A stretch of DNA of 64,000 bases, taken from contig NZ_JAPKNH010000001.1 in NCBI RefSeq assembly GCF_026344005.1, positions 1,054,001 through 1,118,000 on the forward strand, in the 5' to 3' direction. A program made the position numbers and the translations under genes. The notes beneath the pieces were generated by a model. The model saw nothing but the letters and a program-made list of their open reading frames with translations, did no database searches and was not told the origin of the DNA. Of the stretch, positions 1-64,000 are shown one piece after another. This stretch comes from Kaistia terrae. GTDB taxonomy: Bacteria > Pseudomonadota > Alphaproteobacteria > Rhizobiales > Kaistiaceae. Every line of letters begins with the position of its first letter. Position 1 is the stretch's first letter.

Positions 1-1
1 T

Positions 2-601
2 GTCGATCTTCATCATATCGACGTCGCAGACGGGCATTTCGCCCCGGCTCTACTGTTCTTCCCGGATCTCGTCGCTCGCATTCGTGGCCTGACCAGCAAG
101 CCGCTGCATGTGCATCTGATGGTTCAGGACGACATCCTGCTGAACCAGATCCGCCAGTTCGCCGAGGCCGGTGCTGACCTGATCTCGATTCATGTCGAGA
201 ATGCCGCCGTGGCCGAGGAAGCGTTGGCGCTGATCGTCGATCTGGGCGTCGAGGCCGGCATGGTGCTCCGGCTCGAGACGCCGGTTGAAACAGTCAGGCC
301 GTGGCTGCCAAGGCTGGCATTCGTCACATTGCTCGGTACGGCAATCGGCGTGAAGGGGCAGGGGCTCTCGGATGAGGCCTGCCCGCGCCTTGAGGCCGTC
401 CGCGCCATGTTGAAGGAAGCCGGTCTGGAAGACGCCGTCCGGCTGGCCGCTGATGGCGGCATCCGCGAAAACACCGTACCGCGCTTGCGTGCCGCGAGTG
501 CCGAGACCGTCGTGCTCGGCTCGCTCGCCTTTGGCGATCCCGATCTGGCCGGACGCATGGCCTGGCTGCACGCACTTCCGGCTCCCGGCGAGGCGGCATG
601 A
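2..601 (+). CDS. Ribulose-phosphate 3-epimerase family protein, 5' partial
   Basis: The gene enters from the left edge, so its start is missing; the visible part is about 199 residues of a TIM-barrel epimerase. Such enzymes interconvert ketose phosphates at C3 (ribulose-5-P/xylulose-5-P, or allulose-6-P/fructose-6-P in AlsE). Visible family signatures are HHIDVADGHF, HVHLM and DGGI, which carry the expected His/Asp metal and acid-base residues. The usual loop MTVNPGFGGQ is replaced by LLGTAIGVKGQ, so substrate preference probably differs from housekeeping Rpe. It overlaps the following ROK kinase by four bases (ATGA), so the two are translationally coupled. An AlsE-like role in sugar catabolism is inferred from the kinase and DeoR neighbours. 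Confidence 0.82.
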   Translation, partial: VDLHHIDVADGHFAPALLFFPDLVARIRGLTSKPLHVHLMVQDDILLNQIRQFAEAGADLISIHVENAAVAEEALALIVDLGVEAGMVLRLETPVETVRPWLPRLAFVTLLGTAIGVKGQGLSDEACPRLEAVRAMLKEAGLEDAVRLAADGGIRENTVPRLRAASAETVVLGSLAFGDPDLAGRMAWLHALPAPGEAA

Positions 602-1548
602 CGCGCGCGGCGCTCGCCATCGATCTCGGCGGGACGGAACTGCGCGCTGCCGTCGTCGAGGCAATGGGCCGCGTCGCCGCCTTCGCCGCGACGCCGACCG
701 ACGCGCTGGGCGGGCCGCAGGCTGTCATCGCCCAGATGGAAGCGTTGATCGGCCAGGTGCGGGCGGAAACGCCTGGGGCCAGCATCGTCGGTCTTGGCAT
801 TGGCGCACCGGGGCCGCTCGACCCCGATGCCGGCGTCGTTGTCGACGCGCCAACGCTGCAAGGCTGGCGGGACGTTCCGCTGGCGGCGATCCTTTCCGAG
901 CGCCTCGGCGTTCAGGTCAAGCTGGAAAATGACGCCAATGCGGCGGCGCTTGGCGAGTGGCGCTTCGGTGCTGGCCAGGGGACGCAGTCGATGGTGTTCA
1001 TCACCGTCTCGACCGGCCTCGGCGGCGGCGTCATTGTCGATGGCCACCTGCTGCATGGCCGGCGTGGGCTTGCCGGTGAAATTGGCCACATGACGATTTC
1101 CGAACGTCCAGAACGGTGCGCCTGCGGCGGTGTCGGTTGCTGGGAGGCTTTTGCTTCTGGCACGGCGCTGGCTCGCGAAGCCGCCCGGCTCGTGGCGTCC
1201 GGCGACGCGCCCGAGATGGCGCGGCTCGCTGGCGGCCGTCCCGTCACGGGGCGCCACGTTGCCGAGGCCGCGCAGAAGGGCGATGTACCTGCCCTGAAAC
1301 TGCTCGATGACGAAGCGCGCTGGCTCGGTATCGGCCTGACCAATCTGCTGCACCTCTATTCGCCCGAGCGGTTGATCCTTGGTGGCGGCGTCGGAAGTCT
1401 GCTGCCGCTGATGCACGAGACGATCAAGCAGACGATCCGCGAACGGGCCATGTCGGCCTTTCGCGATGTTCCGGTGGTGGCAGCAGCACTTGGCCGCAAT
1501 GCCGGCCTTGTCGGGGCTGCCAGCCTCGTGCTCAAGGGGGCGGCATGA
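598..1548 (+). CDS. ROK family sugar kinase
   Basis: A 316-residue cytoplasmic kinase of the ROK family, which phosphorylates free hexoses or amino sugars with ATP. The N-terminal phosphate motif DLGGTEL, the catalytic region LENDANAAALGEW and the zinc-binding ROK signature CACGGVGCWE are all visible, and the length is normal. The start overlaps the stop of the epimerase gene (ATGA), and its own stop overlaps the DeoR gene in the same way. Epimerase plus ROK kinase plus DeoR regulator recalls allose/allulose catabolism (AlsE, AlsK), but the substrate cannot be read from sequence; glucose, N-acetylmannosamine or another hexose remain possible. Confidence 0.88.
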   Translation: MTRAALAIDLGGTELRAAVVEAMGRVAAFAATPTDALGGPQAVIAQMEALIGQVRAETPGASIVGLGIGAPGPLDPDAGVVVDAPTLQGWRDVPLAAILSERLGVQVKLENDANAAALGEWRFGAGQGTQSMVFITVSTGLGGGVIVDGHLLHGRRGLAGEIGHMTISERPERCACGGVGCWEAFASGTALAREAARLVASGDAPEMARLAGGRPVTGRHVAEAAQKGDVPALKLLDDEARWLGIGLTNLLHLYSPERLILGGGVGSLLPLMHETIKQTIRERAMSAFRDVPVVAAALGRNAGLVGAASLVLKGAA

Positions 1549-2369
1549 CCATCGACGAAACGCCCCCACCTGGCCCGACCGACTCCGAAACTGGCAGCGG
1601 CGCCCTTCCTGCGCTTCGGCACAGCCGGCTGCTGCATTATCTGCAGGATCGCAGCCAGGCGACGGTGGCGGAACTGGTCACCCTTCTGGAGGTCTCGCGC
1701 GACACCGTCAGGCGCGATCTCGACCTGCTGGAGCGGCGGGGCCTGCTCGTGCGCACCCATGGCGGCGCGGTCACGAAGGATCGTCTGGTCCGGGTCGATA
1801 CGACCATGGGCCTGCGCATGGACGAGCATGTCGAGGCGAAGCGCCGGATCGGTCAGGAGGCGGCGAACCTGATCCGGGATGACGAAACGCTGATCCTGAA
1901 TGGCGGCTCGACGATCTGCTTTTTTGCGGCGGCGCTGGGCGGGCGGCGAAACCTCACCATCGTCACCAACAACCTGCGCCTGCCGGCCGTCGTGCCGGAG
2001 GGCAGCATCCAGTCGATCCACATTCTGGGCGGATCCTACTGGCCGAACTATCAGGTAACGATCGGCGCCATTGGCTTTGCTGCGGTGGCCGGCATCCATG
2101 TCGACACGGCCGTGATCGGTTGTTCCGGCGTCTCCGCTTCCGGCATCTCGATGACCAAGCTGGACGAAGCAGCGCACACTGCCGGCATGATCGGCGTGGC
2201 ATCCCGCACGATCGTCGTGGCGGATCAGAGCAAGTTCGGCATCACGGCGTTCGCCAATATCGTCGGGCTGGACGAGATCGCGTGCCTTGTCACCGACAGC
2301 CTTCCGCCGCCGGATCTGGCGGCGGCGCTGGAGCGGGCCGGCGTGCAGGTGATTGTCTGCGGGGACTAG
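1545..2369 (+). CDS. DeoR family transcriptional regulator
   Basis: A 274-residue repressor-type regulator. An N-terminal winged helix (residues about 25-80, with the DeoR signature ELVTLLEVSRDTVRRDLDLL followed by RTHGGAV) is joined to a C-terminal sugar-phosphate-binding DeoRC domain containing LNGGST and VADQSKFG. Such proteins usually sense the phosphorylated sugar made by the operon's kinase. It is the last gene of the epimerase-kinase-regulator operon and overlaps the kinase by four bases. Its TAG stop lies inside a CTAG that also supplies the stop codon of the convergent hspQ gene. Confidence 0.9.
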   Translation: MTIDETPPPGPTDSETGSGALPALRHSRLLHYLQDRSQATVAELVTLLEVSRDTVRRDLDLLERRGLLVRTHGGAVTKDRLVRVDTTMGLRMDEHVEAKRRIGQEAANLIRDDETLILNGGSTICFFAAALGGRRNLTIVTNNLRLPAVVPEGSIQSIHILGGSYWPNYQVTIGAIGFAAVAGIHVDTAVIGCSGVSASGISMTKLDEAAHTAGMIGVASRTIVVADQSKFGITAFANIVGLDEIACLVTDSLPPPDLAAALERAGVQVIVCGD

Positions 2370-2737
2370 TTCAGGCCGCCGCCATTGCGCGAGACATAGA
2401 CGTGGCCGCGCCGTTCGGAGAAGTGGTCGCGGATCTGCGGATGGCGCAACGGCTCCTCGGAATCGTCGAGGACCAGGTTCTGTTCCGAAACATAGGCGAC
2501 GTATTCGGTATCGGCGTTTTCGGCGAGCAGATGATAAAATGGCTGATCGCGCGACGGACGGGCGTCCGCCGGGATCGCGTCCCACCATTCTTCGGTGTTG
2601 GAAAAGACCGGATCGACATCGAAAACCACGCCGCGGAACGGGAAGTTCCGATGGCGGACGATCTGTCCGATCTGGAATTTGGCGGTGCGCGGCTGAACCA
2701 TCGGTTGTCCATTTATCACGGGCTGGCCAGAAGCCAC
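2366..2737 (-). CDS. hspQ: Heat shock protein HspQ (hemimethylated-DNA-binding YccV family)
   Basis: A small 123-residue cytoplasmic protein. The stretch KFQIGQIVRHRNFPFRGVVFD, the paired tryptophans EEWW, the segment QPFYHLLAE and the tail YVSEQNLV are typical of HspQ/YccV. Family members are heat-inducible and act as specificity enhancers for Lon, and were first described as binding hemimethylated DNA. The gene is convergent with the deoR-type gene; the two stop codons share two bases in a CTAG palindrome, leaving no intergenic terminator. Confidence 0.9.
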   Translation of the reverse strand: MASGQPVINGQPMVQPRTAKFQIGQIVRHRNFPFRGVVFDVDPVFSNTEEWWDAIPADARPSRDQPFYHLLAENADTEYVAYVSEQNLVLDDSEEPLRHPQIRDHFSERRGHVYVSRNGGGLN

Positions 2738-2793
2738 GATGCTCCGGCCACGTCAACCTCTACGACGAATTTCGCGCTCCGGCATCGAGCGGA

Positions 2794-3954
2794 TCAGAGG
2801 TGCGGCGTCAGCCCCTGGCGCATGACCAGCCGCTTCAGGGACGGCAATCTGTCGATCGCGAAGAGGCCGATTCCGCGCAGCGCCTGGACGGGCAGGAAGT
2901 CCGTCAGCAAGGTGCGGTTCAGCGCATCGACAGCCGTCGTCCTCGATAGAATATCGCCGCTGCGGGCGCGGTCATAGGCTGCCATCGCCTCGGCCCCGCC
3001 GGGATCGTCACGATGATCGCGGACGACGGCGGCGAAGGCCGCGGCGTCGCGCAGGCCGAGATTGAGCCCCTGCGCGCCAATCGGCGGGAAAACATGGGCC
3101 GCTTCGCCCAGCAGTGCGATGCGCCGCGCGGCGAAATGACGGGCGGTCTGGCCGGACAGGGGAAACACCTGACGGCTGCCGACAATCTTGATCTTGCCGA
3201 CGATGGAGCGGGAGCGGCGTTCGAACTCGGCCGCCAACGCCTCGTCGTCCAGCTTCGACAGCCGTTCCGCTTCGGCCGGGCTTTCGACGCAGACGATGGC
3301 TGAACGCAGGCCCGGCATGGGAACGATGGTGAAGGGACCGGTCTCGGTGTGAAACTCGGTCGAGACGTCGTCATGCGGCAGGCTGTGGCTGATGTTGGCG
3401 ACGAGCGCGGCCTGCGGATAGGACCAGCTGCGCACGGCAAGGCCGGCGGCATCACGAGCCTTCGAGCGGCGTCCGTCGGCGGCGCCGAGCAACTTGGACC
3501 GCACAGACGCCCCATCGACCGTTACGACAGTGACCGCGTCGTCATCCGGCAGAACTTCGGAGGCGAATCCCGTGACCCGCTCGATACCGGCCTTGTCAGC
3601 CGCCTCATCAAGGGCCGCGATCAGCACCGCGTTCGGGATGTTGTAGCCGAACGCCTCGCGCTCGACTTCATGGGCGTGGAACTCGACCAGCGGCGCGCGG
3701 ATCAGCCGGCGGGTCGCATCGACGATTCGCATCGTGCGCAGCGGCGCGGCCTTCGCTTCGATCGATGACCAGACGCCGGTCTCCTTGAGGATATCGACCG
3801 AGGCGCCCAGCATGGCGACCGTGCGCTCGTCGCGCGGCGGCGCCTTTGGCGCGATCAGCGTGACGGAGGCACCATGGCTGCGCGCCAGAATGGCAGCAAC
3901 CAGCCCAGCCGGGCCGGCGCCGACAACGGCAACATCGCTGATACGATCGGTCAT
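2794..3954 (-). CDS. UbiH/UbiF/COQ6-family FAD-dependent monooxygenase
   Basis: A 386-residue flavoprotein hydroxylase, probably acting on a ubiquinone precursor at the membrane. The N-terminus carries the dinucleotide-binding VVGAGPAGLVAA, and the C-terminal half carries IALLGEAAHVFPPIGAQGLN, the second FAD/ribityl motif of the UbiH/COQ6 group. Length is close to the family norm. Its start overlaps the end of the YeeE-type transporter gene by four bases (3951-3954), so it is probably last in a three-gene minus-strand transcript. Which ring position it hydroxylates cannot be decided from sequence. Confidence 0.88.
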   Translation of the reverse strand: MTDRISDVAVVGAGPAGLVAAILARSHGASVTLIAPKAPPRDERTVAMLGASVDILKETGVWSSIEAKAAPLRTMRIVDATRRLIRAPLVEFHAHEVEREAFGYNIPNAVLIAALDEAADKAGIERVTGFASEVLPDDDAVTVVTVDGASVRSKLLGAADGRRSKARDAAGLAVRSWSYPQAALVANISHSLPHDDVSTEFHTETGPFTIVPMPGLRSAIVCVESPAEAERLSKLDDEALAAEFERRSRSIVGKIKIVGSRQVFPLSGQTARHFAARRIALLGEAAHVFPPIGAQGLNLGLRDAAAFAAVVRDHRDDPGGAEAMAAYDRARSGDILSRTTAVDALNRTLLTDFLPVQALRGIGLFAIDRLPSLKRLVMRQGLTPHL

Positions 3955-4433
3955 GGTTGAGCCTGCGTTCTTTCATCGCCTGGGTTCTGGCGGTCGCGGA
4001 TCAGCCGGACGGCCAGGGAACCCACCGCCATCGCGACGAGGAAGATCAGAATGTCGGGCAGCGCGAATGCGATATTGGCGATGGCCGGTCCCGGGCACAA
4101 GCCGGAGATTCCCCAGCCGATGCCGAATACGATCGAGCCTAGTACCAGCGGAACATCGACGCGCCGCGAGGCCGGCGACGAGAAGGTGGGGGCGGCGAGG
4201 GGATGTCGATGGCGGTGCGCGATGCGCAAGCCCGCCATGCTGACCAATACCGCCGCTGCGAGCACAAAGGCGAGGCTCGGGTCCCAGCCGCCGCTGCCGA
4301 TGGCACCGATATCGAGGAACGCCTTCACCTTGGCTGGATAGATCATGCCCGAGATCGCCAAGCCCAGGCCGAACAGCAGGCCCGACGCTGCAGCGCCGAC
4401 GTAGAAACGAAACGAAGGAAGCGACGCGCTCAA
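3951..4433 (-). CDS. YeeE/YedE family protein, C-terminal half (DUF6691-type)
   Basis: A 160-residue membrane protein with about four hydrophobic segments. It contains the paired family motifs LLFGLGLAISGMIYPAKVKAFLDI and GIGWGISGLCPGPAI. Members of this family form thiosulfate/sulfur-compound channels (YeeE/TsuA superfamily). I chose a TTG start at 4433 because it overlaps the TGA of the upstream half as TTGA, which gives translational coupling and starts the protein as MSASLPSFRF. A longer open frame upstream reads antisense-like, Arg-rich residues and is not believed. It works with the adjacent half as a split two-gene transporter. Confidence 0.85.
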   Translation of the reverse strand: MSASLPSFRFYVGAAASGLLFGLGLAISGMIYPAKVKAFLDIGAIGSGGWDPSLAFVLAAAVLVSMAGLRIAHRHRHPLAAPTFSSPASRRVDVPLVLGSIVFGIGWGISGLCPGPAIANIAFALPDILIFLVAMAVGSLAVRLIRDRQNPGDERTQAQP

Positions 4434-4867
4434 AGCCCGTGCCTCGCGATGAAAACCGTGATGACGGCTGCGAGCATGAAGACAAGCACGGCGACGATGG
4501 AGCGCACGGAAAGGCGGGCGAGGCCGCAGACGCCGTGACCGGACGTGCAACCCCGCGCCAGCGCCGTGCCGACGCCGACCAGGAGACCGGAGACCGCCAG
4601 ATCGAAGCGCCCGAGGGCGAGATCAGGCAGGGCGGCCGAAGCATCGGAAATCAAGCGCGGCGCAACCATGACGCCGATCACCGCCCCGAGGGGCAGGCCG
4701 ACCAGGAACAGCAGCCGCCAGAGGGTATCGTCGAACCGGGGCGACAGCGCCGATCCGAAGATCGACGATATGCCGGCGATGCGGCCATTGACGATCCATA
4801 ACAAGCCGGCGGCGGCCCCGATCAAGGCGCCTCCGATTATCGCGGACACGGGCGAAAAGCCGATCAT
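4430..4867 (-). CDS. YeeE/YedE family sulfur transport protein, N-terminal half
   Basis: A 145-residue polytopic membrane protein with the YeeE/YedE signature GCTSGHGVCGLARLSVRS, whose cysteine is a candidate for binding thiosulfate-like substrates. The ATG at 4867 is preceded by AGGAG at a spacing of about seven bases, which decides this start over an in-frame ATG further upstream. It is the first gene of the minus-strand run with the C-terminal half and the UbiH-type gene. Split YeeE/YedE pairs near sulfur or persulfide genes are common in alphaproteobacteria; no sulfur enzyme is adjacent here. Confidence 0.87.
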   Translation of the reverse strand: MIGFSPVSAIIGGALIGAAAGLLWIVNGRIAGISSIFGSALSPRFDDTLWRLLFLVGLPLGAVIGVMVAPRLISDASAALPDLALGRFDLAVSGLLVGVGTALARGCTSGHGVCGLARLSVRSIVAVLVFMLAAVITVFIARHGL

Positions 4868-5066
4868 GCGGTACTCCTGCAACAACCGCATGGTGGGCGA
4901 GGCGCATCGACGGAGCAATCCTGTCGAATGTCGCAGGTCACGACGCCGCAGAGGCTATTGCCACTGAGCCGTTCTGCACGTATCGACAGAACATGTAGCC
5001 AAAGGCGCTGAATGACGCCGCACAACCATACGGCCTGTGCCGGCGACGATTCAGCAGGGGAGCCTC

Positions 5067-5768
5067 ATGCCGACGACGAAGACTTGGGCCGTTCATCTTC
5101 TTACGGCGAGCGGTGCTGGCTTCGCGATGCTCGCGGCGCTGGCTGTCATGCGCGGCGCCTGGATGGAAACCTTCATCTGGCTGGGCGCGGCCCTTTTCGT
5201 CGATGGAGTCGACGGTCCGCTGGCGCGCGGCTTCCGGGTCGGCGAGCGCGTGCCGTGGTTTGACGGCGCCATCCTCGACATGGTGATCGACTACACGACC
5301 TACGTGTTCATTCCGGCGCTGATCCTGGCGCGTTCAGACCTGATGCCGCCTGGATTGGCGACGCCGGCCGGCATTCTCGTCGCCGTCATCGGCGCGCTCT
5401 ATTTCGCCGATACGCGGATGAAGACGCGCGAATATGGCTTCCGCGGCTTTCCGGCAGTCTGGAACATGGTCGTGTTCGTGCTGATGGTATTTTCGCCGTC
5501 GCCGATCTTTTCCGCCATTGTCATCGTCGCGCTGGCAGCACTCACCTTCTCTCCGGTCGAGTTCGTGCATCCGGTGCGCGTGCAGCGACTGCGCCCGCTG
5601 ACGCTCGCCGTGACGCTGGCCTGGTCGATCTTCTCGCTACTGGCCGTATTCGCCGAACTCCGTCCGAATCAGTATGTGCTGGCTGGCCTGGGACTGACGA
5701 CGATCTATCTGACCTTTATTGGCGCGGTGCTTCAGGCCACGCGTTTCAGACTGCCCCCCCGAACGTAG
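5067..5768 (+). CDS. pcs: Phosphatidylcholine synthase
   Basis: A 233-residue inner-membrane enzyme that condenses CDP-diacylglycerol with choline to give phosphatidylcholine in one step. The CDP-alcohol phosphotransferase motif is visible as DGVDGPLARGF followed by FDGAILDMVIDY (D-G-x2-D-G-x2-A-R ... D-x3-D). Hydrophobic segments fill the rest. The ATG at 5067 has GGGGAG six bases upstream and is preferred over an in-frame codon at 5037. The Pcs pathway is characteristic of Rhizobiales and their relatives. It stands alone upstream of terC. Confidence 0.93.
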   Translation: MPTTKTWAVHLLTASGAGFAMLAALAVMRGAWMETFIWLGAALFVDGVDGPLARGFRVGERVPWFDGAILDMVIDYTTYVFIPALILARSDLMPPGLATPAGILVAVIGALYFADTRMKTREYGFRGFPAVWNMVVFVLMVFSPSPIFSAIVIVALAALTFSPVEFVHPVRVQRLRPLTLAVTLAWSIFSLLAVFAELRPNQYVLAGLGLTTIYLTFIGAVLQATRFRLPPRT

Positions 5769-5785
5769 ACGAGGCGTCGCGCTCC

Positions 5786-6508
5786 ATGAACGTAGACCTT
5801 CTGTTTCAACCCGCCGCCTGGGCGAGCTTCCTGACGCTTTCCGTCATGGAAATCGTTCTGGGCATCGACAACATCGTCTTCATCTCGGTTCTCGTCGCGC
5901 GCTTGCCGGCAGAGCAGGCCAAGCGCGCCCGCCAGATCGGCCTCGGGCTGGCACTCGTGTTCCGCATCCTGCTGCTGATGGTGCTGGCGTACCTCGTCGG
6001 CCTGACCCAGCCTGTCTTCACCCTGTTCGACCACCCCTTCTCGTGGCGCGACCTGATCCTGCTCGCTGGCGGCCTGTTCCTTGTCTACAAGGCGACGCAC
6101 GAGATCCATAAGAGCGTTGAAGGCGAGGGGGATGGCGTGTCCGGTCCGATCACGGCCGGCTTTGCCGCGGTCGTCTCGCAGATCATCGTCATCGACATCG
6201 TCTTCTCGGTCGACTCGATCATCACCGCGATCGGCATGGCCGAGCATCTCGAGATCATGATCGCCGCCGTCATCGTGGCGATGATCGTCATGTACATCGC
6301 TTCCGGCCCGATCTCGCACTTCATCGAGCATCATCCGACCACCAAGATGCTGGCCCTGGCCTTCCTGCTGATGATCGGCGCGGCGCTGATTGCCGACGGC
6401 ATCGGCTTCCACATCCCGCGCAATTATCTCTACGCGGCGATGGCGTTCTCGACGCTGGTGGAAGTGCTCAACGTGATGGCGCAACGAAACAAGAAGAAGC
6501 AGGCCTGA
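5786..6508 (+). CDS. TerC family integral membrane protein
   Basis: A 240-residue polytopic protein with the TerC/YgaP-like signatures MEIVLGIDNIVFISVL and DIVFSVDSIITAIGMAEH. The paired acidic residues in these membrane segments are thought to bind metal ions. Related proteins (TerC, Alx, MeeF/MeeY) function in tellurite resistance or manganese export coupled to exoprotein metalation. The C-terminus ends in a basic RNKKKQA tail. The 17-base gap from pcs suggests co-transcription. Confidence 0.9.
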   Translation: MNVDLLFQPAAWASFLTLSVMEIVLGIDNIVFISVLVARLPAEQAKRARQIGLGLALVFRILLLMVLAYLVGLTQPVFTLFDHPFSWRDLILLAGGLFLVYKATHEIHKSVEGEGDGVSGPITAGFAAVVSQIIVIDIVFSVDSIITAIGMAEHLEIMIAAVIVAMIVMYIASGPISHFIEHHPTTKMLALAFLLMIGAALIADGIGFHIPRNYLYAAMAFSTLVEVLNVMAQRNKKKQA

Positions 6509-6681
6509 GCGGAGAAATCCGCACAAGCGGGGCCGATTGAATCGGTTCTAGAATCGGTTGCAGGGGCGCTGGGGCCCCTGTACAAGGGAATTTCTCCATT
6601 TGGCGGGCGTTTCGCCCGGATGGCGCATCCATCCACGCGGTTCCGACTGCGTCCACCACCCCAGCATTGACCGAGTCCGAA

Positions 6682-7887
6682 ATGGGCCTTTCCTTCGCGT
6701 CCGCACGCCTCATCATGGCGCTGTTCTTCTTTTATTCCAGCTCGATGTCGAACTGGCTGATCCGCATTCCGGACGTGCAGCACAAGCTGGGAATGGAGCC
6801 GGCGACGCTGGCGATCTGCCTGCTCGGCGTACCGATCGGCCTGGTCACATCGATGGCGTTTTCCGGCGCGGTGGTCGAATGGCTGGGGCCGCGCCGCGCC
6901 ATCCAGATCGGCTTCCCGCTGCTGCTGGCGCCGTTGCTGCTGCCCGGTTTCGCCAACACGCCGACGCTGCTGTTCTTCGCGCTCGTTCTTGTCGGCCTCG
7001 GCATGGGACCGCTCGAGGTTGCGCTCAACGTAACGGCGGACCGGATCGGTCGCGCCATCGGCCGCACCGTCATGTCGCGCTGCCACGCGTTCTGGAGCTT
7101 CGGTTTGATGGGCGGCAGCATCACCGGATCGCTCGCAGCCACTTACGGCGTGTCGCCCGAGATCCACATGATCATTGTGGTCATCTGCGTGTTCGTGATC
7201 GGCGAACTGCTCGCTTCGCGCCTGCCGCAGATCCAGGCTGAGGAAAGCGCGGGGCCGAAGGTCAAGACGTCGCATTTCGTTCTGCCGTCGCCCAAGATCG
7301 TGCTGCTCTGCCTGTTCGCCTTCGGCATGCTGCTGGTCGAGGGCGGTATCATCGACTGGAGCGCCATCTACCTCCGCGACGTTTTCGGTTCCACCCCGCC
7401 GACGACCGGCTACGCACTCACCGCCTTCAGCCTCGTCATGGCGTTTGGCCGTCTGGCTGGCGATTGGCTTTCCATGCGCTATGGCGCGGTACAGATGGCG
7501 CGGGTCTGCTGCATTGTCGCCCTCGCCGGGCTGGTCGTCATGGTCTTCGCGGTTGACCCGTTCATGGTGATCGTCGGCGCGGCCGCCACCGGCTTCGGCG
7601 TCTCGATCGTCTTCCCGCTCGCCGTGACGGCGGCCGCCTCGCGGGAGGGGCCGCCCGCCGTCAACGTCGCGGCCCTGTCGCTGCTGTCGTTCTCGGGCTT
7701 CCTGCTCGGACCGCCGATGGTCGGCTTCGTCGCCCAGTTCGGCGGCTATCGGCTGGGCATGGCGACGCTGCTGCTCGCAGCTCTCATGAGCCTCTGGCTT
7801 TCTGGCGAAGTCCGGCCGCGCAAGCCCGGCAGCACGCTGGTGCCAGCCAAGGGCGCGGGCAGGGACACCGCTACCGAGTCGGTGTAG
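6682..7887 (+). CDS. MFS transporter (YbjJ/MosC-like)
   Basis: A 401-residue membrane transporter with roughly twelve hydrophobic segments. The loop-2 region WLGPRRAIQIG and the segment RCHAFWSFGLMGGS match the YbjJ/MosC-like branch of the major facilitator superfamily, in which substrates are mostly unassigned small solutes. I use the ATG at 6682; a TTG at 6667 is also possible, and neither has a strong ribosome-binding site. The 173-base upstream gap contains a 7-bp hairpin (CAGGGGC/GCCCCTG) without a T-tract, so the gene may have its own promoter. Confidence 0.82.
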   Translation: MGLSFASARLIMALFFFYSSSMSNWLIRIPDVQHKLGMEPATLAICLLGVPIGLVTSMAFSGAVVEWLGPRRAIQIGFPLLLAPLLLPGFANTPTLLFFALVLVGLGMGPLEVALNVTADRIGRAIGRTVMSRCHAFWSFGLMGGSITGSLAATYGVSPEIHMIIVVICVFVIGELLASRLPQIQAEESAGPKVKTSHFVLPSPKIVLLCLFAFGMLLVEGGIIDWSAIYLRDVFGSTPPTTGYALTAFSLVMAFGRLAGDWLSMRYGAVQMARVCCIVALAGLVVMVFAVDPFMVIVGAAATGFGVSIVFPLAVTAAASREGPPAVNVAALSLLSFSGFLLGPPMVGFVAQFGGYRLGMATLLLAALMSLWLSGEVRPRKPGSTLVPAKGAGRDTATESV

Positions 7888-7943
7888 CCTTCGACAAAGG
7901 AGACCGGATCTATGCCGGTCTCCGTCAATTTCATGCAGAGAGA

Positions 7944-8948
7944 ATGGAGACTGTCATGGTCGAGACGATCCAGGTTCACGCCATTCGGGTTCAGTCGCAT
8001 GGCGGCCCGGAAGTCCTCTCCTTTGACAAGGTCGAGGTTGGCGCGCCGGGCGCCGGCCAGGTCCGCCTCCGCCATACCGCCATCGGGCTCAACTTCGTCG
8101 ACACCTATTTCCGCACCGGGCTCTATCCGGCGCCCGGACCGTTTCCCTTCGTGCTCGGCAGCGAGGGCGTCGGCGTCGTCGAGGCAGTGGGCGAGGGCGT
8201 CACGGAGTTCAAGATCGGCGACCGCGTCGGCTATGCCGACCCGATGGGCTCCTATGCCGAGGCGCGCCTCTCGCCGGCGGCCCGCCTGATCCATGTCCCG
8301 AATGGCATCAGCGACGAGATCGCCGCCTCGTCCATGCTGAAGGGCATGACCGCACGCTATTTGCTGCGCGAGACCTTCAAGGTCGGCCCCGGCCATACGA
8401 TCCTCTATCATGCGGCCGCCGGCGGTGTCGGCCAGATCGCTACGCAATGGGCCAAGGCGCTCGGCGCCACCGTGATCGGCACGGTTGGCTCGGACGAGAA
8501 GGCCGAGATCGCCCGCCGGCTCGGCTGCGACCACGTCATCAACTACCGCACCGAGGATTTCGTCGAGCGCGTCAGGGAGATCACCGGCGGCGCCAAGGTC
8601 GATGTCGTCTACGACTCGGTCGGCAAGGACACGTTCCCGGCCTCGCTCGACTGCCTGAAGCGTCGCGGCACCTGGGTCTCATTCGGCAACGCGTCGGGCG
8701 CGGTGCCGCCGTTCTCGATCGGCATTCTGAACCAGAAGGGTTCGCTCTACGCCACGCGACCGTCGCTGGGCGCCTACATCGCCGAGCGCAGCGAGCTGGT
8801 CAAGACGGCGAAGGACCTGTTCGACGTCATCCTCTCGGGCAAGGTGGTGGTCGCCGAGCCGCAGACCTACAAGCTGGCTGACGCCGCCGAGGCGCAGCGC
8901 GCGCTCGAAGGCCGGCAGACGACGGGCTCGGTGGTACTGATCCCGTAA
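7944..8948 (+). CDS. Quinone oxidoreductase (zinc-independent MDR family)
   Basis: A 334-residue NADPH:quinone oxidoreductase-type protein. It shows the GroES-like N-terminal domain (GLNFVDTYFRTGLY), the Rossmann motif AAAGGVGQIATQWAK and the substrate-side phrase VYDSVGKDTF typical of the QOR/zeta-crystallin group. The zinc-binding cysteines of alcohol dehydrogenases are absent, as expected. An ATG at 7956, twelve bases downstream, has a GGAG at better spacing and could be the true start. No functional partner is evident in its neighbours. Confidence 0.88.
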   Translation: METVMVETIQVHAIRVQSHGGPEVLSFDKVEVGAPGAGQVRLRHTAIGLNFVDTYFRTGLYPAPGPFPFVLGSEGVGVVEAVGEGVTEFKIGDRVGYADPMGSYAEARLSPAARLIHVPNGISDEIAASSMLKGMTARYLLRETFKVGPGHTILYHAAAGGVGQIATQWAKALGATVIGTVGSDEKAEIARRLGCDHVINYRTEDFVERVREITGGAKVDVVYDSVGKDTFPASLDCLKRRGTWVSFGNASGAVPPFSIGILNQKGSLYATRPSLGAYIAERSELVKTAKDLFDVILSGKVVVAEPQTYKLADAAEAQRALEGRQTTGSVVLIP

Positions 8949-9033
8949 GGGGGGATCAGAACTGTCTCGAAGGCATGAGCCTAGCAACTGGATGCGTCGA
9001 CATCGGGGCTGATGCGTCCGTGCCTCCCTCCGC

Positions 9034-9142
9034 CGTCATCCCGGCGGAGGCCGGGATCCATACGCGCCGGCCGGATTCCAGCAGACTCGGCCACCATTGC
9101 CTTGGCCGGTGGCTATGGGCCCCGGCCTTCGCCGGGGCGACG
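9034..9142. repeat. REP/RIME-like imperfect palindrome with two 29-base arms
   Basis: Arms at 9034-9062 and 9114-9142 are reverse complements with about 24 of 29 positions matching by eye. Each arm is itself a small hairpin of the CCCGGCxxAGGCCGGG kind. Elements of this form are widespread in alphaproteobacterial intergenic DNA. A single copy is seen in the window. Confidence 0.75.
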
Positions 9143-9217
9143 CCTTGGTGCCTCCTTCGAGGACTTGGCTTGCGCGAAGCACCTCAGAAGCCGTCCCATG
9201 GTCGATCAACTGCCTTT

Positions 9218-9371
9218 CACCTCTCCCTGAGGGAGAGGTCGGCGCACGCGGTGCGACGGGTGAGGGTTTACGGCCTCACACGTCCGGCTCCCACGGGACG
9301 GCGCTCCATCCGGATCGTTCCCTAAACCCTCTCCCCGAGCTTCGCTCCGACCTCTCCCTCAGGGAGAGGTG
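9218..9371. repeat. Dispersed palindromic repeat with two exact 25-base inverted arms
   Basis: Positions 9218-9242 and 9347-9371 are exact reverse complements. Each arm contains its own perfect palindrome built on CCTCTCCCT and AGGGAGAGG. Inside lie GGGTGAGGGTTTA and TAAACCCTCTCCC, which extend the inverted symmetry. A related copy sits at 25049-25103, so this is a dispersed family. No reading frame in it is believable. Confidence 0.85.
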
Positions 9372-9430
9372 AGGGGCTTGTCCTGCAGGAACGCGGTCTG
9401 CCCCGTTCTCGGGTGAGAATGCCACACCCC

Positions 9431-10387
9431 TCAATACAGTCCGTCCCTCGCGGCAAAGTGGCTGCTGGCGAGGTTGAAGAAGGCGGCGGGGGCGTAGCGC
9501 AGGTCGCCGCCCTTGCGGATCACCATGCCGAAGCGGTTGAGCGGCAGGCCCTTGTCGGCGATCGGCCGGAACACGACTTCGCCCGACGCCAACTCCCGCT
9601 CGATGCCAAGCGGCGTCATGAAGGACAGATAGCGCCCGGTCTTGGCCAGTTCGAACAGCATGCGGATCGAATTCACCTCGACGAAGGAACCCCCCCGCGA
9701 CCCGTCCTGGTCCAGGAAAGGTTCGATCACCTCGCGGATCGAGAGGCCCTGCCGGGGCACCGCGAAAGGGTGCGAAAAGCAGGTGGCGAAGCTTGGCCGC
9801 ATCTCGTCGGCGAGCGGATGATCGGCTCGCATCACCGCGCCGATCGGCAGGTCACGGCGGATCGCGATCTCGATGCCGCGATGCTGGGCCGCCAGGAAGG
9901 TAAAGCCGATATCGACCTCGGAATCGACCACCAGGCCGATTGCCTCCTGCGCCGACGCCATCCGGATATCGACATGCAGGCTCGGATACTGCGCGCTGAA
10001 ATCGGCGACAATGCTGGGCAGGATGGTCAGGCCGACGCTCTCGACGGTGGCGATCCGGACCGTTCCGGTCTTGAGCCCGGCCAACAGGCTCAGTTGCGAC
10101 ACCGCCGCCTCGAGCGGGCCGGTCAGTTGCCTGGTGTGGCGGAACAGGATCTCGCCGGCCGGGGTCAGCTTCAGCCGCCGCGCCTCGCGGCTGAATAGCG
10201 GCATGCCGAGCGTCTGCTCGAGATGGCCGATCTGGCGGGCGACGGCTGAGGACGCGACATTCAATCGACGCGCGGTTTCGCGCATCGACAGGGTTTCCGC
10301 GACCATCGTGAAATAGAGCAGCGACGGGGTATGGAACAGCCGTGCCAAGCTTGCCGGCGAGAGGACGCTTTTGCTCTCCGCGACCAT
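9431..10387 (-). CDS. LysR family transcriptional regulator, divergent from the purine genes
   Basis: A 318-residue LysR-type regulator. The helix-turn-helix (SMRETARRLNVASSAVARQI, followed by LEQTLGMPLFSREAR) lies near the N-terminus, with a periplasmic-binding-protein-like effector domain behind it. I chose the ATG at 10387, preceded by GAGGTG, because it places the helix-turn-helix where LysR proteins usually have it. A longer version from 10465 would add 26 residues and swallow an inverted repeat that looks like an operator. Its position facing uraH-xdhABC suggests it controls purine catabolism; the effector is unknown. Confidence 0.87.
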   Translation of the reverse strand: MVAESKSVLSPASLARLFHTPSLLYFTMVAETLSMRETARRLNVASSAVARQIGHLEQTLGMPLFSREARRLKLTPAGEILFRHTRQLTGPLEAAVSQLSLLAGLKTGTVRIATVESVGLTILPSIVADFSAQYPSLHVDIRMASAQEAIGLVVDSEVDIGFTFLAAQHRGIEIAIRRDLPIGAVMRADHPLADEMRPSFATCFSHPFAVPRQGLSIREVIEPFLDQDGSRGGSFVEVNSIRMLFELAKTGRYLSFMTPLGIERELASGEVVFRPIADKGLPLNRFGMVIRKGGDLRYAPAAFFNLASSHFAARDGLY

Positions 10388-10406
10388 CACGACCCACCTC
10401 GCCATT

Positions 10407-10453
10407 CTGCCAGTTGATGCCTTTTTGGCAGCACCCTGTGCTCCAACTGGCAG
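10407..10453. promoter_or_regulatory. Inverted repeat upstream of the LysR gene (possible operator)
   Basis: CTGCCAGTTG at 10407-10416 and CAACTGGCAG at 10444-10453 are perfect 10-bp inverted arms separated by 27 bases. They lie 20-66 bases upstream of the preferred LysR start, where an autoregulatory site would be expected. If the longer LysR start were used, this would be coding sequence. No binding evidence exists. Confidence 0.45.
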
Positions 10454-10545
10454 TATCATGGACATTGGAGGCGTTCTAGCATGATGATGGGGGATGGCGG
10501 CAGGATTGCGTTGCAGTCGCCGCCTGCCGCATTAAGATGCACCAG

Positions 10546-10570
10546 TTGATCAAAAAATCCATTTGATCAA
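10546..10570. promoter_or_regulatory. 25-bp interrupted palindrome in the purine divergent promoter region
   Basis: TTGATCAAA, seven bases, then TTTGATCAA: perfect 9-bp arms, each containing the self-palindrome TTGATCAA. It sits 66 bases before the uraH start and about 160 bases from the LysR start, in the only intergenic space of the divergon. It is AT-rich in a GC-rich genome. A binding site for the adjacent LysR protein or another purine regulator is an inference. Confidence 0.5.
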
Positions 10571-10635
10571 ACCTTAGGCATCTCTCTATCTTCGTCCAGG
10601 CTGGACGCGTGAGAAGCATTGGAAATGGACCGCAG

Positions 10636-10989
10636 ATGGGTCGCCTTACCACACACGTTCTCGATACCGCCGCAGGCCGGCCCGCCGCGGGCCTCAAGAT
10701 CGACCTGTACCGGCTGGGACCAGATCCGATCCTCCTGAAAACCGTGACCACCAACGCCGATGGCCGGGTAGATGGCGGTCCGCTGCTCGAAGGCGCGGCC
10801 TTGGAGGAGGGCAGCTATGAGCTCGTCTTCCATGCCGGCGACTATCTGCGCGGTGTCAGCGACGCCCTGCCGTCGACGCTGTTTCTGGATGTCATCCCGA
10901 TCCGCTTCGGCATCGCCTCGGCGGCCGAGCATTATCACGTGCCGCTGCTGATCTCGCCTTACGGCTATTCGACCTACCGGGGCAGTTGA
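10636..10989 (+). CDS. uraH: 5-hydroxyisourate hydrolase (transthyretin-like)
   Basis: A 117-residue enzyme that opens 5-hydroxyisourate, the product of urate oxidation, to OHCU. The N-terminal family motif [16 protein letters not shown] and the C-terminal tetrapeptide YRGS are both present. The ATG at 10636 fits the family N-terminus; a GTG at 10609 would add nine residues with no conservation. It is the first gene of the purine operon and is followed closely by xdhA. With PuuD and UraD, also in the window, it completes urate-to-allantoin conversion. Confidence 0.95.
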
Positions 10990-10997
10990 GCAGCACC

Positions 10998-12482
10998 ATG
11001 CGCGAGACCATTCGTTTCATTCGCCGCGGAAAGATCGTCGAGGTCGCCAATGTCGATCCGATGATGACGCTGCTTGATTATCTGCGCCTGTCGGAAGGCT
11101 CCACCGGGACCAAGGAAGGCTGCGGCGAGGGCGATTGCGGCGCTTGCACGGTCGCCATCGGCCGCTCGCGCAACGGCAAGGTCGTCTACGAGCCGATCAA
11201 TGCCTGCATCCAGCTTCTGGGACAGGTCGACGGCGCCGAGATCGTCGCGGTCGAGGATCTGGCCGAGGGCAACGAACTCCACCCCATCCAGGCCGCCATG
11301 GTCGAGAAGCACGGCTCGCAATGCGGCTTCTGCACGCCGGGCTTCGTGATGAGCGTCTTCTCGCTCTATCAGGGCACGGACGGCGCGGTCGGGCGCGACC
11401 AGATCAACGACACCATCGCCGGCAATTTGTGCCGCTGCACCGGCTACCGACCGATCGTCGAGGCGGCACTTTCCGTCTGCGCGAGCCCGCGCGACGACAA
11501 GTTCCGCAAGGCGGCGCAGGATACCGCCGGTGTTCTCGATTTCATCACCGACGACAGCGACATCTTCATCGGCGACGACGACCGCTTCTTCGCAGCACCC
11601 GCTTCCGTTGACGGTCTGGCGGCGCTTTATGCGCGCCATCCGGACGCGATCCTCGTTGCCGGGGCGACCGATGTCGGTCTCTGGATCACCAAGCAACTGC
11701 GCGATTTGCCGAAGATCATCCATCTCGGCCGGGTCAAGGACCTCGACGGCGTCGAGGATACCGGCCGCGAAATCCTGATCGGCGCGGCCGCGACCTATGC
11801 GCATGTAGAGCCCTATATGCGGACGATTGATCCCGACCTCGGCGAACTGTTTCGCCGTATCGGCTCGAAGCAGGTTCGTGCCAGCGGCACGGTCGGCGGC
11901 AACGTCGCCAACGGCTCGCCAATCGGCGATACGCCGCCGGCGCTGATCGTGCTTGGTGCGACGATGGAACTGCGCCGTCGTGACCGCTCCCGCATTCTGG
12001 CGGTCGAGGACTTCTACATCGAATACGGCAAGCAGAACCGCGCTGCCGGTGAGTTCGTCACCGGGATCCTGGTGCCAAAACTGCGGCCGGACCAGATCTT
12101 CCGCTGCTACAAGGTGACGAAACGCTTCGACCAGGACATTTCCTCGGTCATGGGCGCGTTCCGTTTCACCATCGATGCGGAAGGGCTGATCACCGAGGCT
12201 CGCATTGCGTTTGGCGGCATGGCCGGCACACCGAAGCGCGCCAAGGGCGCCGAGACGGCGCTGCACGGCGCGGGCATCCGCGATACCGCCGCATGGGCCA
12301 AGGCTTTCGCTGCCCTTCGCGACGATTTCTCGCCGCTCGATGACCATAGGGCCAGCGCCAATTATCGGGCCGAGACGGCGCATGCGCTGCTCGGCAAGGC
12401 GCTGATCGAAGCGGCGGGAACGCCGACATCGCGCACGCGTCTCGTCGGACGGCGGGAGGGTTTTGTCCATGCCGCTGAATAG
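10998..12482 (+). CDS. xdhA: Xanthine dehydrogenase small subunit (2Fe-2S and FAD)
   Basis: A 494-residue subunit of the cytoplasmic molybdenum enzyme that oxidises hypoxanthine and xanthine to urate. The plant-type ferredoxin cluster is ligated by C42, C47, C50 and C70 (EGCGEGDCGAC). The second cluster uses C109, C112, C145 and C147 (QCGFCTPGF and CRCTGYRP). The C-terminal half is the FAD domain, including VAGATDVGLW and GSKQVRASGTVGGNVANGSP. The ATG at 10998 is preferred; a TTG at 10986 overlaps the uraH stop. Its end overlaps xdhB by 14 bases. Confidence 0.95.
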   Translation: MRETIRFIRRGKIVEVANVDPMMTLLDYLRLSEGSTGTKEGCGEGDCGACTVAIGRSRNGKVVYEPINACIQLLGQVDGAEIVAVEDLAEGNELHPIQAAMVEKHGSQCGFCTPGFVMSVFSLYQGTDGAVGRDQINDTIAGNLCRCTGYRPIVEAALSVCASPRDDKFRKAAQDTAGVLDFITDDSDIFIGDDDRFFAAPASVDGLAALYARHPDAILVAGATDVGLWITKQLRDLPKIIHLGRVKDLDGVEDTGREILIGAAATYAHVEPYMRTIDPDLGELFRRIGSKQVRASGTVGGNVANGSPIGDTPPALIVLGATMELRRRDRSRILAVEDFYIEYGKQNRAAGEFVTGILVPKLRPDQIFRCYKVTKRFDQDISSVMGAFRFTIDAEGLITEARIAFGGMAGTPKRAKGAETALHGAGIRDTAAWAKAFAALRDDFSPLDDHRASANYRAETAHALLGKALIEAAGTPTSRTRLVGRREGFVHAAE

Positions 12483-14790
12483 CAAGGTTGATGCAGTGAC
12501 CGCCGATTCCGAGCTTGCCGTCATCCGCAAGCCGCTGCCGCATGACAGCGCGCCGCGCCATGTGACCGGCTCCGCCGCCTATATCGACGATATCCGCGAG
12601 CCTGCCGGCACGCTGCATGTCGCGCCCGGTTATGCGCCGATCGCCAAGGGCCGGATCACCGGGCTTGATCTCGAAGCCGTGCGCGCCTTTCCGGGCGTTG
12701 TCGCGGTGCTGACCGCCGCGGACATTCCTGGCGCCAACGATGTCAGCCCGAAGCTGATCGGCGACGATCCGGCACTCGCCGTGGACGAGGTTCGCTTCCA
12801 CGGCCAGGTCGTGTTCGTCGTCGTCGCCAAGACGCGCGACATCGCCCGCCGTGCGGCGGCGAAAGCCAAATTCACCACGGTGGCCGAGGCACCGGCCATT
12901 GACCTGGCCGACACCACCGACACCGTCTTGCCGGAATATTCTTTCGGTCGCGGCGATGTCGAGGCGGGCCTCGCCGCCGCGCCGCTGAAGCTGGAGGCGA
13001 GTTTCCGCATCGGCGGGCAAGAACATTTCTATCTCGAAGGCCAGATTGCCATGGCCGTGCCGGGCGAGGCGAGCGAGATGTTCGTCTACTCTTCCACCCA
13101 GCATCCGAGCGAAGTGCAGCACCTCGTTGCCCATGCGCTCCATATCCCGTCCAGCGCCGTGACCGTCGAGATCCGCCGGATGGGTGGCGGTTTTGGCGGC
13201 AAGGAGAGCCAGGCCTCGCAATGGGCCGTTCTGGCAGCGCTCGCGGCACACAAGACGGGCCGTCCCTGCAAGATGCGGCTCGACCGCGACGACGACATGA
13301 TCATGACCGGCAAGCGGCATGACTTTCGCGTTGATTACCGGGTAGGCGCCAACCCCGAGGGTCTGCTGGAAACGGTCGACGTGGTGCTCAACGCGCGCTG
13401 CGGCCATTCGGAAGATTTGTCCATGGGCGTCGTCGACCGGACGATGTTCCATTCCGACAATTCATATTTCTACCCGACCTGCCGCGTCCTGACGCGGCGG
13501 ATGCGCACCAACACGGTCTCCAACACGGCGTTCCGTGGCTTTGGCGGCCCGCAGGGCATGACCTTTGCCGAGCGAATGATGGATCACGTTGCCTATACTT
13601 TGGGCAAGGATCCGCTCGAGATCCGCAAGCTGAACTTCTACCAGGGCGACCGCGATCACACGCCCTATGGCATGAAGGTCGAGGACAGCCTGCTGCAACC
13701 TCTGGTGACGCAGCTGGAAGCATCATCGGACTATTGGGCGCGGCGTGAGGAGATCACCGCCTTCAACGCCAGCAGCCGCATCCTGAAGAAGGGATTGGCG
13801 CTGACGCCGGTGAAGTTCGGTATCTCTTTCACGCTGATGATGCTGAACCAGGCGGGCGCGCTGCTGCACCTCTATCGCGATGGTTCGCTCAACCTGAACC
13901 ATGGCGGCACCGAGATGGGGCAGGGCCTGTTCCTCAAGGTGGCGCAGGTCGTGGCCGAGGAATTCGGCGTCGACATGGGCAAGGTCGCGATAACAGCGAC
14001 GCGGACCGACAAGGTGCCCAACACCTCGCCGACCGCTGCCTCGTCCGGCACCGACCTGAACGCCATGGCGGCGCTCAATGCCTGCAACATCATCAAGGAC
14101 CGGCTCTACACCTTCATCGAGGCGAAGTGGCAGGTCCGCCGCAACCAGGTGTCGTTCCGCGACAACCAGGTTGTCATCGGCAACCACGTCATGAGCCTGG
14201 CAGCCCTTGCGGACGCCGCTTACGTCGAGCGGGTCCAGCTTTCGGCCGCCGGCTTCTACAAGACGCCCAAAATCGCCTGGAACCGCGACAAGGCCGAGGG
14301 TCGGCCGTTCTTCTATTTCGCCTATGGCGCTTCCTGCTCGGAGGTCACCATCGACACGATGACCGGCGAGATGAAGGTCGACCGGGTCGACGTGCTGCAC
14401 GATGTCGGCAAGTCGCTCAATCCGGCCATCGACATCGGCCAGATCGAGGGTGGTTTCGTCCAGGGCATGGGCTGGCTGACGACGGAAGAGCTGGTCTGGG
14501 ACAAGCAGGGCAGGCTGCGCACGCATGCGCCCTCGACCTACAAGATCCCCGCGGCGTCGGATATTCCCGAGCACTTCCGCGTTGAATTATTCCAATCGGA
14601 AGGGCCGCGCGAAGACACCATATTCAAGTCGAAGGCTGTCGGCGAACCGCCGCTGATGCTCGGCATTTCGGTTTTCTGCGCGATCAACAACGCGATCGCC
14701 AGCCTGAAGCCGGGCGTGATGCCCGCCCTCGACGCCCCGGCGACGCCGGAAGCGATCATGCGGGCGGTCCGCGGCATGACGGCAGCTTGA
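12469..14790 (+). CDS. xdhB: Xanthine dehydrogenase large subunit (molybdenum cofactor binding)
   Basis: A 773-residue catalytic subunit. Molybdopterin-domain signatures include GGFGGKESQAS, TAFRGFGGPQG, NHGGTEMGQGL and GGFVQGMGWLTTEE. The conserved catalytic glutamate near the C-terminus is in KAVGEPPLMLG. The ATG at 12469 has GGGAGGG eight bases upstream. It pairs with XdhA to form the heterodimer and depends on XdhC, encoded next, for insertion of sulfurated cofactor. Confidence 0.96.
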   Translation: MPLNSKVDAVTADSELAVIRKPLPHDSAPRHVTGSAAYIDDIREPAGTLHVAPGYAPIAKGRITGLDLEAVRAFPGVVAVLTAADIPGANDVSPKLIGDDPALAVDEVRFHGQVVFVVVAKTRDIARRAAAKAKFTTVAEAPAIDLADTTDTVLPEYSFGRGDVEAGLAAAPLKLEASFRIGGQEHFYLEGQIAMAVPGEASEMFVYSSTQHPSEVQHLVAHALHIPSSAVTVEIRRMGGGFGGKESQASQWAVLAALAAHKTGRPCKMRLDRDDDMIMTGKRHDFRVDYRVGANPEGLLETVDVVLNARCGHSEDLSMGVVDRTMFHSDNSYFYPTCRVLTRRMRTNTVSNTAFRGFGGPQGMTFAERMMDHVAYTLGKDPLEIRKLNFYQGDRDHTPYGMKVEDSLLQPLVTQLEASSDYWARREEITAFNASSRILKKGLALTPVKFGISFTLMMLNQAGALLHLYRDGSLNLNHGGTEMGQGLFLKVAQVVAEEFGVDMGKVAITATRTDKVPNTSPTAASSGTDLNAMAALNACNIIKDRLYTFIEAKWQVRRNQVSFRDNQVVIGNHVMSLAALADAAYVERVQLSAAGFYKTPKIAWNRDKAEGRPFFYFAYGASCSEVTIDTMTGEMKVDRVDVLHDVGKSLNPAIDIGQIEGGFVQGMGWLTTEELVWDKQGRLRTHAPSTYKIPAASDIPEHFRVELFQSEGPREDTIFKSKAVGEPPLMLGISVFCAINNAIASLKPGVMPALDAPATPEAIMRAVRGMTAA

Positions 14791-14808
14791 TGATGGCAGG
14801 ATAGGATC

Positions 14809-15819
14809 ATGTTGGTCTGGCAGCGTCTCCTTCAAGCGATCGATCGTCACGGCAAGGCTGCCATGGCGACCATTGTGGAGACGCGCGGATCAGCGCCGCG
14901 CGAGGCAGGCGCCCGTATCGTCGTGCTGCCGGACGCGACCTTCTTCGGCACGATCGGCGGTGGCACGCTGGAATGGCGCGTCATCGCAGATCTCCAGGCT
15001 GCGCTCGCGCGCCAAATCCCGCATTTCTATACCAGCCAGCGCGTCGCGCTCGGTCCCGAACTCGGCCAGTGCTGCGGCGGGCGGGTCGATCTGGCCCTGG
15101 AAGTGTTCGATCGCTCGCGCCGGGCGGAGGTCGTTGAACTCGCGGACGCCGAAGCGTCCGGCCTGTTCCGCACGCGCGGAACCCAGCTGTCGGACGGCAA
15201 GCTGCATCGCTCCATCGAGACGACAAGCCAGTTGCCGATCGGCTCGGCGCGGATCGATCACGGTGTCGTCGAAGAGGGCTTTGGCGACGATAGCCGCGTC
15301 CTGTATCTCTTCGGCGCGGGACATGTCGGCCGGGCGCTCGTGATGGCGCTGGCGCCGCTGCCGTTCCGCGTCGTCTGGGTCGATCCCAGACCGGACGCCT
15401 TTCCACAGCATGTTCCCGCCAATGCGCACTGCCTCCAGCCGCAGGACACACCCTCGGCGCTGGATGGCGCGCCGGAGGGGAGCTTTGTCCTGGTGATGTC
15501 GCACAGCCATGCGCTCGACTTGGCCATTGTCGCCAAAGCCTTGAAGGGGCAGCCTTTTGCCTATGTCGGGCTGATCGGCAGCGAGACCAAGCGCGCCCGT
15601 TTCTCGCACCAGCTCGAGCGCGCCGGGATGGCGCAGGACGATATTGCGCGGCTGGTTTCACCGATCGGCGTCCCCGGGATCAAATCGAAGCTGCCGGCAG
15701 CTATTGCGGCTTCGGTCGCCGCCGATCTACTGGTACGCGATGAAGCGATACGACAGGCGCTTGCGTATGGGACGATGGGGCCCGCCGAAGCATCGGCGCG
15801 AGCAGTAGGGGGACGCTGA
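14809..15819 (+). CDS. xdhC: Xanthine dehydrogenase accessory protein XdhC
   Basis: A 336-residue chaperone that binds the molybdenum cofactor and passes it to XdhB. The N-terminal motif ETRGSAPREAGAR is followed by GTIGGGTLEW, and a C-terminal Rossmann-like domain begins at LYLFGAGHVGRAL. It lies 18 bases after xdhB in the same operon. Length and domain order are normal. Confidence 0.94.
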   Translation: MLVWQRLLQAIDRHGKAAMATIVETRGSAPREAGARIVVLPDATFFGTIGGGTLEWRVIADLQAALARQIPHFYTSQRVALGPELGQCCGGRVDLALEVFDRSRRAEVVELADAEASGLFRTRGTQLSDGKLHRSIETTSQLPIGSARIDHGVVEEGFGDDSRVLYLFGAGHVGRALVMALAPLPFRVVWVDPRPDAFPQHVPANAHCLQPQDTPSALDGAPEGSFVLVMSHSHALDLAIVAKALKGQPFAYVGLIGSETKRARFSHQLERAGMAQDDIARLVSPIGVPGIKSKLPAAIAASVAADLLVRDEAIRQALAYGTMGPAEASARAVGGR

Positions 15820-15850
15820 CGTGGAGCTCATCAAGGAGGGGGCGGCCAGC

Positions 15851-17422
15851 ATGGCGCAAAGCCGGCATCGACCCGATAGCCCGCCGCTCCTGCACGCGAT
15901 CGGCATCACCAAGTTGTTCGGCTCGTTCAAGGCCAATGACGGCATCGATCTGGCAATCCGCCCCGGCGAGATCCATGCGCTGCTCGGCGAAAATGGCGCC
16001 GGCAAATCGACGCTGGTCAAGATCCTCTATGGCGTTCTGCAACCCACCGAAGGCCGCATTCTCTGGAAGGGCCAGCCGGTTGGCATCCCCAACCCCTCCA
16101 CGGCGCGAAAGCTCGGCGTCGGCATGGTGTTCCAGCATTTCTCGCTTTTCGAGGCACTGACCGTCGTCGAGAATATCGCGCTCGCGCTGTCTGATCGAAA
16201 GAGCCGCTCGGCCCTGGCTCGTGAAATCGAGACGATCTCGCTCGAATACGGTCTGCCGCTCAATCCGTGCTCGGTCATCGCCGATCTTTCGGTTGGCGAG
16301 CGGCAGCGCGTCGAGATCGTGCGTTGCCTGCTGCAAAATCCCGAACTGATCATCATGGACGAGCCGACCTCGGTGTTGACGCCGCAGGAGGCCGACGACC
16401 TGTTCGTCACGCTCGACCGGCTCACCGCGCGCGGCTGCGCTGTCCTCTACATCAGCCATCGGCTGGAAGAGGTGAAGCGGATCTGCCATCACGCGACGAT
16501 CCTTCGCCACGGCAAGGTCGTGTCCGAATGCGACCCGCAGAAGGAAACCGCCGCCAAGCTCGCGACCATGATGGTCGGCGTCGAGGTGCGAAAGCTCTCC
16601 TCCGACCTGCCGCCTCCGCAAAATACCCGCACCCGGCTGTCGGTCCAAAACCTCTCCATGCCGCAGCCGCATCCCTTCGCGGTCGCCCTCAGCAACATCA
16701 CGCTCGAGGTCAAGGCGGGCGAGGTGATGGGGATCGCCGGTATCGCCGGCAACGGGCAGGGCGAACTGTTCGACGCGCTGTCCGGCGAACGCCCTTGTCA
16801 TGCGGCGAATTCGGTCTCGATCGACGGCAAGCCCTGCGGCGACATGGGCGTGACGGCGCGGCGACGGATGGGCGCCGCCTTCGTGCCGGAAGAGCGGCTT
16901 GGCCATGGCGCGGTGCCGCGAATGCGCCTCTCCGACAATGTGCTTCTGACGCGTCACGCCACGGGCGATGGTCTTTTGCGCGGCGGCGTTCTGAATCCGG
17001 ACGCGGCGCGGGAGCTTTCCGATCGCGTCAGCCGCTCGTTCGATGTGCGCAAGGGTACGCCGGATCCAGAAGCCGGCTCACTATCCGGCGGAAACCTGCA
17101 GAAATTTGTCATCGGACGCGAGATCGACCGCCAGCCCGGCGTCCTCGTCGTCAGCCAGCCGACCTGGGGCGTCGACGCCGGTGCTGCGGCGATCATCCGC
17201 CAGGCCCTGATCGATCTCGCCCGTTCGGGCTCTGCCATTTTGGTGATCAGCCAGGATCTCGATGAGGTTCTGGAGATTGCGGATCATGTCGCGGTGATCT
17301 CCAAGGGACATCTTTCACCTTCGCGGCCGACCTCCGGGTTGACGCGCGAGGAAATCGGCCTGCTGATGGGCGGAATGGGCGAGCCGCACTCGGCCGACCG
17401 GGGGACTGCATATGCGGGTTGA
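15851..17422 (+). CDS. BMP-type nucleoside/purine ABC transporter, double ATPase subunit
   Basis: A 523-residue protein with two ABC domains in tandem, as in sugar and nucleoside importers (RbsA/NupO type). The first domain has Walker A GENGAGKST, signature LSVGERQ and Walker B LIIMDEPTS. The second has a weak Walker A (IAGNGQGE) and signature LSGGNLQ, the usual asymmetry for this family. The ATG at 15851 follows an AAGGAGG at longish spacing; a GTG at 15821 is the alternative. It overlaps the first permease gene by 11 bases. The xdh genes suggest purine bases or nucleosides as cargo. Confidence 0.9.
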   Translation: MAQSRHRPDSPPLLHAIGITKLFGSFKANDGIDLAIRPGEIHALLGENGAGKSTLVKILYGVLQPTEGRILWKGQPVGIPNPSTARKLGVGMVFQHFSLFEALTVVENIALALSDRKSRSALAREIETISLEYGLPLNPCSVIADLSVGERQRVEIVRCLLQNPELIIMDEPTSVLTPQEADDLFVTLDRLTARGCAVLYISHRLEEVKRICHHATILRHGKVVSECDPQKETAAKLATMMVGVEVRKLSSDLPPPQNTRTRLSVQNLSMPQPHPFAVALSNITLEVKAGEVMGIAGIAGNGQGELFDALSGERPCHAANSVSIDGKPCGDMGVTARRRMGAAFVPEERLGHGAVPRMRLSDNVLLTRHATGDGLLRGGVLNPDAARELSDRVSRSFDVRKGTPDPEAGSLSGGNLQKFVIGREIDRQPGVLVVSQPTWGVDAGAAAIIRQALIDLARSGSAILVISQDLDEVLEIADHVAVISKGHLSPSRPTSGLTREEIGLLMGGMGEPHSADRGTAYAG

Positions 17423-18566
17423 GTTGGTACGGCGGAGCGAACGATCCGCTGCCATGGCCTATTTGTCGCCCTTGCTGGCGCTGCTTCTGACGCTGATCGG
17501 CGGCGCGCTGATCGTCATCGTCTGGCGCCTGTCGACCGTCGACCTGTCGAACCCGGCCTCGGGCGGCTTCTTCGGCGCGTTGCAGCAGGGCTTCGTCGAT
17601 TACGGCCGTTTCCTCTATGTCTTCTTCATCGAGCCGCTGACCGAGCTCTGGTCGCTGGAGGAACTGGTCGCCAAGGCGACGCCGATCATCCTCGTCGCAA
17701 TCGGCCTGTCGCTCTGCTACCTGTCGAACACCTGGAACATCGGCGCCGAGGGGCAGATTGCTGTCGGCGCGATCACGGGCTCATTCCTGCCGATATTCTT
17801 CCCGGACTGGCATGGCCCCTTCATGCTGCCGGCCATGCTGATCCTAGGCATGCTGGGCGGCATGGCCTATGCCGCGATCCCGGCGCTGCTGAAGATCCGC
17901 TTCGGCACCAATGAGATCCTGACCAGCCTGATGCTGGTTTATGTGGCCCAGCTCTTCCTCGACTATCTGGCGCGCGGACCCTGGCGGAACCCGGCGGGGC
18001 ACAATTTCCCGGATAGCCGCGCCTTCGACGGCGGCCAGATCCTTCCGACGCTGTTCGACACCAACATCCGCATCAGCCTGATCTTCGTCTTCGTTGCCGC
18101 CTTTGCCGCATGGTTCCTGATGCGCTGGACCAAGATGGGGTTTCAGATCAAGGTTTTGGGCCAGGCGCCGCGGGCAGGGGCCTTTGCCGGCTTCAGCCAG
18201 AGCCGCATGGTGCTGATCACCTTCCTGATTTCCGGGGCGCTTGCCGGCCTTGCCGGCATCAGCGAGGTCGCCGGTCCGGTCGGCCAGCTGCGGACCACCG
18301 TTTCGCCCGGCTACGGCTTCACCGCGATCATCGTCGCCTTCCTCGGTCGGCTGAACCCGATTGGCGCGATCTTTGCAGGATTCCTGCTGGCGCTTTCCTA
18401 TCTCGGCGGCGAGGGCGCGCAGATCGCGCTCGGCATGTCCGACCAGACGACACGGGTGTTCCAGGGCATGCTGCTCTTCTTCGTTCTGGCCTGCGACAGC
18501 TTCATCTTCTACCGGCTGCAGATCGTGCGCACCCCGGTGATGCAGACGGGAACGGTGGCGTCATGA
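17412..18566 (+). CDS. BMP-type ABC transporter permease 1
   Basis: A 384-residue inner-membrane permease of the BPD_transp_2 family, with many hydrophobic helices and the loop NTWNIGAEGQIAVGAITG characteristic of nucleoside-type permeases (NupP-like). An N-terminal basic segment precedes the first helix. It overlaps the ATPase gene upstream and shares ATGA with the second permease, so all three should be translated together. Confidence 0.92.
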   Translation: MRVELVRRSERSAAMAYLSPLLALLLTLIGGALIVIVWRLSTVDLSNPASGGFFGALQQGFVDYGRFLYVFFIEPLTELWSLEELVAKATPIILVAIGLSLCYLSNTWNIGAEGQIAVGAITGSFLPIFFPDWHGPFMLPAMLILGMLGGMAYAAIPALLKIRFGTNEILTSLMLVYVAQLFLDYLARGPWRNPAGHNFPDSRAFDGGQILPTLFDTNIRISLIFVFVAAFAAWFLMRWTKMGFQIKVLGQAPRAGAFAGFSQSRMVLITFLISGALAGLAGISEVAGPVGQLRTTVSPGYGFTAIIVAFLGRLNPIGAIFAGFLLALSYLGGEGAQIALGMSDQTTRVFQGMLLFFVLACDSFIFYRLQIVRTPVMQTGTVAS

Positions 18567-19486
18567 CTACGCTCATGCTGGAAGGCATCCTGCTCACCAT
18601 CATCACCGCCGCGACGCCTCTGCTGTTCGCCTCGATCGGCGAATTGGTGACGGAGCGCTCGGGTGTGCTCAATCTCGGCGTCGAAGGCATGATGGCGATG
18701 GGCGCTGTCGTGGGCTTCGCCGTCGCGCACTCGACCGGCAATATCGCGCTCGGCGTCGTCGGCGCGATTGTCGCCGGCATGGCGATGGCGGCGCTGTTCG
18801 GTGTCGTGACCCTGATCTTCGTTGCCAACCAGGTCGCCTCGGGATTGGCGCTGACCCTGTTCGGGCTCGGCCTCTCCGGGCTGATCGGCGACGCCTTCGT
18901 CGGCGTGCCCGGCGCCGGCCTCGCCCGCGTCTCGATCCCCGGGCTCAGCGATCTGCCGGTTGTCGGCCTGCTGTTCCGCCTGGATCCGCTCACCTATCTC
19001 GCCGTCGCGATCACCATCGCCGTATCGTGGTTCCTGTTCCGTATGCGCGGCGGGTTGATCCTGCGCGCTGTCGGTGACAGCCATGTCTCGGCCCATGCGC
19101 TCGGCTACAGCGTCATCCGCGTCCGCTTCATGGCAGTGCTGTTCGGCGGCGCCTGCGCCGGTCTGGCGGGCGCCTATCTGTCGCTCGTCTACACGCCGCA
19201 ATGGACGCAGGCGATGACGGCGGGGCGCGGCTGGATCGCCCTGGCGCTTGTCGTGTTCGCGACCTGGCTTCCGGGCCGGGTGGTGATCGGCGCGCTGCTT
19301 TTTGGCGGCGTCAGCATCCTGCAATTGCATGCCCAGGCGCTCGGCGTCGGCGTGCCGTCGCAGTTCCTGTCGGCGCTGCCTTATCTCACCACGATCGTCG
19401 TCCTGGTGATCATTTCGCGCAATCGTGCGCTCGTGCGGGCCAATACCCCGGCGGCGCTCGGACAGTCATTCGTTCCCGACCGCTAG
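18563..19486 (+). CDS. BMP-type ABC transporter permease 2
   Basis: A 307-residue permease that forms the membrane pore with permease 1. The motif ASIGELVTERSGVLNLGVEGMM is the family hallmark. The ATG at 18563 overlaps the preceding stop (ATGA). The same frame is open upstream through the permease 1 gene, but that part has no family similarity and is rejected. The substrate-binding protein gene follows after 93 bases. Confidence 0.93.
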   Translation: MTTLMLEGILLTIITAATPLLFASIGELVTERSGVLNLGVEGMMAMGAVVGFAVAHSTGNIALGVVGAIVAGMAMAALFGVVTLIFVANQVASGLALTLFGLGLSGLIGDAFVGVPGAGLARVSIPGLSDLPVVGLLFRLDPLTYLAVAITIAVSWFLFRMRGGLILRAVGDSHVSAHALGYSVIRVRFMAVLFGGACAGLAGAYLSLVYTPQWTQAMTAGRGWIALALVVFATWLPGRVVIGALLFGGVSILQLHAQALGVGVPSQFLSALPYLTTIVVLVIISRNRALVRANTPAALGQSFVPDR

Positions 19487-19579
19487 GGAACGCTCGTCCG
19501 GGAACTGCCGCAGCGATCCGCGGCAAAAATCCTGCAGGGGAATGGATCGCAATTGGTTAAAGCCAGAGGGAAGCAGGCA

Positions 19580-20650
19580 ATGAAGAGAATTCTTACCGCT
19601 GCGACGGCCGTCATCGCGCTCGCCGTCGGCATCGGTTCCGCCAATGCGGCCGACAAGCTGAAGGCTTGCTGGATGTATGTCGGTCCGCACAATGACGGCG
19701 GCTACAGCGAAGGTCACGACGTCGGCCGCCAGATGGTCGAAAAGCAGCTCGGCGACAAGGTCGAGACCTCGTATGTCGAGAGCATCGCCGAAGGTCCGGA
19801 CGCCGAGCGCGCGCTTGAGCGTCTCGCCCGTTCCGGCTGCGAAATCATCTTCTCGACTTCGTTCGGCTTCATGGACCCGACCATCAAGGTCGCCGCCAAG
19901 TTCCCGAAGGTGAAGTTCGAGCATGCGACCGGCTTCAAGTCGTCGGAAAATGTCGGCACCTACAATGCACGCTTCTATGAAGGCCGCTACATTGCCGGCC
20001 AGATCGCGGCCAAGCAGTCGAAGGCCGGCGTCGCCGGCTACATCGTCTCGTTCCCGATCCCCGAAGTCGTGATGGGCATCAACTCCTTCATGCTCGGCGC
20101 GCAGTCGATCAACCCCGACTTCAAGCTGAAGATCGTCTGGGTCAACTCGTGGTTCGACCCCGCCAAGGAAGCCGACGCTGCCAAGGCGCTGTTCGACCAG
20201 GGCGCCGACATCATCACCCAGCATACGGATTCGCCCGCGCCGCTGCAGATCGCCCAGGAACGCGGACTGCACGGCTTCGGCCAGGCGCACAACATGTACA
20301 AGTTCGCGCCGAAGGCCCAGTACACGGCCATCGTCGACACCTGGGGTCCGTATTACGTCAAGCGCGTCCAGGCGGCTCTCGATGGCACCTGGAAGGCCGA
20401 GCAGATCTGGGACGGCCTGAAGGACGGCATCATGGAGATGGCGGACTACACCAACCTGCCGGACGATGTCGTCGCCTCGGCCAAGGACACCCAGGCCAAG
20501 ATCGAAGCCGGCACGCTGCATCCTTTCAAGGGCCCGATCTTCAAGCAGGACGGCACCGAAGTGATCGGCGAGGGCAAGACGCTCGACGACGGCACGCTGC
20601 TCAGCATGAACTGGTACGTCAAGGGCATCGACGACAAGCTGCCCCAGTAA
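19580..20650 (+). CDS. BMP family substrate-binding lipoprotein-like protein
   Basis: A 356-residue periplasmic binding protein of the BMP (PnrA/Med) family. The ATG at 19580 follows GGGAAG and starts a typical signal peptide, MKRILTAATAVIALAVG, cleaved near ANAAD. No lipobox cysteine is seen at the cleavage site, so it is probably soluble. Motifs WMYVGPHNDGGY and EGRYIAGQIAAKQS belong to the family. As the capture subunit of the adjacent ABC importer it should bind a purine, nucleoside or a degradation intermediate. A strong terminator follows. Confidence 0.92.
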   Translation: MKRILTAATAVIALAVGIGSANAADKLKACWMYVGPHNDGGYSEGHDVGRQMVEKQLGDKVETSYVESIAEGPDAERALERLARSGCEIIFSTSFGFMDPTIKVAAKFPKVKFEHATGFKSSENVGTYNARFYEGRYIAGQIAAKQSKAGVAGYIVSFPIPEVVMGINSFMLGAQSINPDFKLKIVWVNSWFDPAKEADAAKALFDQGADIITQHTDSPAPLQIAQERGLHGFGQAHNMYKFAPKAQYTAIVDTWGPYYVKRVQAALDGTWKAEQIWDGLKDGIMEMADYTNLPDDVVASAKDTQAKIEAGTLHPFKGPIFKQDGTEVIGEGKTLDDGTLLSMNWYVKGIDDKLPQ

Positions 20651-20667
20651 CAGCGACCGCGACCCGG

Positions 20668-20695
20668 CCCGGACGCCTTGGGGCGTCCGGGTTTT
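20668..20695 (+). terminator. Rho-independent terminator after the BMP gene
   Basis: A perfect 10-bp stem (CCCGGACGCC, loop TTGG, GGCGTCCGGG) is followed directly by TTTT. It lies 18 bases after the stop codon and separates the import genes from puuD, which suggests partial termination or a second promoter for the downstream genes. Confidence 0.85.
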
Positions 20696-20806
20696 CGGTT
20701 GCTTGCGCTCCGGCGGGCGACCGTCGGCGTGTCGAAGAAGATTCTCGGAACCGGCACCTGCGCGCCCACACGCACCCGGCACCTCAACGAGACTGAAACC
20801 CGCTCC

Positions 20807-21988
20807 ATGTCCGCATTCGTCGTCGATTGGCTGAACCTCCTGATCCGCTGGGCCCATATGATCGTGGGCATCGGCTGGATCGGCACATCCTTCTATTTCA
20901 TCGGTCTGGATCTCTCGCTGAAGAAGCGCGAGGCGATGAAGGAGGGCGTGTATGGCACCGCCTGGGAGGTGCATGGCGGCGGCTTCTATCACGTCGAAAA
21001 ATATCTGGTCGCGCCGCCGGCGCTGCCCTCCGACCTGATCTGGTTCAAATGGGAAGCCTATCTGACCTGGGTCACCGGCTTCCTGCTGCTGATCGTCCAG
21101 TATTACTGGAACGCCAACACCTATCTGATCGACAAGTCGATCCTGCCGATGCTGCCGTCGCAGGCGATCGTCATCTCCATGTTGTCGCTGATCGGCGGCT
21201 GGGTCATCTATGACCAACTCTGCAAGTCGATCATCGGCCGCTACACGCCATTGCTGGCGGTCTGCCTGTTCGTGCTGATCGTCGGCGCGGCCTACATGTT
21301 CACGCATGTCTATTCGGGTCGCGGCGCGCTGATCCATGTCGGCGCCTTCATCGGCACGATCATGGCCGTCAACGTGTTCGGCGTGATCATTCCGAACCAG
21401 AAGAAGATCGTCGCCTCGCTGCTCAAGCACGAGAAGCCGGATCCTCGCCTCGGCGCGATCGGCAAGCAGCGCTCGGTCCACAACAACTATCTGACGCTGC
21501 CCGTGCTGCTGATGATGGTCTCGAACCATTATCCGATGCTCACCAGCCATCCGCAGAGCTGGATCCTCGTCGCCTTCGTCCTGCTGCTCGGCGGCTCGAT
21601 CCGCCATTTCCTCAACCGTCACGAAGCGCACGACCCATTCCGCAAATTCGCCTGGACGATTCCGGCGGCGGCGGTGGCTTTTGGTGTGCTGCTGGTGATG
21701 ACGGCGCCCCGCCCGGTCGAGATCGATCCGAGCCTCCAGGTGTCGGACGCCGATGTGCTGACACTGACGGCAAAGCATTGCGCCATGTGCCATGCGACCA
21801 AGCCGACGCATGACGGCTTCGACGCGGCGCCCAAGGGCGTGGTCCTGACTTCGACCGATCAATTGGCCGCCCACAAGACGCAGATCATGGCGCAGGCCGT
21901 GAACGGAACGGCCATGCCGCTCGGCAATGAGCACGGCATGACCGAGGACGACCGCAAGAGGCTTGGCGCGTGGCTGCAAAGTCATTAG
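20807..21988 (+). CDS. puuD: Membrane-bound cytochrome-c urate oxidase (urate hydroxylase PuuD)
   Basis: A 393-residue inner-membrane protein that oxidises urate to 5-hydroxyisourate and delivers electrons to the respiratory chain rather than producing peroxide. About eight hydrophobic helices span residues 10-300, including IRWAHMIVGIGWIGTSFY. A C-terminal cytochrome c domain follows, with haem motif C325-A-M-C328-H329 and a likely axial Met in NGTAMPLGNEHGM. The ATG at 20807 starts at the first helix; an open frame from 20678 crosses the terminator and is rejected. It feeds UraH and UraD. Confidence 0.94.
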   Translation: MSAFVVDWLNLLIRWAHMIVGIGWIGTSFYFIGLDLSLKKREAMKEGVYGTAWEVHGGGFYHVEKYLVAPPALPSDLIWFKWEAYLTWVTGFLLLIVQYYWNANTYLIDKSILPMLPSQAIVISMLSLIGGWVIYDQLCKSIIGRYTPLLAVCLFVLIVGAAYMFTHVYSGRGALIHVGAFIGTIMAVNVFGVIIPNQKKIVASLLKHEKPDPRLGAIGKQRSVHNNYLTLPVLLMMVSNHYPMLTSHPQSWILVAFVLLLGGSIRHFLNRHEAHDPFRKFAWTIPAAAVAFGVLLVMTAPRPVEIDPSLQVSDADVLTLTAKHCAMCHATKPTHDGFDAAPKGVVLTSTDQLAAHKTQIMAQAVNGTAMPLGNEHGMTEDDRKRLGAWLQSH

Positions 21989-22021
21989 ACAAGCGGAAGT
22001 ATTGCCTGCAACCGGGATGAA

Positions 22022-22543
22022 ATGTCGACCCAACCGCTGATGCTCGCCGCGGTCAACCGCATGGATGAAGACGCCTTCGTGGCGAGTTTTGGCGACATCG
22101 CCGAACACTCGCCATGGGTGGCGAAGGTGGCGGAGAGGGCGCGGCCCTATCTCGACCGGACTGCGATGGTGACCGCCTTCGTCGAGGCTGTCGGCGCAGC
22201 CGAGCGGGACGCGCAACTGGCACTGCTGCGCGAGCACCCAGACCTGGCCGGACGCGCGGCCATCGCCGGCGAGCTGGCACCTGAATCCCGCAACGAGCAG
22301 GCCGGTGCCGGGCTCGACCGCATGAGCGCCGCCGAATATGAGCGCTTCTCCCGGCTTAACACCGCCTATCGCGACCGCCACGGCATTCCCTTCATCCTCG
22401 CCGTCAAGGGCGCGACGAAGGACCAGGTGCTGGAAGCCTTCGAGGCGCGCCTCGACAACCCCGCCGATATTGAATTCGCGACCGCGCTGACGCAGGTCCA
22501 GCGGATCATCCGTTTCCGCCTCGAGGACCGTGTTTCAGCATGA
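22022..22543 (+). CDS. uraD: OHCU decarboxylase
   Basis: A 173-residue enzyme that decarboxylates 2-oxo-4-hydroxy-4-carboxy-5-ureidoimidazoline to S-allantoin. Conserved family segments are AEHSPWVA with its catalytic histidine, REHPDLAGRAA, and the C-terminal GIPFILAVKG. It lies 33 bases after puuD and its stop overlaps the following hydrolase gene by four bases (ATGA). UraH, PuuD and UraD together complete the urate-to-allantoin branch. Confidence 0.95.
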   Translation: MSTQPLMLAAVNRMDEDAFVASFGDIAEHSPWVAKVAERARPYLDRTAMVTAFVEAVGAAERDAQLALLREHPDLAGRAAIAGELAPESRNEQAGAGLDRMSAAEYERFSRLNTAYRDRHGIPFILAVKGATKDQVLEAFEARLDNPADIEFATALTQVQRIIRFRLEDRVSA

Positions 22544-23814
22544 CCGACATCGCCATTTCCCGCGCCATCGGCAAACGTGCGCAGCAGATGATCGACGGGC
22601 TGGCCGCGATCTCCGCCAGCCCCGACAATCTGACCCGTCTCTACCTGACGCCCGAGCACAAGCGCGCCGCAGAACTCGTCGGCGACTGGATGCGCGAAGC
22701 CGGCCTTTCCGTCCGCATGGATGCGGCAGGCACCATGCGCGGATCGCTGCCTCCCGGCCGTGCCGGGCGCAGCGGCAACAAGTCCCTGCTGATCGGCTCG
22801 CATATCGACACCGTGATCGATGCCGGCCGCTATGACGGCAATTTTGGCGTCATAGCGGGGCTGCTTGCCGTCGAAACACTGAAGGCGCGCGGCGTCGCCC
22901 TGCCATTCGGCCTAGAACTCCTCGCTTTCGGCGACGAGGAGGGCGTTCGCTTCCCGATCACGCTGACTTCCTCGGCGATCGCCGCCGGCATTTTCGAGAC
23001 CCCGACGCTCGACCAGACCGACCGCGATGGCATCACCATGCGCGAGGCGCTGACCCAGTTCGGCGCCAACCCGGAAGCGGTCGGAAACGAGGCCTATCCG
23101 GCGGATTCCGTGCTCGGCTATCTGGAGGTCCATATCGAGCAGGGGCCGGTGCTGGAACGCACCAACGCGCCGCTCGGCGTCGTTACCGCGATCGCCAGCC
23201 AGAGCCGCCACCGCATCCGCATCAAGGGCGAAGCGGGACATGCCGGCACCGTGCCGATGGCGATGCGGCGCGATGCGCTCGTCGCGGCCGCGGAGCTGAT
23301 CGTCGGTATCGAGGCCATCGCCAAGAAGGACCGCAAGAACGCGCTCGTCGCGACCATCGGCCAGATGGACGTCTTGCCCGGCGCGTCGAACGTCATCCCG
23401 GCCGAGGTGCGGTTCTCGCTCGACGTTCGTGCAGCGACCGACGACGCCAGGCGCGACGCCGTGGCGGCGATCCTGACGCAGGCGCGCAAGGTCGAGGCCG
23501 TGCGCCAGGTTTCGTTGAGCTTCGACAACGTGCTGGAAAAGCCCTATGCGCCCTGTGGCGAACGCCTGACCGCCGCCATCGAGACGGCAACCTCGCAGGT
23601 GATGGGCAAGCCGGCGCAGAGGCTGCTTTCCGGCGCCGGCCATGACGGGCTGTCGATGGCGCATCTCACCGAATACGGCATGATCTTCGTGCGCTGCCGG
23701 GGCGGCATCAGCCATAACCCGGCCGAGTTTGTCACCGTCGACGACATGGGGCTGGCCGTCGAGGCCCTGGTCGCGACCATTCTGGAACTGGCGAGGCAGG
23801 AAGAGCTGCCATGA
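22540..23814 (+). CDS. Allantoate amidohydrolase-like M20 hydrolase (HyuC/AllC family)
   Basis: A 424-residue zinc- or manganese-dependent amidohydrolase. Metal ligands are recognisable in GSHIDTV, DGNFGV, DEEGVRF, HIEQGP and the C-terminal SHNPAEFV. The family includes allantoate amidohydrolase, ureidoglycolate amidohydrolase and N-carbamoyl amino acid hydrolases. The purine context favours allantoate, but an allantoinase that would supply allantoate is not in this window. It is coupled to uraD upstream and to the next M20 gene downstream by ATGA overlaps. Confidence 0.88.
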   Translation: MTDIAISRAIGKRAQQMIDGLAAISASPDNLTRLYLTPEHKRAAELVGDWMREAGLSVRMDAAGTMRGSLPPGRAGRSGNKSLLIGSHIDTVIDAGRYDGNFGVIAGLLAVETLKARGVALPFGLELLAFGDEEGVRFPITLTSSAIAAGIFETPTLDQTDRDGITMREALTQFGANPEAVGNEAYPADSVLGYLEVHIEQGPVLERTNAPLGVVTAIASQSRHRIRIKGEAGHAGTVPMAMRRDALVAAAELIVGIEAIAKKDRKNALVATIGQMDVLPGASNVIPAEVRFSLDVRAATDDARRDAVAAILTQARKVEAVRQVSLSFDNVLEKPYAPCGERLTAAIETATSQVMGKPAQRLLSGAGHDGLSMAHLTEYGMIFVRCRGGISHNPAEFVTVDDMGLAVEALVATILELARQEELP

Positions 23815-25028
23815 TACGCGACGCCGTCGCCGCCAATTGGGAGCGCGAAGTCGCGTTCCTGAAGGCGCTGATCCGGATCCCGAGCGACAACCCGCCAGGA
23901 AACTGCGCTCCCCACGCGGAAGCGACGGCGGCGGCGTTGGAAGCGTTCGGCTTCACGGTCGAGCAGCATCCCGTACCCGAGCCCTATGTGCGCCAGCACG
24001 GCATGAAGAGCGTCACCAACCTGATCGTCCGCAGGACGTTCGGCAGCGGGCAGGGGCCTGTCATCGCCCTCAACGCACATGGCGACGTCGTTCCGCCCGG
24101 CGGCGGCTGGACCACCGATCCCTATGGCGCGGAAGAACGCGACGGCGCACTTTTCGGACGAGGGTCAGCGGTTTCGAAATCGGATTTCGCGACCTATGCC
24201 TTCGCGCTGCTGGCGCTGGAGCAATCGACCAAGCGGCTGGATGGCGGCGTCGAACTGCATCTGACTTATGATGAGGAGACCGGTGGCTCGGTCGGGCCGC
24301 AATGGCTGCTTGCGCATGATCTCTCGCAAGCCACCCACGCGATTTCGGCCGGCTTCACTTACGCCATCACCACGGCGCATAATGGCGCATTGCACCTCGA
24401 AGTGGTGGTGCGTGGCCGGCAGGCCCACGCGGCCATGCCGTCCTGCGGAGTCGACGCGCTGGAGGCGGCGACTCCGATCCTCGCCGCCATCTATGCCGAG
24501 CGTCGTCGCCTGCAGGGACGCGTCTCGACCGAGCGCGGCATCGGTTCGCCGCAGATCACCGTCGGGCTGATTTCCGGCGGCATCAACACCAATGTCGTCC
24601 CGGATCGTATCGCCTTCCGCATCGACCGTCGCCTGATCCCGGAAGAGCAGGGCGAAGTGGTCGAGGCCGAGTTGATCAAGCTGATCGAGGCGGCCACGCC
24701 TGAAATCCCCGGTATCGAGGTGGAATGCCGGCGTATCATGCTGGCCGAGCCGCTGCGGCCGCTACCGGGCGTCGAGCGCCTTGTCGCCGCCGTGCAACGG
24801 CCGGCGAAGGCCGTGTTGGGGCTGTCGATCGAAGCTACCGGCGTGCCGCTCTATACCGACGCGCGGCACTACTCGGCCGCCGGTATTCCGACAATCCTCT
24901 ATGGCGCGGGGCCACGTTCGATCCTGGAAGCCAACGCCCATTCGGCCGATGAACACATTCAGCTGTCGGACCTGCGAGCGGCCACCGAGATCGTAGCACT
25001 GGCGCTGGAAGACTTGTTGTCTGCCTGA
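23811..25028 (+). CDS. M20 family metallohydrolase with altered metal motif
   Basis: A 405-residue protein of the ArgE/DapE/carboxypeptidase G2 superfamily. The first metal motif NAHGDVVPPG and the catalytic DEETGGS are intact. Where most members have GRGxxDxKG, this one has GRGSAVSKSD, so the bridging aspartate appears replaced by valine, with an aspartate four residues later. I think similar sequences occur in other proteobacterial M20 proteins, so it may mark a subfamily rather than a broken enzyme. It ends the purine operon by a four-base overlap, suggesting a role with ureido or N-carbamoyl compounds. The substrate is unknown. Confidence 0.8.
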   Translation: MIRDAVAANWEREVAFLKALIRIPSDNPPGNCAPHAEATAAALEAFGFTVEQHPVPEPYVRQHGMKSVTNLIVRRTFGSGQGPVIALNAHGDVVPPGGGWTTDPYGAEERDGALFGRGSAVSKSDFATYAFALLALEQSTKRLDGGVELHLTYDEETGGSVGPQWLLAHDLSQATHAISAGFTYAITTAHNGALHLEVVVRGRQAHAAMPSCGVDALEAATPILAAIYAERRRLQGRVSTERGIGSPQITVGLISGGINTNVVPDRIAFRIDRRLIPEEQGEVVEAELIKLIEAATPEIPGIEVECRRIMLAEPLRPLPGVERLVAAVQRPAKAVLGLSIEATGVPLYTDARHYSAAGIPTILYGAGPRSILEANAHSADEHIQLSDLRAATEIVALALEDLLSA

Positions 25029-25633
25029 GCCAGCTCCGGGTGAGTCCGTAGACCCTCACCCGCCGGCCCTTGGCCGTCGACCTCTCCCTCAGGGAGAGGT
25101 GAAGACGGGTGCTGGTAAGTAGCCGCCCCGGATGACCTGCGAGCCGCCAGAGCCCGGTTCTCGATCCGGATCCGGACGGCGAGCAGGATGAGGTTCAGAA
25201 CGCCGAAAACCAGCGCAGGAATCGGCAAATCGAGGATCAGTGCCAGAAGCGGCACTTCCAGAGCGACGACGACATAGTTGGGGTGACGCAGGAAGCGGTA
25301 CGGCCCGACCCGTTTCAGCGGCGCGTCGTCAAGCGTGATAATGCGCGTCGTCCAATAGGGACCGAGACTCGCCAGAACCCATATCCGCAGAACCTGCAGC
25401 AGTGCGAAAACAGCGATCAGGCCCCAGTTCACCGGCGGGTCTGGTGCCGTGAGCAAAGCCAGCGTCGCAAGCCAGCTGGCATGCAGGGCGACGATCAGCG
25501 GATAGTGTTCGCGCCCAACCTCGCGACCGCCTCGCGCCAGAAGCGCGCGCGTATTGCGGTTGGCGCGCGCCAGCTCGACCAGCCGCTGGATTGCCACCGC
25601 GATGAGCAGCCAATAGGCCCAGCCGATTGTCAT
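24959..25633 (-). CDS. Isoprenylcysteine carboxyl methyltransferase (ICMT)-like protein with repeat-derived tail
   Basis: A 224-residue membrane protein of the ICMT/phospholipid methyltransferase superfamily. Hydrophobic helices are followed by the SAM-binding region VGPYRFLRHPNYVVVALE and the terminal helix ending RIRIENRALAARR. Residues from about 177 onward (SPLPEGEVDG...) are encoded by the dispersed repeat and then by the antisense of the M20 gene's last 70 bases, so the natural stop seems to have been lost. The gene overlaps the type III PKS gene by four bases. By analogy with Bacillus BpsB and Streptomyces SrsB it probably O-methylates the polyketide product. Confidence 0.82.
   Translation of the reverse strand: MTIGWAYWLLIAVAIQRLVELARANRNTRALLARGGREVGREHYPLIVALHASWLATLALLTAPDPPVNWGLIAVFALLQVLRIWVLASLGPYWTTRIITLDDAPLKRVGPYRFLRHPNYVVVALEVPLLALILDLPIPALVFGVLNLILLAVRIRIENRALAARRSSGAATYQHPSSPLPEGEVDGQGPAGEGLRTHPELAQADNKSSSASATISVAARRSDS
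25049..25103. repeat. Copy of the dispersed CCTCTCCCT/AGGGAGAGG repeat
   Basis: This segment holds GGGAGAGG-type palindromic sequence matching the arms at 9218-9242 and 9347-9371 (25078-25102 is essentially the same arm). It is preceded by ACCCTCACCCG, which resembles the inner part of the first element. It lies between the stop of the M20 gene and the conserved part of the methyltransferase gene on the opposite strand, and is translated as part of that protein's tail. Confidence 0.8.
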
Positions 25634-26763
25634 CGGTCCGATGCTCCAGCGCCGACCGAAACCATCTGGAACGCAGCCGTAAAGCCCGGCCCCAGCGACG
25701 ACATCAGTAGTTCGCCTTGGCTGCCGGATCTCAATAGATCCTCCAGCACGAACAACACGGTCGGCGCCGACATGTTGCCGTAGGCGGCCAGCACCCGCCG
25801 TTCGGCGTCGAGGGCGAATTTCGGGTAGCCGAAGACGATCTCCAGCTCGTCCATGACCTTGGCGCCGCCTGGATGGCAGCAGGGGCGGTCGACGTCGGAT
25901 CGACTCAGACCGTGCCTCGCCAGAAAGCCGTCGAGGGCGGCCGGATATTGATCGGCGATGATCTGCGGAATGCTCTGCTGGAAGATGACATCAAAACCGT
26001 TGGCGTCGATGTTCCAGCCCATGACATCGAGCGTGTCGTGCCAGCAATGCTCGCCACCGACGCCAAGCGTGGCGAGACGCGGCGTCGCAATGCCGGCATC
26101 GCTGGTGACGACGGCCGCCGCCGCGCCATCGCCGAACAGCGCACTGGCGACGAGGTTGCTCTTGGTCAGCCGGTCATAGCGGAAGGCGAGGCTGCTGAGC
26201 TCGACGACAATCATCAGGCAGCGCAGCCCCGCCTGCGAGCGCGCCATCTGGGCCGTGCGGGTCAGGCCGAGCACGCCACCGGCGCAGCCGAGCCCGAAGA
26301 TCGGCAGCCGCATCACATCCGAGCGGAAAGGAAGCAAATTCATCAGCCGCGCCTCGATGCTGGGCGTCGAGATGCCGGTCGAGGAGACGAAGACAAGAAC
26401 GTCGATATCTTGCGGCCGGAGCTGCGCCGATTGCAGCGCGAGATTGGCCGCCTCGAAGGCGAGGGCGGTCGCGTGCTCCTGATAGAGCCGCGTCTTCTCT
26501 TCAAAATCGGCCGGCCCCAGAAACCACTCGACAGGCCGGCAGCTGTAGCGCGCGTCGATGGCGGCGTTGTCGAACACCTGCTCGAGCTGGTCGAAGAAGG
26601 GCATGCGCGAGGCGAACACCTCGCGCGCCCGCTCCTTGGCGACCGTTTGCGGAATACGAAACGGCGGCACGACCGTCACCAGCGACCGCAACGCCGCCGT
26701 GACCGCTGCAACGCGGGGCGGATGGGCCACAGCGACGGTATCGGGAAACTGGATCAGGTTCAT
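25630..26763 (-). CDS. Type III polyketide synthase (chalcone synthase-like)
   Basis: A 377-residue thiolase-fold enzyme that extends an acyl-CoA with malonyl-CoA to make alkylpyrones or alkylresorcinols. The triad is visible as Cys160 (FGLGCAGGVLG), His297 (CCHPGGAKVMDELE) and Asn330 (YGNMSAPTVLFVL). The ATG at 26763 follows AAGGAGAGG; an upstream extension of the frame lies antisense to the TPR gene and is rejected. Translational coupling to an ICMT-like methyltransferase resembles the bpsAB pair. The starter unit cannot be predicted, and no hydroxylase is adjacent. Confidence 0.92.
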   Translation of the reverse strand: MNLIQFPDTVAVAHPPRVAAVTAALRSLVTVVPPFRIPQTVAKERAREVFASRMPFFDQLEQVFDNAAIDARYSCRPVEWFLGPADFEEKTRLYQEHATALAFEAANLALQSAQLRPQDIDVLVFVSSTGISTPSIEARLMNLLPFRSDVMRLPIFGLGCAGGVLGLTRTAQMARSQAGLRCLMIVVELSSLAFRYDRLTKSNLVASALFGDGAAAAVVTSDAGIATPRLATLGVGGEHCWHDTLDVMGWNIDANGFDVIFQQSIPQIIADQYPAALDGFLARHGLSRSDVDRPCCHPGGAKVMDELEIVFGYPKFALDAERRVLAAYGNMSAPTVLFVLEDLLRSGSQGELLMSSLGPGFTAAFQMVSVGAGASDR

Positions 26764-26797
26764 GCCGTGCCTCTCCTTGAGGAGCCTGTTTCCAGTT

Positions 26798-27370
26798 TCA
26801 GTCGACGGGATTGCCGGAAATGGCGGCTGCGAGATCTTCGTATTGCTCGCATTCCTTGTTGCCACAAAGCTTCTCGACGATCCCCAGCTCGGCCTTCGCC
26901 AGTTCCATGCGCCCGGCGCTGGCATAGCCTTCGCCGAGATATTCATGGGTGTTGATGTTGTTGGGATCGATCGCCAGCGCCTGCTTGTAGAAGCCGATGC
27001 CAGTGTCGGTATCGCCCTTCTTGCGGTGGCTGTAGCCGATATAGGTCAGCACCATCGCGTCCTGCTTGTTACGCACGGCGGCGAGGACAGTCAGGGCGTC
27101 GTCATAGTGACCGGCCAATGCCAGCGCACGGCCCTGTTCCAGCAGATCCTTGTCGGGAACATTGCTCGACTGGGCGCGGACGCAGCGCTGGGTCTTCTTG
27201 TCCCAGACCAGCCCCTGCCGACATTGTGGTGGCGCACTGCCACCGCTTCCGGAGGAACCGCTACCGCCGCTCGCCGCGACGGCCGGCATAATGCCGGCAA
27301 GGCCGATCAAGGCCGCGCAGGTTATTGCGGCCAGGCTGTTCATTTTCCGATGGGAGATCTGTCGTGTCAT
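26798..27370 (-). CDS. Secreted TPR protein, paralogue A (short Gly/Ser linker)
   Basis: A 190-residue protein with an N-terminal signal peptide (cleavage near AVAAS), a short Gly/Ser stretch (residues 34-45), and a cysteine pair in CRQGLVWDKKTQRC. Two to three TPR helices follow, including LTYIGYSHRKKGDTD and THEYLGEGYASAGRMELAKAEL. A second cysteine pair lies in LCGNKEC. It is about 80% identical by eye over the TPR part to the neighbouring paralogue at 27554. Its role is unknown; TPRs usually mediate protein-protein contacts. It lies 34 bases upstream of the PKS gene on the same strand and may be co-transcribed with it. Confidence 0.85.
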   Translation of the reverse strand: MTRQISHRKMNSLAAITCAALIGLAGIMPAVAASGGSGSSGSGGSAPPQCRQGLVWDKKTQRCVRAQSSNVPDKDLLEQGRALALAGHYDDALTVLAAVRNKQDAMVLTYIGYSHRKKGDTDTGIGFYKQALAIDPNNINTHEYLGEGYASAGRMELAKAELGIVEKLCGNKECEQYEDLAAAISGNPVD

Positions 27371-27553
27371 CGCCGTTACCCTTCCTGATTGATCCGGAGA
27401 GGAAACGCCTATAGCTGGCGCTCTATTCGATCGGTGCCGGGCCGGCCACGATCACGAAGCGGTGATGACGAGTGGTGGGCTGTTCGGAAGACGGTTGGCC
27501 GGCGACGCCTGCTGCAACATCGCCGGCCCTGGCGCGTCTTCAACGACAGCCGT

Positions 27554-28246
27554 CTATTCGACCGGCTTGCCGGAGACTGCGGCTGCGAGATCTTCATATT
27601 GCTCGCATTCCGTATTGCCGCAGAGCTGCTGGACGATCGTCAGCTCAGCCTTGGCCAGTTCCATGCGACCGGCGCTGGCATAACCTTCGCCCAGATATTC
27701 ATGCGTATTGAGATTGTTCGGGTCGAGCGCCAGCGCCTGCTTGTAGAAGTCGATGCCGACGTCGGTGTCGCCCTTCTTGCGATGGCTGTAGCCGATATAG
27801 GTCAGGACCATGGAATCCTGCTTGTTCTGCACGGCATCGAGCACATCCAGTGCGTTGTCGTAGTAGCCGGCGAGCGCCAGCTGGCGGCCCTGCTGGAACA
27901 ATTCCTTGTCATTGAGCTCGCTGTGCCGCGCCTTGACGCATTGATGCGACTTCATGCTGTAGACAAGGCCGCGCTTGCAGACCTGATCCGCCGGCATGAA
28001 GTGGCTGTTGCCTCCGGTGCTATGGCTGCTGCTGCTGCTCCCGCCGCTGCTACTGCCGCCACCGCCCATACCACCGCCGCTGCTTCCACCGCTGCTTCCG
28101 CCGCCGCCGCCACTGCTGCCGCCTCCACCGCCACCGCCTCCGCCACCACCGCCGCTATGGCTGAGGGCGGCGCCGGTAGACGCAAGCAGGCCAACAATGG
28201 CCAGGGTGATCACGGATCGACTCGTCTTTTCGAACATGGTTGTCAT
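27554..28246 (-). CDS. Secreted TPR protein, paralogue B (long Gly/Ser linker)
   Basis: A 230-residue protein with a signal peptide (residues 1-28). A low-complexity Gly/Ser run spans residues 31-79, and a cysteine pair lies in CKRGLVYSMKSHQC. The TPR region nearly repeats that of paralogue A. The ATG at 28246 follows GGAGGG at five bases; an ATG nine bases downstream is also possible. The gene is divergent from the ECF sigma gene with 84 bases between starts. The duplicated pair differs mainly in linker length. No enzymatic motif is seen; an envelope scaffold role is only a guess. Confidence 0.85.
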   Translation of the reverse strand: MTTMFEKTSRSVITLAIVGLLASTGAALSHSGGGGGGGGGGGGSSGGGGGSSGGSSGGGMGGGGSSSGGSSSSSHSTGGNSHFMPADQVCKRGLVYSMKSHQCVKARHSELNDKELFQQGRQLALAGYYDNALDVLDAVQNKQDSMVLTYIGYSHRKKGDTDVGIDFYKQALALDPNNLNTHEYLGEGYASAGRMELAKAELTIVQQLCGNTECEQYEDLAAAVSGKPVE

Positions 28247-28270
28247 CGGACCCTCCGACTGGTTTGCTCT

Positions 28271-28292
28271 CGCGACTGAGACGAGAGTCGCG
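28271..28292. promoter_or_regulatory. Inverted repeat in the TPR/sigma divergent promoter region
   Basis: CGCGACT at 28271-28277 and AGTCGCG at 28286-28292 are perfect 7-bp arms with an 8-base spacer. They lie midway between the divergent starts of the TPR paralogue B and ECF sigma genes. A shared regulator site is possible; nothing identifies the binding protein. Confidence 0.4.
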
Positions 28293-28330
28293 GCAAGAAC
28301 AGCAGGGCCGGGAGCCCTATTCGCTCGCCC

Positions 28331-28870
28331 ATGTCTAGATCGGATCACGATGCGGTGAAGGCAGGACTGGCGCTTCATCTGGAAGCGCTCTGGCGCTATG
28401 GCCTCGTCCTGTCCCGCAACCGCGACACGGCGGAAGACCTGGTCCAGGCAACCTGTTTGCGCGCGCTGGAACGATCGCACCAGTTCCTGCCCGGCACGCG
28501 GCTGGACCGCTGGCTGTTCGCCATCGAGCGCTCCATCTGGATCAACGAGCTGCGCGCCCGACGCGTCCGGCAAGGCGCCGGCGTCGTCGACGCCGAGATT
28601 GCGCTCGTTGTCGATGGCGGGCACGAGATTGAAACGAATATTCTGGCGTCGCAGGTGTTAAGGGAGATTGGAAAGCTGGCGGAGGCGCAGAGGGAAACCG
28701 TGCTGCTCGTCTATGCGGAAGGTTTCTCCTACCGCGAGGCGGCCGATTTTCTCGGCGTCCCCATCGGCACGATCATGAGCCGGCTTGCGGCGGTTCGCGA
28801 GAAGCTGGGCGGTATGTCGGAAACGCCGCAAGGGCGCGTAGACAGGAAGCAAGGCGGCGATGACGGATAA
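28331..28870 (+). CDS. ECF-type RNA polymerase sigma factor
   Basis: A 179-residue sigma-70 family factor with region 2 (NRDTAEDLVQATCLRALER, then RLDRWLFAIERSIWINELR) and region 4 (YREAADFLGVPIGTIMSRLAAVREKL). Region 3 is absent, as in extracytoplasmic-function factors. It overlaps the anti-sigma gene by 11 bases. Such factors respond to envelope or oxidative stress and often activate adjacent genes, so the divergent TPR genes are candidate targets. Confidence 0.92.
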   Translation: MSRSDHDAVKAGLALHLEALWRYGLVLSRNRDTAEDLVQATCLRALERSHQFLPGTRLDRWLFAIERSIWINELRARRVRQGAGVVDAEIALVVDGGHEIETNILASQVLREIGKLAEAQRETVLLVYAEGFSYREAADFLGVPIGTIMSRLAAVREKLGGMSETPQGRVDRKQGGDDG

Positions 28871-29702
28871 TAGTCATCCAGACGATGCACGGCTGATTGC
28901 TCACCTCGAAGGCCGGCTTCCGGTCGAGGAGCGGGAGGCGCTGATCGCACGCCTGTCTACCGATGATAGCTTGCGTATGCGTCTCGACCGCATCGAGCGG
29001 GGCGGGCCGATCATCGCCCCGGCCTTCGAAGCGCTCAAGGCCGACGCACCGCGCGCCCGGCTCGAGTCGCTGCTATCGGCAGCCATCGCCACCGACGAAA
29101 CGCGCCGCGTGCTGGAGCGGCCGCGGACCCGCACGCTGCGGATGCCTCGATGGCAGCCCGGCCTCGTCGCCGCGGCGACAGCGCTGTTCCTGCTCGGCGG
29201 CGTCGTGGGCGCTGCGCTGAGTGGCTGGATCGGCAGCGACAATAGCGAGATGGCCGATAGCCAGGATTCCGAAATGCTGGTGCGTGCGCCGGAGGGTTGG
29301 CGTCAGGCTGTGGCCGAATACTGGTCGCTGACCACGGCGGATACGCTGGCGCTGGTGCCGACGCCCGAACGCGCGGCGGCCGAACTGCGCGCTGCATCCG
29401 CCAAACTCGGCGTTGATCTGGCCGGCGCGCCGGAGGCTTTCCCAAACCTGTCGTTCCGGGGCGCGCAGCTGTTCGATTTTCAGGGGCGTCCCCTGGTGCA
29501 GATCGCTTATCTCGATCCAGTGCACGGGCCAATCGCCTATTGCGTCATTGCCAAGCCGGACAAGGCCGACTTGCCATTGACGACGGAAGAAATGGACGGG
29601 TTCACCATCGTGCATTGGGCGTCCAACGGACAGGCACGGCTCCTGATCGGTCGCGCGCCTGCCGAGCACCTTCAGGCGTTGGCTCGAAAAGTCGCCAGCT
29701 AG
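28860..29702 (+). CDS. Anti-sigma factor, single-pass membrane protein
   Basis: A 280-residue protein with an N-terminal cytoplasmic domain (HPDDARLIAHLEGRLPVEEREAL) of the anti-sigma type. One transmembrane helix lies near residues 98-120 (LVAAATALFLLGGVVGAALSG), followed by a periplasmic sensor part of about 150 residues. No zinc-binding HxxxCxxC motif is visible. Overlap with the sigma gene implies coupled synthesis so that the factor is held inactive. The signal that releases it cannot be inferred. Confidence 0.85.
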   Translation: MTDNSHPDDARLIAHLEGRLPVEEREALIARLSTDDSLRMRLDRIERGGPIIAPAFEALKADAPRARLESLLSAAIATDETRRVLERPRTRTLRMPRWQPGLVAAATALFLLGGVVGAALSGWIGSDNSEMADSQDSEMLVRAPEGWRQAVAEYWSLTTADTLALVPTPERAAAELRAASAKLGVDLAGAPEAFPNLSFRGAQLFDFQGRPLVQIAYLDPVHGPIAYCVIAKPDKADLPLTTEEMDGFTIVHWASNGQARLLIGRAPAEHLQALARKVAS

Positions 29703-29828
29703 AAGGCGAGGGCAGGGCCGATCCGAGCCCGACCCGACGCTTGATTCCTTGCGGCGGCGTGTCACGCGGGCTTGTTCTGCGGTCCTCCCGTACCTAGCTG
29801 TGGCGCGAGCGAAGCGGAAGGGAAAATC

Positions 29829-30248
29829 ATGGAAACGAGCGGATTGATCCAACCGGCGACGGGCGTGGATGAAGCCTCGATCCGCCGGTTGGTTCACACC
29901 TTCTACGATCGCGTCTGCCTCGATCCGCTGATCGGCCCCATCTTCGACGCGCAGATCGACGACTGGGACGAGCATCTCGATAAGCTTTGCGCCTTCTGGT
30001 CCAACGTCGTCCTGCGTACCGGCCGCTATCAGGGCAGGCCGATGCAGAAGCATTTGCGCCTGCCGATCGAGCCCGCGCATTTCGACCGCTGGCTCGCTCT
30101 TTTCCGCACCACAGTCCATGAGACCATGCCGCCCGAGGCGGCGGCGATTTTCATCGACCGCGCCAACCGAATCGCCGACAGCTTCGAGCTCGGCATCGGA
30201 AGTGTCCGGGGAGAGATCCGCTCGCCACGCCACGCTGTCCGATCCTAA
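29829..30248 (+). CDS. Group III truncated haemoglobin
   Basis: A 139-residue haem protein. The helical pattern FYDRVCLDPLIGPIFD, WDEHLDKLCAFWSNVVLRTGRY and HFDRWLALFRTTVHE matches group III (trHbP) globins, with a conserved tryptophan and candidate haem-facing histidines. The ATG at 29829 with GGAA upstream is preferred over an open extension from 29772. Group III globins are thought to handle oxygen, peroxide or NO under microaerobic conditions; their function is not settled. The Old Yellow Enzyme gene follows after about 100 bases. Confidence 0.92.
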   Translation: METSGLIQPATGVDEASIRRLVHTFYDRVCLDPLIGPIFDAQIDDWDEHLDKLCAFWSNVVLRTGRYQGRPMQKHLRLPIEPAHFDRWLALFRTTVHETMPPEAAAIFIDRANRIADSFELGIGSVRGEIRSPRHAVRS

Positions 30249-30349
30249 AGGGAGGTTTCCCCTACGGAATATTGCGAGCTTAAAAAGCCGCTCTATATTT
30301 GTAGGGACGGCTGACCGATCGAGCCGCGCCAAAAGGGGCTTTCCAATAA

Positions 30350-31411
30350 ATGTCAGTGCTTTTCGAACCGCTTCAGGCGGGCGTTCTCCGGTTGCCCAAC
30401 CGCATCATCATGGCGCCCTTGACGCGCAGCCGGGCAGGGACCGAGCGCGTGCCAAACGCGCTGATGGCCGAATATTACGCGCAGCGCGCTAATGCGGGCC
30501 TCATCATCAGCGAGGCGACCAGCGTTTCCGCGCAGGGTGTAGGCTATTACGGCACGCCGGGCATCTGGTCCGATGAACAGGTTGAAGGCTGGAAGCTCGT
30601 CACCAAGGCCGTGCATGACGCCGGCGGGCGGATGGTTTCGCAGCTCTGGCATGTCGGCCGCGTCTCCGATCCCGAATTTCACGGCGGTGAATTGCCCGTC
30701 GCCCCGAGCGCGATCGCGCCGGCCGGCAATGTCAGCCTGCTTCGACCGGTCCGGCCCTATGCGGTTCCGCGGGCACTGGAGACGGATGAAATCCCCGGCA
30801 TCATCGAAGATTTTCGACGTGGCGCCGAGAACGCCAAGCGAGCCGGCTTCGACGGCGTCGATGTGCATGGCGCCAATGGCTATCTGCTCGACCAGTTCCT
30901 GCAGGACAAGAGCAACCACCGCACCGACCGCTATGGCGGCTCGATCGAGAACCGGGCGCGCCTGATGCTGGAGATCGTCGACGTGGCGATTTCGGTCTGG
31001 GGCCCGGACCGCGTGGCAGCGCATATCCGGCCGCGCGGCGACGACCACGATCTGGGCGACAGCAACCCGCGCGCCCTGTTCACCTACCTCGCGGCGGAGC
31101 TGAAAAAGCGCGGCATTGCCTTCCTTTTCGTGATCGAGCGCGAAGGTCCGGACAGCCTGCTTGGCGAGATCAAGCAGGCCTTCGGCGGCGTTGTTATCGC
31201 CAACCAGGGCATGAGCAAAGCCGACGCCGAGCGATTGATCCGCGAGGGCAAGGCCGACGCGGTGGCTTTCGGGCGCAACTACATCGCATCGCCGGACCTG
31301 GCGGATCGCTTCGCCAGCGATGCGCCGCTGAACCAGCCCGATCCGTCGACCTTCTATACGGCAGGCCCTAAGGGCTACACCGATTATCCGACGCTCGAAA
31401 CCGTCGACTGA
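30350..31411 (+). CDS. Old Yellow Enzyme family alkene reductase (NemA-like)
   Basis: A 353-residue FMN-dependent TIM-barrel reductase of electrophilic alkenes such as N-ethylmaleimide, nitro compounds and enones. Family motifs are LPNRIIMAPLTRSRA, QLWHVGR, the substrate-binding VHGANGYLLDQFLQ (His/Asn pair) and RYGGSIENRARL. The C-terminal FMN phosphate site is seen in VAFGRNYIASPDL. It commonly protects against reactive electrophiles. No TetR/NemR regulator is adjacent. Confidence 0.94.
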   Translation: MSVLFEPLQAGVLRLPNRIIMAPLTRSRAGTERVPNALMAEYYAQRANAGLIISEATSVSAQGVGYYGTPGIWSDEQVEGWKLVTKAVHDAGGRMVSQLWHVGRVSDPEFHGGELPVAPSAIAPAGNVSLLRPVRPYAVPRALETDEIPGIIEDFRRGAENAKRAGFDGVDVHGANGYLLDQFLQDKSNHRTDRYGGSIENRARLMLEIVDVAISVWGPDRVAAHIRPRGDDHDLGDSNPRALFTYLAAELKKRGIAFLFVIEREGPDSLLGEIKQAFGGVVIANQGMSKADAERLIREGKADAVAFGRNYIASPDLADRFASDAPLNQPDPSTFYTAGPKGYTDYPTLETVD

Positions 31412-31481
31412 TACGGCAAGTTCGCATCGAAATGCATGGGCGCGGCGAGGGTAGGGCAGGTTCCTCCCTCACCGCCACCGG

Positions 31482-32195
31482 CTACCCCAGAACCAGCAAT
31501 TCCTCGAAATGGTTCATGTCGTCGAAGCTGCAAAAGGCCGGCGGGCGTAGCTCCAGGATCGGCGCTTCGCGGGCGATCAGGGCGCGGCATTCGTCGAACA
31601 GCGCCTCCCAGGCCGGCAGACGATCCTCGGCAATCCAGTCGATCATGTAGGCCAGCGTGACGTGGAAGCTGTAGTCGTCATGGTCGGGATGGCGATAGCC
31701 GAAGCTTTCGGCGAGCGCGTTGCGCCATGCCTTCATGATGCTGCGATCGGCTTCAGTTGCGCCGGCGACCGTCAGGCCGGTTGGAACGACGTCCATGACT
31801 TTGACTCGAAACGGCCCGGCGTCGCGAAAATCTTGCAGCCGGTCGAGATAGTGGCGCGTCATCGCGTCGATCCCGCTATCGAGCGCCATCGATTCCGGCC
31901 AGTAAGGCAGGGTGCGCCGACCTTCGAGAATGCCTTGGAAGAGCGTCATGTGCAGGCTGGAGACCGGCGTGAAGGCGAGCTGGCCGGCATCCGGCATCGC
32001 CATCATGCGGCGGCGAACCTCGACAATCGCGGCCTGCGATTTCGAGCCTTCGGCGAGGTGGCAAACCACTGTATTGCCTGGCTCCGGCAGGAATACGCCG
32101 CTGCGGTCGTAGCGGCGCCCAAGATGCCTGGGCGGCATGGTTTGCGCGCTGGCGGCATAGCGGGCGAGGGAGGCGGCGGCGAGCGTCGTTGTCAT
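31482..32195 (-). CDS. 2H phosphodiesterase-like protein (DUF1868 type)
   Basis: A 237-residue protein with two H-x-T motifs, LHMTLFQG and FHVTLAYM, the hallmark of the 2H/cyclic phosphodiesterase-like fold that includes LigT and 2'-5' RNA ligases. The layout, with an N-terminal YDRSGVFLPEPGNTVVCHL and a C-terminal CSFDDMNHFEEL, fits the DUF1868 group. The ATG at 32195 is chosen; sequence upstream in the same frame is Arg-rich and unconserved, and no clear ribosome-binding site is visible. The substrate is unknown. Confidence 0.8.
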   Translation of the reverse strand: MTTTLAAASLARYAASAQTMPPRHLGRRYDRSGVFLPEPGNTVVCHLAEGSKSQAAIVEVRRRMMAMPDAGQLAFTPVSSLHMTLFQGILEGRRTLPYWPESMALDSGIDAMTRHYLDRLQDFRDAGPFRVKVMDVVPTGLTVAGATEADRSIMKAWRNALAESFGYRHPDHDDYSFHVTLAYMIDWIAEDRLPAWEALFDECRALIAREAPILELRPPAFCSFDDMNHFEELLVLG

Positions 32196-32444
32196 GCGAA
32201 GACCATTCGTTGGCGTCGGGCGTCGCCGCTTGGACCGGGCGCGACGACCGGCATCTAGCGCTCGACCATGAAGCACGCGTGACGGTGTCCGTCGAGACGC
32301 GATCGGCGCGGCGCGGGCAGGGCGCACAGACGCCCTCCCCACATTGACTCCGCCTGCCCCGGCGCCAGTTCAAGGCAAGTGTCGGCGTGGTCCTTGTCGT
32401 GCAACGACGGCGCAAAACGGGCTCTTCCAAAAAGGAATCTCGCG

Positions 32445-33140
32445 GTGGTCAAATCATCGGTGCCCAGCATGCGGATCACGGTCACGAAAGATGGCCCTTA
32501 TCTGGTGCGCGGGCAGGTGCCGCTGAGCCGACAGGCGATCGGTGCCGATGCGGCGGGCGACTCGGTCGAATGGGTGCTGCTGGAGAGCATCGCCGCCGGC
32601 GCGGCCTATCGGCTATGCCGGTGCGGCCAGTCGGCGACCAAGCCGTTCTGCGACGATAGCCACATCCGGATTGGCTTTGTCGGGAACGAGACAGCAAGCC
32701 GGAAGCCCTATGCGGCACTGGCGCAGGAGATCGACGGCCCGGCCATGGCCCTGACCGATGCCGAATCCCTCTGCGCCTTCGCCCGCTTCTGCGATCGTGA
32801 CGGCAAGGTCTGGAACAATGTCTCGCACGCAAGCTCCGAACCCGCTCGCGAGGCCTTTGTGCATCAGGTCGGCCAATGTCCGTCCGGTCGTCTCGTGGCG
32901 TGGGATTTCGAGACACGGGCGCCGGTCGAGCCAAGCCTGCCGGCATCGATCGTCCTCGTCGAGGATCCGTCGCAGGGTGTGAGCGGCCCGATCTGGGTGC
33001 GTGGCGGCATCGTCATCGAGGCGGCCGACGGCACGCCATACGAAATCCGCAACCGGGTGACGCTCTGCCGCTGCGGCCAGTCGAACAACAAGCCGTTCTG
33101 TGACGGCACCCATGCGGCGGTCGGATTCAAGGATAGCTGA
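32445..33140 (+). CDS. Double CDGSH iron-sulfur protein
   Basis: A 231-residue protein with two CDGSH [2Fe-2S] motifs, CRCGQSATKPFCDDSH near the middle and CRCGQSNNKPFCDGTH at the C-terminus. Each is ligated by three cysteines and one histidine. Between them is a segment with LTDAESLCAFARFCDRDGKVW. Family proteins act in redox sensing and iron-sulfur handling. A GTG start at 32445 is preceded by AAAAAGGAA; an ATG at 32469 would remove eight residues. It lies beside, and convergent with, the siderophore-reductase locus. Confidence 0.88.
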   Translation: MVKSSVPSMRITVTKDGPYLVRGQVPLSRQAIGADAAGDSVEWVLLESIAAGAAYRLCRCGQSATKPFCDDSHIRIGFVGNETASRKPYAALAQEIDGPAMALTDAESLCAFARFCDRDGKVWNNVSHASSEPAREAFVHQVGQCPSGRLVAWDFETRAPVEPSLPASIVLVEDPSQGVSGPIWVRGGIVIEAADGTPYEIRNRVTLCRCGQSNNKPFCDGTHAAVGFKDS

Positions 33141-33450
33141 AGGCGTTCGCATCCGATGGCCGGCGAACGCAATGCCGGATTGGCCGACAGCAGTGCTTCA
33201 GGCGGTCTGGGGGGAGGAAGCGGTGGACACAAGGCCTATCCTGCTTCGGACATCCTCAATTCGCATAAGATATATTATGGAACTATTCTGTTTGTGCGGA
33301 TTGAGGTGACCTGGAGCCTTTGAGCCATGAGCTGTTCGCCCTGTCCGTCTGGCCTGCTCGTCCCAAACGTCGGGATCCGGCAAAACTGCTAATGCCAATG
33401 TTGGCCGGATGCGTTCGGTTTGTCTCCAGCCAGATCGACAGACTGCAGCG
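33141..33450. other. Gene-free stretch between convergent CDGSH and SIP genes
   Basis: These 310 bases hold no convincing gene. Directly after the CDGSH stop is a perfect 8-bp hairpin (GCGTTCGC at 33143-33150, GCGAACGC at 33163-33170) without a T-tract, possibly a transcript end. A second, longer inverted repeat (33254-33306) surrounds an AT-rich core. The remainder is unremarkable. Confidence 0.6.
33254..33306. repeat. Near-perfect 12-bp inverted repeat around an AT-rich core
   Basis: CCTCAATTCGCA at 33254-33265 pairs with TGCGGATTGAGG at 33295-33306, with one mismatch (a possible G-T wobble in RNA). The 29-base core is unusually AT-rich (ATAAGATATATTATGG). It could be a bidirectional transcription end or a protein site; no other copy was noticed. 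Confidence 0.5.
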
Positions 33451-34497
33451 TCATTCGTCCGCCGTTCCACGCCGCCAGTATGCAACTGCCAGCTGCTCGC
33501 TCTTGCCGAGCTTGCAGGTGTCGCGCCAATGGGTTCGGATCTTCTGGATGGCGTCGAATTCGGTTCCGGCCCAGCAAAAGACATTTCGGTCCGACGGTAT
33601 GGCGATACGCTGAACTTCGTCGACGATCGGGTTCTGCGACCCATTGCGCGAGATCCACTGAACCTGGATCCCTTCAGGCGCCGCGAGCGGCACGGCGTCG
33701 TCACCGGGTTCGATCTCCAGCAGCACGTGGCCTTTGGCCGACGGCGGCATATTCTCCAGAGCCCGGGCGATGGCCGGCAGAGCCGTTTCATCGCCGACAA
33801 GGAGATACCAGTCCGCTGGACGGATGCCCCGTCCGCCCGGCCCGGCCATGCCGACAAGCGCTCCCGGCTCGGCGCTTTTCGCCCAGTCGCTGCCCGGACC
33901 GGGAATGGCGTGAAGCACAAAGTCGATGTCGACTTCGCTGGTATCCAGGTCGATGCTGCGGATGGTGTATTTCCGGACATCGGGCTTACGCGCCGGATCT
34001 TCGGCGATCCCCAGGCCATCAGCGCCGCGAACGGGCCAGCCCGGCTCGGCCGGATCCTTTGGGAAGTAGAGCCGGACGTGGAAGTTCTCGTCGGTCGAAA
34101 ACCGGGTAAGATCCTGTCCTTTCAACGTGATACGCCGCATATGTGGTGTCAGGTCGACGACGCGAACAACGCGCATTTCGCGAAAATCGGCGAAGGCCTG
34201 ACGGTCGGAGAATCCTGTCCATTGGATCGCAGGCCGCTCCGGATGCGCGAATTCGAGCACGTGCGACGCGAGAAAGCTGGTGACGTCTTCCAGGCCGGAC
34301 TGGCTCGGCGCCCGTGCCTCCAGGGACAATTCGCTCGGAGCGGACTGAAAGATCACCTCGCCGCCATACGGCAATGTCGCCACCCGGTGATCTTGCTGGC
34401 CGACAACGGCAATGTCATGCTCGGCGAGATGCGCCTGCAGCGCGTCCAGAACCTTTGCGGGATTTTTGAGGCGGATGGTGGCTTGCGAAGACAGCAA
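33451..34497 (-). CDS. Siderophore-interacting protein (FAD-dependent ferric-siderophore reductase)
   Basis: A 348-residue protein. An N-terminal DUF2218-like domain (residues 1-95) is followed by a SIP/ViuB reductase with the FAD motif RKYTIRSID and the NAD(P)H-binding C-terminal part (LLVGDETALPAIARALE, VFCWAGTE). It releases iron from ferric siderophores in the cytoplasm after import by the adjacent ABC system. It lies 18 bases after the ATPase gene in the same minus-strand operon. Confidence 0.9.
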   Translation of the reverse strand: MLSSQATIRLKNPAKVLDALQAHLAEHDIAVVGQQDHRVATLPYGGEVIFQSAPSELSLEARAPSQSGLEDVTSFLASHVLEFAHPERPAIQWTGFSDRQAFADFREMRVVRVVDLTPHMRRITLKGQDLTRFSTDENFHVRLYFPKDPAEPGWPVRGADGLGIAEDPARKPDVRKYTIRSIDLDTSEVDIDFVLHAIPGPGSDWAKSAEPGALVGMAGPGGRGIRPADWYLLVGDETALPAIARALENMPPSAKGHVLLEIEPGDDAVPLAAPEGIQVQWISRNGSQNPIVDEVQRIAIPSDRNVFCWAGTEFDAIQKIRTHWRDTCKLGKSEQLAVAYWRRGTADE

Positions 34498-34515
34498 GGC
34501 AGAATCTCCTGAGCG

Positions 34516-35301
34516 TCAGACGGTAGAACGTGGTGGGACGGCGCTTTCGGGCAATACGACGACCTGGTCGCCGATCCGCTCGACACGCGCATGGACGCCA
34601 TAGACATCGGCCAGCATCGCGGGCGTGAGAACGTCCTGCGGAGAGCCGGTGGCGTAGAGTCGACCGCGATCGAGAACGATCACCTGATCGGCCCAGCGAG
34701 CCGCCAGCGACAGATCGTGCAGCACCATGATCACAGCGGCGCCCTCCTCTGCCAGAGCCCTCACCTGCTGCATGACCTGCAACTGGCGCGCGAGGTCGAG
34801 CGCACTTGTCGGCTCGTCGAGGAAAAGCAGTCGCGGTGACCGTGCGATGGCTTGTGCCAGGCTGACGAGCTGCCGCTCGCCACCGGAAAGCTGGTCCAGC
34901 GACGACAGGGAAAGCTGCACGATGTTCAGGCGTTGCAGAACAGCGACGGCCTGCCGTTCGAGACCGCCCTTGGAGACGGCTCCCTGCATCGCCACGATGA
35001 CGCTTTCGATCACCGTCAGTTCCGTGCCCTGCGGCAAAGCCTGTGGCATGAACCCGATCAGGCCCGCCCGCTCGCGCGGCTTCAGCAAGCGCAGGTTCGT
35101 TGACCCGAATAGTAGCGCACCTGTCGATGGAACAATCTGCGCCAAAGCTTTGAGAATAGTCGATTTTCCAGCGCCGTTCGGACCGACCAACGCGGTAACG
35201 GTGCCGGCTCGGATGGTCGCTAGGCTCAGCCCATCGATCGCCTTGCGGCGGCCATAGCTCACGGAAAGTGCTGTTACCACCAGTTGTTCGTGCACTGTCA
35301 T
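34516..35301 (-). CDS. Ferric-siderophore ABC transporter ATP-binding protein (FecE/FhuC-like)
   Basis: A 261-residue ATPase with Walker A GPNGAGKST, signature LSGGERQLVSLAQA, Walker B LLFLDEPTSALD and switch histidine in VLHDLSLAA. The ATG at 35301 shares ATGA with the permease stop. An open frame continues far upstream inside the permease gene in the wrong frame and is not coding. It powers import through the FecCD-type permease. Confidence 0.93.
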   Translation of the reverse strand: MTVHEQLVVTALSVSYGRRKAIDGLSLATIRAGTVTALVGPNGAGKSTILKALAQIVPSTGALLFGSTNLRLLKPRERAGLIGFMPQALPQGTELTVIESVIVAMQGAVSKGGLERQAVAVLQRLNIVQLSLSSLDQLSGGERQLVSLAQAIARSPRLLFLDEPTSALDLARQLQVMQQVRALAEEGAAVIMVLHDLSLAARWADQVIVLDRGRLYATGSPQDVLTPAMLADVYGVHARVERIGDQVVVLPESAVPPRSTV

Positions 35302-36371
35302 GCCGGCCGCCGATGGCGTCGCACGACGAGCCAGACGAAGCCCGGCAAGCCCACGAGCGCCGTGACGATGCCGATCGGGATGACGATGCCGGGGACGATC
35401 AGCTTGGAGGCAATCGAGGCGGCGGAAACGGTAAGCGCACCGACGAGCAGGCTGGCCGGAAGAAAATAGCGATGGTCCTCGCCGACCAGCATCCGCGCGA
35501 TATGCGGGGCGATGAGGCCGACGAAGCCGACGACGCCGACAAAGGCCACGCTGGTTGCTGCCAGCAGGCTGACCCGAATGAGCGCCATGAGCCGAAGACG
35601 ATCCGTGTCGAAGCCGAGGCTGATCGCCCTCTCCTCGCCCAGTCTTAACGCGGTCAGCGGCCAGGCCGCCCGTAGCGAGAACGGCACCACAAGCACGAGT
35701 ACACCGGCGAGGATTGAGAGCACGGTCCAATCGGCGCGCGCGAGGCTGCCCATGCTCCAGAAGACGATCTGCTGCAGCGCTTCGGCCGAGGCGATGAACT
35801 GCACCAACGACAGCACGGCGCTGGCGGCAAAGCCGAGCGCGATGCCGAACAGGATCAGCGTTTCCGCGCCGGCATTGGTGAGGCGCGTCAGTGCCTGCAC
35901 CAGAAAGAGCGCCGCCAGGGCGAAGAGAAAGGCGTTGCCGGCAACCAGCCAGGGGCCGCCCAGCGAGGTCACGCCAATGCCAAGGACGATGGCCAGCGCG
36001 GCCCCAAGGGCGGCGGCATAGGAGATGCCAAGCGTGAAGGGCTCGGCGAGCGGGTTTGCAAGCACCGTCTGCATCTCGGCGCCGGCGAGCGACAACGATG
36101 CACCGACGAGCACAGCCATGACCGCCACCGGCAGCCGGACTTGCCACAGGATGACGCCCTGAGCGCGCGACAGTTCCGTAAAGCCCAGGAGGCTAGATGC
36201 GGCATCGCGGATCGAAATGGACGCGGGGCCGGTCCCGAGATCGAGAAGGAAGGCCGCGATCACGCCGAAGCCGAGGATGGCGAGCAGGATACGGCGGCGG
36301 CGCTTGAGGCCGGCATAAGCCGCAAGTGCCTCATCGGCCAGCCGCTCATGCTGGGAAACGACGGTGCTCAC
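35298..36371 (-). CDS. FecCD-family iron-siderophore ABC permease
   Basis: A 357-residue polytopic permease. Family landmarks include LWQVRLPVAVMAVLVGASLSLAG, NPLAEPFTLGISYAAALGA, the ATPase-coupling region ERAISLGFDTDR and FVGLIAPHIARMLVGEDHR. A single FecCD gene implies a homodimeric pore. It overlaps the ATPase gene downstream and the binding-protein gene upstream by four bases each. Confidence 0.93.
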   Translation of the reverse strand: MSTVVSQHERLADEALAAYAGLKRRRRILLAILGFGVIAAFLLDLGTGPASISIRDAASSLLGFTELSRAQGVILWQVRLPVAVMAVLVGASLSLAGAEMQTVLANPLAEPFTLGISYAAALGAALAIVLGIGVTSLGGPWLVAGNAFLFALAALFLVQALTRLTNAGAETLILFGIALGFAASAVLSLVQFIASAEALQQIVFWSMGSLARADWTVLSILAGVLVLVVPFSLRAAWPLTALRLGEERAISLGFDTDRLRLMALIRVSLLAATSVAFVGVVGFVGLIAPHIARMLVGEDHRYFLPASLLVGALTVSAASIASKLIVPGIVIPIGIVTALVGLPGFVWLVVRRHRRPA

Positions 36372-37531
36372 GGATCGACCCAGTAGGTTCCAAGCATCGG
36401 AACGGCCAGATAGTCGCGATTGATCGCGTCGATCGTCGCCTGCGGATCGATATCGGTGAAGAGCTCCGGATGCAGGATTTTCGCGAGCTTCTCGATCAGG
36501 ACAATGTTCACCGGGCTGTCGTTGAACATATGCCAGACGGCAAAGGCGCGCCCTTCCCTCACAGCCGTCAGATCGGCGATGCCCGGTGTCGCGAGCAGCC
36601 TTGCAAAGGTGGTTTTCGCCGTTTGATCATCGATGCCGGTTCCGAGAACGAGGCCGCCACGAGCCGCCAGATGGGCGCCGCCCGTGGCGATGTAGATCTG
36701 GGGATCGTCCACCAGCAATTGCTCGAGGCTGACATCGCCGTAGAGACCGGGAACATGGGCCAGCGCCAGGTTTCGGCCGCCTGCGATCTCGATCATCTCG
36801 TTGAAGACGCCGCGACCGGGCGTCGAGCAACAGGGCATTCCGCCAGCATGAACATGCATGAAGACGCCGGGACGATTGATGGCCTGCTTGGCGAGCCGGT
36901 CCTGAATGGTCGAAAGCTTGCCTTCGTAGAAGGCGATGAAATCCTCTGCCTTCGGCTCTACGCCAAGCGCTTTCCCGAGCAGGCGCAGGCTGGGCAAGGC
37001 GTTGTCGAGTGGCTGCGAGAAGAAATCGACGACGAGGACAGGAATGCCCAATTGTCCAAGCAACTCGATCGAGCGGGCCATGGCAGGCGCTTCGGCGTCA
37101 TAGAGGCTGAGAACCACGAGATCCGGCTTCAGCGTGGACACGGTTTCCACCGACAGCGTTTCCCCTGCCCCTCCGCCGACGACCGGGATGTCCGAGATGG
37201 CCGGGAATGCTTTTTGCCACGCCGCGTAGCTTGCCGTGTCGCGTTTGAAATCGTCGCGCCAGCCGACAATCCGCGATACCGGGTCCGGATGGATCAGGGC
37301 CAGAACGCTGATGCTGCGCCCGGTGCCGAGCACGATCCGCTCAGCCGGCTTCTCCAGCGTAACCGTCCGGCCAAGAATGTCCGTCATGATGATCGGCGAC
37401 GCATAGGCAACGGCCGGCGCGAAGAGCAGAAGCACCCACGTGAAGAACGCGACCGCCGCTTCGAAACGCGGTCGAGCCGCCGGTTTCCCGGCGGCTCCTG
37501 CAAGATGTTGAATAGAGTTTGAAATTACCAT
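36368..37531 (-). CDS. Iron-siderophore ABC transporter substrate-binding protein (FecB/FepB-like)
   Basis: A 387-residue periplasmic protein. After an N-terminal extension (about 25 residues) comes a hydrophobic signal, FFTWVLLLFAPAVAYAS, and a TroA-type fold with DILGRTVTLEKPAERIVLG and LKPDLVVLS. The ATG at 37531 lies within the last codons of the receptor gene, so the two overlap by seven bases. It carries the ferric siderophore from the outer-membrane receptor to the permease. Confidence 0.9.
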   Translation of the reverse strand: MVISNSIQHLAGAAGKPAARPRFEAAVAFFTWVLLLFAPAVAYASPIIMTDILGRTVTLEKPAERIVLGTGRSISVLALIHPDPVSRIVGWRDDFKRDTASYAAWQKAFPAISDIPVVGGGAGETLSVETVSTLKPDLVVLSLYDAEAPAMARSIELLGQLGIPVLVVDFFSQPLDNALPSLRLLGKALGVEPKAEDFIAFYEGKLSTIQDRLAKQAINRPGVFMHVHAGGMPCCSTPGRGVFNEMIEIAGGRNLALAHVPGLYGDVSLEQLLVDDPQIYIATGGAHLAARGGLVLGTGIDDQTAKTTFARLLATPGIADLTAVREGRAFAVWHMFNDSPVNIVLIEKLAKILHPELFTDIDPQATIDAINRDYLAVPMLGTYWVDP

Positions 37532-39702
37532 GAGTACTTCAGATTGGCCGTGATCGTGCGTCCGGCGCCGTAGTTGCAGCTACCGCCGGTAGCATTCAGG
37601 CAGTGCGACACATAGGTTTTGTCGAACAGGTTGCTGACGTTGACGCGCAGCTTGGTGCCCTCGAACTCCTTGCTAATCGCGCCGAAGTCAACCTCGGCGC
37701 CGATGTCGACCAGGGCTCGTTCCGGGATCTCAAGCTGTGCCAGATAGGCCGGTGACGTCTGATAGGACGAAGTGGCACGAACGCCGGCGCTCAATGCCAG
37801 TCCCGGAGCGAAATCGGGCTGATAGCGCACCCACACCGAGCCCTGATGCTCCGGCAGGCGCAGCATCGGACGACCGATATCTGCCACGGTGCTGGATTCC
37901 AGGATTTCCGAGTTCGAATAGGCGTAGGCCGCGAGGACTTCCAGCGACGACGAAATCTCGTACTTGCCCTCGAACTCGACGCCGCGGACTCGGCTCTTGC
38001 CGCTCTGGACGTAATAGAGCGTGTTGGTAATGTCAGGCGTCAGGCTGTTGTCCGTCGTGAGATCGAACAACGACACACCGATCATGCCGCGTCCGTTCGC
38101 GGGCTCGTATTTGATGCCCACTTCATACTGGGTTGCGGTCTGGGGCGTGAAGGGATCACCGGCAAGAGTGGTGCCGAGCATGGGCTGGAACGACGTCATG
38201 TAGCTGACATACGGGGCCAGGCCATTGTCGAAGAGATAGGTAAGGCCAGCGCGACCGCTCAACGCCTGATCGTTTGTGTTGACGTTGGTTCCGGCGAGGC
38301 GATTTTCGCTGTCGATATCCGACAGATCATAACGCAGGCCGAACGTCCCGACCCAGTTGTCATAGCGGACCTGATCCTGCGCGTAGAAGCCGAGCTGGTC
38401 CTGCTTCTGTACACCCGAGCGGGTGACCGGCGAGATCGGGAAGTTGAGACCATAGATCGGATTGAGATAGTCAATCGGCGGGACGACGACCCCGCGTCCG
38501 GTATTGCCGAACTGGGTTTCCGACGTCGATCGAATGTAGTCGAGGCCAAACAGAGCCGTATGTTCAAAGGCGCCTGTCTGGAATTTCGCCTCGGCCTGAT
38601 TGTCCACGGCGAACGATGTAAGGGAATCGTCCGACATCGCAGTGACGCGCTCAAGAACGGTGCCAGGTCCGTTATATGCGAAGGCCGGATTGACCAGAGC
38701 AAGGTCCATGTTCTGGTCAGAATGCGCATAACGCAGGTTCTGCCGCACGGTCCATGTGTCGTTGAAGCTGTGTTCGAACTCATATCCGAGCGCGTAAAAT
38801 TCGCGATTGAACTCTCCGAAGCTTGGATCTCCCAGGAAAACGTCGCGCGGAATCTGGCCGGCTGGGTTCGGCAGCAGCGTACCGACCGCCGGGTAAAAGC
38901 GCGGCGAGAAGGTCGGCGTGTCACGCTGGTAATAGCCATAAAGCGTCAGGTTTGTGTCGTCGGTCGGCGCCCAGGTGATGCTGGGCGCCACCATGATCTG
39001 CTGGTCGCTCTCATGGTCGATCTGCGTGTTGAGATCCTTGCCAAGCGCCGTGAAGCGATAGAGCCACTGGCCGTCCTGGCTGATCTTGCCGGTCATGTCG
39101 ACCGCGCCCTGGATGCCGCCGAAAGTGCTCGTCTGGACGGAGGCTTCGCGGTAGGTCTCGGCCTGGGGCCGCTTGCTGACTAGATTGACCAGGCCGCCGG
39201 GGATGGTGCGACCGTAGAGAACCGAAGCCGGCCCCTTGAGCACTTCCACCCGCTCCAGCGCGTAACTGTTGATGCTGGGTGTCGCGTATCCGGCGGGATC
39301 GCCGGGCAGCATGAGGCCGTCGAGCCAGGTATTGCCGAAAGTGTTGAAGCCGCGGATGTACAGCCAGTCGTAGCGGATGTCGTAGCCGTTCGGCTCGGCG
39401 TCTACGCCGGGAGTGTAGCGAAGCGCCTGGGCGACCGAATTCGCGCCCTGGGCGTCCATCTGCTCGCGCGTGACTACGTTCACGACCTGCGGCGTCTCGA
39501 GCAGCGGTGTCGCCGTCTTCGATGCGCTTACGGACTTCTTCGCGACGATGCCGTCGTCCGGCCCCCTTGCCGGTTCGCCGTCCTTGCTGTCGCCATCCAC
39601 GACGATCTGTTTGAGTTCGACTGGCTGCTGTGCCAGAGCGGGCGCCGCGAACGCGACAACCCCGACGGCCGTAGTGGCCAGCAGAAGCGACCTAATCGTC
39701 AT
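37525..39702 (-). CDS. TonB-dependent siderophore receptor
   Basis: A 725-residue outer-membrane receptor of the FhuA/FegA/FhuE group. The signal peptide MTIRSLLLATTAVGVVAFA ends near ALAQQ. A plug domain follows (TPQVVNVVTREQMDAQGANS, then RVEVLKGPASVLYGRTIPGGLVN), then a beta-barrel ending in an aromatic residue (NLKYSW), as expected for BAM recognition. The ATG at 39702 has GGAG seven bases upstream; an ATG at 39720 is an alternative. It heads the siderophore operon and is divergent from an AraC regulator. Hydroxamate ligands are likely from family membership only. Confidence 0.93.
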   Translation of the reverse strand: MTIRSLLLATTAVGVVAFAAPALAQQPVELKQIVVDGDSKDGEPARGPDDGIVAKKSVSASKTATPLLETPQVVNVVTREQMDAQGANSVAQALRYTPGVDAEPNGYDIRYDWLYIRGFNTFGNTWLDGLMLPGDPAGYATPSINSYALERVEVLKGPASVLYGRTIPGGLVNLVSKRPQAETYREASVQTSTFGGIQGAVDMTGKISQDGQWLYRFTALGKDLNTQIDHESDQQIMVAPSITWAPTDDTNLTLYGYYQRDTPTFSPRFYPAVGTLLPNPAGQIPRDVFLGDPSFGEFNREFYALGYEFEHSFNDTWTVRQNLRYAHSDQNMDLALVNPAFAYNGPGTVLERVTAMSDDSLTSFAVDNQAEAKFQTGAFEHTALFGLDYIRSTSETQFGNTGRGVVVPPIDYLNPIYGLNFPISPVTRSGVQKQDQLGFYAQDQVRYDNWVGTFGLRYDLSDIDSENRLAGTNVNTNDQALSGRAGLTYLFDNGLAPYVSYMTSFQPMLGTTLAGDPFTPQTATQYEVGIKYEPANGRGMIGVSLFDLTTDNSLTPDITNTLYYVQSGKSRVRGVEFEGKYEISSSLEVLAAYAYSNSEILESSTVADIGRPMLRLPEHQGSVWVRYQPDFAPGLALSAGVRATSSYQTSPAYLAQLEIPERALVDIGAEVDFGAISKEFEGTKLRVNVSNLFDKTYVSHCLNATGGSCNYGAGRTITANLKYSW

Positions 39703-39878
39703 CCCGAAACTCCGCACCATAGACCCCCGACTAAAATCTAACTATCATGGTCATGTTATGGAGGTTCGTAGGGCAACTTAGCTCGGCGGACAACGGTTTG
39801 GCCTTTGCGCTCCAATCGGAGTCGTTTGCGCAAGCCGCAAAGTTTCGATGCTGCAGAAAATGGGCGACAGGCCGTCTC

Positions 39879-40886
39879 GTGAATTCATCAGAAGAAGCAC
39901 AGAAAGCTGCCAGCCAGGGACTGGGCGCCGTCATGCGGGTCGCCGATCTCGAGCGACGGCCGGGTCTCACCTTGGAAAGCGACAACGACCGTCTTTCGCA
40001 CGAGGATCCCTTGTTTCGCGGCGAATTCTGGCATCGCGAAATGCGTCGCGGCCTGCATGTACACGCGAGCAACGTGTTCGAAGTCGAAGGCTTCACGGCC
40101 CTTTCTTCACAGAAGGCGGGTCTCTCCTGCATCTTCCTGATCGAGGGAGATGTCGCCATCGAAGTTGGCGAGCGTCGCTTCGATTTTCACGGGACCGGCG
40201 CGGTGCATGAGGGCGTGCTCATCCCGAGCGCCCGCCCCGAACAGTTCCGGCGCATCTCGCGCGGCAATCAGAAGCTGCGTCATCTGGTGATCACGGTGAG
40301 CCCCGAGTGGCTCGATCGCGACGGCCTGGAAACGGTGAGTGACCACCGGTTGGCGAGCGGCCTCGCCAGCGATCATCTGGGCGGTCAGTCGTGGAAAACA
40401 ACGCGGCGGCTGGGCGAGTTGGTTCACCGCATCCTGGCGCCCACCTGCGCGCCGTCGGATCTGCGCGATCTGCTGATTGAGAGCGCCGCGGTCGAGATCA
40501 TCGCCGAAGCATTGGGCGCGTCAACGCATCAGGAAGAGCGAACTCTCACGACGTCGCTCACCCCATTCGACCGAAGCCGATTGCGTCGAGCCGAGGACTA
40601 CATCGCCGGACACAGTGGCGCTCTTTTGGTCGAGGATATCGCTCGCGAAGCCGGCACGAGTGGTAGCGGATTGCAGCGTCTCTTCAAGACCGCGCATGGC
40701 ACCAGCGTGGTCGAGCACGTCCGGCAAAGACGTCTGGAACAGGCGCGCCGCGCTTTGGCTGAGGATCAGGTATCGATCCAGGAGGCCAGCGCACTTGCCG
40801 GCTATGGCAACGCTGCGAATTTCGCTACCGCCTTCAAGCGGCAATTCGGTGTGTCGCCCTCCGAAGTGAGAGCGCGCACAAGGTAG
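39879..40886 (+). CDS. AraC family regulator (PchR-like)
   Basis: A 335-residue regulator with a C-terminal pair of helix-turn-helices (LVEDIAREAGTSGSGLQRLFK and IQEASALAGYGNAANFATAFKRQF) and an N-terminal sensing domain resembling PchR-type siderophore regulators. I chose a GTG at 39879 with AGG upstream, because it leaves a 176-base divergent promoter region facing the TonB receptor. The longest open frame begins at 39747 and would leave only 44 bases. It probably activates the receptor operon when ferric siderophore is present. Confidence 0.82.
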   Translation: MNSSEEAQKAASQGLGAVMRVADLERRPGLTLESDNDRLSHEDPLFRGEFWHREMRRGLHVHASNVFEVEGFTALSSQKAGLSCIFLIEGDVAIEVGERRFDFHGTGAVHEGVLIPSARPEQFRRISRGNQKLRHLVITVSPEWLDRDGLETVSDHRLASGLASDHLGGQSWKTTRRLGELVHRILAPTCAPSDLRDLLIESAAVEIIAEALGASTHQEERTLTTSLTPFDRSRLRRAEDYIAGHSGALLVEDIAREAGTSGSGLQRLFKTAHGTSVVEHVRQRRLEQARRALAEDQVSIQEASALAGYGNAANFATAFKRQFGVSPSEVRARTR

Positions 40887-40919
40887 GCACGGTTCTCGTC
40901 GTTGGAAGCTGCCGCTCTG

Positions 40920-41627
40920 TTAAGGGCCGTTCGGATCGCCCGAGGACGAGATCCAGCGTGGCGGCGACGTGAACTTCGATACCGCCGAATCGCTCCAGCG
41001 CATCACGTTGTCGACCAGCTTTTCGCTCTGGGTCACGACAGTCGAAGCCGCGGATTTGGCCATGCCGCCAACCGATGACGGCTCGCGCTCGATCGGGCCG
41101 AGGTTTTCATCCGGCGTTGCGATATCCAGCGGCGGCGAAATGCCCCTGGTCATGGGTTGTTCGATTTCGCGCGTCGACAGGACCCGAGGCTGTTCAGGCC
41201 GCGGAGCAGGCGGGGCCGCCAGGGCCTTGGTGACGGTCGTCTCCCAGGAAACGCAATCATCCGCCTCGCAGGAACGAGCGGCATCGTCTGGCCTTGCAGC
41301 CCGGGGGGCGGAGGACTTGGCTAGCGGCTTTGCCTGAGGCTTGGGCGGGATGGCTGCGACGGCTTCGGGCTTGGGTGCCTCTTCGGCGGCCGGGAGCGGC
41401 ACGGCCTGACGGATCTCGGGCGTTGCATCGGGCGACTGAGCGTCCGGCATCACATAGATCTCGGCGGTTGCCGGCTGTGGCTGGCGTGGCAGCTGCGATC
41501 GCGTCAACATGGCATTCGTGACGAGCCCGGCGCCAAGCACAGCGACCAAGGCAGCCGATCCCAGCAAGACTAGACGCGGCACCCGGCGAAGAAGATTCGG
41601 AGAGATCTCGTCATTGATTTCAGCCAC
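40920..41627 (-). CDS. Hypothetical membrane-anchored Pro/Ala-rich protein
   Basis: I do not recognise the family of this 235-residue protein. A GTG at 41627 with AGGGGAA upstream is the best start. A short basic N-terminus is followed by one transmembrane helix (RLVLLGSAALVAVLGAGLV, about residues 15-37), then a long extracytoplasmic part rich in Pro, Ala and Glu. Two cysteines close together (CEADDCVSW) could form a disulfide. The layout recalls envelope linkers such as TonB-like or cell-division accessory proteins, but no diagnostic motif is present. Its neighbours give no functional clue. Confidence 0.65.
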   Translation of the reverse strand: MAEINDEISPNLLRRVPRLVLLGSAALVAVLGAGLVTNAMLTRSQLPRQPQPATAEIYVMPDAQSPDATPEIRQAVPLPAAEEAPKPEAVAAIPPKPQAKPLAKSSAPRAARPDDAARSCEADDCVSWETTVTKALAAPPAPRPEQPRVLSTREIEQPMTRGISPPLDIATPDENLGPIEREPSSVGGMAKSAASTVVTQSEKLVDNVMRWSDSAVSKFTSPPRWISSSGDPNGP

Positions 41628-41779
41628 GGCGATTCCCCTGCTTTGGCGAAGGCAATGCCCTAGTAGGCACCTGATTCCCGGCCTCAATGGGGCCGCTTTC
41701 GGGCGAAGCGACGACGCTGACGGGCCGATTTGGCGGCATTCGGCCGTTTCCCAGTCAAAAACGAGCCTCAATGGCTCGA

Positions 41780-41808
41780 TTGACACCCCCAAAGGCTAAT
41801 CTTATCAT
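41780..41808 (+). promoter_or_regulatory. Sigma-70-type promoter for the GH2 gene
   Basis: TTGACA at 41780-41785 and TATCAT at 41803-41808 are separated by exactly 17 bases. The region is AT-richer than its surroundings. Transcription would start near 41815, about 125 bases before the GH2 start codon. Confidence 0.65.
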
Positions 41809-41816
41809 AATACCAT

Positions 41817-41831
41817 TGATCGCAAGGATCA
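41817..41831. promoter_or_regulatory. Short palindrome at the predicted GH2 transcription start
   Basis: TGATC, five bases, GATCA overlies the expected start of transcription and could be a repressor site. Arms of only five bases make chance occurrence quite possible. Confidence 0.3.
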
Positions 41832-41941
41832 TCGCAGAATGGAGGAGGGCAGCCCCCTGCCCTTGGGCCTTCCGGAGCCGCGTCTGACGCTGCGCCGCGG
41901 CCCGACTGCGTCTTGTCGTGGTTGGATTTGGAGGAAGTCCC

Positions 41942-43771
41942 TTGGTTTACAGTACCCATCCGCGTCCGCAGATGGAGCGCAGCCAATGGCAGCCGCTCGA
42001 TGGCGCCTGGCAGTTCGCTTATGATGATAAGGCGCAGTGGCAGCGGCCGGATCAGCCGGATTTCGCGCTGACCATCCAGGTTCCCTATGTGCCGGAATCC
42101 CCGCGCAGCGGCATTCACGACGAAGGGTTTCACCCGGTCGTCTGGTATCGCCGCACCGTCGAGTTGACGGATGAACTGGCGCCCGACGCCGCGCAGGACC
42201 TGATCCTGCACTTCGGCGCCATCGACTATGCCAGCGATATCTGGATCGACGGTCAGCACGCCGCGTCGCATTTCGGCGGCCACACGCCGGTCCGCATTGC
42301 CCTCGGCTCGCTGATCAAGGGACGCTCGTTCGAAATCGTCGTCCGCGCCGAAGATGATCCGGCCGACATGCACAAGCCGCGCGGCAAACAGGACTGGCTC
42401 GCCAAGCCGCATGGCATCTGGTATCCGCGCACAACCGGCATCTGGCAGAGCGTCTGGATCGAGCGCGTCGGCCGCAGCCATGTCGATCGTCTGCACTGGT
42501 CGGCCGATTTCGCCCGCTTCGAGATCCGTCTCGACGCGCGCGTCGCTCAGCCGCAAGGCTGCCGCCTCAAGGTGAAGCTGTCGCTGGACGGCCGGGTTCT
42601 GGTCGAGGACGAATACGCCGTCTCCGGCAAGGATACAGGTCGGGTGATCGCCCTCCCCGACCCCGGTATCGACGACGCACGCGCCCAGTATGTCTGGTCG
42701 CCCGAGCATCCTCAGTTGATCGACGCCGAAGTCACGCTCGTCGATGCGAATGGCGCGGTCGTCGACGCGGTGAAGAGCTATACCGCGATGCGCGGCGTTT
42801 CGACGGCCAACGGCCGCTTCGTCATGAACGGACGGTCCTACTTCCTCCGCCTCGTGCTCGATCAGGGCTATTGGCGCGAAGGCATCATGACCGCCAGCGA
42901 CGACGAGCTTCGCCGCGATGTCGAACTGACCAAGCAACTCGGCTTCAACGGCGTGCGCAAGCACCAGAAGATCGAGAACCCGCGCTTCCTTTACTGGGCG
43001 GATGTCCTCGGCCTGCTGGTCTGGGAGGAAATGCCCAGCGCCTATGCCTTCTCGACCGAAGCGATCACGCGGGTCACGGCGGAATGGCAGGAAGCGATCG
43101 AGCGCGATTTTTCGCATCCCTCGATCGTGGCCTGGGTGCCGTTCAACGAGTCCTGGGGCATTCCGGAACTGCCCCATGATGCGCGCCAGCGCAGCTATCA
43201 GCAGGCGCTTTACCATCTCACCAAGTCGCTCGACCCGACCCGTCCGGTCAGTGGCAATGATGGTTGGGAGCAGATGGCGACCGACATCTTCGCCGTGCAC
43301 GACTATCACTATAGCGGCGACGTTCTCGATGGCCGCTACCGCTCGGAAGCCGTGTTCCGCGATACGCTGACGACCTTCCGCTCTGCCGGTCGGGCGCTGG
43401 CGCTTGAGGGCCATGCCTGGGCCGGCCAGCCGGTCATGCTGACGGAGTTTGGCGGCATCGCCTTCTTCATGGGGCAGGAAAGCGGCTGGGGTTACAGCCA
43501 GGCGAAAGATGCCGACGATTTCCTGGTGCGCTATGCCGACGTGCTGCGTGGCGCTACCGGTTCGTCGCTGCTGGCCGGCTACTGCTATACGCAGTTGACC
43601 GACACCTATCAGGAGCAGAACGGCGTCCTGACCATGGACCGCAAGCCCAAGGCCGACATCGCCCGCATCCGCGCGGCCAATCTCGGCGTTTCGGTTGAGC
43701 GGCTTTCGGAAGATCCGCTGGGCTACAGCGCCCGTTGGGTCGCAAGGCAGGCCGGAATCCAGAAGAACTAG
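41942..43771 (+). CDS. Glycoside hydrolase family 2 protein (beta-galactosidase/glucuronidase-like)
   Basis: A 609-residue glycosidase with a jelly-roll sugar-binding N-terminus (WYRRTVEL, DIWIDGQ), an immunoglobulin-like middle and a TIM barrel. The acid/base is Glu403 in PFNESWG and the likely nucleophile Glu502 in LTEFGGIAF. A TTG start at 41942 is favoured by a strong GGAGG seven bases upstream. No signal peptide is evident, so it probably acts on imported oligosaccharides. The sugar specificity (galactoside, glucuronide, mannoside) cannot be decided. A terminator follows. Confidence 0.9.
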   Translation: MVYSTHPRPQMERSQWQPLDGAWQFAYDDKAQWQRPDQPDFALTIQVPYVPESPRSGIHDEGFHPVVWYRRTVELTDELAPDAAQDLILHFGAIDYASDIWIDGQHAASHFGGHTPVRIALGSLIKGRSFEIVVRAEDDPADMHKPRGKQDWLAKPHGIWYPRTTGIWQSVWIERVGRSHVDRLHWSADFARFEIRLDARVAQPQGCRLKVKLSLDGRVLVEDEYAVSGKDTGRVIALPDPGIDDARAQYVWSPEHPQLIDAEVTLVDANGAVVDAVKSYTAMRGVSTANGRFVMNGRSYFLRLVLDQGYWREGIMTASDDELRRDVELTKQLGFNGVRKHQKIENPRFLYWADVLGLLVWEEMPSAYAFSTEAITRVTAEWQEAIERDFSHPSIVAWVPFNESWGIPELPHDARQRSYQQALYHLTKSLDPTRPVSGNDGWEQMATDIFAVHDYHYSGDVLDGRYRSEAVFRDTLTTFRSAGRALALEGHAWAGQPVMLTEFGGIAFFMGQESGWGYSQAKDADDFLVRYADVLRGATGSSLLAGYCYTQLTDTYQEQNGVLTMDRKPKADIARIRAANLGVSVERLSEDPLGYSARWVARQAGIQKN

Positions 43772-43800
43772 CTTCTGCCCTTAGCCATCCCAGACACGGA

Positions 43801-43830
43801 AAAGCCGCGGCTTCTGCTGCGGCTTTTTTC
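43801..43830 (+). terminator. Rho-independent terminator after the GH2 gene
   Basis: A stem of about twelve pairs (AAAAGCCGCGGC, loop TTCT, GCTGCGGCTTTT, with one G-T wobble) ends in six T. The flanking A and T runs make it usable in both directions, and the YbhN-like gene converges from the other side. Confidence 0.88.
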
Positions 43831-43889
43831 ATGCCGTCAGTTCACAATGATGATCAGGATACCGCCCTAATCCATTGAAGTGACGACAT

Positions 43890-44822
43890 CTAGTCGAGAT
43901 CTTTTCGGCCGAGTTGCGTCTTCTCGAACACCAGAACGACGATGAGCGCGATCGCAAACGGGATCAGCAGATAGAGCAGCCGGAACACGATCAGAGCCGC
44001 CAGAACGTCATTCGGGTTCATCTCGGGCAGCGCCGCCAGAAACGTCACCTCGAGAACGCCCAGTCCGCCCGGCGCATGGGACAACAGCGCCAGCGTGAAG
44101 GAGGCAAGAAAAATCCCGAGAATGATGAGATAGCCCGGATTTCCGGCGGCCGGCAGGGCGAAATAGATGATCGCACCGGCAGCGGCCAGTTCAAGCGGCC
44201 CGGCCAGCATCTGGCGCGTGACGATCGGCAGGCGCGGGTATTGCAGCGTGAAACGCTTGAATTGCCATGGCGGGAAATGCAGCCAGGAGCCCAGAACGTA
44301 GAGGCCGACCAGAGCGAGCATAAGGACGCCGATGCTGAACGACACCCAATCCGGTATATCGATCAGCCGCCGCACGATATGGGGCTCGACCGTCAGCGCG
44401 AGGCCGCCCATCAGCACCGTGCCGATGAAGAAGGTGAACGAGCAGAAGACGATCAGCAGCCCGATTTCCTGCGGCGTCAGCCCTCGTGTCGAATAGGCCC
44501 GGTAGCGCACGACCGCGCCGGAAAGAACCGATGCGCCAATGTTGTGCGAAAGCGCATAGGTCGTGAATGAGCAGAGCGAGATGAAAGGCCAGGAGACCTT
44601 CTTGCCCAGATGCAGGATGGCGATCCGGTCATACCAGGCAAGGGCGGCATAGGCCACGAGGGTGGCAGCGACAGCGAGCGCCCAGTTTCCCAAGGTTATC
44701 GCTGCAAGGCTATCCGCCACTTCGGCAAAGGAAATACGGCGAAACTCGCGGTACAGGATGAAGACAGATACGGCGACGGCGCCGATCCCGAAAACGGACC
44801 AGGCCGCATTTCGCATTTTCAT
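43890..44822 (-). CDS. YbhN/lysylphosphatidylglycerol synthase-type membrane protein
   Basis: A 310-residue protein with about eight transmembrane segments and the UPF0104/LPG-synthase transmembrane-domain features SHNIGASVLSGAVVRYRAYS and SHAPGGLGVLEVTFL. In MprF this domain flips lysyl-phosphatidylglycerol; stand-alone versions lack the synthase domain, and their substrates are mostly unknown lipids. The ATG at 44822 has AAGGAG upstream. It appears to be monocistronic. Confidence 0.85.
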   Translation of the reverse strand: MKMRNAAWSVFGIGAVAVSVFILYREFRRISFAEVADSLAAITLGNWALAVAATLVAYAALAWYDRIAILHLGKKVSWPFISLCSFTTYALSHNIGASVLSGAVVRYRAYSTRGLTPQEIGLLIVFCSFTFFIGTVLMGGLALTVEPHIVRRLIDIPDWVSFSIGVLMLALVGLYVLGSWLHFPPWQFKRFTLQYPRLPIVTRQMLAGPLELAAAGAIIYFALPAAGNPGYLIILGIFLASFTLALLSHAPGGLGVLEVTFLAALPEMNPNDVLAALIVFRLLYLLIPFAIALIVVLVFEKTQLGRKDLD

Positions 44823-44945
44823 TAGGCAGGATCTCCTTACCCCGCGCCGGTTCCCAACGTTCCGCCGCATGCTGATTCCAAGAGTGGCACGTCCTTCCGG
44901 AGGGAACCAGTCCGTAACCCCTCGCCTTCGATGATGAATCCGCCC

Positions 44946-45785
44946 TCAAAGCCCGAGCGTTACGACCATGCCGTCATAAGCCGGCTCGACATCGCCGGGG
45001 ACATGAGCCGCCAGGACGGCATAGTCGAGATCGCCATGCATGTGGGTCAGAATGGTCTTCCGCGGCCGCAGCCGCTCCTGCCAGGCGAGCGTATCTTCGA
45101 CACTGAAATGGCTTGGATGGGGCCGCCAGCGCAGCGCATCGACCATCCAGAGCGAGAGGCCGGCGAAATGCGGCAGGCTGTCATGCGGGATATCGCTGAT
45201 ATCGCTTGAATAGAGAAAATCGCCGATACGGAAGCCGAGGCTGTCGATGTCGCCATGAATCTGGCGGACGGGCAGGATGTCGAGCCGGCCGCCTGAGCCA
45301 TCGACCGAGAAGGCAACGCCTGCCTCGAGGCGGGTGCGGCCGAGTATCGGCGGATAGCTGCCGCCGGACGGCGTGCGGAAGCAGTAGCCGAACGCTTCTT
45401 CCAGCCGCTCTTGGGTGAAATCGTCCGAATAGATCGGTACGAGCCGATGCGTATCGAGCCAGAACGAGCGCAGGTCGTCGATCCCGTGCGTGTGATCGGC
45501 GTGAGGATGGGTGAACAGCACGGCATCGATGCGGTCGACGCGCGCGTCGAGAAGCTGGTTGCGCACATCCGGGCCGGCATCGACGAGGATACGCGTCGGA
45601 TAGGGATGATCACCGCGAAAGGCGTCGATCAGGATCGAGGAGCGGGTGCGCCGGTTCTTCGGCTCGGACGGGTCGCAGGCGCCCCAGTCATTGCCGATGC
45701 GCGGCACGCCGGGCGACGCGCCACAACCCAGCACGGTGATGCGCAGCCGGTCGGCGCGTGGCGCTCCCGCCCCGCCCTCAGCCAT
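44946..45785 (-). CDS. MBL-fold metallohydrolase (PhnP-like)
   Basis: A 279-residue metallo-beta-lactamase-fold hydrolase. The metal motif THPHADHTHG, upstream LGCGASPGVPRIG and later IHGD and HMHGDLD ligands resemble PhnP/RNase Z-like phosphodiesterases. It overlaps the tatD gene by eight bases and forms the end of the tatD-containing block. PhnP-type enzymes open cyclic ribose phosphates, but no phosphonate genes are near, so the physiological substrate is open. Confidence 0.88.
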   Translation of the reverse strand: MAEGGAGAPRADRLRITVLGCGASPGVPRIGNDWGACDPSEPKNRRTRSSILIDAFRGDHPYPTRILVDAGPDVRNQLLDARVDRIDAVLFTHPHADHTHGIDDLRSFWLDTHRLVPIYSDDFTQERLEEAFGYCFRTPSGGSYPPILGRTRLEAGVAFSVDGSGGRLDILPVRQIHGDIDSLGFRIGDFLYSSDISDIPHDSLPHFAGLSLWMVDALRWRPHPSHFSVEDTLAWQERLRPRKTILTHMHGDLDYAVLAAHVPGDVEPAYDGMVVTLGL

Positions 45786-46620
45786 GTTGCGCTGCCATCT
45801 GGCCGGCCAGCGCGTCGCGCGGCACCTTGGTGAAGAGACGCATGAAATTCTCCGTCGTCGCTCTAGCGATTTCCTCGGCCGAGACGCCCTTCACCTCGGC
45901 CAGCACGGCAGCGGTGTCGCGGACATAGGACGGCTCGTTGCGCTGGCCACGATGGGGCACCGGCGCCAGATAGGGGGCGTCCGTCTCGACCAGCAGCCGA
46001 TCCATCGGCACGAACGCGGCGACATCGCGGATCGCCTGGGCGCTCTTGAACGTCAGGATGCCGGAAAAGGAGACGTAGAGCCCGAGTTCAAGGCCAACTC
46101 GTGCCAGTTCCGCGCCGGACGAGAAGCAGTGCAGGATGGCCGGGAAGGCACCCTTCCCCATCTCGTCACGCAGGATGGCAATCATGTCCTCGTCGGCGTC
46201 GCGGGCGTGGATGACGAGCGGCAATTGCGTGATGCGGGCGGCGGCGATGTGACGGCGCAGGCCGTGCGCCTGAAGCACCTTGTGCTCGGCGCCATAGAAG
46301 TAATCGAGACCCGCCTCCCCGATCGCGACAACCTTCGGGTGCTGCGCCAGCGTGACCAGCTCGTCGGTGGTGATGTCCGGCTCTTCATGGGCGCTGTTGG
46401 GATGGGTGCCAACCGAGCAATAGACCTCGTCATGCCCTTCGGCGAGCGCACGGATCCTGTCGAACTGGCGCACCCGCGTCGAGATCGTGACGATCAGCCC
46501 GACGCCCGCATCGCGCGCGCGCTGCATCAACGCCTCGCGGTCGGTGTCGAAGTCGGCGAAATCGAGATGGCAGTGGCTGTCGACCAGCATTGTTTTCAAT
46601 CGCTCGGATGTTTGCGTCAT
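45778..46620 (-). CDS. TatD family metal-dependent hydrolase
   Basis: A 280-residue TIM-barrel metallohydrolase. The ligands are visible in SHCHLDF, GEAGLDYF, HARDADED, HCFSSG and ETDAPYLAP. TatD proteins are 3'-5' exonucleases acting on DNA/RNA ends and also deacylate D-aminoacyl-tRNA in some reports. An ATG at 46590 (MLVDSHCHL) would match the usual family N-terminus; the start used here adds ten residues. It belongs to the conserved run holB-metG-tatD-MBL, though a glycosyltransferase gene on the other strand interrupts that run here. Confidence 0.92.
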   Translation of the reverse strand: MTQTSERLKTMLVDSHCHLDFADFDTDREALMQRARDAGVGLIVTISTRVRQFDRIRALAEGHDEVYCSVGTHPNSAHEEPDITTDELVTLAQHPKVVAIGEAGLDYFYGAEHKVLQAHGLRRHIAAARITQLPLVIHARDADEDMIAILRDEMGKGAFPAILHCFSSGAELARVGLELGLYVSFSGILTFKSAQAIRDVAAFVPMDRLLVETDAPYLAPVPHRGQRNEPSYVRDTAAVLAEVKGVSAEEIARATTENFMRLFTKVPRDALAGQMAAQHG

Positions 46621-46750
46621 GAGCGCAAATATGGGGTGTTTCGTGCGCAGTCAGTAGCGGCTTACCGCCGCGCTGTCGACCATTGTGGACAGTCGAGAGA
46701 TCGCACCTCTACAGTGCCGCATGTGACCGCAGGCGGCCGGGGATTCGCAC

Positions 46751-47791
46751 TTGCAACTCAGCCAACGCACTCTCTTCGCGATCCTTCCGAGGCGCCTCAA
46801 GGAAGAGGCCCTCGTGCGCAAGCTGGCGGCCCGGTTGCCGGCCATGCCCGGCGCACCCGCGTCGCTGGTCTTGACGCAGTCGACGGACGCCCGCCACCGC
46901 TTCCAGATCGATTTTGAACGGATCGGTACGCAGTTGCAGGTCCGGCTCGACCTCGATCTGATGGCGCGCGACCCCTACCAGTTCCAGACAGTCTGGCGGC
47001 GGCTTCCAGCCCTCATCCACATCATGGCCCGCACGGCCCCCGGCGTGACCTCGGCCATGGCGAACATCTCCGATGGCGGCGGCAACATTCCGAACGAGAT
47101 CGCCTATTGCGCCGACGAGCCGCAGGCGATCCTCGTGCCGGATCCGGGTTTCATGAAGCCCGAGATCTACCAGTCGTTCCGCCGGCTCGCTGAAAACCGG
47201 CCGGGCCAATGGGCGACGCGGCACGATACGCTGCTTTGGCGCGGCGCCATTTCCGGCCCCGGAGACACGACCACCGATGCGATGGACATAGACGACCCGA
47301 ACCTGAAGCAGCGCGTGCGCCTTTGTCTGGCGCTGCGCGGGCTCGACGATGTCGACGTTCGCCTGTTCATCCCCGAGCGCGACCGCGCCGCGCAATCGGT
47401 GCGTCAGGCGATGGAAGCGCATGGCATCCTCGGCAGCTATGTGGCGCCGTCGCGCTGGATCGACGTCAAGTTCGCGATCGATATCGACGGCCCGAGCAAT
47501 AGCTGGGGCAATCTCTATACGCGAATGCTGCTCGGTTGCTGCGTGTTGAAGGTCGCCTCGCCGTCTGGATTCCGGCAGTGGTTTTATGACGAGTTCGTAC
47601 CGTGGACGCACTTCATCCCGGTCGCGGCGGATCTGTCGGATATCGTCGAGAAGGTCGAGTGGTGCCGCACCCATGACCAGGCCTGCCGCGAGATCGCGGC
47701 GGCGGGTCAGGATTTCGCGCTTCGGCGGACGCGCGAATCCGAAACGATTGCCACAGTCCAGCGCATCAACGACCGGCTCGGAGCGGGCTAA
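46751..47791 (+). CDS. Family 90 glycosyltransferase (LpsA/CAP10-like)
   Basis: A 346-residue protein whose C-terminal half matches the GT90 group used in LPS or capsule modification. Signatures include LLWRGAISG, DIDGPSNSWGNLYTRMLLGCCVLKV and the terminal YDEFVPWTHFIPVAADLSDI. A TTG at 46751 with GGGGATT upstream is the earliest usable start, since an in-frame stop lies at 46724; a GTG at 46814 also has a ribosome-binding site. It sits on the plus strand between metG and tatD, interrupting an otherwise conserved minus-strand order, which suggests insertion. Confidence 0.85.
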   Translation: MQLSQRTLFAILPRRLKEEALVRKLAARLPAMPGAPASLVLTQSTDARHRFQIDFERIGTQLQVRLDLDLMARDPYQFQTVWRRLPALIHIMARTAPGVTSAMANISDGGGNIPNEIAYCADEPQAILVPDPGFMKPEIYQSFRRLAENRPGQWATRHDTLLWRGAISGPGDTTTDAMDIDDPNLKQRVRLCLALRGLDDVDVRLFIPERDRAAQSVRQAMEAHGILGSYVAPSRWIDVKFAIDIDGPSNSWGNLYTRMLLGCCVLKVASPSGFRQWFYDEFVPWTHFIPVAADLSDIVEKVEWCRTHDQACREIAAAGQDFALRRTRESETIATVQRINDRLGAG

Positions 47792-47846
47792 CGAAGAGAT
47801 AGAGCGATCCGGGCCAACGCCATGGAGCGCGACCCGGATCCTGTTC

Positions 47847-49409
47847 TTAGGCGGACTTTTCGCTCTCTTCCGCCTCGACATAGCGCGGGAAGACACCGGC
47901 GGGCGTGGGCAGCGTCGATCCCGGCGCCAGACGGCCGGCAGCGCCCAATGAAGCAAAGCTGCGGCCTGCCTCCGGGATCGCCAGAAGATCGAGGATCTTC
48001 GCCGCAGAACTCGGCATCACCGGCTGCGACAGGATCGCGATCTGACGGATCACCTCGGCCGTGACGTAGAGCACGGTCGCGGCGCGGTCGGGATCGGTCT
48101 TGCGCAGCTGCCACGGCGCCTGGTTGGCGAAATAGCGGTTTGCCTCGGCAACGACACCCCAGACCGCGTTCAGCGCCTGGTGGATCTGCTGTACGTCCAT
48201 CGCGGCGCGGCAGATCGGCAGCAATCCGTCCACGGCGGCGAGGATTTCCTCGTCGGCAGGCTGCAACGCGCCCGGCTGGGGCACGATCCCGTCCAGGTTC
48301 TTGCCGATCATCGACAGAGAACGCTGCGTCAGATTGCCGAAATCATTGGCGAGATCGGCATTGATCCGGTTGATGATGGCTTCGTGGCTGTAATTTCCGT
48401 CCTGGCCGAAGGGCACTTCGCGCAGGAAGAAGAAGCGAACCGGATCGACGCCGTAATGATCGATCAGCGAGAACGGATCGATCACGTTGCCGAGCGACTT
48501 CGACATCTTCTCGCCGCGGTTGAACAGGAAGCCGTGCGCGAAGACGCGCTTCGGCGGCTGCAAACCGGCGGAAAGCAGGAAGGCGGGCCAGTAAACCGAA
48601 TGGAAACGGAGGATGTCCTTGCCGATGACATGCACGTCGGCCGGCCAGTAGCCCTTGAAGCTCTCGCTCTCGACATCCGGGAAGCCAACCGCCGTGAGGT
48701 AGTTGGTCAGGGCGTCGACCCAGACATACATCACATGCTTCGGATTACCGGGAACGGGAATGCCCCAGTCGAAGGTCGTGCGCGAGATCGAGAGGTCCTT
48801 CAGCCCGCCCTTGACGAAGCTGACCACCTCATTGCGGCGCTCGTCCGGACCGATGAAGTCGCGATTGGCTTCGTAATGCGCGAGCAGGCGATCTTCATAG
48901 GCGGAAAGGCGGAAGAAGTAGCTCTCTTCCTCGACCCAGTCGACGATCGTGCCCTGCGGACCATAGCGCTTGTCGTCGGCGCGGACTTCGGTCTCGGACT
49001 CGGCGTAGTAAGCCTCGTCGCGGACCGAATACCAGCCGGCATAGGTGTCCTTGTAGATGTCGCCATTGGCTTCCATGCGACGCCAGATCTCTTCCGAGGC
49101 GCGATAATGGCGTGGCTCGGTGGTCCGGATGAAGTCGTCATTGGAGCAATTGAGCGCTTCGGTCATCGCCTGGAAGCGCGGCACGTTGCGATCCGCCAAC
49201 TCGCGGGCGGTGATGCCGTCGCGCGCCGCCGTCTGCACCATCTTGATGCCGTGCTCGTCCGTTCCGGTCAGGAAGAAGACGTCATATCCATCCAGCCGCT
49301 TGAAGCGGGCGAGCGTATCCGTTGCCAGCATTTCATAGGCATGGCCGATATGGGGAACGCCGTTCGGATAGGAGATGGCTGTCGTGATGTAGAATTTCGG
49401 CGCTGTCAC
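47847..49409 (-). CDS. metG: Methionyl-tRNA synthetase
   Basis: A 520-residue class I synthetase that charges tRNA-Met. The HIGH motif appears as HIGHAYE and the KMSKS loop as EKMSKSLGN. The zinc-knuckle cysteines found in E. coli MetG are absent: the region reads [10 protein letters not shown], typical of the cysteine-less MetG type. There is no C-terminal tRNA-binding appendix. A GTG at 49409 fits the family N-terminus ([16 protein letters not shown]); a TTG at 49436 is the alternative. It follows holB in the conserved block. Confidence 0.95.
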
Positions 49410-49478
49410 CGCTGTCTCGCTTTTTGTTGAACGCAACCAATAGTCTGTGCGCCAGCTAACGCCGGCCGTTCGACAGCT

Positions 49479-50549
49479 TCACATTCGGGTCGCGCGAGCG
49501 AGGATGTTCATGGTCGTCAGCACAAACTGTTTGCGGTCGAGATTGAGCGCCTCGACCTCAGCCGAAGACTGTCGCAGCTTTTCCCACACCTCCGCCCAAG
49601 TCGCAAGCGGCGTTGCCGCCACGCATTCGGGGATTGGCGAGCCATCCGGCTCGGTTAGCCCCCGGGCGCGCCGGTTGAGCCAGGCGAAGACCAGATCGAC
49701 GAAATTGCCAAACGCCTCGTCGGCGCCGCGTTGCGCAACGAGGTCGCCAAGCGCATGGGCGGACGGGCCGTCAAGCTGCGGAAAGCGCGCCACGACGCGC
49801 GAAAAGGCACGTCCCATGGCAGCCGCGTCTTCATCGAGAAAGCCGATGGCGCGGCGCAAACTGCCCTGCCCGGCCTCGGCCGCGAAGCGCTGGATATCTT
49901 CATCGACATCGGAATGCCGCCGCAGCGCCGATTGGATCGCCGGCACCGTCAGAGCCGGCAAATCAAGCCGACGACAGCGCGAGCGGATGGTCGGCAGCAG
50001 CCGGCCCGGCGCATGCGAGACCACCAGGAACAGCGATCGCTTCGGCGGCTCTTCAAGAACTTTCAACAACGCATTGGCGGCATTCGGATTCATGTCGTCG
50101 GCCGAATCGACGATGGCAATGCGCCAGCCGGCCTCGCCTGCCGTCGAGCCAAAAAACGGGATCGTCCGGCGGATCTCGTCGATGGTCAGGCTCGCCTTGA
50201 AGCGCTTGCCCTGCTCGTCCCACGGCCGCGACAGCGTCAGGATGTTGGGGTGCGAACGCGCCGCGATCTTCGCGCCCGCGGTGGAACTCGCCGGCACGGC
50301 CAGTGTCTCGGCATCCGGCGCCGTGGCAGGATCGGGATAGGTCAAGGCGAAGCGCGCAAACCGGTAGGCGAGCGTCGCCTTGCCGATGCCGCGCGGGCCG
50401 CCGATCATCCAGGCGTGGTGCATCCGCCCGCCGCGATAAGCTTCGATCAGCAGTCTCTCAACCGCCGGGTCGCCATGCCATTCGGTTTGCTCTTCCGGCA
50501 GGGGCCAGCCCTCGATCGCATCGGGGCGCGTAATGTCTGGCGCTGCCAT
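49479..50549 (-). CDS. holB: DNA polymerase III subunit delta'
   Basis: A 356-residue AAA+ clamp-loader subunit. It has the P-loop-like GGPRGIGKATLAYRFARF, the DSADDMNPNAANALLKVLEEPP segment and the sensor-type SHAPGRLLPTIRSRC. It cooperates with delta and tau/gamma to load the beta clamp. It lies three bases after tmk, an arrangement widely conserved in bacteria. Length is normal. Confidence 0.95.
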   Translation of the reverse strand: MAAPDITRPDAIEGWPLPEEQTEWHGDPAVERLLIEAYRGGRMHHAWMIGGPRGIGKATLAYRFARFALTYPDPATAPDAETLAVPASSTAGAKIAARSHPNILTLSRPWDEQGKRFKASLTIDEIRRTIPFFGSTAGEAGWRIAIVDSADDMNPNAANALLKVLEEPPKRSLFLVVSHAPGRLLPTIRSRCRRLDLPALTVPAIQSALRRHSDVDEDIQRFAAEAGQGSLRRAIGFLDEDAAAMGRAFSRVVARFPQLDGPSAHALGDLVAQRGADEAFGNFVDLVFAWLNRRARGLTEPDGSPIPECVAATPLATWAEVWEKLRQSSAEVEALNLDRKQFVLTTMNILARATRM

Positions 50550-50552
50550 GGT

Positions 50553-51230
50553 TCAGTTCAAGCTTTCATTCAGACGAAGGTTTACACCCTGCCAAATCGC
50601 GTCGGCGACCTGATCCTGGGTCTGGTTGGCGTCAATGACGAGGCAGCGCTCCGGTTCGTGCGCTGCAATCGCCAGGAACAGGTCGCGGCGGCGAGCGTGC
50701 CGCTCGACAGTCTCGCGCTCGAAGCGGTCGGCCGGCCCCGCCTCGCCGCTTCGGCGTCTGGCAGCCCGGCCAAGGCCAATCTCGACAGGAAGATCAAGGA
50801 CCAGAGTCAGATCCGGCCGCACATTGCCGATGGCGACCTTTTCCAGTCCATCGAGCAGCTTCGCATCGACGCCATCCGATCCCTGGTAGGCGCGAGTTGA
50901 ATCGATGAAGCGGTCGCAAAGTACCCAGTCGCCGCGCGCCAGCGCCGGCCGGATCAGCCGGTCGACATGGTCGGCGCGTGCCGCCGCGAACAGCATCGTC
51001 TCGGCCTCGGGGCCCAGACCCTCGGCAGCCCCGGAGAGGATGAAGGTGCGGATCTGCTCGGCCATCTCCGTGCCGCCCGGCTCGCGGGTCACCACGACGG
51101 TCAGCCCATGCTCGCGCAGGCGATCGGCCAGGCGTCGGATCTGGGTCGATTTCCCAGAACCCTCCCCGCCTTCAAAAGTGATGAACCGGCCCGGCAAACG
51201 CGTCGTCATTTCCCGTGGCATCATTTCCAT
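50553..51230 (-). CDS. tmk: Thymidylate kinase
   Basis: A 225-residue kinase converting dTMP to dTDP. The P-loop is FEGGEGSGKSTQ, followed by TREPGGTEMAEQIR, the DR(Y/F)-type CDRFIDSTRAYQG and the arginine-rich lid. The start is uncertain: in-frame ATG codons exist at 51230, 51224, 51221 and 51209, and the conserved part begins just after the last one. It overlaps the upstream dac-like gene by ten bases or fewer. Confidence 0.94.
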   Translation of the reverse strand: MEMMPREMTTRLPGRFITFEGGEGSGKSTQIRRLADRLREHGLTVVVTREPGGTEMAEQIRTFILSGAAEGLGPEAETMLFAAARADHVDRLIRPALARGDWVLCDRFIDSTRAYQGSDGVDAKLLDGLEKVAIGNVRPDLTLVLDLPVEIGLGRAARRRSGEAGPADRFERETVERHARRRDLFLAIAAHEPERCLVIDANQTQDQVADAIWQGVNLRLNESLN

Positions 51231-52408
51231 TGTGGCAACCAACCGATCAGCAATTGCCGAACGGCGTCGAGGGCCCGCTGATCCATTGTGCCTCTAGCGA
51301 TGGCTGCCGTTGTGAACAGCGGCTTTTCCAGAACCTCGGCATCGCCGACCCAGATCCGAACGATGCCGACCTGTCTGCCCTGCTCGACCGGCGCGATCAA
51401 GGGCCCGCTATAGCTGATCCGGGCGCGGATGCGCTCGCGATTGCCTCGCATCAACAGGATGTCGAGCGGCTCCTGCGTCGCGAGTCCCACCGAACCCGAT
51501 GCGCCGCCATAGACCCGCGCGTCGCCTACCGCCTCGCCGCGGTCGAAGAAACGCAGCCGTTCGAAGGCGGTGTTGCCCCAGTCGAGCAGCTTGCGCGCCT
51601 CTTCGGCGCGGTCCTTGTCGCTTTCGAGGCCGCTGATCACGACGATCATACGGTGGCCGTCACGAACTGCCGAAGCCGTCAGGCCATAGCCTGATTCCTT
51701 CGTGAAGCCCGTCGAAAGCCCGTCCGCGCCAATGCCGGCCGAGAGCAGCGGATTGCGATTGCGCTGATAGATGTTGTTCCAGGTGAAATCCGGCTCCGAA
51801 TAGATCTTGTAGAGGTCCGGATAGGTGCGGATCAGATAGTCGGCGATCTTGTACAGATCCTGGGCCGTGACCTTCTGAGCCGGGTCGGGCAAGCCCGAAA
51901 CATTGGTGAAATGCGACCCCGTCAGGCCCAATTCCTTGGCCTTGCGGTTCATCATCTCGACAAAACCGCCCTCCGAGCCGGCGATCCCTTCGGCGAGGAT
52001 AATGCAGGCGTCGTTGCCGGCCTGCACGATCGCGCCGCGCAGCAGGTCGGCGACGGAGATCGTCGATTTCAGCTTGGCGAACATGGTGGCGCTGCCGGAA
52101 GGCGCCCCGCCCGTCCGCCAGGCGAATTCGCTGACCGGAAAACTGTCCTGAAGATGGATCTTGCCGGCGCGGATGGCGTCGAACACGACCGCCATCGTCA
52201 TCATCTTGGCCATGGCGGCCGGCTGGAACGCCGCGTCCTCTTCCTTGCTGAAGAGAATGGTGCCGGAATCGACGTCGACGAGCAGCGCGCTGGCGGCCTT
52301 GCTCTCATAGGGCGCTGCAATAGCGGAGCGTGGCCCCACAACCGCGCCAAGGACCATGAAAATGGCCAGCACGAGGGAAAAACGCAGCGGGAACCAGCAG
52401 GAAATCAT
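51221..52408 (-). CDS. D-alanyl-D-alanine carboxypeptidase-like protein lacking all catalytic motifs
   Basis: A 395-residue exported protein with a signal peptide (cleaved near SAIAAPYE), a peptidase S11 domain and a C-terminal PBP5-type domain. It aligns along its full length with DacA-type enzymes (ALLVDVDSGTILFSKEEDAAF, NDACIILAEGIAG, ESGYGLTASAV). The nucleophile motif SxxK reads A65-M-A-K68, SxN reads A130-G-N132, and KTG reads S232-T-G234. All three changes are clear in the DNA (GCC at 52214-52216, TCG at 51713-51715). It should therefore not hydrolyse peptidoglycan and may be a structural or regulatory pseudoenzyme. It sits between rlpA and tmk, where other Rhizobiales have dacA. Confidence 0.88.
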   Translation of the reverse strand: MISCWFPLRFSLVLAIFMVLGAVVGPRSAIAAPYESKAASALLVDVDSGTILFSKEEDAAFQPAAMAKMMTMAVVFDAIRAGKIHLQDSFPVSEFAWRTGGAPSGSATMFAKLKSTISVADLLRGAIVQAGNDACIILAEGIAGSEGGFVEMMNRKAKELGLTGSHFTNVSGLPDPAQKVTAQDLYKIADYLIRTYPDLYKIYSEPDFTWNNIYQRNRNPLLSAGIGADGLSTGFTKESGYGLTASAVRDGHRMIVVISGLESDKDRAEEARKLLDWGNTAFERLRFFDRGEAVGDARVYGGASGSVGLATQEPLDILLMRGNRERIRARISYSGPLIAPVEQGRQVGIVRIWVGDAEVLEKPLFTTAAIARGTMDQRALDAVRQLLIGWLPQWK

Positions 52409-52502
52409 CACCAAATGCCGGGCGCCTAAACCAGAGAAGGAGCGGCGCGAAGCCGCTCTCTTCTGGTTAACAGGCTCGGTACCCTACGATCAATGCTGGT
52501 GG

Positions 52503-53849
52503 TCAGCGGACGACCAGATAGGCACCGGACAAACCGGCTGCTTTCGCCGCGGCGACGGCATCGACGCCGCTCGACGCGCCATCGGCCAACACAAGTCGAA
52601 GCGACTGCATGGGGCGTCCATCGACGTCGATGCGTGTCGACGTGACCCGGCCGAGCCCTGCGAACTTGCCGGCAACGGCTTGGGCATTGGCGGAATTGGA
52701 AAACACGCCAAGCTGGACCACGTCGGCATCGGCGCTGCGCTCGGACGCGACCCGACGGACAGCGTCATCAAGCGAGGCCTGCAGCTTCTCGCGGCCCGAG
52801 GCGCCGGAAGCCATTTCTGCTGCGGCCTGCTGCGCCGGCGATGTCGCCAGATCGGCCGCATAGGACGAACGGGCCGAGCGCCGGACGGGCAAAGCATATT
52901 CGTCCGGCATCGGGGCCGGTTCGGCGTCGGAATATCCGACCGGGCTGTTGACGGTAAAGGAGCCGAGCGAGCGCTCGCCGTAATTGCTGCCTTCGACGCT
53001 CGGAGCCGCATCCGCAACGACGCGCCGCGCCGGCTGGGCTTCGGAATAGGCGATTGCCGGATCGAAAGCGCCGCCGTTTTCATAATAGTCGGGGCGCGAG
53101 CGCGGTATCGGAGCCAACGCCGCCATGACGATGGCCGGATTGGCGCTCGGCGCCTGCATGACCGGAGCCATAGCGAGCATGGTGTCGCCCGAGGTGCTGC
53201 TGCCGGGCCCCTTATAGGAAGCGAGCAGCATGCGCTGGTCATGGCCTTCCATCTTGGCGGGGCCGATATATTCGACCTTCACCTTGGCGGTGCCGTGATG
53301 CTTCATGTCGAGCACTTCGGCCGTCCGCGAGGAAAGATCCATCACGCGGTCGCTGGCATATGGTCCGCGATCGTTTACGCGGACCATGACCGAGCGGCCA
53401 TTGCGCATATTGGTGACGCGCGCATAGCTCGGCAGCGGCATGGTGGGATGGGCGGCCGAGAGGCCGTCCATGTCATAGACCTCGCCATTGGCCGTGTAGC
53501 GGCCATGGAAGGCGGAACCATACCAGGAAGCGTAGCCGACGGCGGTATATCGCTTGTTCTCGAACGGCTTATAGACCCGGCCCTTTACCGTATAGGGCTT
53601 GCCTACCATATAGCGACCGCCGCCCTGCGGAACCTTCTGGCCATACTGGACCACGCGCGGGCTGGCTTTGACGCCATATTCCTTTTCGGAGAAATATTCC
53701 TTGCTGCGCTTGGCAGGCTTTGTTGGGGCGGTGGCGCAAGAAGCGAGGAGAGCGGCGGCGGCGACTGCGGTCGCGGCCTTCAGCATCACCCTGCCCTGCG
53801 GCGCTTCCGAGCCAAACAGGCCCAGAATCTGTTTTTTTGAAATCCCCAT
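52503..53849 (-). CDS. rlpA: Septal ring lytic transglycosylase RlpA, lipoprotein with SPOR domain
   Basis: A protein of about 448 residues. A lipobox (LLASC) suggests outer-membrane anchoring. The double-psi beta-barrel catalytic domain follows, with GYASWYGSAFHGRYTANGE and VRVNDRGPYASDR, which hold the expected acidic residues. After a long disordered linker a C-terminal SPOR domain (about the last 75 residues) binds denuded septal glycan. The start is uncertain: ATG at 53849 or, with a more standard lipoprotein signal, ATG at 53786 (MLKAATAVAAAALLASC). It is the first gene of the block with the inactivated dac homologue, suggesting a division-related role for both. Confidence 0.9.
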   Translation of the reverse strand: MGISKKQILGLFGSEAPQGRVMLKAATAVAAAALLASCATAPTKPAKRSKEYFSEKEYGVKASPRVVQYGQKVPQGGGRYMVGKPYTVKGRVYKPFENKRYTAVGYASWYGSAFHGRYTANGEVYDMDGLSAAHPTMPLPSYARVTNMRNGRSVMVRVNDRGPYASDRVMDLSSRTAEVLDMKHHGTAKVKVEYIGPAKMEGHDQRMLLASYKGPGSSTSGDTMLAMAPVMQAPSANPAIVMAALAPIPRSRPDYYENGGAFDPAIAYSEAQPARRVVADAAPSVEGSNYGERSLGSFTVNSPVGYSDAEPAPMPDEYALPVRRSARSSYAADLATSPAQQAAAEMASGASGREKLQASLDDAVRRVASERSADADVVQLGVFSNSANAQAVAGKFAGLGRVTSTRIDVDGRPMQSLRLVLADGASSGVDAVAAAKAAGLSGAYLVVR

Positions 53850-54164
53850 CTCGCCTATCCGATAGCAGCAACCGAAGAACTTGTCGATCTGATCGACGGG
53901 CGCCGACGCCTTTCGGGCCTGAAGGACATCGCGAAAACGGCGCGACACTCCAGCAAGCATGAACCCGCATTCAGCCGGTTTGGCCTTTCCGGCTGGTTAA
54001 TCAACCGTGGCCGAAATGCGTCAAATACATGGAACAACCGGGACTCGGGCTGGAGGGTTAATCAATTGCCCTCGTTTCGAGCGTGTTGGGCCGTCATCCA
54101 CATCTGGATGGAAGGTTCCACTTGCATTCGGATCAAGGGTTCAGCATTGATCCCGGATTGACCC
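53850..54164. other. Gene-free stretch between rlpA and tRNA-Ser
   Basis: This stretch should contain the divergent promoters of rlpA and the tRNA gene. I find no confident -35/-10 pair and no gene. A short GGTTAATCAACC motif lies near 53994-54005. If rlpA starts further upstream, part of this region would be coding. Confidence 0.45.
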
Positions 54165-54254
54165 GGACGGGTGGCCGAGTGGTTTAAGGCAGCGGTCTTG
54201 AAAACCGCCGAGGGTGCAAGTCCTCCGTGGGTTCGAATCCCACCCCGTCCGCCA
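54165..54254 (+). tRNA. tRNA-Ser (anticodon UGA)
   Basis: The acceptor stem GGACGGG (54165-54171) pairs with CCCGTCC (54244-54250), followed by discriminator G and encoded CCA. The anticodon stem-loop contains TGA at 54199-54201. A long variable arm, as in class II tRNAs, and the T-loop GGTTCGAATCC are present. It reads UCA serine codons. An AT-rich stretch follows directly, as often seen where tRNA genes serve as integration sites. Confidence 0.97.
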
Positions 54255-54462
54255 TAATTAATTGATTTTATTGACTAAATTGAATGGCTGGTTCGCCGCC
54301 GATAAGCTCGTGAGGTAAGAACGAAGCGGGTTCGTTCGGGAGCATCCGGGCGAAAAGCTGCAGAGACGGGACAAAAGTCCCGAACAAAGTTGCGGCTCCG
54401 CCCCTTCTGCAGCATTCGGCGTTGCCGCCTCGGCCGATCTCTACCGGGTGAACCTCACCAGC

Positions 54463-54479
54463 TTGACGCCAGGCGTCAA
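54463..54479. promoter_or_regulatory. 17-bp perfect palindrome (candidate operator)
   Basis: TTGACGCC, one central A, GGCGTCAA. The form fits a binding site for a dimeric regulator. It lies 137 bases before the oxidoreductase gene that opens the plus-strand polysaccharide genes. The regulator is unknown. Confidence 0.5.
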
Positions 54480-54583
54480 AGCCTCGTCGCGCGCTACATC
54501 GCCCGCCAGCAAGACTGATTACCTCAGCAGGTAACCCCCCGGAAAGCCTACGCGTCTACAAGCGGAATCAGGACGGCGCCGGG

Positions 54584-54604
54584 CTCAATCGGCAGTCGAT
54601 TGAG
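54584..54604 (+). promoter_or_regulatory. Hairpin directly upstream of the oxidoreductase ribosome-binding site
   Basis: CTCAATCG, loop GCAGT, CGATTGAG form a perfect 8-bp stem that ends a few bases before the GGGAAG ribosome-binding site and 11 bases before the ATG at 54616. Its position suggests an effect on translation or mRNA stability rather than termination, as no T-tract follows. Confidence 0.5.
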
Positions 54605-54615
54605 ACGGGAAGCAC

Positions 54616-55776
54616 ATGGCGGCAGATCAAACCACGGGAATCGCGATCATCGGCTGCGGCTATGTCGCCGATTCCTACCGGCAATGCCTGTCGCTGCATG
54701 CGGATACGCTGCGCCTCGCCGGCGCCTTTGACCGGGATCCGCAGCGCCTTGCCGCCTACACCGCGACATGGGGCGGCCGCGCCTATGCCTCGCTGGACGA
54801 GGTGCTGGCCGATGGTTCCTGCGCAATCCTGCTCAACTTGACTGATCCCGAAAGCCACGCCGCCGTGACGCAGGCAGCTATCGCCGCCGGCAAGCATGTG
54901 TACTCGGAAAAGCCACTGGCCATGACGGCAACCGAGGCGGCGACACTTCGCGACGCGGCGCGAAATGCCGGCGTGCGGCTTGCCTCCGCGCCGTGCAATC
55001 TGCTCGGCGAAAGCATGCAGACCGCCTGGGCCGCAATCCGCGCCGGGACGATCGGCAAGGTGCTTCTCGCCTATGCCGAGATCGACGACGGCATGATCCA
55101 TCGCGCCGGTTATGATTCCTGGGTCAGCCGCAGCGGCAAGCCATGGCCGGGACGCGGCGAATTCGAGACCGGCTGTACCTATGAACATGCCGGCTATGCG
55201 CTGACCGTCTTCGCCGCCCTGTTCGGTCCGGCGCGTCGCGTGACCTCCTTCGCGGCGCTGCTGGTCCCCGACAAGGGCACCACGCCGCCGCTTGCGCATC
55301 CCGCGCCGGATTTTTCCGTCGGCTGCATCGAATATGACAATGGCGTCGTTGTGCGGCTGACCAATTCCATCGTCGCGCCCTATGACCACCGGATGCGGAT
55401 CATCGGCGAGACCGGAACGATCGAAATCAAGGAACCCTGGGACTACGCCTCGCCTGTCATCCTGCGCCGTCCGGGCCAGGGCCGGATCGCGCGCTTCATC
55501 GAACGTCGACTCGGCGGCGGTCTCGGCAAGCGCCTGCCGATGGCGCGGCGCGTGCCGTTCAAGGGCGGGCGCGGCAAGCCGACCATGGACTTTCTGCGCG
55601 GGCCAGCCGAGTTGGCCGCCGCGATCCGCGAGGACCGCCCGTCGCGGCTCGACGAGGATTTCGCCGTGCATGTGACGGAATTGACCGAAATGCTGCAGCA
55701 TCCCGAACGCTTCGACCGCCCTGCCCTTGTGCAATCGCGCTTCGCGCCGATCGAACCGATGGACTGGGCGCGATGA
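54616..55776 (+). CDS. Gfo/Idh/MocA family oxidoreductase
   Basis: A 386-residue NAD(P)-dependent sugar oxidoreductase. The N-terminal Rossmann motif IIGCGYVADSY and the family hallmark YSEKPLAMT with its catalytic lysine are clear, and the C-terminal alpha/beta domain has the expected size. In polysaccharide clusters these enzymes modify nucleotide or free sugars. The next gene overlaps by four bases (ATGA), so the two form an operon. Confidence 0.9.
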   Translation: MAADQTTGIAIIGCGYVADSYRQCLSLHADTLRLAGAFDRDPQRLAAYTATWGGRAYASLDEVLADGSCAILLNLTDPESHAAVTQAAIAAGKHVYSEKPLAMTATEAATLRDAARNAGVRLASAPCNLLGESMQTAWAAIRAGTIGKVLLAYAEIDDGMIHRAGYDSWVSRSGKPWPGRGEFETGCTYEHAGYALTVFAALFGPARRVTSFAALLVPDKGTTPPLAHPAPDFSVGCIEYDNGVVVRLTNSIVAPYDHRMRIIGETGTIEIKEPWDYASPVILRRPGQGRIARFIERRLGGGLGKRLPMARRVPFKGGRGKPTMDFLRGPAELAAAIREDRPSRLDEDFAVHVTELTEMLQHPERFDRPALVQSRFAPIEPMDWAR

Positions 55777-56723
55777 ACGCTACACCGCAAGCCAATCTGA
55801 TTACCTGCTCGTTCCGGGGCGATCTCGATGTCTGCCGGATGCTATGCGAGAGCATAGATCGTTTCGTACCCGCAACGATCCCGCACAGCCTCTATGTGCC
55901 GCGTGCCGACCTGAAGCTGTTCGCCGATCTCGCCTCGGACCGCCGCACGGTCGCGGCGCAGGAAGATTTACTGCCGAGCTGGTTCGTGAAGTTGCCGCTG
56001 CCGGGGCCGGAATGGCGCAAGCGGCTGCATCTGCCCCGCCGTAACATCTATGTGACGCCGTTCAGTCCGCCGGTGCGCGGCTGGATCGCGCAGCAGATCA
56101 TGAAGATCGCGGCCACGGCCAACGCCTCGGCCGAAATCGTCGCCCATATCGACAGTGACAATGTCTTCATCCGCCCCTTGACGCTCGAAGCCCTCGCCCG
56201 CGACGGCAAGGTGCGGATCTATCGCGATCCCGTGCGGGTCGAAATGGAGACACATCGCGTCTGGCAGGAGACGGCGGGAAGGCTGCTCGGCCTGCCATCC
56301 AGCCGCTATTATGGCGCGGAATACATCAATCCCTTTGTCGTCTGGCGCCGCTCCGTCATTCACGGCCTGATCGAGCGGATCGAGGGCATCGCCGGCCGCG
56401 ACTGGCGCATCGTCCTCGCCCGCACCCCGCATTTCGCCGAATATGTGCTGTACGGCGTCTATGCCGAGCAGGTGGTCGGCCTCGAACAAGCGGACCTGAT
56501 GCCGGAGGATTTCACGCTCTGCCATTCGCGATGGGGCGATGAATTCGCCGGCGCCGAAGACGAGGCGTCGTTCATCCGCTCGCTGCGGCCGGAGCATGTC
56601 ACCTGCCTGATCCAGTCGACCATCGATACGTCGATGGCGAAGCGGCGGGCGATCTTCGATCAGGTCGCAGCGCTTGCCGCCGAGCAGGATCAGGCGCGCT
56701 TGGGGGGGGGCGCCTCGCGGTAG
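55773..56723 (+). CDS. DUF6492-like putative glycosyltransferase
   Basis: A 316-residue protein resembling DUF6492 proteins of polysaccharide loci. It opens with LITCSFRGDLDVCRMLCESID and has a D-x-D-like metal/nucleotide-sugar motif in HIDSDNVFIRP, followed by EYINPFVVWRRSVI. It is probably a GT-A-fold transferase, but the activity is unproven. It is coupled to the oxidoreductase upstream. Its last codons include a run of nine G and overlap, on the opposite strand, the end of the convergent GT2 gene by 34 bases. Confidence 0.75.
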   Translation: MNATPQANLITCSFRGDLDVCRMLCESIDRFVPATIPHSLYVPRADLKLFADLASDRRTVAAQEDLLPSWFVKLPLPGPEWRKRLHLPRRNIYVTPFSPPVRGWIAQQIMKIAATANASAEIVAHIDSDNVFIRPLTLEALARDGKVRIYRDPVRVEMETHRVWQETAGRLLGLPSSRYYGAEYINPFVVWRRSVIHGLIERIEGIAGRDWRIVLARTPHFAEYVLYGVYAEQVVGLEQADLMPEDFTLCHSRWGDEFAGAEDEASFIRSLRPEHVTCLIQSTIDTSMAKRRAIFDQVAALAAEQDQARLGGGASR

Positions 56724-57721
56724 ACGGGATAGAGGCGGCCGAAGGACAATTTTCCCAGCACGCCGGCCCAGCGATAGCCAAAATCGGCCTTGGCCGCAGC
56801 CCCTTGTCGCCGGACGAGCGGATAGCGCAAGGCCAACAGCCCGAGTTGGACCATCGCCTTGGCGCGCAGCCAGCAGCGGGTGGCCAATGGCGCATCGCTG
56901 TTGCCGGCGACGGCCTCGGCATAGACCTGTCCGCCGGCAAAGAAGCGGCGGCGCAGATAGGCGGGATCGCAACGTCCGGCTGGGACGAATTCGAACACCC
57001 GCGCCTCCGGTAGCCAGCCGAACCGGCGGCCGCGCGCCTGCAGGCGGCAGAACAGATCGAGGTCTTCGCCGCCGGCATGGCCGAAGCGCGGATCGAACGG
57101 CTGGTCATCGGCAAGCGTTGTGGCGCGACGAAAGATCGAATTGCAGGTCGCCACCGTGATGGCGCGCTCTCCGCGCTTGCCGAGCGCCACGACATCCTGG
57201 CCCGATGGCGCCTCGATCTGGCGCGAGAACAGGGTCTGGATCGCCGGAGTCACGCGGTCAGGTGTCTCGAATACGGGATCGACGCCGCCGAAAAAAACGT
57301 CATGGGGATGTTCGCGCAGGCCGGCGACGACGGCGGCGAGCCAGCCCGGCGCCAGTTCCTCGTCGTCGTCGATGAAGGCGATGATCGGCGAGGTCGCGGC
57401 GGCGATGCCGACATTGCGCGCGACCGAGATATTGGCCGGATGCGCCGCGACATAGCGGATCTCGAACGGGCCGGCTGCATTGGCAGCTTCGACCACGGCG
57501 GCGGCCGAACCCTCATCGCTGTTGTCGGCGACGATGACGGTGAGGCTTGTCCCCTCCGGCAGAGTCTGCATGCGAATGCTCACCAGCGCCTTGGCGAGAA
57601 GATCCTCGCGTCGAAAGGTGCAGATGACGATCGAGAGATCGATCTCCGTCGCACCGGTTGTCGTAACCTTGCCCAAACCGCCTGCCCCCGCCCGTTCGTG
57701 CTCGTTCCTAGAGCAAAGCAT
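56690..57721 (-). CDS. Family 2 glycosyltransferase
   Basis: A 343-residue GT-A transferase. The N-terminal fold LSIVICTFRREDLLAKALVSI, the metal-binding IAFIDDDEE and the later GGEDLDLFCRL are typical of GT2. A C-terminal amphipathic or membrane-associated segment follows. The ATG at 57721 is chosen, overlapping the polymerase gene by 14 bases; an open frame from 57748 adds nine residues. It acts with the adjacent polymerase and the paralogous transferase at 59296 in building the repeat unit. Confidence 0.88.
   Translation of the reverse strand: MLCSRNEHERAGAGGLGKVTTTGATEIDLSIVICTFRREDLLAKALVSIRMQTLPEGTSLTVIVADNSDEGSAAAVVEAANAAGPFEIRYVAAHPANISVARNVGIAAATSPIIAFIDDDEELAPGWLAAVVAGLREHPHDVFFGGVDPVFETPDRVTPAIQTLFSRQIEAPSGQDVVALGKRGERAITVATCNSIFRRATTLADDQPFDPRFGHAGGEDLDLFCRLQARGRRFGWLPEARVFEFVPAGRCDPAYLRRRFFAGGQVYAEAVAGNSDAPLATRCWLRAKAMVQLGLLALRYPLVRRQGAAAKADFGYRWAGVLGKLSFGRLYPVYREAPPPKRA
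56702..56710. repeat. G9 homopolymer tract in the shared 3' ends of two convergent genes
   Basis: Nine consecutive G lie inside both the DUF6492-like gene (plus strand) and the GT2 gene (minus strand), a few codons before each stop. Slippage here would change only the final residues and stop position of both proteins. It is the longest homopolymer noticed in the window. Confidence 0.85.
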
Positions 57722-59087
57722 CGTGCGCGGCCATGCGAGAACCGCCACCGGCCAGATGTTGCGGCCGACCGTCGGCGAGATCCCGGCTGCGCGACAACAC
57801 GAACAGGAACAGAACCGCGACGTTCGAAAGCACCGCGCCGCGCATGAACAAGGTCGCCTCGGTCAGATTGTGCAGGAGATAGAGCCAGAGCAGCATGGCC
57901 ATGAAGCCGATCGCCGCACGATCCGGGCGCGGTAGCGCGCGCGCGCTCGCCTGCGCCGTGCCGGATAGAGCCCCGTTCAGGACGATCAGGACGGCGACAA
58001 TCATCGCCGGCAGGCCGAGATGCAGCCAGAGCTCCAGATAGCCGTTATGCGCCTGGTTGATGGTGCCGATGTCGACGTCGCCGAGCCAGGTTCCCGGCTC
58101 CAGGCGCTGTAGCGGATCGGCCGCCAAGCCGACATCCCAGAACGCGCCATAGCCATGGCCGAACCAGAAGCGCTCCTCCGCCGAACGCAGCGCGAAGGCC
58201 CAGAGTTCGTCGCGGCCGGTAAAGGACGCATCGCCCAGCGTCGCCGTCAGCACCCGGTTAGTGTCAAAATCGAAGACCGCGAACAGGCCAAGCAGCCCGG
58301 CCAGCCCGACAAGGCCAACAAAGATCATCAGCAGGATAAAGCGAGCCCCCCGCCATTCGGCGCAGGCGAACAGGGCGATGAGCATCAGCGCGGCGCCGGC
58401 GAGGCCGATCGACGTCTTGGAGCGGGTGAGAACGAGAAACAGGATCGCCGGGGCCAACATCAGCGCAGCGATCAGGACCGAGCGCGCGCGCGTCGCGCCG
58501 AGCATCCAGGTGGCGCCCGCGACGACCGTGATCATCGCTACCAGGCCGGCGACATTCTTCTGGCTGTAGAGCCCGCGCACGCCGATGTCGGTGATGGCGA
58601 CGCCGGGCCAGAGTGCGGTCCCGACCAGATTGACCAGCATGACCAGCGTCAGGCCGACGAACCAGGTCGTGTGGAACCGGCGCAGATCCTGAAGACTGGC
58701 CGCGATCCCGGCCGCAATGGTGGTCAGGAAGACGAGAAGCAGAGCCCGACGCAGTGTTAGGCCAGGATAATCGGACCAGACGAAGCTCAGCAGAGAGAAG
58801 CCGGTCAGAGCGACCAGCGGCAGGTTGCGGAGACAAAGCGACAGCGCGGCGCGGTAATGAACGACAAGGGCCACCAGCGCCAGCGCGAAAAGCCCCAGCA
58901 CGACGAGACGGTCGAGCGGGCTGCCTTCAAGACGTTCGGCTACCGAAGCATCGGCGAACGGGCGCGTGCCGACCAGCGTATAAGCCATGAAGCCGACCAG
59001 CAGCACGCCATGCAGCCCGAACGCGCCGACGACGCTGCGCGCGTCGCTCGCCGCGCGCAGTTCAACCGGTATCGGGGCATCACTCAT
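57708..59087 (-). CDS. O-antigen ligase/polymerase family protein (Wzy/ExoQ-like)
   Basis: A 459-residue protein with about eleven or twelve transmembrane segments. The periplasmic loop contains FTGRDELWAFALRSAEERFWFGHGYGAF and QAHNGYLELWLHLG, features of the Wzy_C/ExoQ group that polymerise lipid-linked repeat units or ligate O-antigen. It overlaps the GT2 gene downstream. A Wzx-like flippase is encoded at the right edge, so a Wzx/Wzy-dependent exopolysaccharide is the simplest reading. Confidence 0.88.
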   Translation of the reverse strand: MSDAPIPVELRAASDARSVVGAFGLHGVLLVGFMAYTLVGTRPFADASVAERLEGSPLDRLVVLGLFALALVALVVHYRAALSLCLRNLPLVALTGFSLLSFVWSDYPGLTLRRALLLVFLTTIAAGIAASLQDLRRFHTTWFVGLTLVMLVNLVGTALWPGVAITDIGVRGLYSQKNVAGLVAMITVVAGATWMLGATRARSVLIAALMLAPAILFLVLTRSKTSIGLAGAALMLIALFACAEWRGARFILLMIFVGLVGLAGLLGLFAVFDFDTNRVLTATLGDASFTGRDELWAFALRSAEERFWFGHGYGAFWDVGLAADPLQRLEPGTWLGDVDIGTINQAHNGYLELWLHLGLPAMIVAVLIVLNGALSGTAQASARALPRPDRAAIGFMAMLLWLYLLHNLTEATLFMRGAVLSNVAVLFLFVLSRSRDLADGRPQHLAGGGSRMAAHDALL

Positions 59088-59295
59088 GCGGATCGGTTCC
59101 GAGGCGGGTCAAGGTTCGGACACCGTCCAGCCACTCCGGTTACGCCTGTTGGACGGTATGTCTAGTTCGGTTATCCTGACCATCCGTCCAGCTTGCTATC
59201 ACAGATTCGCAGGATCGGCGTCCCGGCGCAAAGCCCGTAACGAGATTGTCCTGCAGCCTGCATTTTAGCGCGCCCAACGACACTTCCAAGCGGCA

Positions 59296-60246
59296 ATGAA
59301 GGTTTTACAGGTGGGCAGCGTTTCCATCGTCATTCCCACCTTGAACCGGCCAAGGGCTCTGCGACGCGCCGTCGAGAGTGCGCTTGCGCAGACCGATCTC
59401 GCCGATCTCGACATTGAAATCCTGGTGATCGACAACTCGTCTGATGGCAACGCCCGCGACCTGGTCGAAGCCATCGCGCCGGGCGCCAACCGGCCGGTCC
59501 GCTACGTCTCCGCCCCGGTGCCCGGCGTCGCGAATGCGCGCAATGCCGGCGTCAACGCCGCGCAGGGGCGCTGGGTCGCCTTTCTCGACGATGACGAGCA
59601 GGCATGCGAAACCTGGCTCAGCCGGCATGTCGAGACGGCCAGGCACAGCGGCGCCGACGCTGTCTTTGGTCCCGTGACGGCGCGTGCGGAGGATGGCCGG
59701 ACAATCGGCCCGCTCGCCCCGTATTTCTCGCGCCAGTTCGACCGGATCGATGGCGAGGACGTGACCGACCTCGCCCCGTATCTTGGCACCAACAATTCCA
59801 TGTTCGACCGAGTCCGTTGCCTGCAGGGCGAAGGCGGCCCGTTCGATACCAGCTTGAACGAGACCGGCGGCGAAGACACGCTGTTGCTCAAGCGCCTGGC
59901 CGAGGGCGGCAAGCGCTTTACCTGGTCGGCACAGGCAAGCGTGACGGAATGGGTGCCGGAGCGGCGGATGAGCTGGGCCTATGTCCGCAAGCGGAAATTC
60001 CTGAGCGGCCAGATCCGGGTGATGGTCCACCACAAGTTGCATCCGGCGCAATGGAGCCGCATCGCCTTCTGGATGTGTGTCGGGATGGCGCAGATCGTCC
60101 TGTACGGCATCGCCGCCATTGCGCTGCGGCCGTTCAGCAGGCTTCGGGCGCAGAAGGCCTCGGTGAAGGTCTTTGGTGGACTTGGCAAGGTGCTCTGGAT
60201 GCCGCGCTTCCGCCCTGCCCTCTACGGTTCTGGCCTGGTATCGTGA
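59296..60246 (+). CDS. Family 2 glycosyltransferase
   Basis: A 316-residue GT2 transferase with VSIVIPTLNRPRALRRAV, the metal site VAFLDDDEQ and GGEDTLLLKRLAEGG. A C-terminal hydrophobic helix (about residues 258-278) suggests membrane association. It is recognisably related to the GT2 encoded at 56690. The stop overlaps the GH44 gene (GTGA), so the transferase and glycosidase are co-translated. A 208-base region upstream should hold the divergent promoters facing the polymerase gene. Confidence 0.9.
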   Translation: MKVLQVGSVSIVIPTLNRPRALRRAVESALAQTDLADLDIEILVIDNSSDGNARDLVEAIAPGANRPVRYVSAPVPGVANARNAGVNAAQGRWVAFLDDDEQACETWLSRHVETARHSGADAVFGPVTARAEDGRTIGPLAPYFSRQFDRIDGEDVTDLAPYLGTNNSMFDRVRCLQGEGGPFDTSLNETGGEDTLLLKRLAEGGKRFTWSAQASVTEWVPERRMSWAYVRKRKFLSGQIRVMVHHKLHPAQWSRIAFWMCVGMAQIVLYGIAAIALRPFSRLRAQKASVKVFGGLGKVLWMPRFRPALYGSGLVS

Positions 60247-61892
60247 CGCAGAACGCACCGACGCGGCGTTTGGTGCTGGCGGGCGGATTGGCGGCCGGAC
60301 TCATCGGCGCCATGCCGCCGACGGTTGCGCGCGCCAATTCACGCTGGATGCTGCGGATCGCCGATGGCGGACCGGGAACCCCGATCAGCCCGCTGATCTA
60401 CGGTTCGAACGAGATCGGCACCATGGACGGCGGCGCGCCCTCGGCCGAACTCGACCAGGCGGCCGGCGTCACGGCGCGGCGCCTCGGCGGCAATCTGATG
60501 ACCAGCTATAACTGGGTCAACAACGCGGCGAATTCCGGCAAGGACTATCATCAGTTCAACGGCCCCTTCCTGCTCGAAGCGCTCGGGATCGCAGAGAGTG
60601 ACTGGCAAAAGCCGGGCCGGCTGATCGAGACGATGCACGAATCCTCGCTGGCGATGGGGGCGAAAAGCCTCGTCACCGTGCCGCTTGCCGGCTATGTCGC
60701 CGCCGATTTCGACGGCCCCGTGCCGGAGAATGCCAGCGCGCCCTCGCCGCGTTTCGTGCCGATCCGTTGGGAGCCCGGCGCGAAGGCGGGCGATCCGATC
60801 GATCGCCTTGTCGCCGACATCCCGCAACTCCTGGCTCGCCTGACCGCCCGCTTCGGAGGCGCCGACAGCGAGAAGGGCATTTATGCCTATGCGCTCGACA
60901 ACGAGCCCGGGCTCTGGCCGGAGACGCATCCGCGCATCGTGACCGGCAAACCGACGATCCGCGCCTTTCTCGAACGCTCGCTGGCGGCAGCGCGCGCGAT
61001 CAAGCGGGCCGATCCGGCAGCGCGCGTGTTTGGTCCCGTCAGTTGGGGCGCATCCGAGATGGTCAATTTCCAGGACGCACCGGACTGGAGCGATTATCGC
61101 CAGTTCGGCAGCTTCCTCGCCGCCTATCTCGACGCCTTCCGCCAGGCATCCGAGCGCGACGGCATCCGGCTGCTCGATGCGCTCGACGTCCATTGGTATC
61201 CCTACAGCAACCGGGGCAACCTGTTCCGCAGCGAGGATCCGGCGTTGGCAAAGGCCCTGCTTGACGCGCCGCGCTCGCTGACCGAGCCGGGTTTTCGCGA
61301 GGAGAGCTGGGTGGTTCGGGCGCTCGGCAACGCCGATAGCGACCGCGACGTCGGCTTGCCACTGCTGCCAAGCCTGCGCCGCATCGCTGATCATGGCTTT
61401 CCCGGAACAGCGATCGCCGTCACCGAATTCAACTATGGCGGCGCCGGGCAGATTGCCTCGGGACTGGCGCTGGCCGACGTACTCGGCCGCTTCGGCCAGC
61501 AGGGCGTCGCCTTTGCCAGCCATTGGGGCAGTCTCGATGGCTCGCTCGGCGCGGCCTACCGGCTGTTCCGGCTGCCGGACGCGAGCGGCCAGCGTTTTGG
61601 CCCTCGATCGCTCGGCGTCACCATCGAGGGCAATCCGGATCTCGTCGCTTATGCTGCCGCCAACGCGGATGGCCGGCCGGGCGTGCAACTGGTGGTGATC
61701 AACAAGTCGGAAGCTGCAGCGCTGGTCGATATCCGCTTCGAGACAGCCAGCGACCGGAAGTGCGCCTCCGTACTAGGCTTCGATGAGGCCAACCCAATGA
61801 CAGCGCCGCTGGCAGCGATGCCATTAGCGGCCGATGGTGGCTGGCAGCTGGAATTGCCCGCCCGTTCGGCGCGGCGCTACGCTTTTGGCTGA
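60243..61892 (+). CDS. Exported glycoside hydrolase family 44 protein (endoglucanase/xyloglucanase-like)
   Basis: A 549-residue hydrolase. A GTG at 60243 overlaps the GT2 stop and starts a Tat-like signal (TRRLVLAGGLAAGLIG, cleavage near VARAN). The catalytic region YALDNEPGLW gives the likely acid/base Glu221, and VTEFNYGG the likely nucleophile Glu395, as in GH44. A beta-sandwich C-terminus completes the protein. Upstream sequence open in the same frame is inside the GT2 gene and not coding. GH44 enzymes cut beta-1,4-glucans, so the polymer made here may contain a beta-glucan backbone that the enzyme trims or releases. Confidence 0.85.
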   Translation: MTQNAPTRRLVLAGGLAAGLIGAMPPTVARANSRWMLRIADGGPGTPISPLIYGSNEIGTMDGGAPSAELDQAAGVTARRLGGNLMTSYNWVNNAANSGKDYHQFNGPFLLEALGIAESDWQKPGRLIETMHESSLAMGAKSLVTVPLAGYVAADFDGPVPENASAPSPRFVPIRWEPGAKAGDPIDRLVADIPQLLARLTARFGGADSEKGIYAYALDNEPGLWPETHPRIVTGKPTIRAFLERSLAAARAIKRADPAARVFGPVSWGASEMVNFQDAPDWSDYRQFGSFLAAYLDAFRQASERDGIRLLDALDVHWYPYSNRGNLFRSEDPALAKALLDAPRSLTEPGFREESWVVRALGNADSDRDVGLPLLPSLRRIADHGFPGTAIAVTEFNYGGAGQIASGLALADVLGRFGQQGVAFASHWGSLDGSLGAAYRLFRLPDASGQRFGPRSLGVTIEGNPDLVAYAAANADGRPGVQLVVINKSEAAALVDIRFETASDRKCASVLGFDEANPMTAPLAAMPLAADGGWQLELPARSARRYAFG

Positions 61893-62956
61893 GGCGGCTG
61901 TTTGACGATCGTTCGCGCAAGGCCCTCGGCGAGGCCGGTGCGCGAAGCCAGGCCTAGAGCGGCGGCCGCATCGGTCCGGTAAATGGCCTTGCGGCCGAAG
62001 ATCGCCATTTCGGCGCGTGTCGGCGCCAGCGCCGCGCGGCGCGACACCGGCAGCCCCAGGCGATGCCCGATCTTGCTCAGGACGGCAACAAACTGTCGCA
62101 CAGCAAGGCCGAAACCGCCGAGCCGAGGCAGTTTTGGCGCGCCGATCCGCTGGGTGAGAGCGGCGAAATACGCGTTCCAGCTCGGCGTCTCGGGTCCAAC
62201 GAGCGTGAGAATTGTCACCCTGCCCCAACCGCTCGCATCACGGGTCAGGCGGAGCGATGCTTCCGCGACGACCGCGCCGATATCATCGACATGGACAAGC
62301 GCTGCCGGGCCATCGGCAGCGGGTCCGAAATCGGCCCACGCCCCGGCGACGATCCGCTCGGCCAGTTTGTCGGTCCAGAAGACGCTGCCCGTGCCATAGA
62401 CAATTCCCGGCCGCAGGATCAGCGCACGCCGGCCGGGATGCGCCGCATCGCTGGCCCAGGCACTCACCAGTGCCTCGCAGGCGAGCTTCGCCCTGGCATA
62501 GGTCCCGAGCGAGCCCACCGGCGGCATGGTTTCGTCGATCGCACCCGTCCGCTCGCCATAGACGGCGATCGAGCTGAAATAGATCAGCCGCTCGATGTTC
62601 GCATCGCTCATGGCGTCGAGCAGCGTCCGGCACTGCGCCACCATGGCCGCCTCGTCGCCATAGGCGGCATGAACGACCAGTTTCACATCCGCGACGGCGC
62701 CGCGCATCTGCGCCCGATCGTCGAGATCGCAAGGGATCGGCACGAGGCCCTCCGGCGAGTTCGTCGTGGAGGGCGACCGCCGCGTGCCGGCGCGCACGGC
62801 GAAAGCGCCTGCCGCCAGTCGGGCTGCGACGACCGATCCGATGAAGCCCGTAGCGCCGGTTACCAGGACGGGGCAGCGCGGTTTGACAAAAGCGGGCATG
62901 CGGTCGGGCTTTGGGGAAATAGGATCGGACATGATTTCAGGCATGGCTTCAGACAT
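61877..62956 (-). CDS. NAD-dependent epimerase/dehydratase (extended SDR)
   Basis: A 359-residue protein with the Rossmann motif VTGATGFIGSVVA, a serine in YFSSIAVYGE and the catalytic YARAK. Likely roles are nucleotide-sugar epimerisation or reduction for the polysaccharide cluster. The first 20 or so residues are unconserved, so the start could be at an internal ATG such as that of MPAFVKPRCP. It converges with GH44 by a 16-base overlap and lies four bases after the flippase gene, sharing its transcript. Confidence 0.86.
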   Translation of the reverse strand: MSEAMPEIMSDPISPKPDRMPAFVKPRCPVLVTGATGFIGSVVAARLAAGAFAVRAGTRRSPSTTNSPEGLVPIPCDLDDRAQMRGAVADVKLVVHAAYGDEAAMVAQCRTLLDAMSDANIERLIYFSSIAVYGERTGAIDETMPPVGSLGTYARAKLACEALVSAWASDAAHPGRRALILRPGIVYGTGSVFWTDKLAERIVAGAWADFGPAADGPAALVHVDDIGAVVAEASLRLTRDASGWGRVTILTLVGPETPSWNAYFAALTQRIGAPKLPRLGGFGLAVRQFVAVLSKIGHRLGLPVSRRAALAPTRAEMAIFGRKAIYRTDAAAALGLASRTGLAEGLARTIVKQPPQPKA

Positions 62957-62960
62957 GGGT

Positions 62961-64000
62961 TCAGGACTCCGCGGTCGTGGCCAGCCGGGAAGATGGCCGC
63001 AGGATCCCCAGCAGGGTCCGCAAGGTCGGACGAGCGAAGACGATCAGAAGCCCCACATAGCAGACAACGCCGATCGCCACCGAAAGGATCAGCGCCAGTG
63101 GACGGCTGATCTCGTCCATGGCGAACCCACTCGCGGCGACTACCACGCCCATGATGGAAGCGAGCCCATAGGCCGGCAGCAAAGCACGAAAGCGGTCGAT
63201 CCGCGACCAGGCGAGATGGCGGGCCGGCAGGCCAACCGCGAACAGCGCCTGGAAGCCATCGCCGACAAGCCGTGACAGGCCGACGCTGATTGGTCCGAGC
63301 GGGGTGGCCAGCACCAGCAGCGCCATCGTCGCGCCAAAACCCGACAAAGCGGCGATCAGACTGAATTCCGGCCGGGCGCTGGCCGACAGCGCCGTATAGA
63401 CGAGGCGCGCCGGCAGCAGGATGGCGGCGCCGATAGCGAGGCAGATAGCGATGGGAATCGCCGCGTCCCAGCCGGGTCCGGCGACGATCGGCAAAAGGAT
63501 CGGCGTCACGGCTGCCATGCCGATGAACAGCGGCGCGATGACGAAGGCGGCGTTGGCGACGACCGGCTCGAGGCGGTCACGCAGGCGGCGAGGATCGTCG
63601 CCGGCGCTCGCAAAATAAGAAAAGGCAAGGTTGTGCGAGGTGGCGATGATGGCGCCGCGGATCGGCTCGATCAGGCGCATCGCCATGTTCACATAGCCCA
63701 GAACCGTGATGCCATAGAGCGCGCCGACGAGATTGTTGAAGGCGAGATAGGTCAGATTGTCGGCCAGTCGATCGAAGAAGGAGATACGCGCGAACCGGCC
63801 GACATGGCCCAGATGCGTCCTCGACCAGCGGGGTAGAATGAGGAATCCGAGCCGCCATTGCAGCAGGATGGCGCGGGCCACGACCACCAGCAGGCGCTGG
63901 GCGATCAACGCCCAGATGCCACCGCCGCCAAAGGCGATCGCCAGCGCCAGCGCGATGCCGATCGCATGGCCGCCCAGAGTCGCGAACGCCACATCGTTGA
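62961..64000 (-). CDS. Polysaccharide flippase (Wzx/MOP superfamily), N-terminus beyond the window
   Basis: The last 345 or so residues of a polytopic membrane protein, with about ten hydrophobic segments visible. The phrase RFARISFFDRLADNLTYLAFNNLVGALYG and the following ANQ-type lipid-facing segments resemble RfbX/Wzx oligosaccharide translocases. The frame stays open through the right edge, and full-length members have about 480 residues, so the first 130 or so are missing. It would carry lipid-linked repeat units across the inner membrane to the polymerase encoded at 57708. Confidence 0.85.
   Translation of the reverse strand, partial: NDVAFATLGGHAIGIALALAIAFGGGGIWALIAQRLLVVVARAILLQWRLGFLILPRWSRTHLGHVGRFARISFFDRLADNLTYLAFNNLVGALYGITVLGYVNMAMRLIEPIRGAIIATSHNLAFSYFASAGDDPRRLRDRLEPVVANAAFVIAPLFIGMAAVTPILLPIVAGPGWDAAIPIAICLAIGAAILLPARLVYTALSASARPEFSLIAALSGFGATMALLVLATPLGPISVGLSRLVGDGFQALFAVGLPARHLAWSRIDRFRALLPAYGLASIMGVVVAASGFAMDEISRPLALILSVAIGVVCYVGLLIVFARPTLRTLLGILRPSSRLATTAES

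What the first reader, a model, noticed from the sequence alone, without database searches (positions are those of the whole stretch)
51221..52408. A DacA-type penicillin-binding protein with all three catalytic motifs mutated
The sequence keeps the S11 fold signatures and a signal peptide. However, SxxK has become AMAK, SxN has become AGN and KTG has become STG, read directly from the DNA with no frameshift. Three coordinated losses without other decay suggest a maintained pseudoenzyme rather than a dying gene. Its place between rlpA, a septal glycan-binding transglycosylase, and tmk suggests a scaffold or regulator of division peptidoglycan. In related genomes this locus usually encodes an active DacA, to my knowledge.
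Basis: partly seen in the sequence, partly recalled or inferred. Interest (0 to 1): 0.75.

Follow-up and report, generated by a model that had tools for sequence, protein, structure and literature searches.

The report
Repeatedly disarmed cell-wall enzyme (pseudo-DacA)
A bacterial cell-wall enzyme gene of the PBP5/DacA kind has lost its catalytic residues but is kept intact, and the same gene at the same chromosomal spot has been disarmed repeatedly in one order of polar-growing bacteria, which suggests that the protein has a second job that does not need catalysis.

Summary
The minus-strand gene 51221-52408, between rlpA and tmk in a Kaistia genome, encodes a full-length PBP5/DacA protein (S11 + PBP5_C) with SxxK, SxN and KTG read as AMAK, AGN and STG. 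It is not a private oddity. All 14 genus genomes and Prosthecomicrobium pneumaticum share the triple change, and in Kaistia the gene is under purifying selection like neighbouring tmk. In an even sample of Hyphomicrobiales, 50 of 172 orthologs lack at least one catalytic residue (13 of 46 families), against 0 of 48 read in the rest of the class. The losses form 18 separate clades, 11 changes by parsimony. In 12 of 12 Rhizobiaceae genomes with two DacA genes, the tmk-linked copy is degenerate and the other intact. Agrobacterium's copy, published as a 'DD-carboxypeptidase' with Tn-seq phenotypes, also lacks SxN-Ser and KTG-Lys. Best reading: a maintained, catalytically dead pseudo-PBP5 with a non-catalytic role in division or polar wall growth. 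The mechanism (scaffold, or shielding of pentapeptides) is inferred, not shown.

The parts
51221..52408 (-). pseudo-dacA: PBP5/DacA-type protein, 395 aa from the ATG (an in-frame TTG at 52414 gives 397 aa)
52205..52216 (-). SxxK motif, here AMAK (nucleophile Ser replaced by Ala, Lys kept)
52013..52021 (-). SxN motif, here AGN (Ser replaced by Ala, Asn kept)
51707..51715 (-). KTG motif, here STG (Lys replaced by Ser)
52100..52120 (-). WRTGGAP loop (residues 99-105); Pro105 is in 98 of 102 degenerate orthologs and 79 of 177 intact ones
51632..52315 (-). Peptidase_S11 domain (residues 34-261)
   Evidence: AF2 model; Foldseek PBP5/PBP6
51299..51565 (-). PBP5_C domain (residues 284-372)
51239..51286 (-). 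C-terminal helix (residues 377-392), presumed membrane anchor as in PBP5
   Evidence: helix; anchor role inferred
52316..52408 (-). probable Sec signal peptide, ending ...SAIA|A
   Evidence: sequence by eye; helix 11-24; no signal-peptide program was run
52503..53960 (-). rlpA (DPBB_1 lytic transglycosylase family), upstream neighbour in the same direction
50553..51242 (-). tmk (thymidylate kinase), downstream neighbour; its longest ORF overlaps the 3' end of dacA

Best explanation
The gene encodes a maintained pseudo-PBP5. It is exported (inferred from the signal peptide), has the PBP5/DacA fold (predicted model) and is probably anchored by its C-terminal helix (inferred). It should not act as a D,D-carboxypeptidase, because the acylated serine, the SxN serine and the KTG lysine are all replaced (motifs shown, inactivity inferred). 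In Hyphomicrobiales the DacA at the rlpA-tmk locus acquired or already had a second, non-catalytic job; where other S11 enzymes could supply carboxypeptidase activity, catalysis was lost there repeatedly while the protein was kept (pattern shown, cause inferred). The likeliest job is as a membrane-bound partner or regulator in division or polar peptidoglycan synthesis, linked to RlpA and to the L,D-transpeptidase-rich wall of this order (inferred). In Kaistia the rest of the pocket is unchanged, so it may still bind pentapeptide stems and shield or present them without cutting them (inferred). My split: catalytically dead and maintained, about 0.9; a specific non-catalytic cell-wall role, about 0.65; pentapeptide binding as the Kaistia mechanism, about 0.35.
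For: Triple change in 14 of 14 genus genomes plus G027. Kaistia dac dN is 0.95 times tmk dN, omega 0.188 (13 sequences, 22 close pairs). Of 38 columns at least 97% conserved in intact orthologs only 67, 132 and 234 differ in the Kaistia clade (n = 14); K70, N134, R220, D231, T235 and G236 are kept. 102 of 279 orthologs read lack catalytic residues, 31 of them the nucleophile and 26 all of S67, S132 and K234. Losses form 18 all-lost clades, 11 Fitch changes. Outside the order 48 of 48 read are intact; 50/172 against 0/48, Fisher p = 1e-6, not corrected for kinship. In 12 of 12 two-DacA genomes the tmk-linked copy is degenerate and the unlinked copy intact; three copies of each kind were tested and all keep PBP5_C. 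Pro105 accompanies loss: within f23, 42 of 44 lost against 11 of 51 intact; 12 of 12 against 1 of 12 in the duplicate pairs. 31 of 31 Agrobacterium copies read lack SxN-Ser and KTG-Lys. In A. tumefaciens, insertions in Atu1499 and RlpA Atu1500 are synthetically detrimental with loss of YejABEF (PMC9790009, passages), and 'dac' is synthetically essential without the Hyphomicrobiales LDTs (PMC11527210, abstract and passages). In E. coli, inactive PBP5(S44G) worsens shape defects and PBP6a 'may even protect some pentapeptides' (PMC4916385, passages), so an inactive S11 protein can act.
Against: No biochemical or partner data. Over all degenerate lineages dac evolves faster than in intact ones (median identity 0.506 against 0.643 for within-family pairs with tmk identity 0.6-0.7), and Agrobacterium dac has twice the dN of tmk, so constraint is partly relaxed. 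In other degenerate lineages the pocket diverges too (T235 47%, R220 62%), so pentapeptide binding cannot be the general function. 13 of 102 lack only one of the five residues scored and may keep activity; 6 of the 12 degenerate copies in the duplicate pairs keep SxxK and SxN and have changed only in KTG. Agrobacterium keeps the nucleophile serine, so its phenotype is not proof of a non-catalytic role, and insertions could be polar on tmk. In E. coli, shape maintenance needs the activity (PMC4916385, passages). Pro105 is also in 79 of 177 intact orthologs.
Confidence: 0.65

Rival explanations
1. Slow decay: the gene is a redundant DacA on the way to becoming a pseudogene, kept open by its operon position before the essential tmk.
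For: Degenerate lineages evolve faster overall. Two intact S11 paralogs exist in the genome. tmk follows directly.
Against: Kaistia omega equals that of tmk. Among the 38 most conserved columns the changes are confined to the three catalytic ones. Loss is old: it covers the genus plus P. pneumaticum. 276 of 280 ORFs are 379-427 codons; of the 4 short ones three run into a contig end and one (L254, motifs intact) does not. Where two DacA copies exist, the linked one is kept although redundant in catalysis.
Confidence: 0.12
2. Residual or altered catalysis: the protein still hydrolyses a peptidoglycan bond with other residues, or acts on another substrate.
For: Lys70, Asn134, Thr235 and Gly236 are kept in Kaistia. 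71 of 102 degenerate orthologs keep the SxxK serine.
Against: Kaistia PAAMAK has no Ser, Thr or Cys in the motif or in the two residues on either side. The SxN serine and KTG lysine are also gone. The replacements differ from lineage to lineage (for example A, N, G, L, Q, Y for the SxN serine and S, V, G, A, M, E for the KTG lysine), as expected from lost constraint rather than a new active site.
Confidence: 0.08
3. Pure pentapeptide shield: the protein binds D-Ala-D-Ala stems and protects them from the active S11 enzymes, tuning D,D- against L,D-crosslinking.
For: Pocket otherwise intact in Kaistia. Inactive PBP5 is disruptive and PBP6a may protect pentapeptides in E. coli (PMC4916385, passages). 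The order is rich in L,D-crosslinks (PMC11527210, abstract).
Against: Other degenerate lineages have diverged pockets. Without the KTG lysine and SxN serine, affinity for D-Ala-D-Ala is expected to be low (inference).
Confidence: 0.25

Closest known systems
E. coli PBP5 (DacA) / PBP6 (DacC), peptidase family S11
   Same: S11 and PBP5_C domains and predicted fold; rlpA neighbour (E. coli rlpA-dacA order recalled); export signal and C-terminal helix
   Different: All three catalytic motifs are changed; PBP5 is an active D,D-carboxypeptidase needed for shape (PMC4916385, passages)
A. tumefaciens Atu1499 'dac' and other Agrobacterium orthologs
   Same: Ortholog at the same rlpA-dac-tmk locus; SxN serine and KTG lysine lost (N[AG]N/GLG)
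   Different: Keeps SLAK or SLSK, so the nucleophile serine is present; called a DD-carboxypeptidase in print (PMC9790009, passages)
Laboratory-made inactive PBP5(S44G) / E. coli PBP6a
   Same: S11 proteins that appear inactive as D,D-carboxypeptidases in cells but have an effect (PMC4916385, passages)
   Different: The first is an engineered point mutant; PBP6a has a serine nucleophile (S66 in the paper); neither is a natural lineage with all three motifs changed
The two other S11 genes of this genome (SPOR type L002, and L003)
   Same: Same S11 domain
   Different: Motifs intact (SLTK/SAN/KTG and SVTK/SAN/KTG); no PBP5_C

Membership tests
PBP5/DacA D,D-carboxypeptidase (peptidase S11, low-molecular-weight PBP) | Peptidase_S11 domain | tested here: met
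   PF00768 1.1e-67
PBP5/DacA D,D-carboxypeptidase (peptidase S11, low-molecular-weight PBP) | PBP5_C beta domain | tested here: met
   PF07943 3e-15
PBP5/DacA D,D-carboxypeptidase (peptidase S11, low-molecular-weight PBP) | SxxK with nucleophile serine | tested here: not met
   AMAK; in 14 of 14 genus genomes AMAK or AMVK
PBP5/DacA D,D-carboxypeptidase (peptidase S11, low-molecular-weight PBP) | SxN | tested here: not met
   AGN
PBP5/DacA D,D-carboxypeptidase (peptidase S11, low-molecular-weight PBP) | KTG | tested here: not met
   STG
PBP5/DacA D,D-carboxypeptidase (peptidase S11, low-molecular-weight PBP) | PBP5 fold | tested here: met
   AF2 pLDDT 88.1, pTM 0.78; Foldseek ranks 1-21 are PBP5/PBP6 structures, TM-score by target 0.78-0.88
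PBP5/DacA D,D-carboxypeptidase (peptidase S11, low-molecular-weight PBP) | C-terminal amphipathic membrane anchor | tested here: inconclusive
   Helix 377-392 predicted; amphipathicity and membrane binding not tested
PBP5/DacA D,D-carboxypeptidase (peptidase S11, low-molecular-weight PBP) | D,D-carboxypeptidase activity or beta-lactam acylation | not testable with these tools
   needs purified protein
NCBIfam DacA / DacC / DacD equivalogs | score above the curated cut-off | tested here: not met
   best 266.8 bits against a cut-off of 610 (DacD model); 227.2 against 694 (DacA model). These models are narrow, so this says little
Maintained pseudoenzyme | Catalytic residues lost with fold and ORF kept | tested here: met
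Maintained pseudoenzyme | Purifying selection after the loss | tested here: met
   NG86 omega 0.188, same as tmk, in Kaistia; crude method
Maintained pseudoenzyme | Demonstrated non-catalytic function | not testable with these tools
   indirect at best: Tn-seq of the Agrobacterium ortholog (PMC9790009, PMC11527210, passages)
Decaying pseudogene | Premature stops, frameshifts or truncation in relatives | tested here: not met
   276 of 280 ORFs are 379-427 codons; the other 4 have 261-291 codons on contigs under 10 kb, three of them running into the contig end, L254 not. One further MAG copy in the genus (G009, 720 contigs) is split

The most novel reading that the evidence does not exclude
In polar-growing Hyphomicrobiales the rlpA-tmk-linked PBP5 carries a second, non-catalytic function in division or polar wall assembly. 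That function is so dominant that catalysis has been discarded at this locus about a dozen or more times (11 to 19 by tree and method, 29 on the short tmk tree), often with the WRxGGAP loop, and has been left to other S11 enzymes, in some Rhizobiaceae to a second DacA copy. Several genes annotated as D,D-carboxypeptidases in this order, Agrobacterium's among them, would then be pseudo-PBPs.
Probability: 0.45. Interest if true: 0.82.

Novelty: new variant of a known kind. Interest (0 to 1): 0.72.

Why it matters
Low-molecular-weight PBPs are usually read as enzymes; here one ortholog has been disarmed repeatedly in a single order and kept each time. If it has a non-catalytic role, natural catalysis-free alleles would let that role be studied apart from carboxypeptidation. 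It also bears on how polar growth and L,D-crosslinking are wired in Hyphomicrobiales, and it warns against assigning D,D-carboxypeptidase activity to 'dac' in Agrobacterium and other members by name alone.

Tried and rejected
Sequencing error: rejected, since the same changes occur in independently sequenced species. Private oddity of one genome: rejected. Wrong-frame reading: one search translated the plus strand by mistake and gave an unrelated frame; the gene is on the minus strand.

Loss as a general feature of S11 in these genomes: not seen. The nearest paralog is intact in 14 of 14 genus genomes (L019-L032); the second paralog was read in 2 of 14 (L003, L033), both intact. 27 of 27 other S11 loci read among L257-L284 (L277, a fragment of an ortholog, left out) have intact motifs, but these come from genomes without a full ortholog match. 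Loss as a feature of all Alphaproteobacteria: not seen in the 48 of 102 non-order matching genomes read; 54 were not read.

Extra S11 genes as the full explanation: at most partly.

That was circular, because my ORF script chose starts near the query's and wrote the first residue as M. I replaced it with the codon check.

Number of losses depends on the tree: 18 all-lost clades and 11 Fitch changes on the dac tree without motif columns, 19 and 13 on dac+tmk, 29 and 29 on the short tmk alone, against about 97 Fitch changes for shuffled labels. On the tmk tree P. pneumaticum falls outside the Kaistia clade; on the other two it is inside. Positive-selection or relaxation tests were not run.

Literature: no paper on natural S11 pseudoenzymes was found in the PMC library with the searches; this is a weak negative, since most subscription papers are not held. 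One paper there names Atu1499. (Kaistia and peptidoglycan) and the passage seen of PMC5567381 (Bradyrhizobium DD-CPase1) gave nothing on this point.

Full report
What is there. The window lies in a genome of the genus Kaistia: contigs of its genus mates G001, G003, G004, G007 and G010 match in length named records of K. adipata, K. dalseonensis, K. defluvii, K. granuli and K. soli. On the minus strand, rlpA (52503-53960), the DacA-type gene (51221-52408) and tmk (50553-51242) follow one another, then holB-like and metG-like genes (the last two names are my reading). The DacA-type protein has S11 and PBP5_C domains and an AF2 model (pLDDT 88.1, pTM 0.78, 25-sequence alignment) whose best PDB matches are PBP5 of P. 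aeruginosa and PBP5 and PBP6 of E. coli. SxxK, SxN and KTG read AMAK, AGN and STG. S to A removes the nucleophile, so acylation as in known S11 enzymes is not expected; this follows from the established mechanism and is not a test.

Is it maintained? The one genus copy not in one piece belongs to a 720-contig MAG, G009. Pairwise NG86 omega for close Kaistia pairs is 0.188 for dac and 0.188 for tmk (13 sequences, 22 pairs), dN ratio 0.95; the pair G004-G005 gives 0.115, 0.102 and 0.110 for dac, tmk and rlpA. NG86 is crude for GC-rich genomes and ratios rise for distant pairs, but the neighbours serve as internal controls. Of 38 columns at least 97% conserved in intact orthologs, 35 have the same main residue in the Kaistia clade and three do not: 67, 132 and 234. 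Of 86 columns at 85% or more, 78 agree; the other changes are S109A and four conservative ones. K70, N134, R220, D231, T235 and G236 are unchanged.

How widespread is it? In an even draw of 199 genomes of the order, 173 have an ortholog at E <= 1e-60. I fetched all 173 and could read the motifs of 172: 122 intact and 50 with at least one catalytic residue changed, in 13 of 46 families. Adding the rest of the window's own family and part of family f23 gives 280 loci: 177 intact, 102 changed, 1 fragment. That larger set is not an even sample, since Kaistia and f23 are over-represented. All copies read are changed in f11, f13, f21, f24, f34, f41 and f50, and some in f1, f14, f23, f30, f35 and f42. 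92 of 102 lack the KTG lysine, 82 the SxN serine and 31 the SxxK serine; 26 lack all three; 89 lack two or more of five residues scored and 13 only one. Family f34 took another route: the SxxK lysine and the SxN asparagine are lost (SMAT/SGG/KTG). 273 of the 280 have tmk downstream on the same strand and 239 have rlpA upstream, so these are orthologs of one locus; of the 7 without tmk, 5 lie at a contig end and 2 (L341, L373) do not.

Independent losses. On a FastTree tree without the motif columns (276 sequences, 4 fragments dropped) the changed copies form 18 maximal all-lost clades, with 11 changes by Fitch parsimony, which allows regains. On dac+tmk it is 19 and 13, on tmk alone 29 and 29, and about 97 Fitch changes for shuffled labels (300 loci, 30 Agrobacterium copies added). 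Loss is thus clustered by descent but repeated. Outside the order 102 sampled genomes match at E <= 1e-45; I read 48, the 28 best-scoring and 20 chosen from the rest. 48 of 48 are intact, and 47 of 48 have rlpA or tmk beside them. 50/172 against 0/48 gives Fisher p = 1e-6, not corrected for kinship.

Division of labour. Twelve of 151 f23 genomes have two DacA-type matches. In 12 of 12 the copy next to tmk is degenerate (for example SAN/ETG, GAN/GTG, AAN/TTG; in 6 of the 12 only KTG is changed) and the unlinked copy has SxxK, SGN and KTG intact. Three copies of each kind were tested and all keep PBP5_C. So when catalysis can be supplied elsewhere, the rlpA/tmk-linked copy is still kept in a degenerate form. 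In Kaistia no second PBP5_C copy was found: the window's genome has three S11 genes, and the other two (one with a SPOR domain) have intact motifs but no PBP5_C. Genomes with a degenerate copy more often have four or more S11 genes (18 of 50 against 13 of 123).

A parallel change. Pro105 in the loop WRxGGAP occurs in 98 of 102 degenerate and 79 of 177 intact orthologs. Within f23 it is 42 of 44 against 11 of 51, within f1 16 of 17 against 1 of 7, and in the duplicate pairs 12 of 12 against 1 of 12. 16 of 18 all-lost clades are mostly Pro105 (the binomial p of 1e-4 is rough, because tips are not independent). Against it, many intact families have Pro105 too, and in f30 and f35 the intact copies have it as well, so it is at most permissive.

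Agrobacterium. A telomere-resolvase search (PF16684) marks genus g121 as Agrobacterium: 7 of 11 hits among 394 f23 genomes (that linear chromosomes and their resolvase mark this genus is recalled), which makes f23 the Rhizobiaceae by inference. All 39 g121 genomes have the ortholog; I read 31 of 39, and in 31 of 31 the SxN serine and the KTG lysine are gone (N[AG]N, GLG) while the SxxK serine is kept. L400 lies at 1.487-1.491 Mb on a contig of 2,841,580 bases, the length I recall for the A. fabrum C58 circular chromosome, so it is very probably Atu1499. PMC9790009 (passages) names Atu1499 a DD-carboxypeptidase and Atu1500 RlpA, both synthetically detrimental with loss of the YejABEF recycling transporter. 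PMC11527210 (abstract and passages) reports that the wall of the order is unusually rich in L,D-crosslinks and that 'dac' is synthetically essential without the Hyphomicrobiales LDTs; that this 'dac' is Atu1499 is my assumption, as the paper's main text does not give the number. PMC7327166 (passages) lists a gene dac among four annotated DD-carboxypeptidases of S. meliloti; I did not identify its sequence.

Mechanism. Shown: catalytic residues lost, fold predicted, ORF and selection kept, locus-specific recurrence, retention beside an intact duplicate. Inferred: export, anchoring, lack of activity, and a non-catalytic role near RlpA, the divisome or the growth pole. A pentapeptide shield is possible for Kaistia because the rest of the pocket is intact, and E. 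coli data show that an inactive PBP5 is disruptive and that PBP6a may protect pentapeptides (PMC4916385, passages). It cannot be general, because T235 and R220 are relaxed in other degenerate lineages. Against strong maintenance everywhere: for the same tmk identity, degenerate pairs are less alike in dac than intact pairs (0.506 against 0.643).

Verdict. The new point is the recurrent, locus-specific disarming of PBP5 in one polar-growing order. I rate it a new variant of a known kind.

Noticed in passing
window 46751-47791 (+): A GT90-type glycosyltransferase gene (PF05686) lies on the opposite strand between the metG-like and tatD-like genes of the otherwise co-directional tmk-holB-metG-tatD run (the last three names are my reading).
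   Followed up: no
window 54616-59087: Beyond rlpA lies a surface-polysaccharide-like cluster: Gfo/Idh oxidoreductase, DUF6492 protein, GT2 glycosyltransferase and a Wzy_C O-antigen ligase/polymerase.
   Followed up: no
L108, L109, L112, L121, L151, L155 (family f34): A different way of disarming the same gene: the SxxK lysine becomes Thr and the SxN asparagine Gly (SMAT/SGG) while both serines and KTG stay, in 6 of 6 genomes read.
   Followed up: partly
L472, L473, L475, L478-L482, L484-L487 (12 Rhizobiaceae genomes): Second, unlinked DacA copies with intact motifs, 11 of 12 without Pro105 in the WRxGGAx loop; their origin (duplication or transfer) was not traced.
   Followed up: partly
genomes G030, G080, G116, G149 (family f4, 1.3-1.4 Mb) and others: Some Hyphomicrobiales have no DacA ortholog above threshold; these four small f4 genomes have a single S11 gene, with intact motifs.
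   Followed up: no
L254 (G091, 1.4 Mb genome, family f20): An ortholog with intact motifs but an ORF of about 291 codons that ends inside the contig, so it may have lost PBP5_C; not examined further.
   Followed up: no
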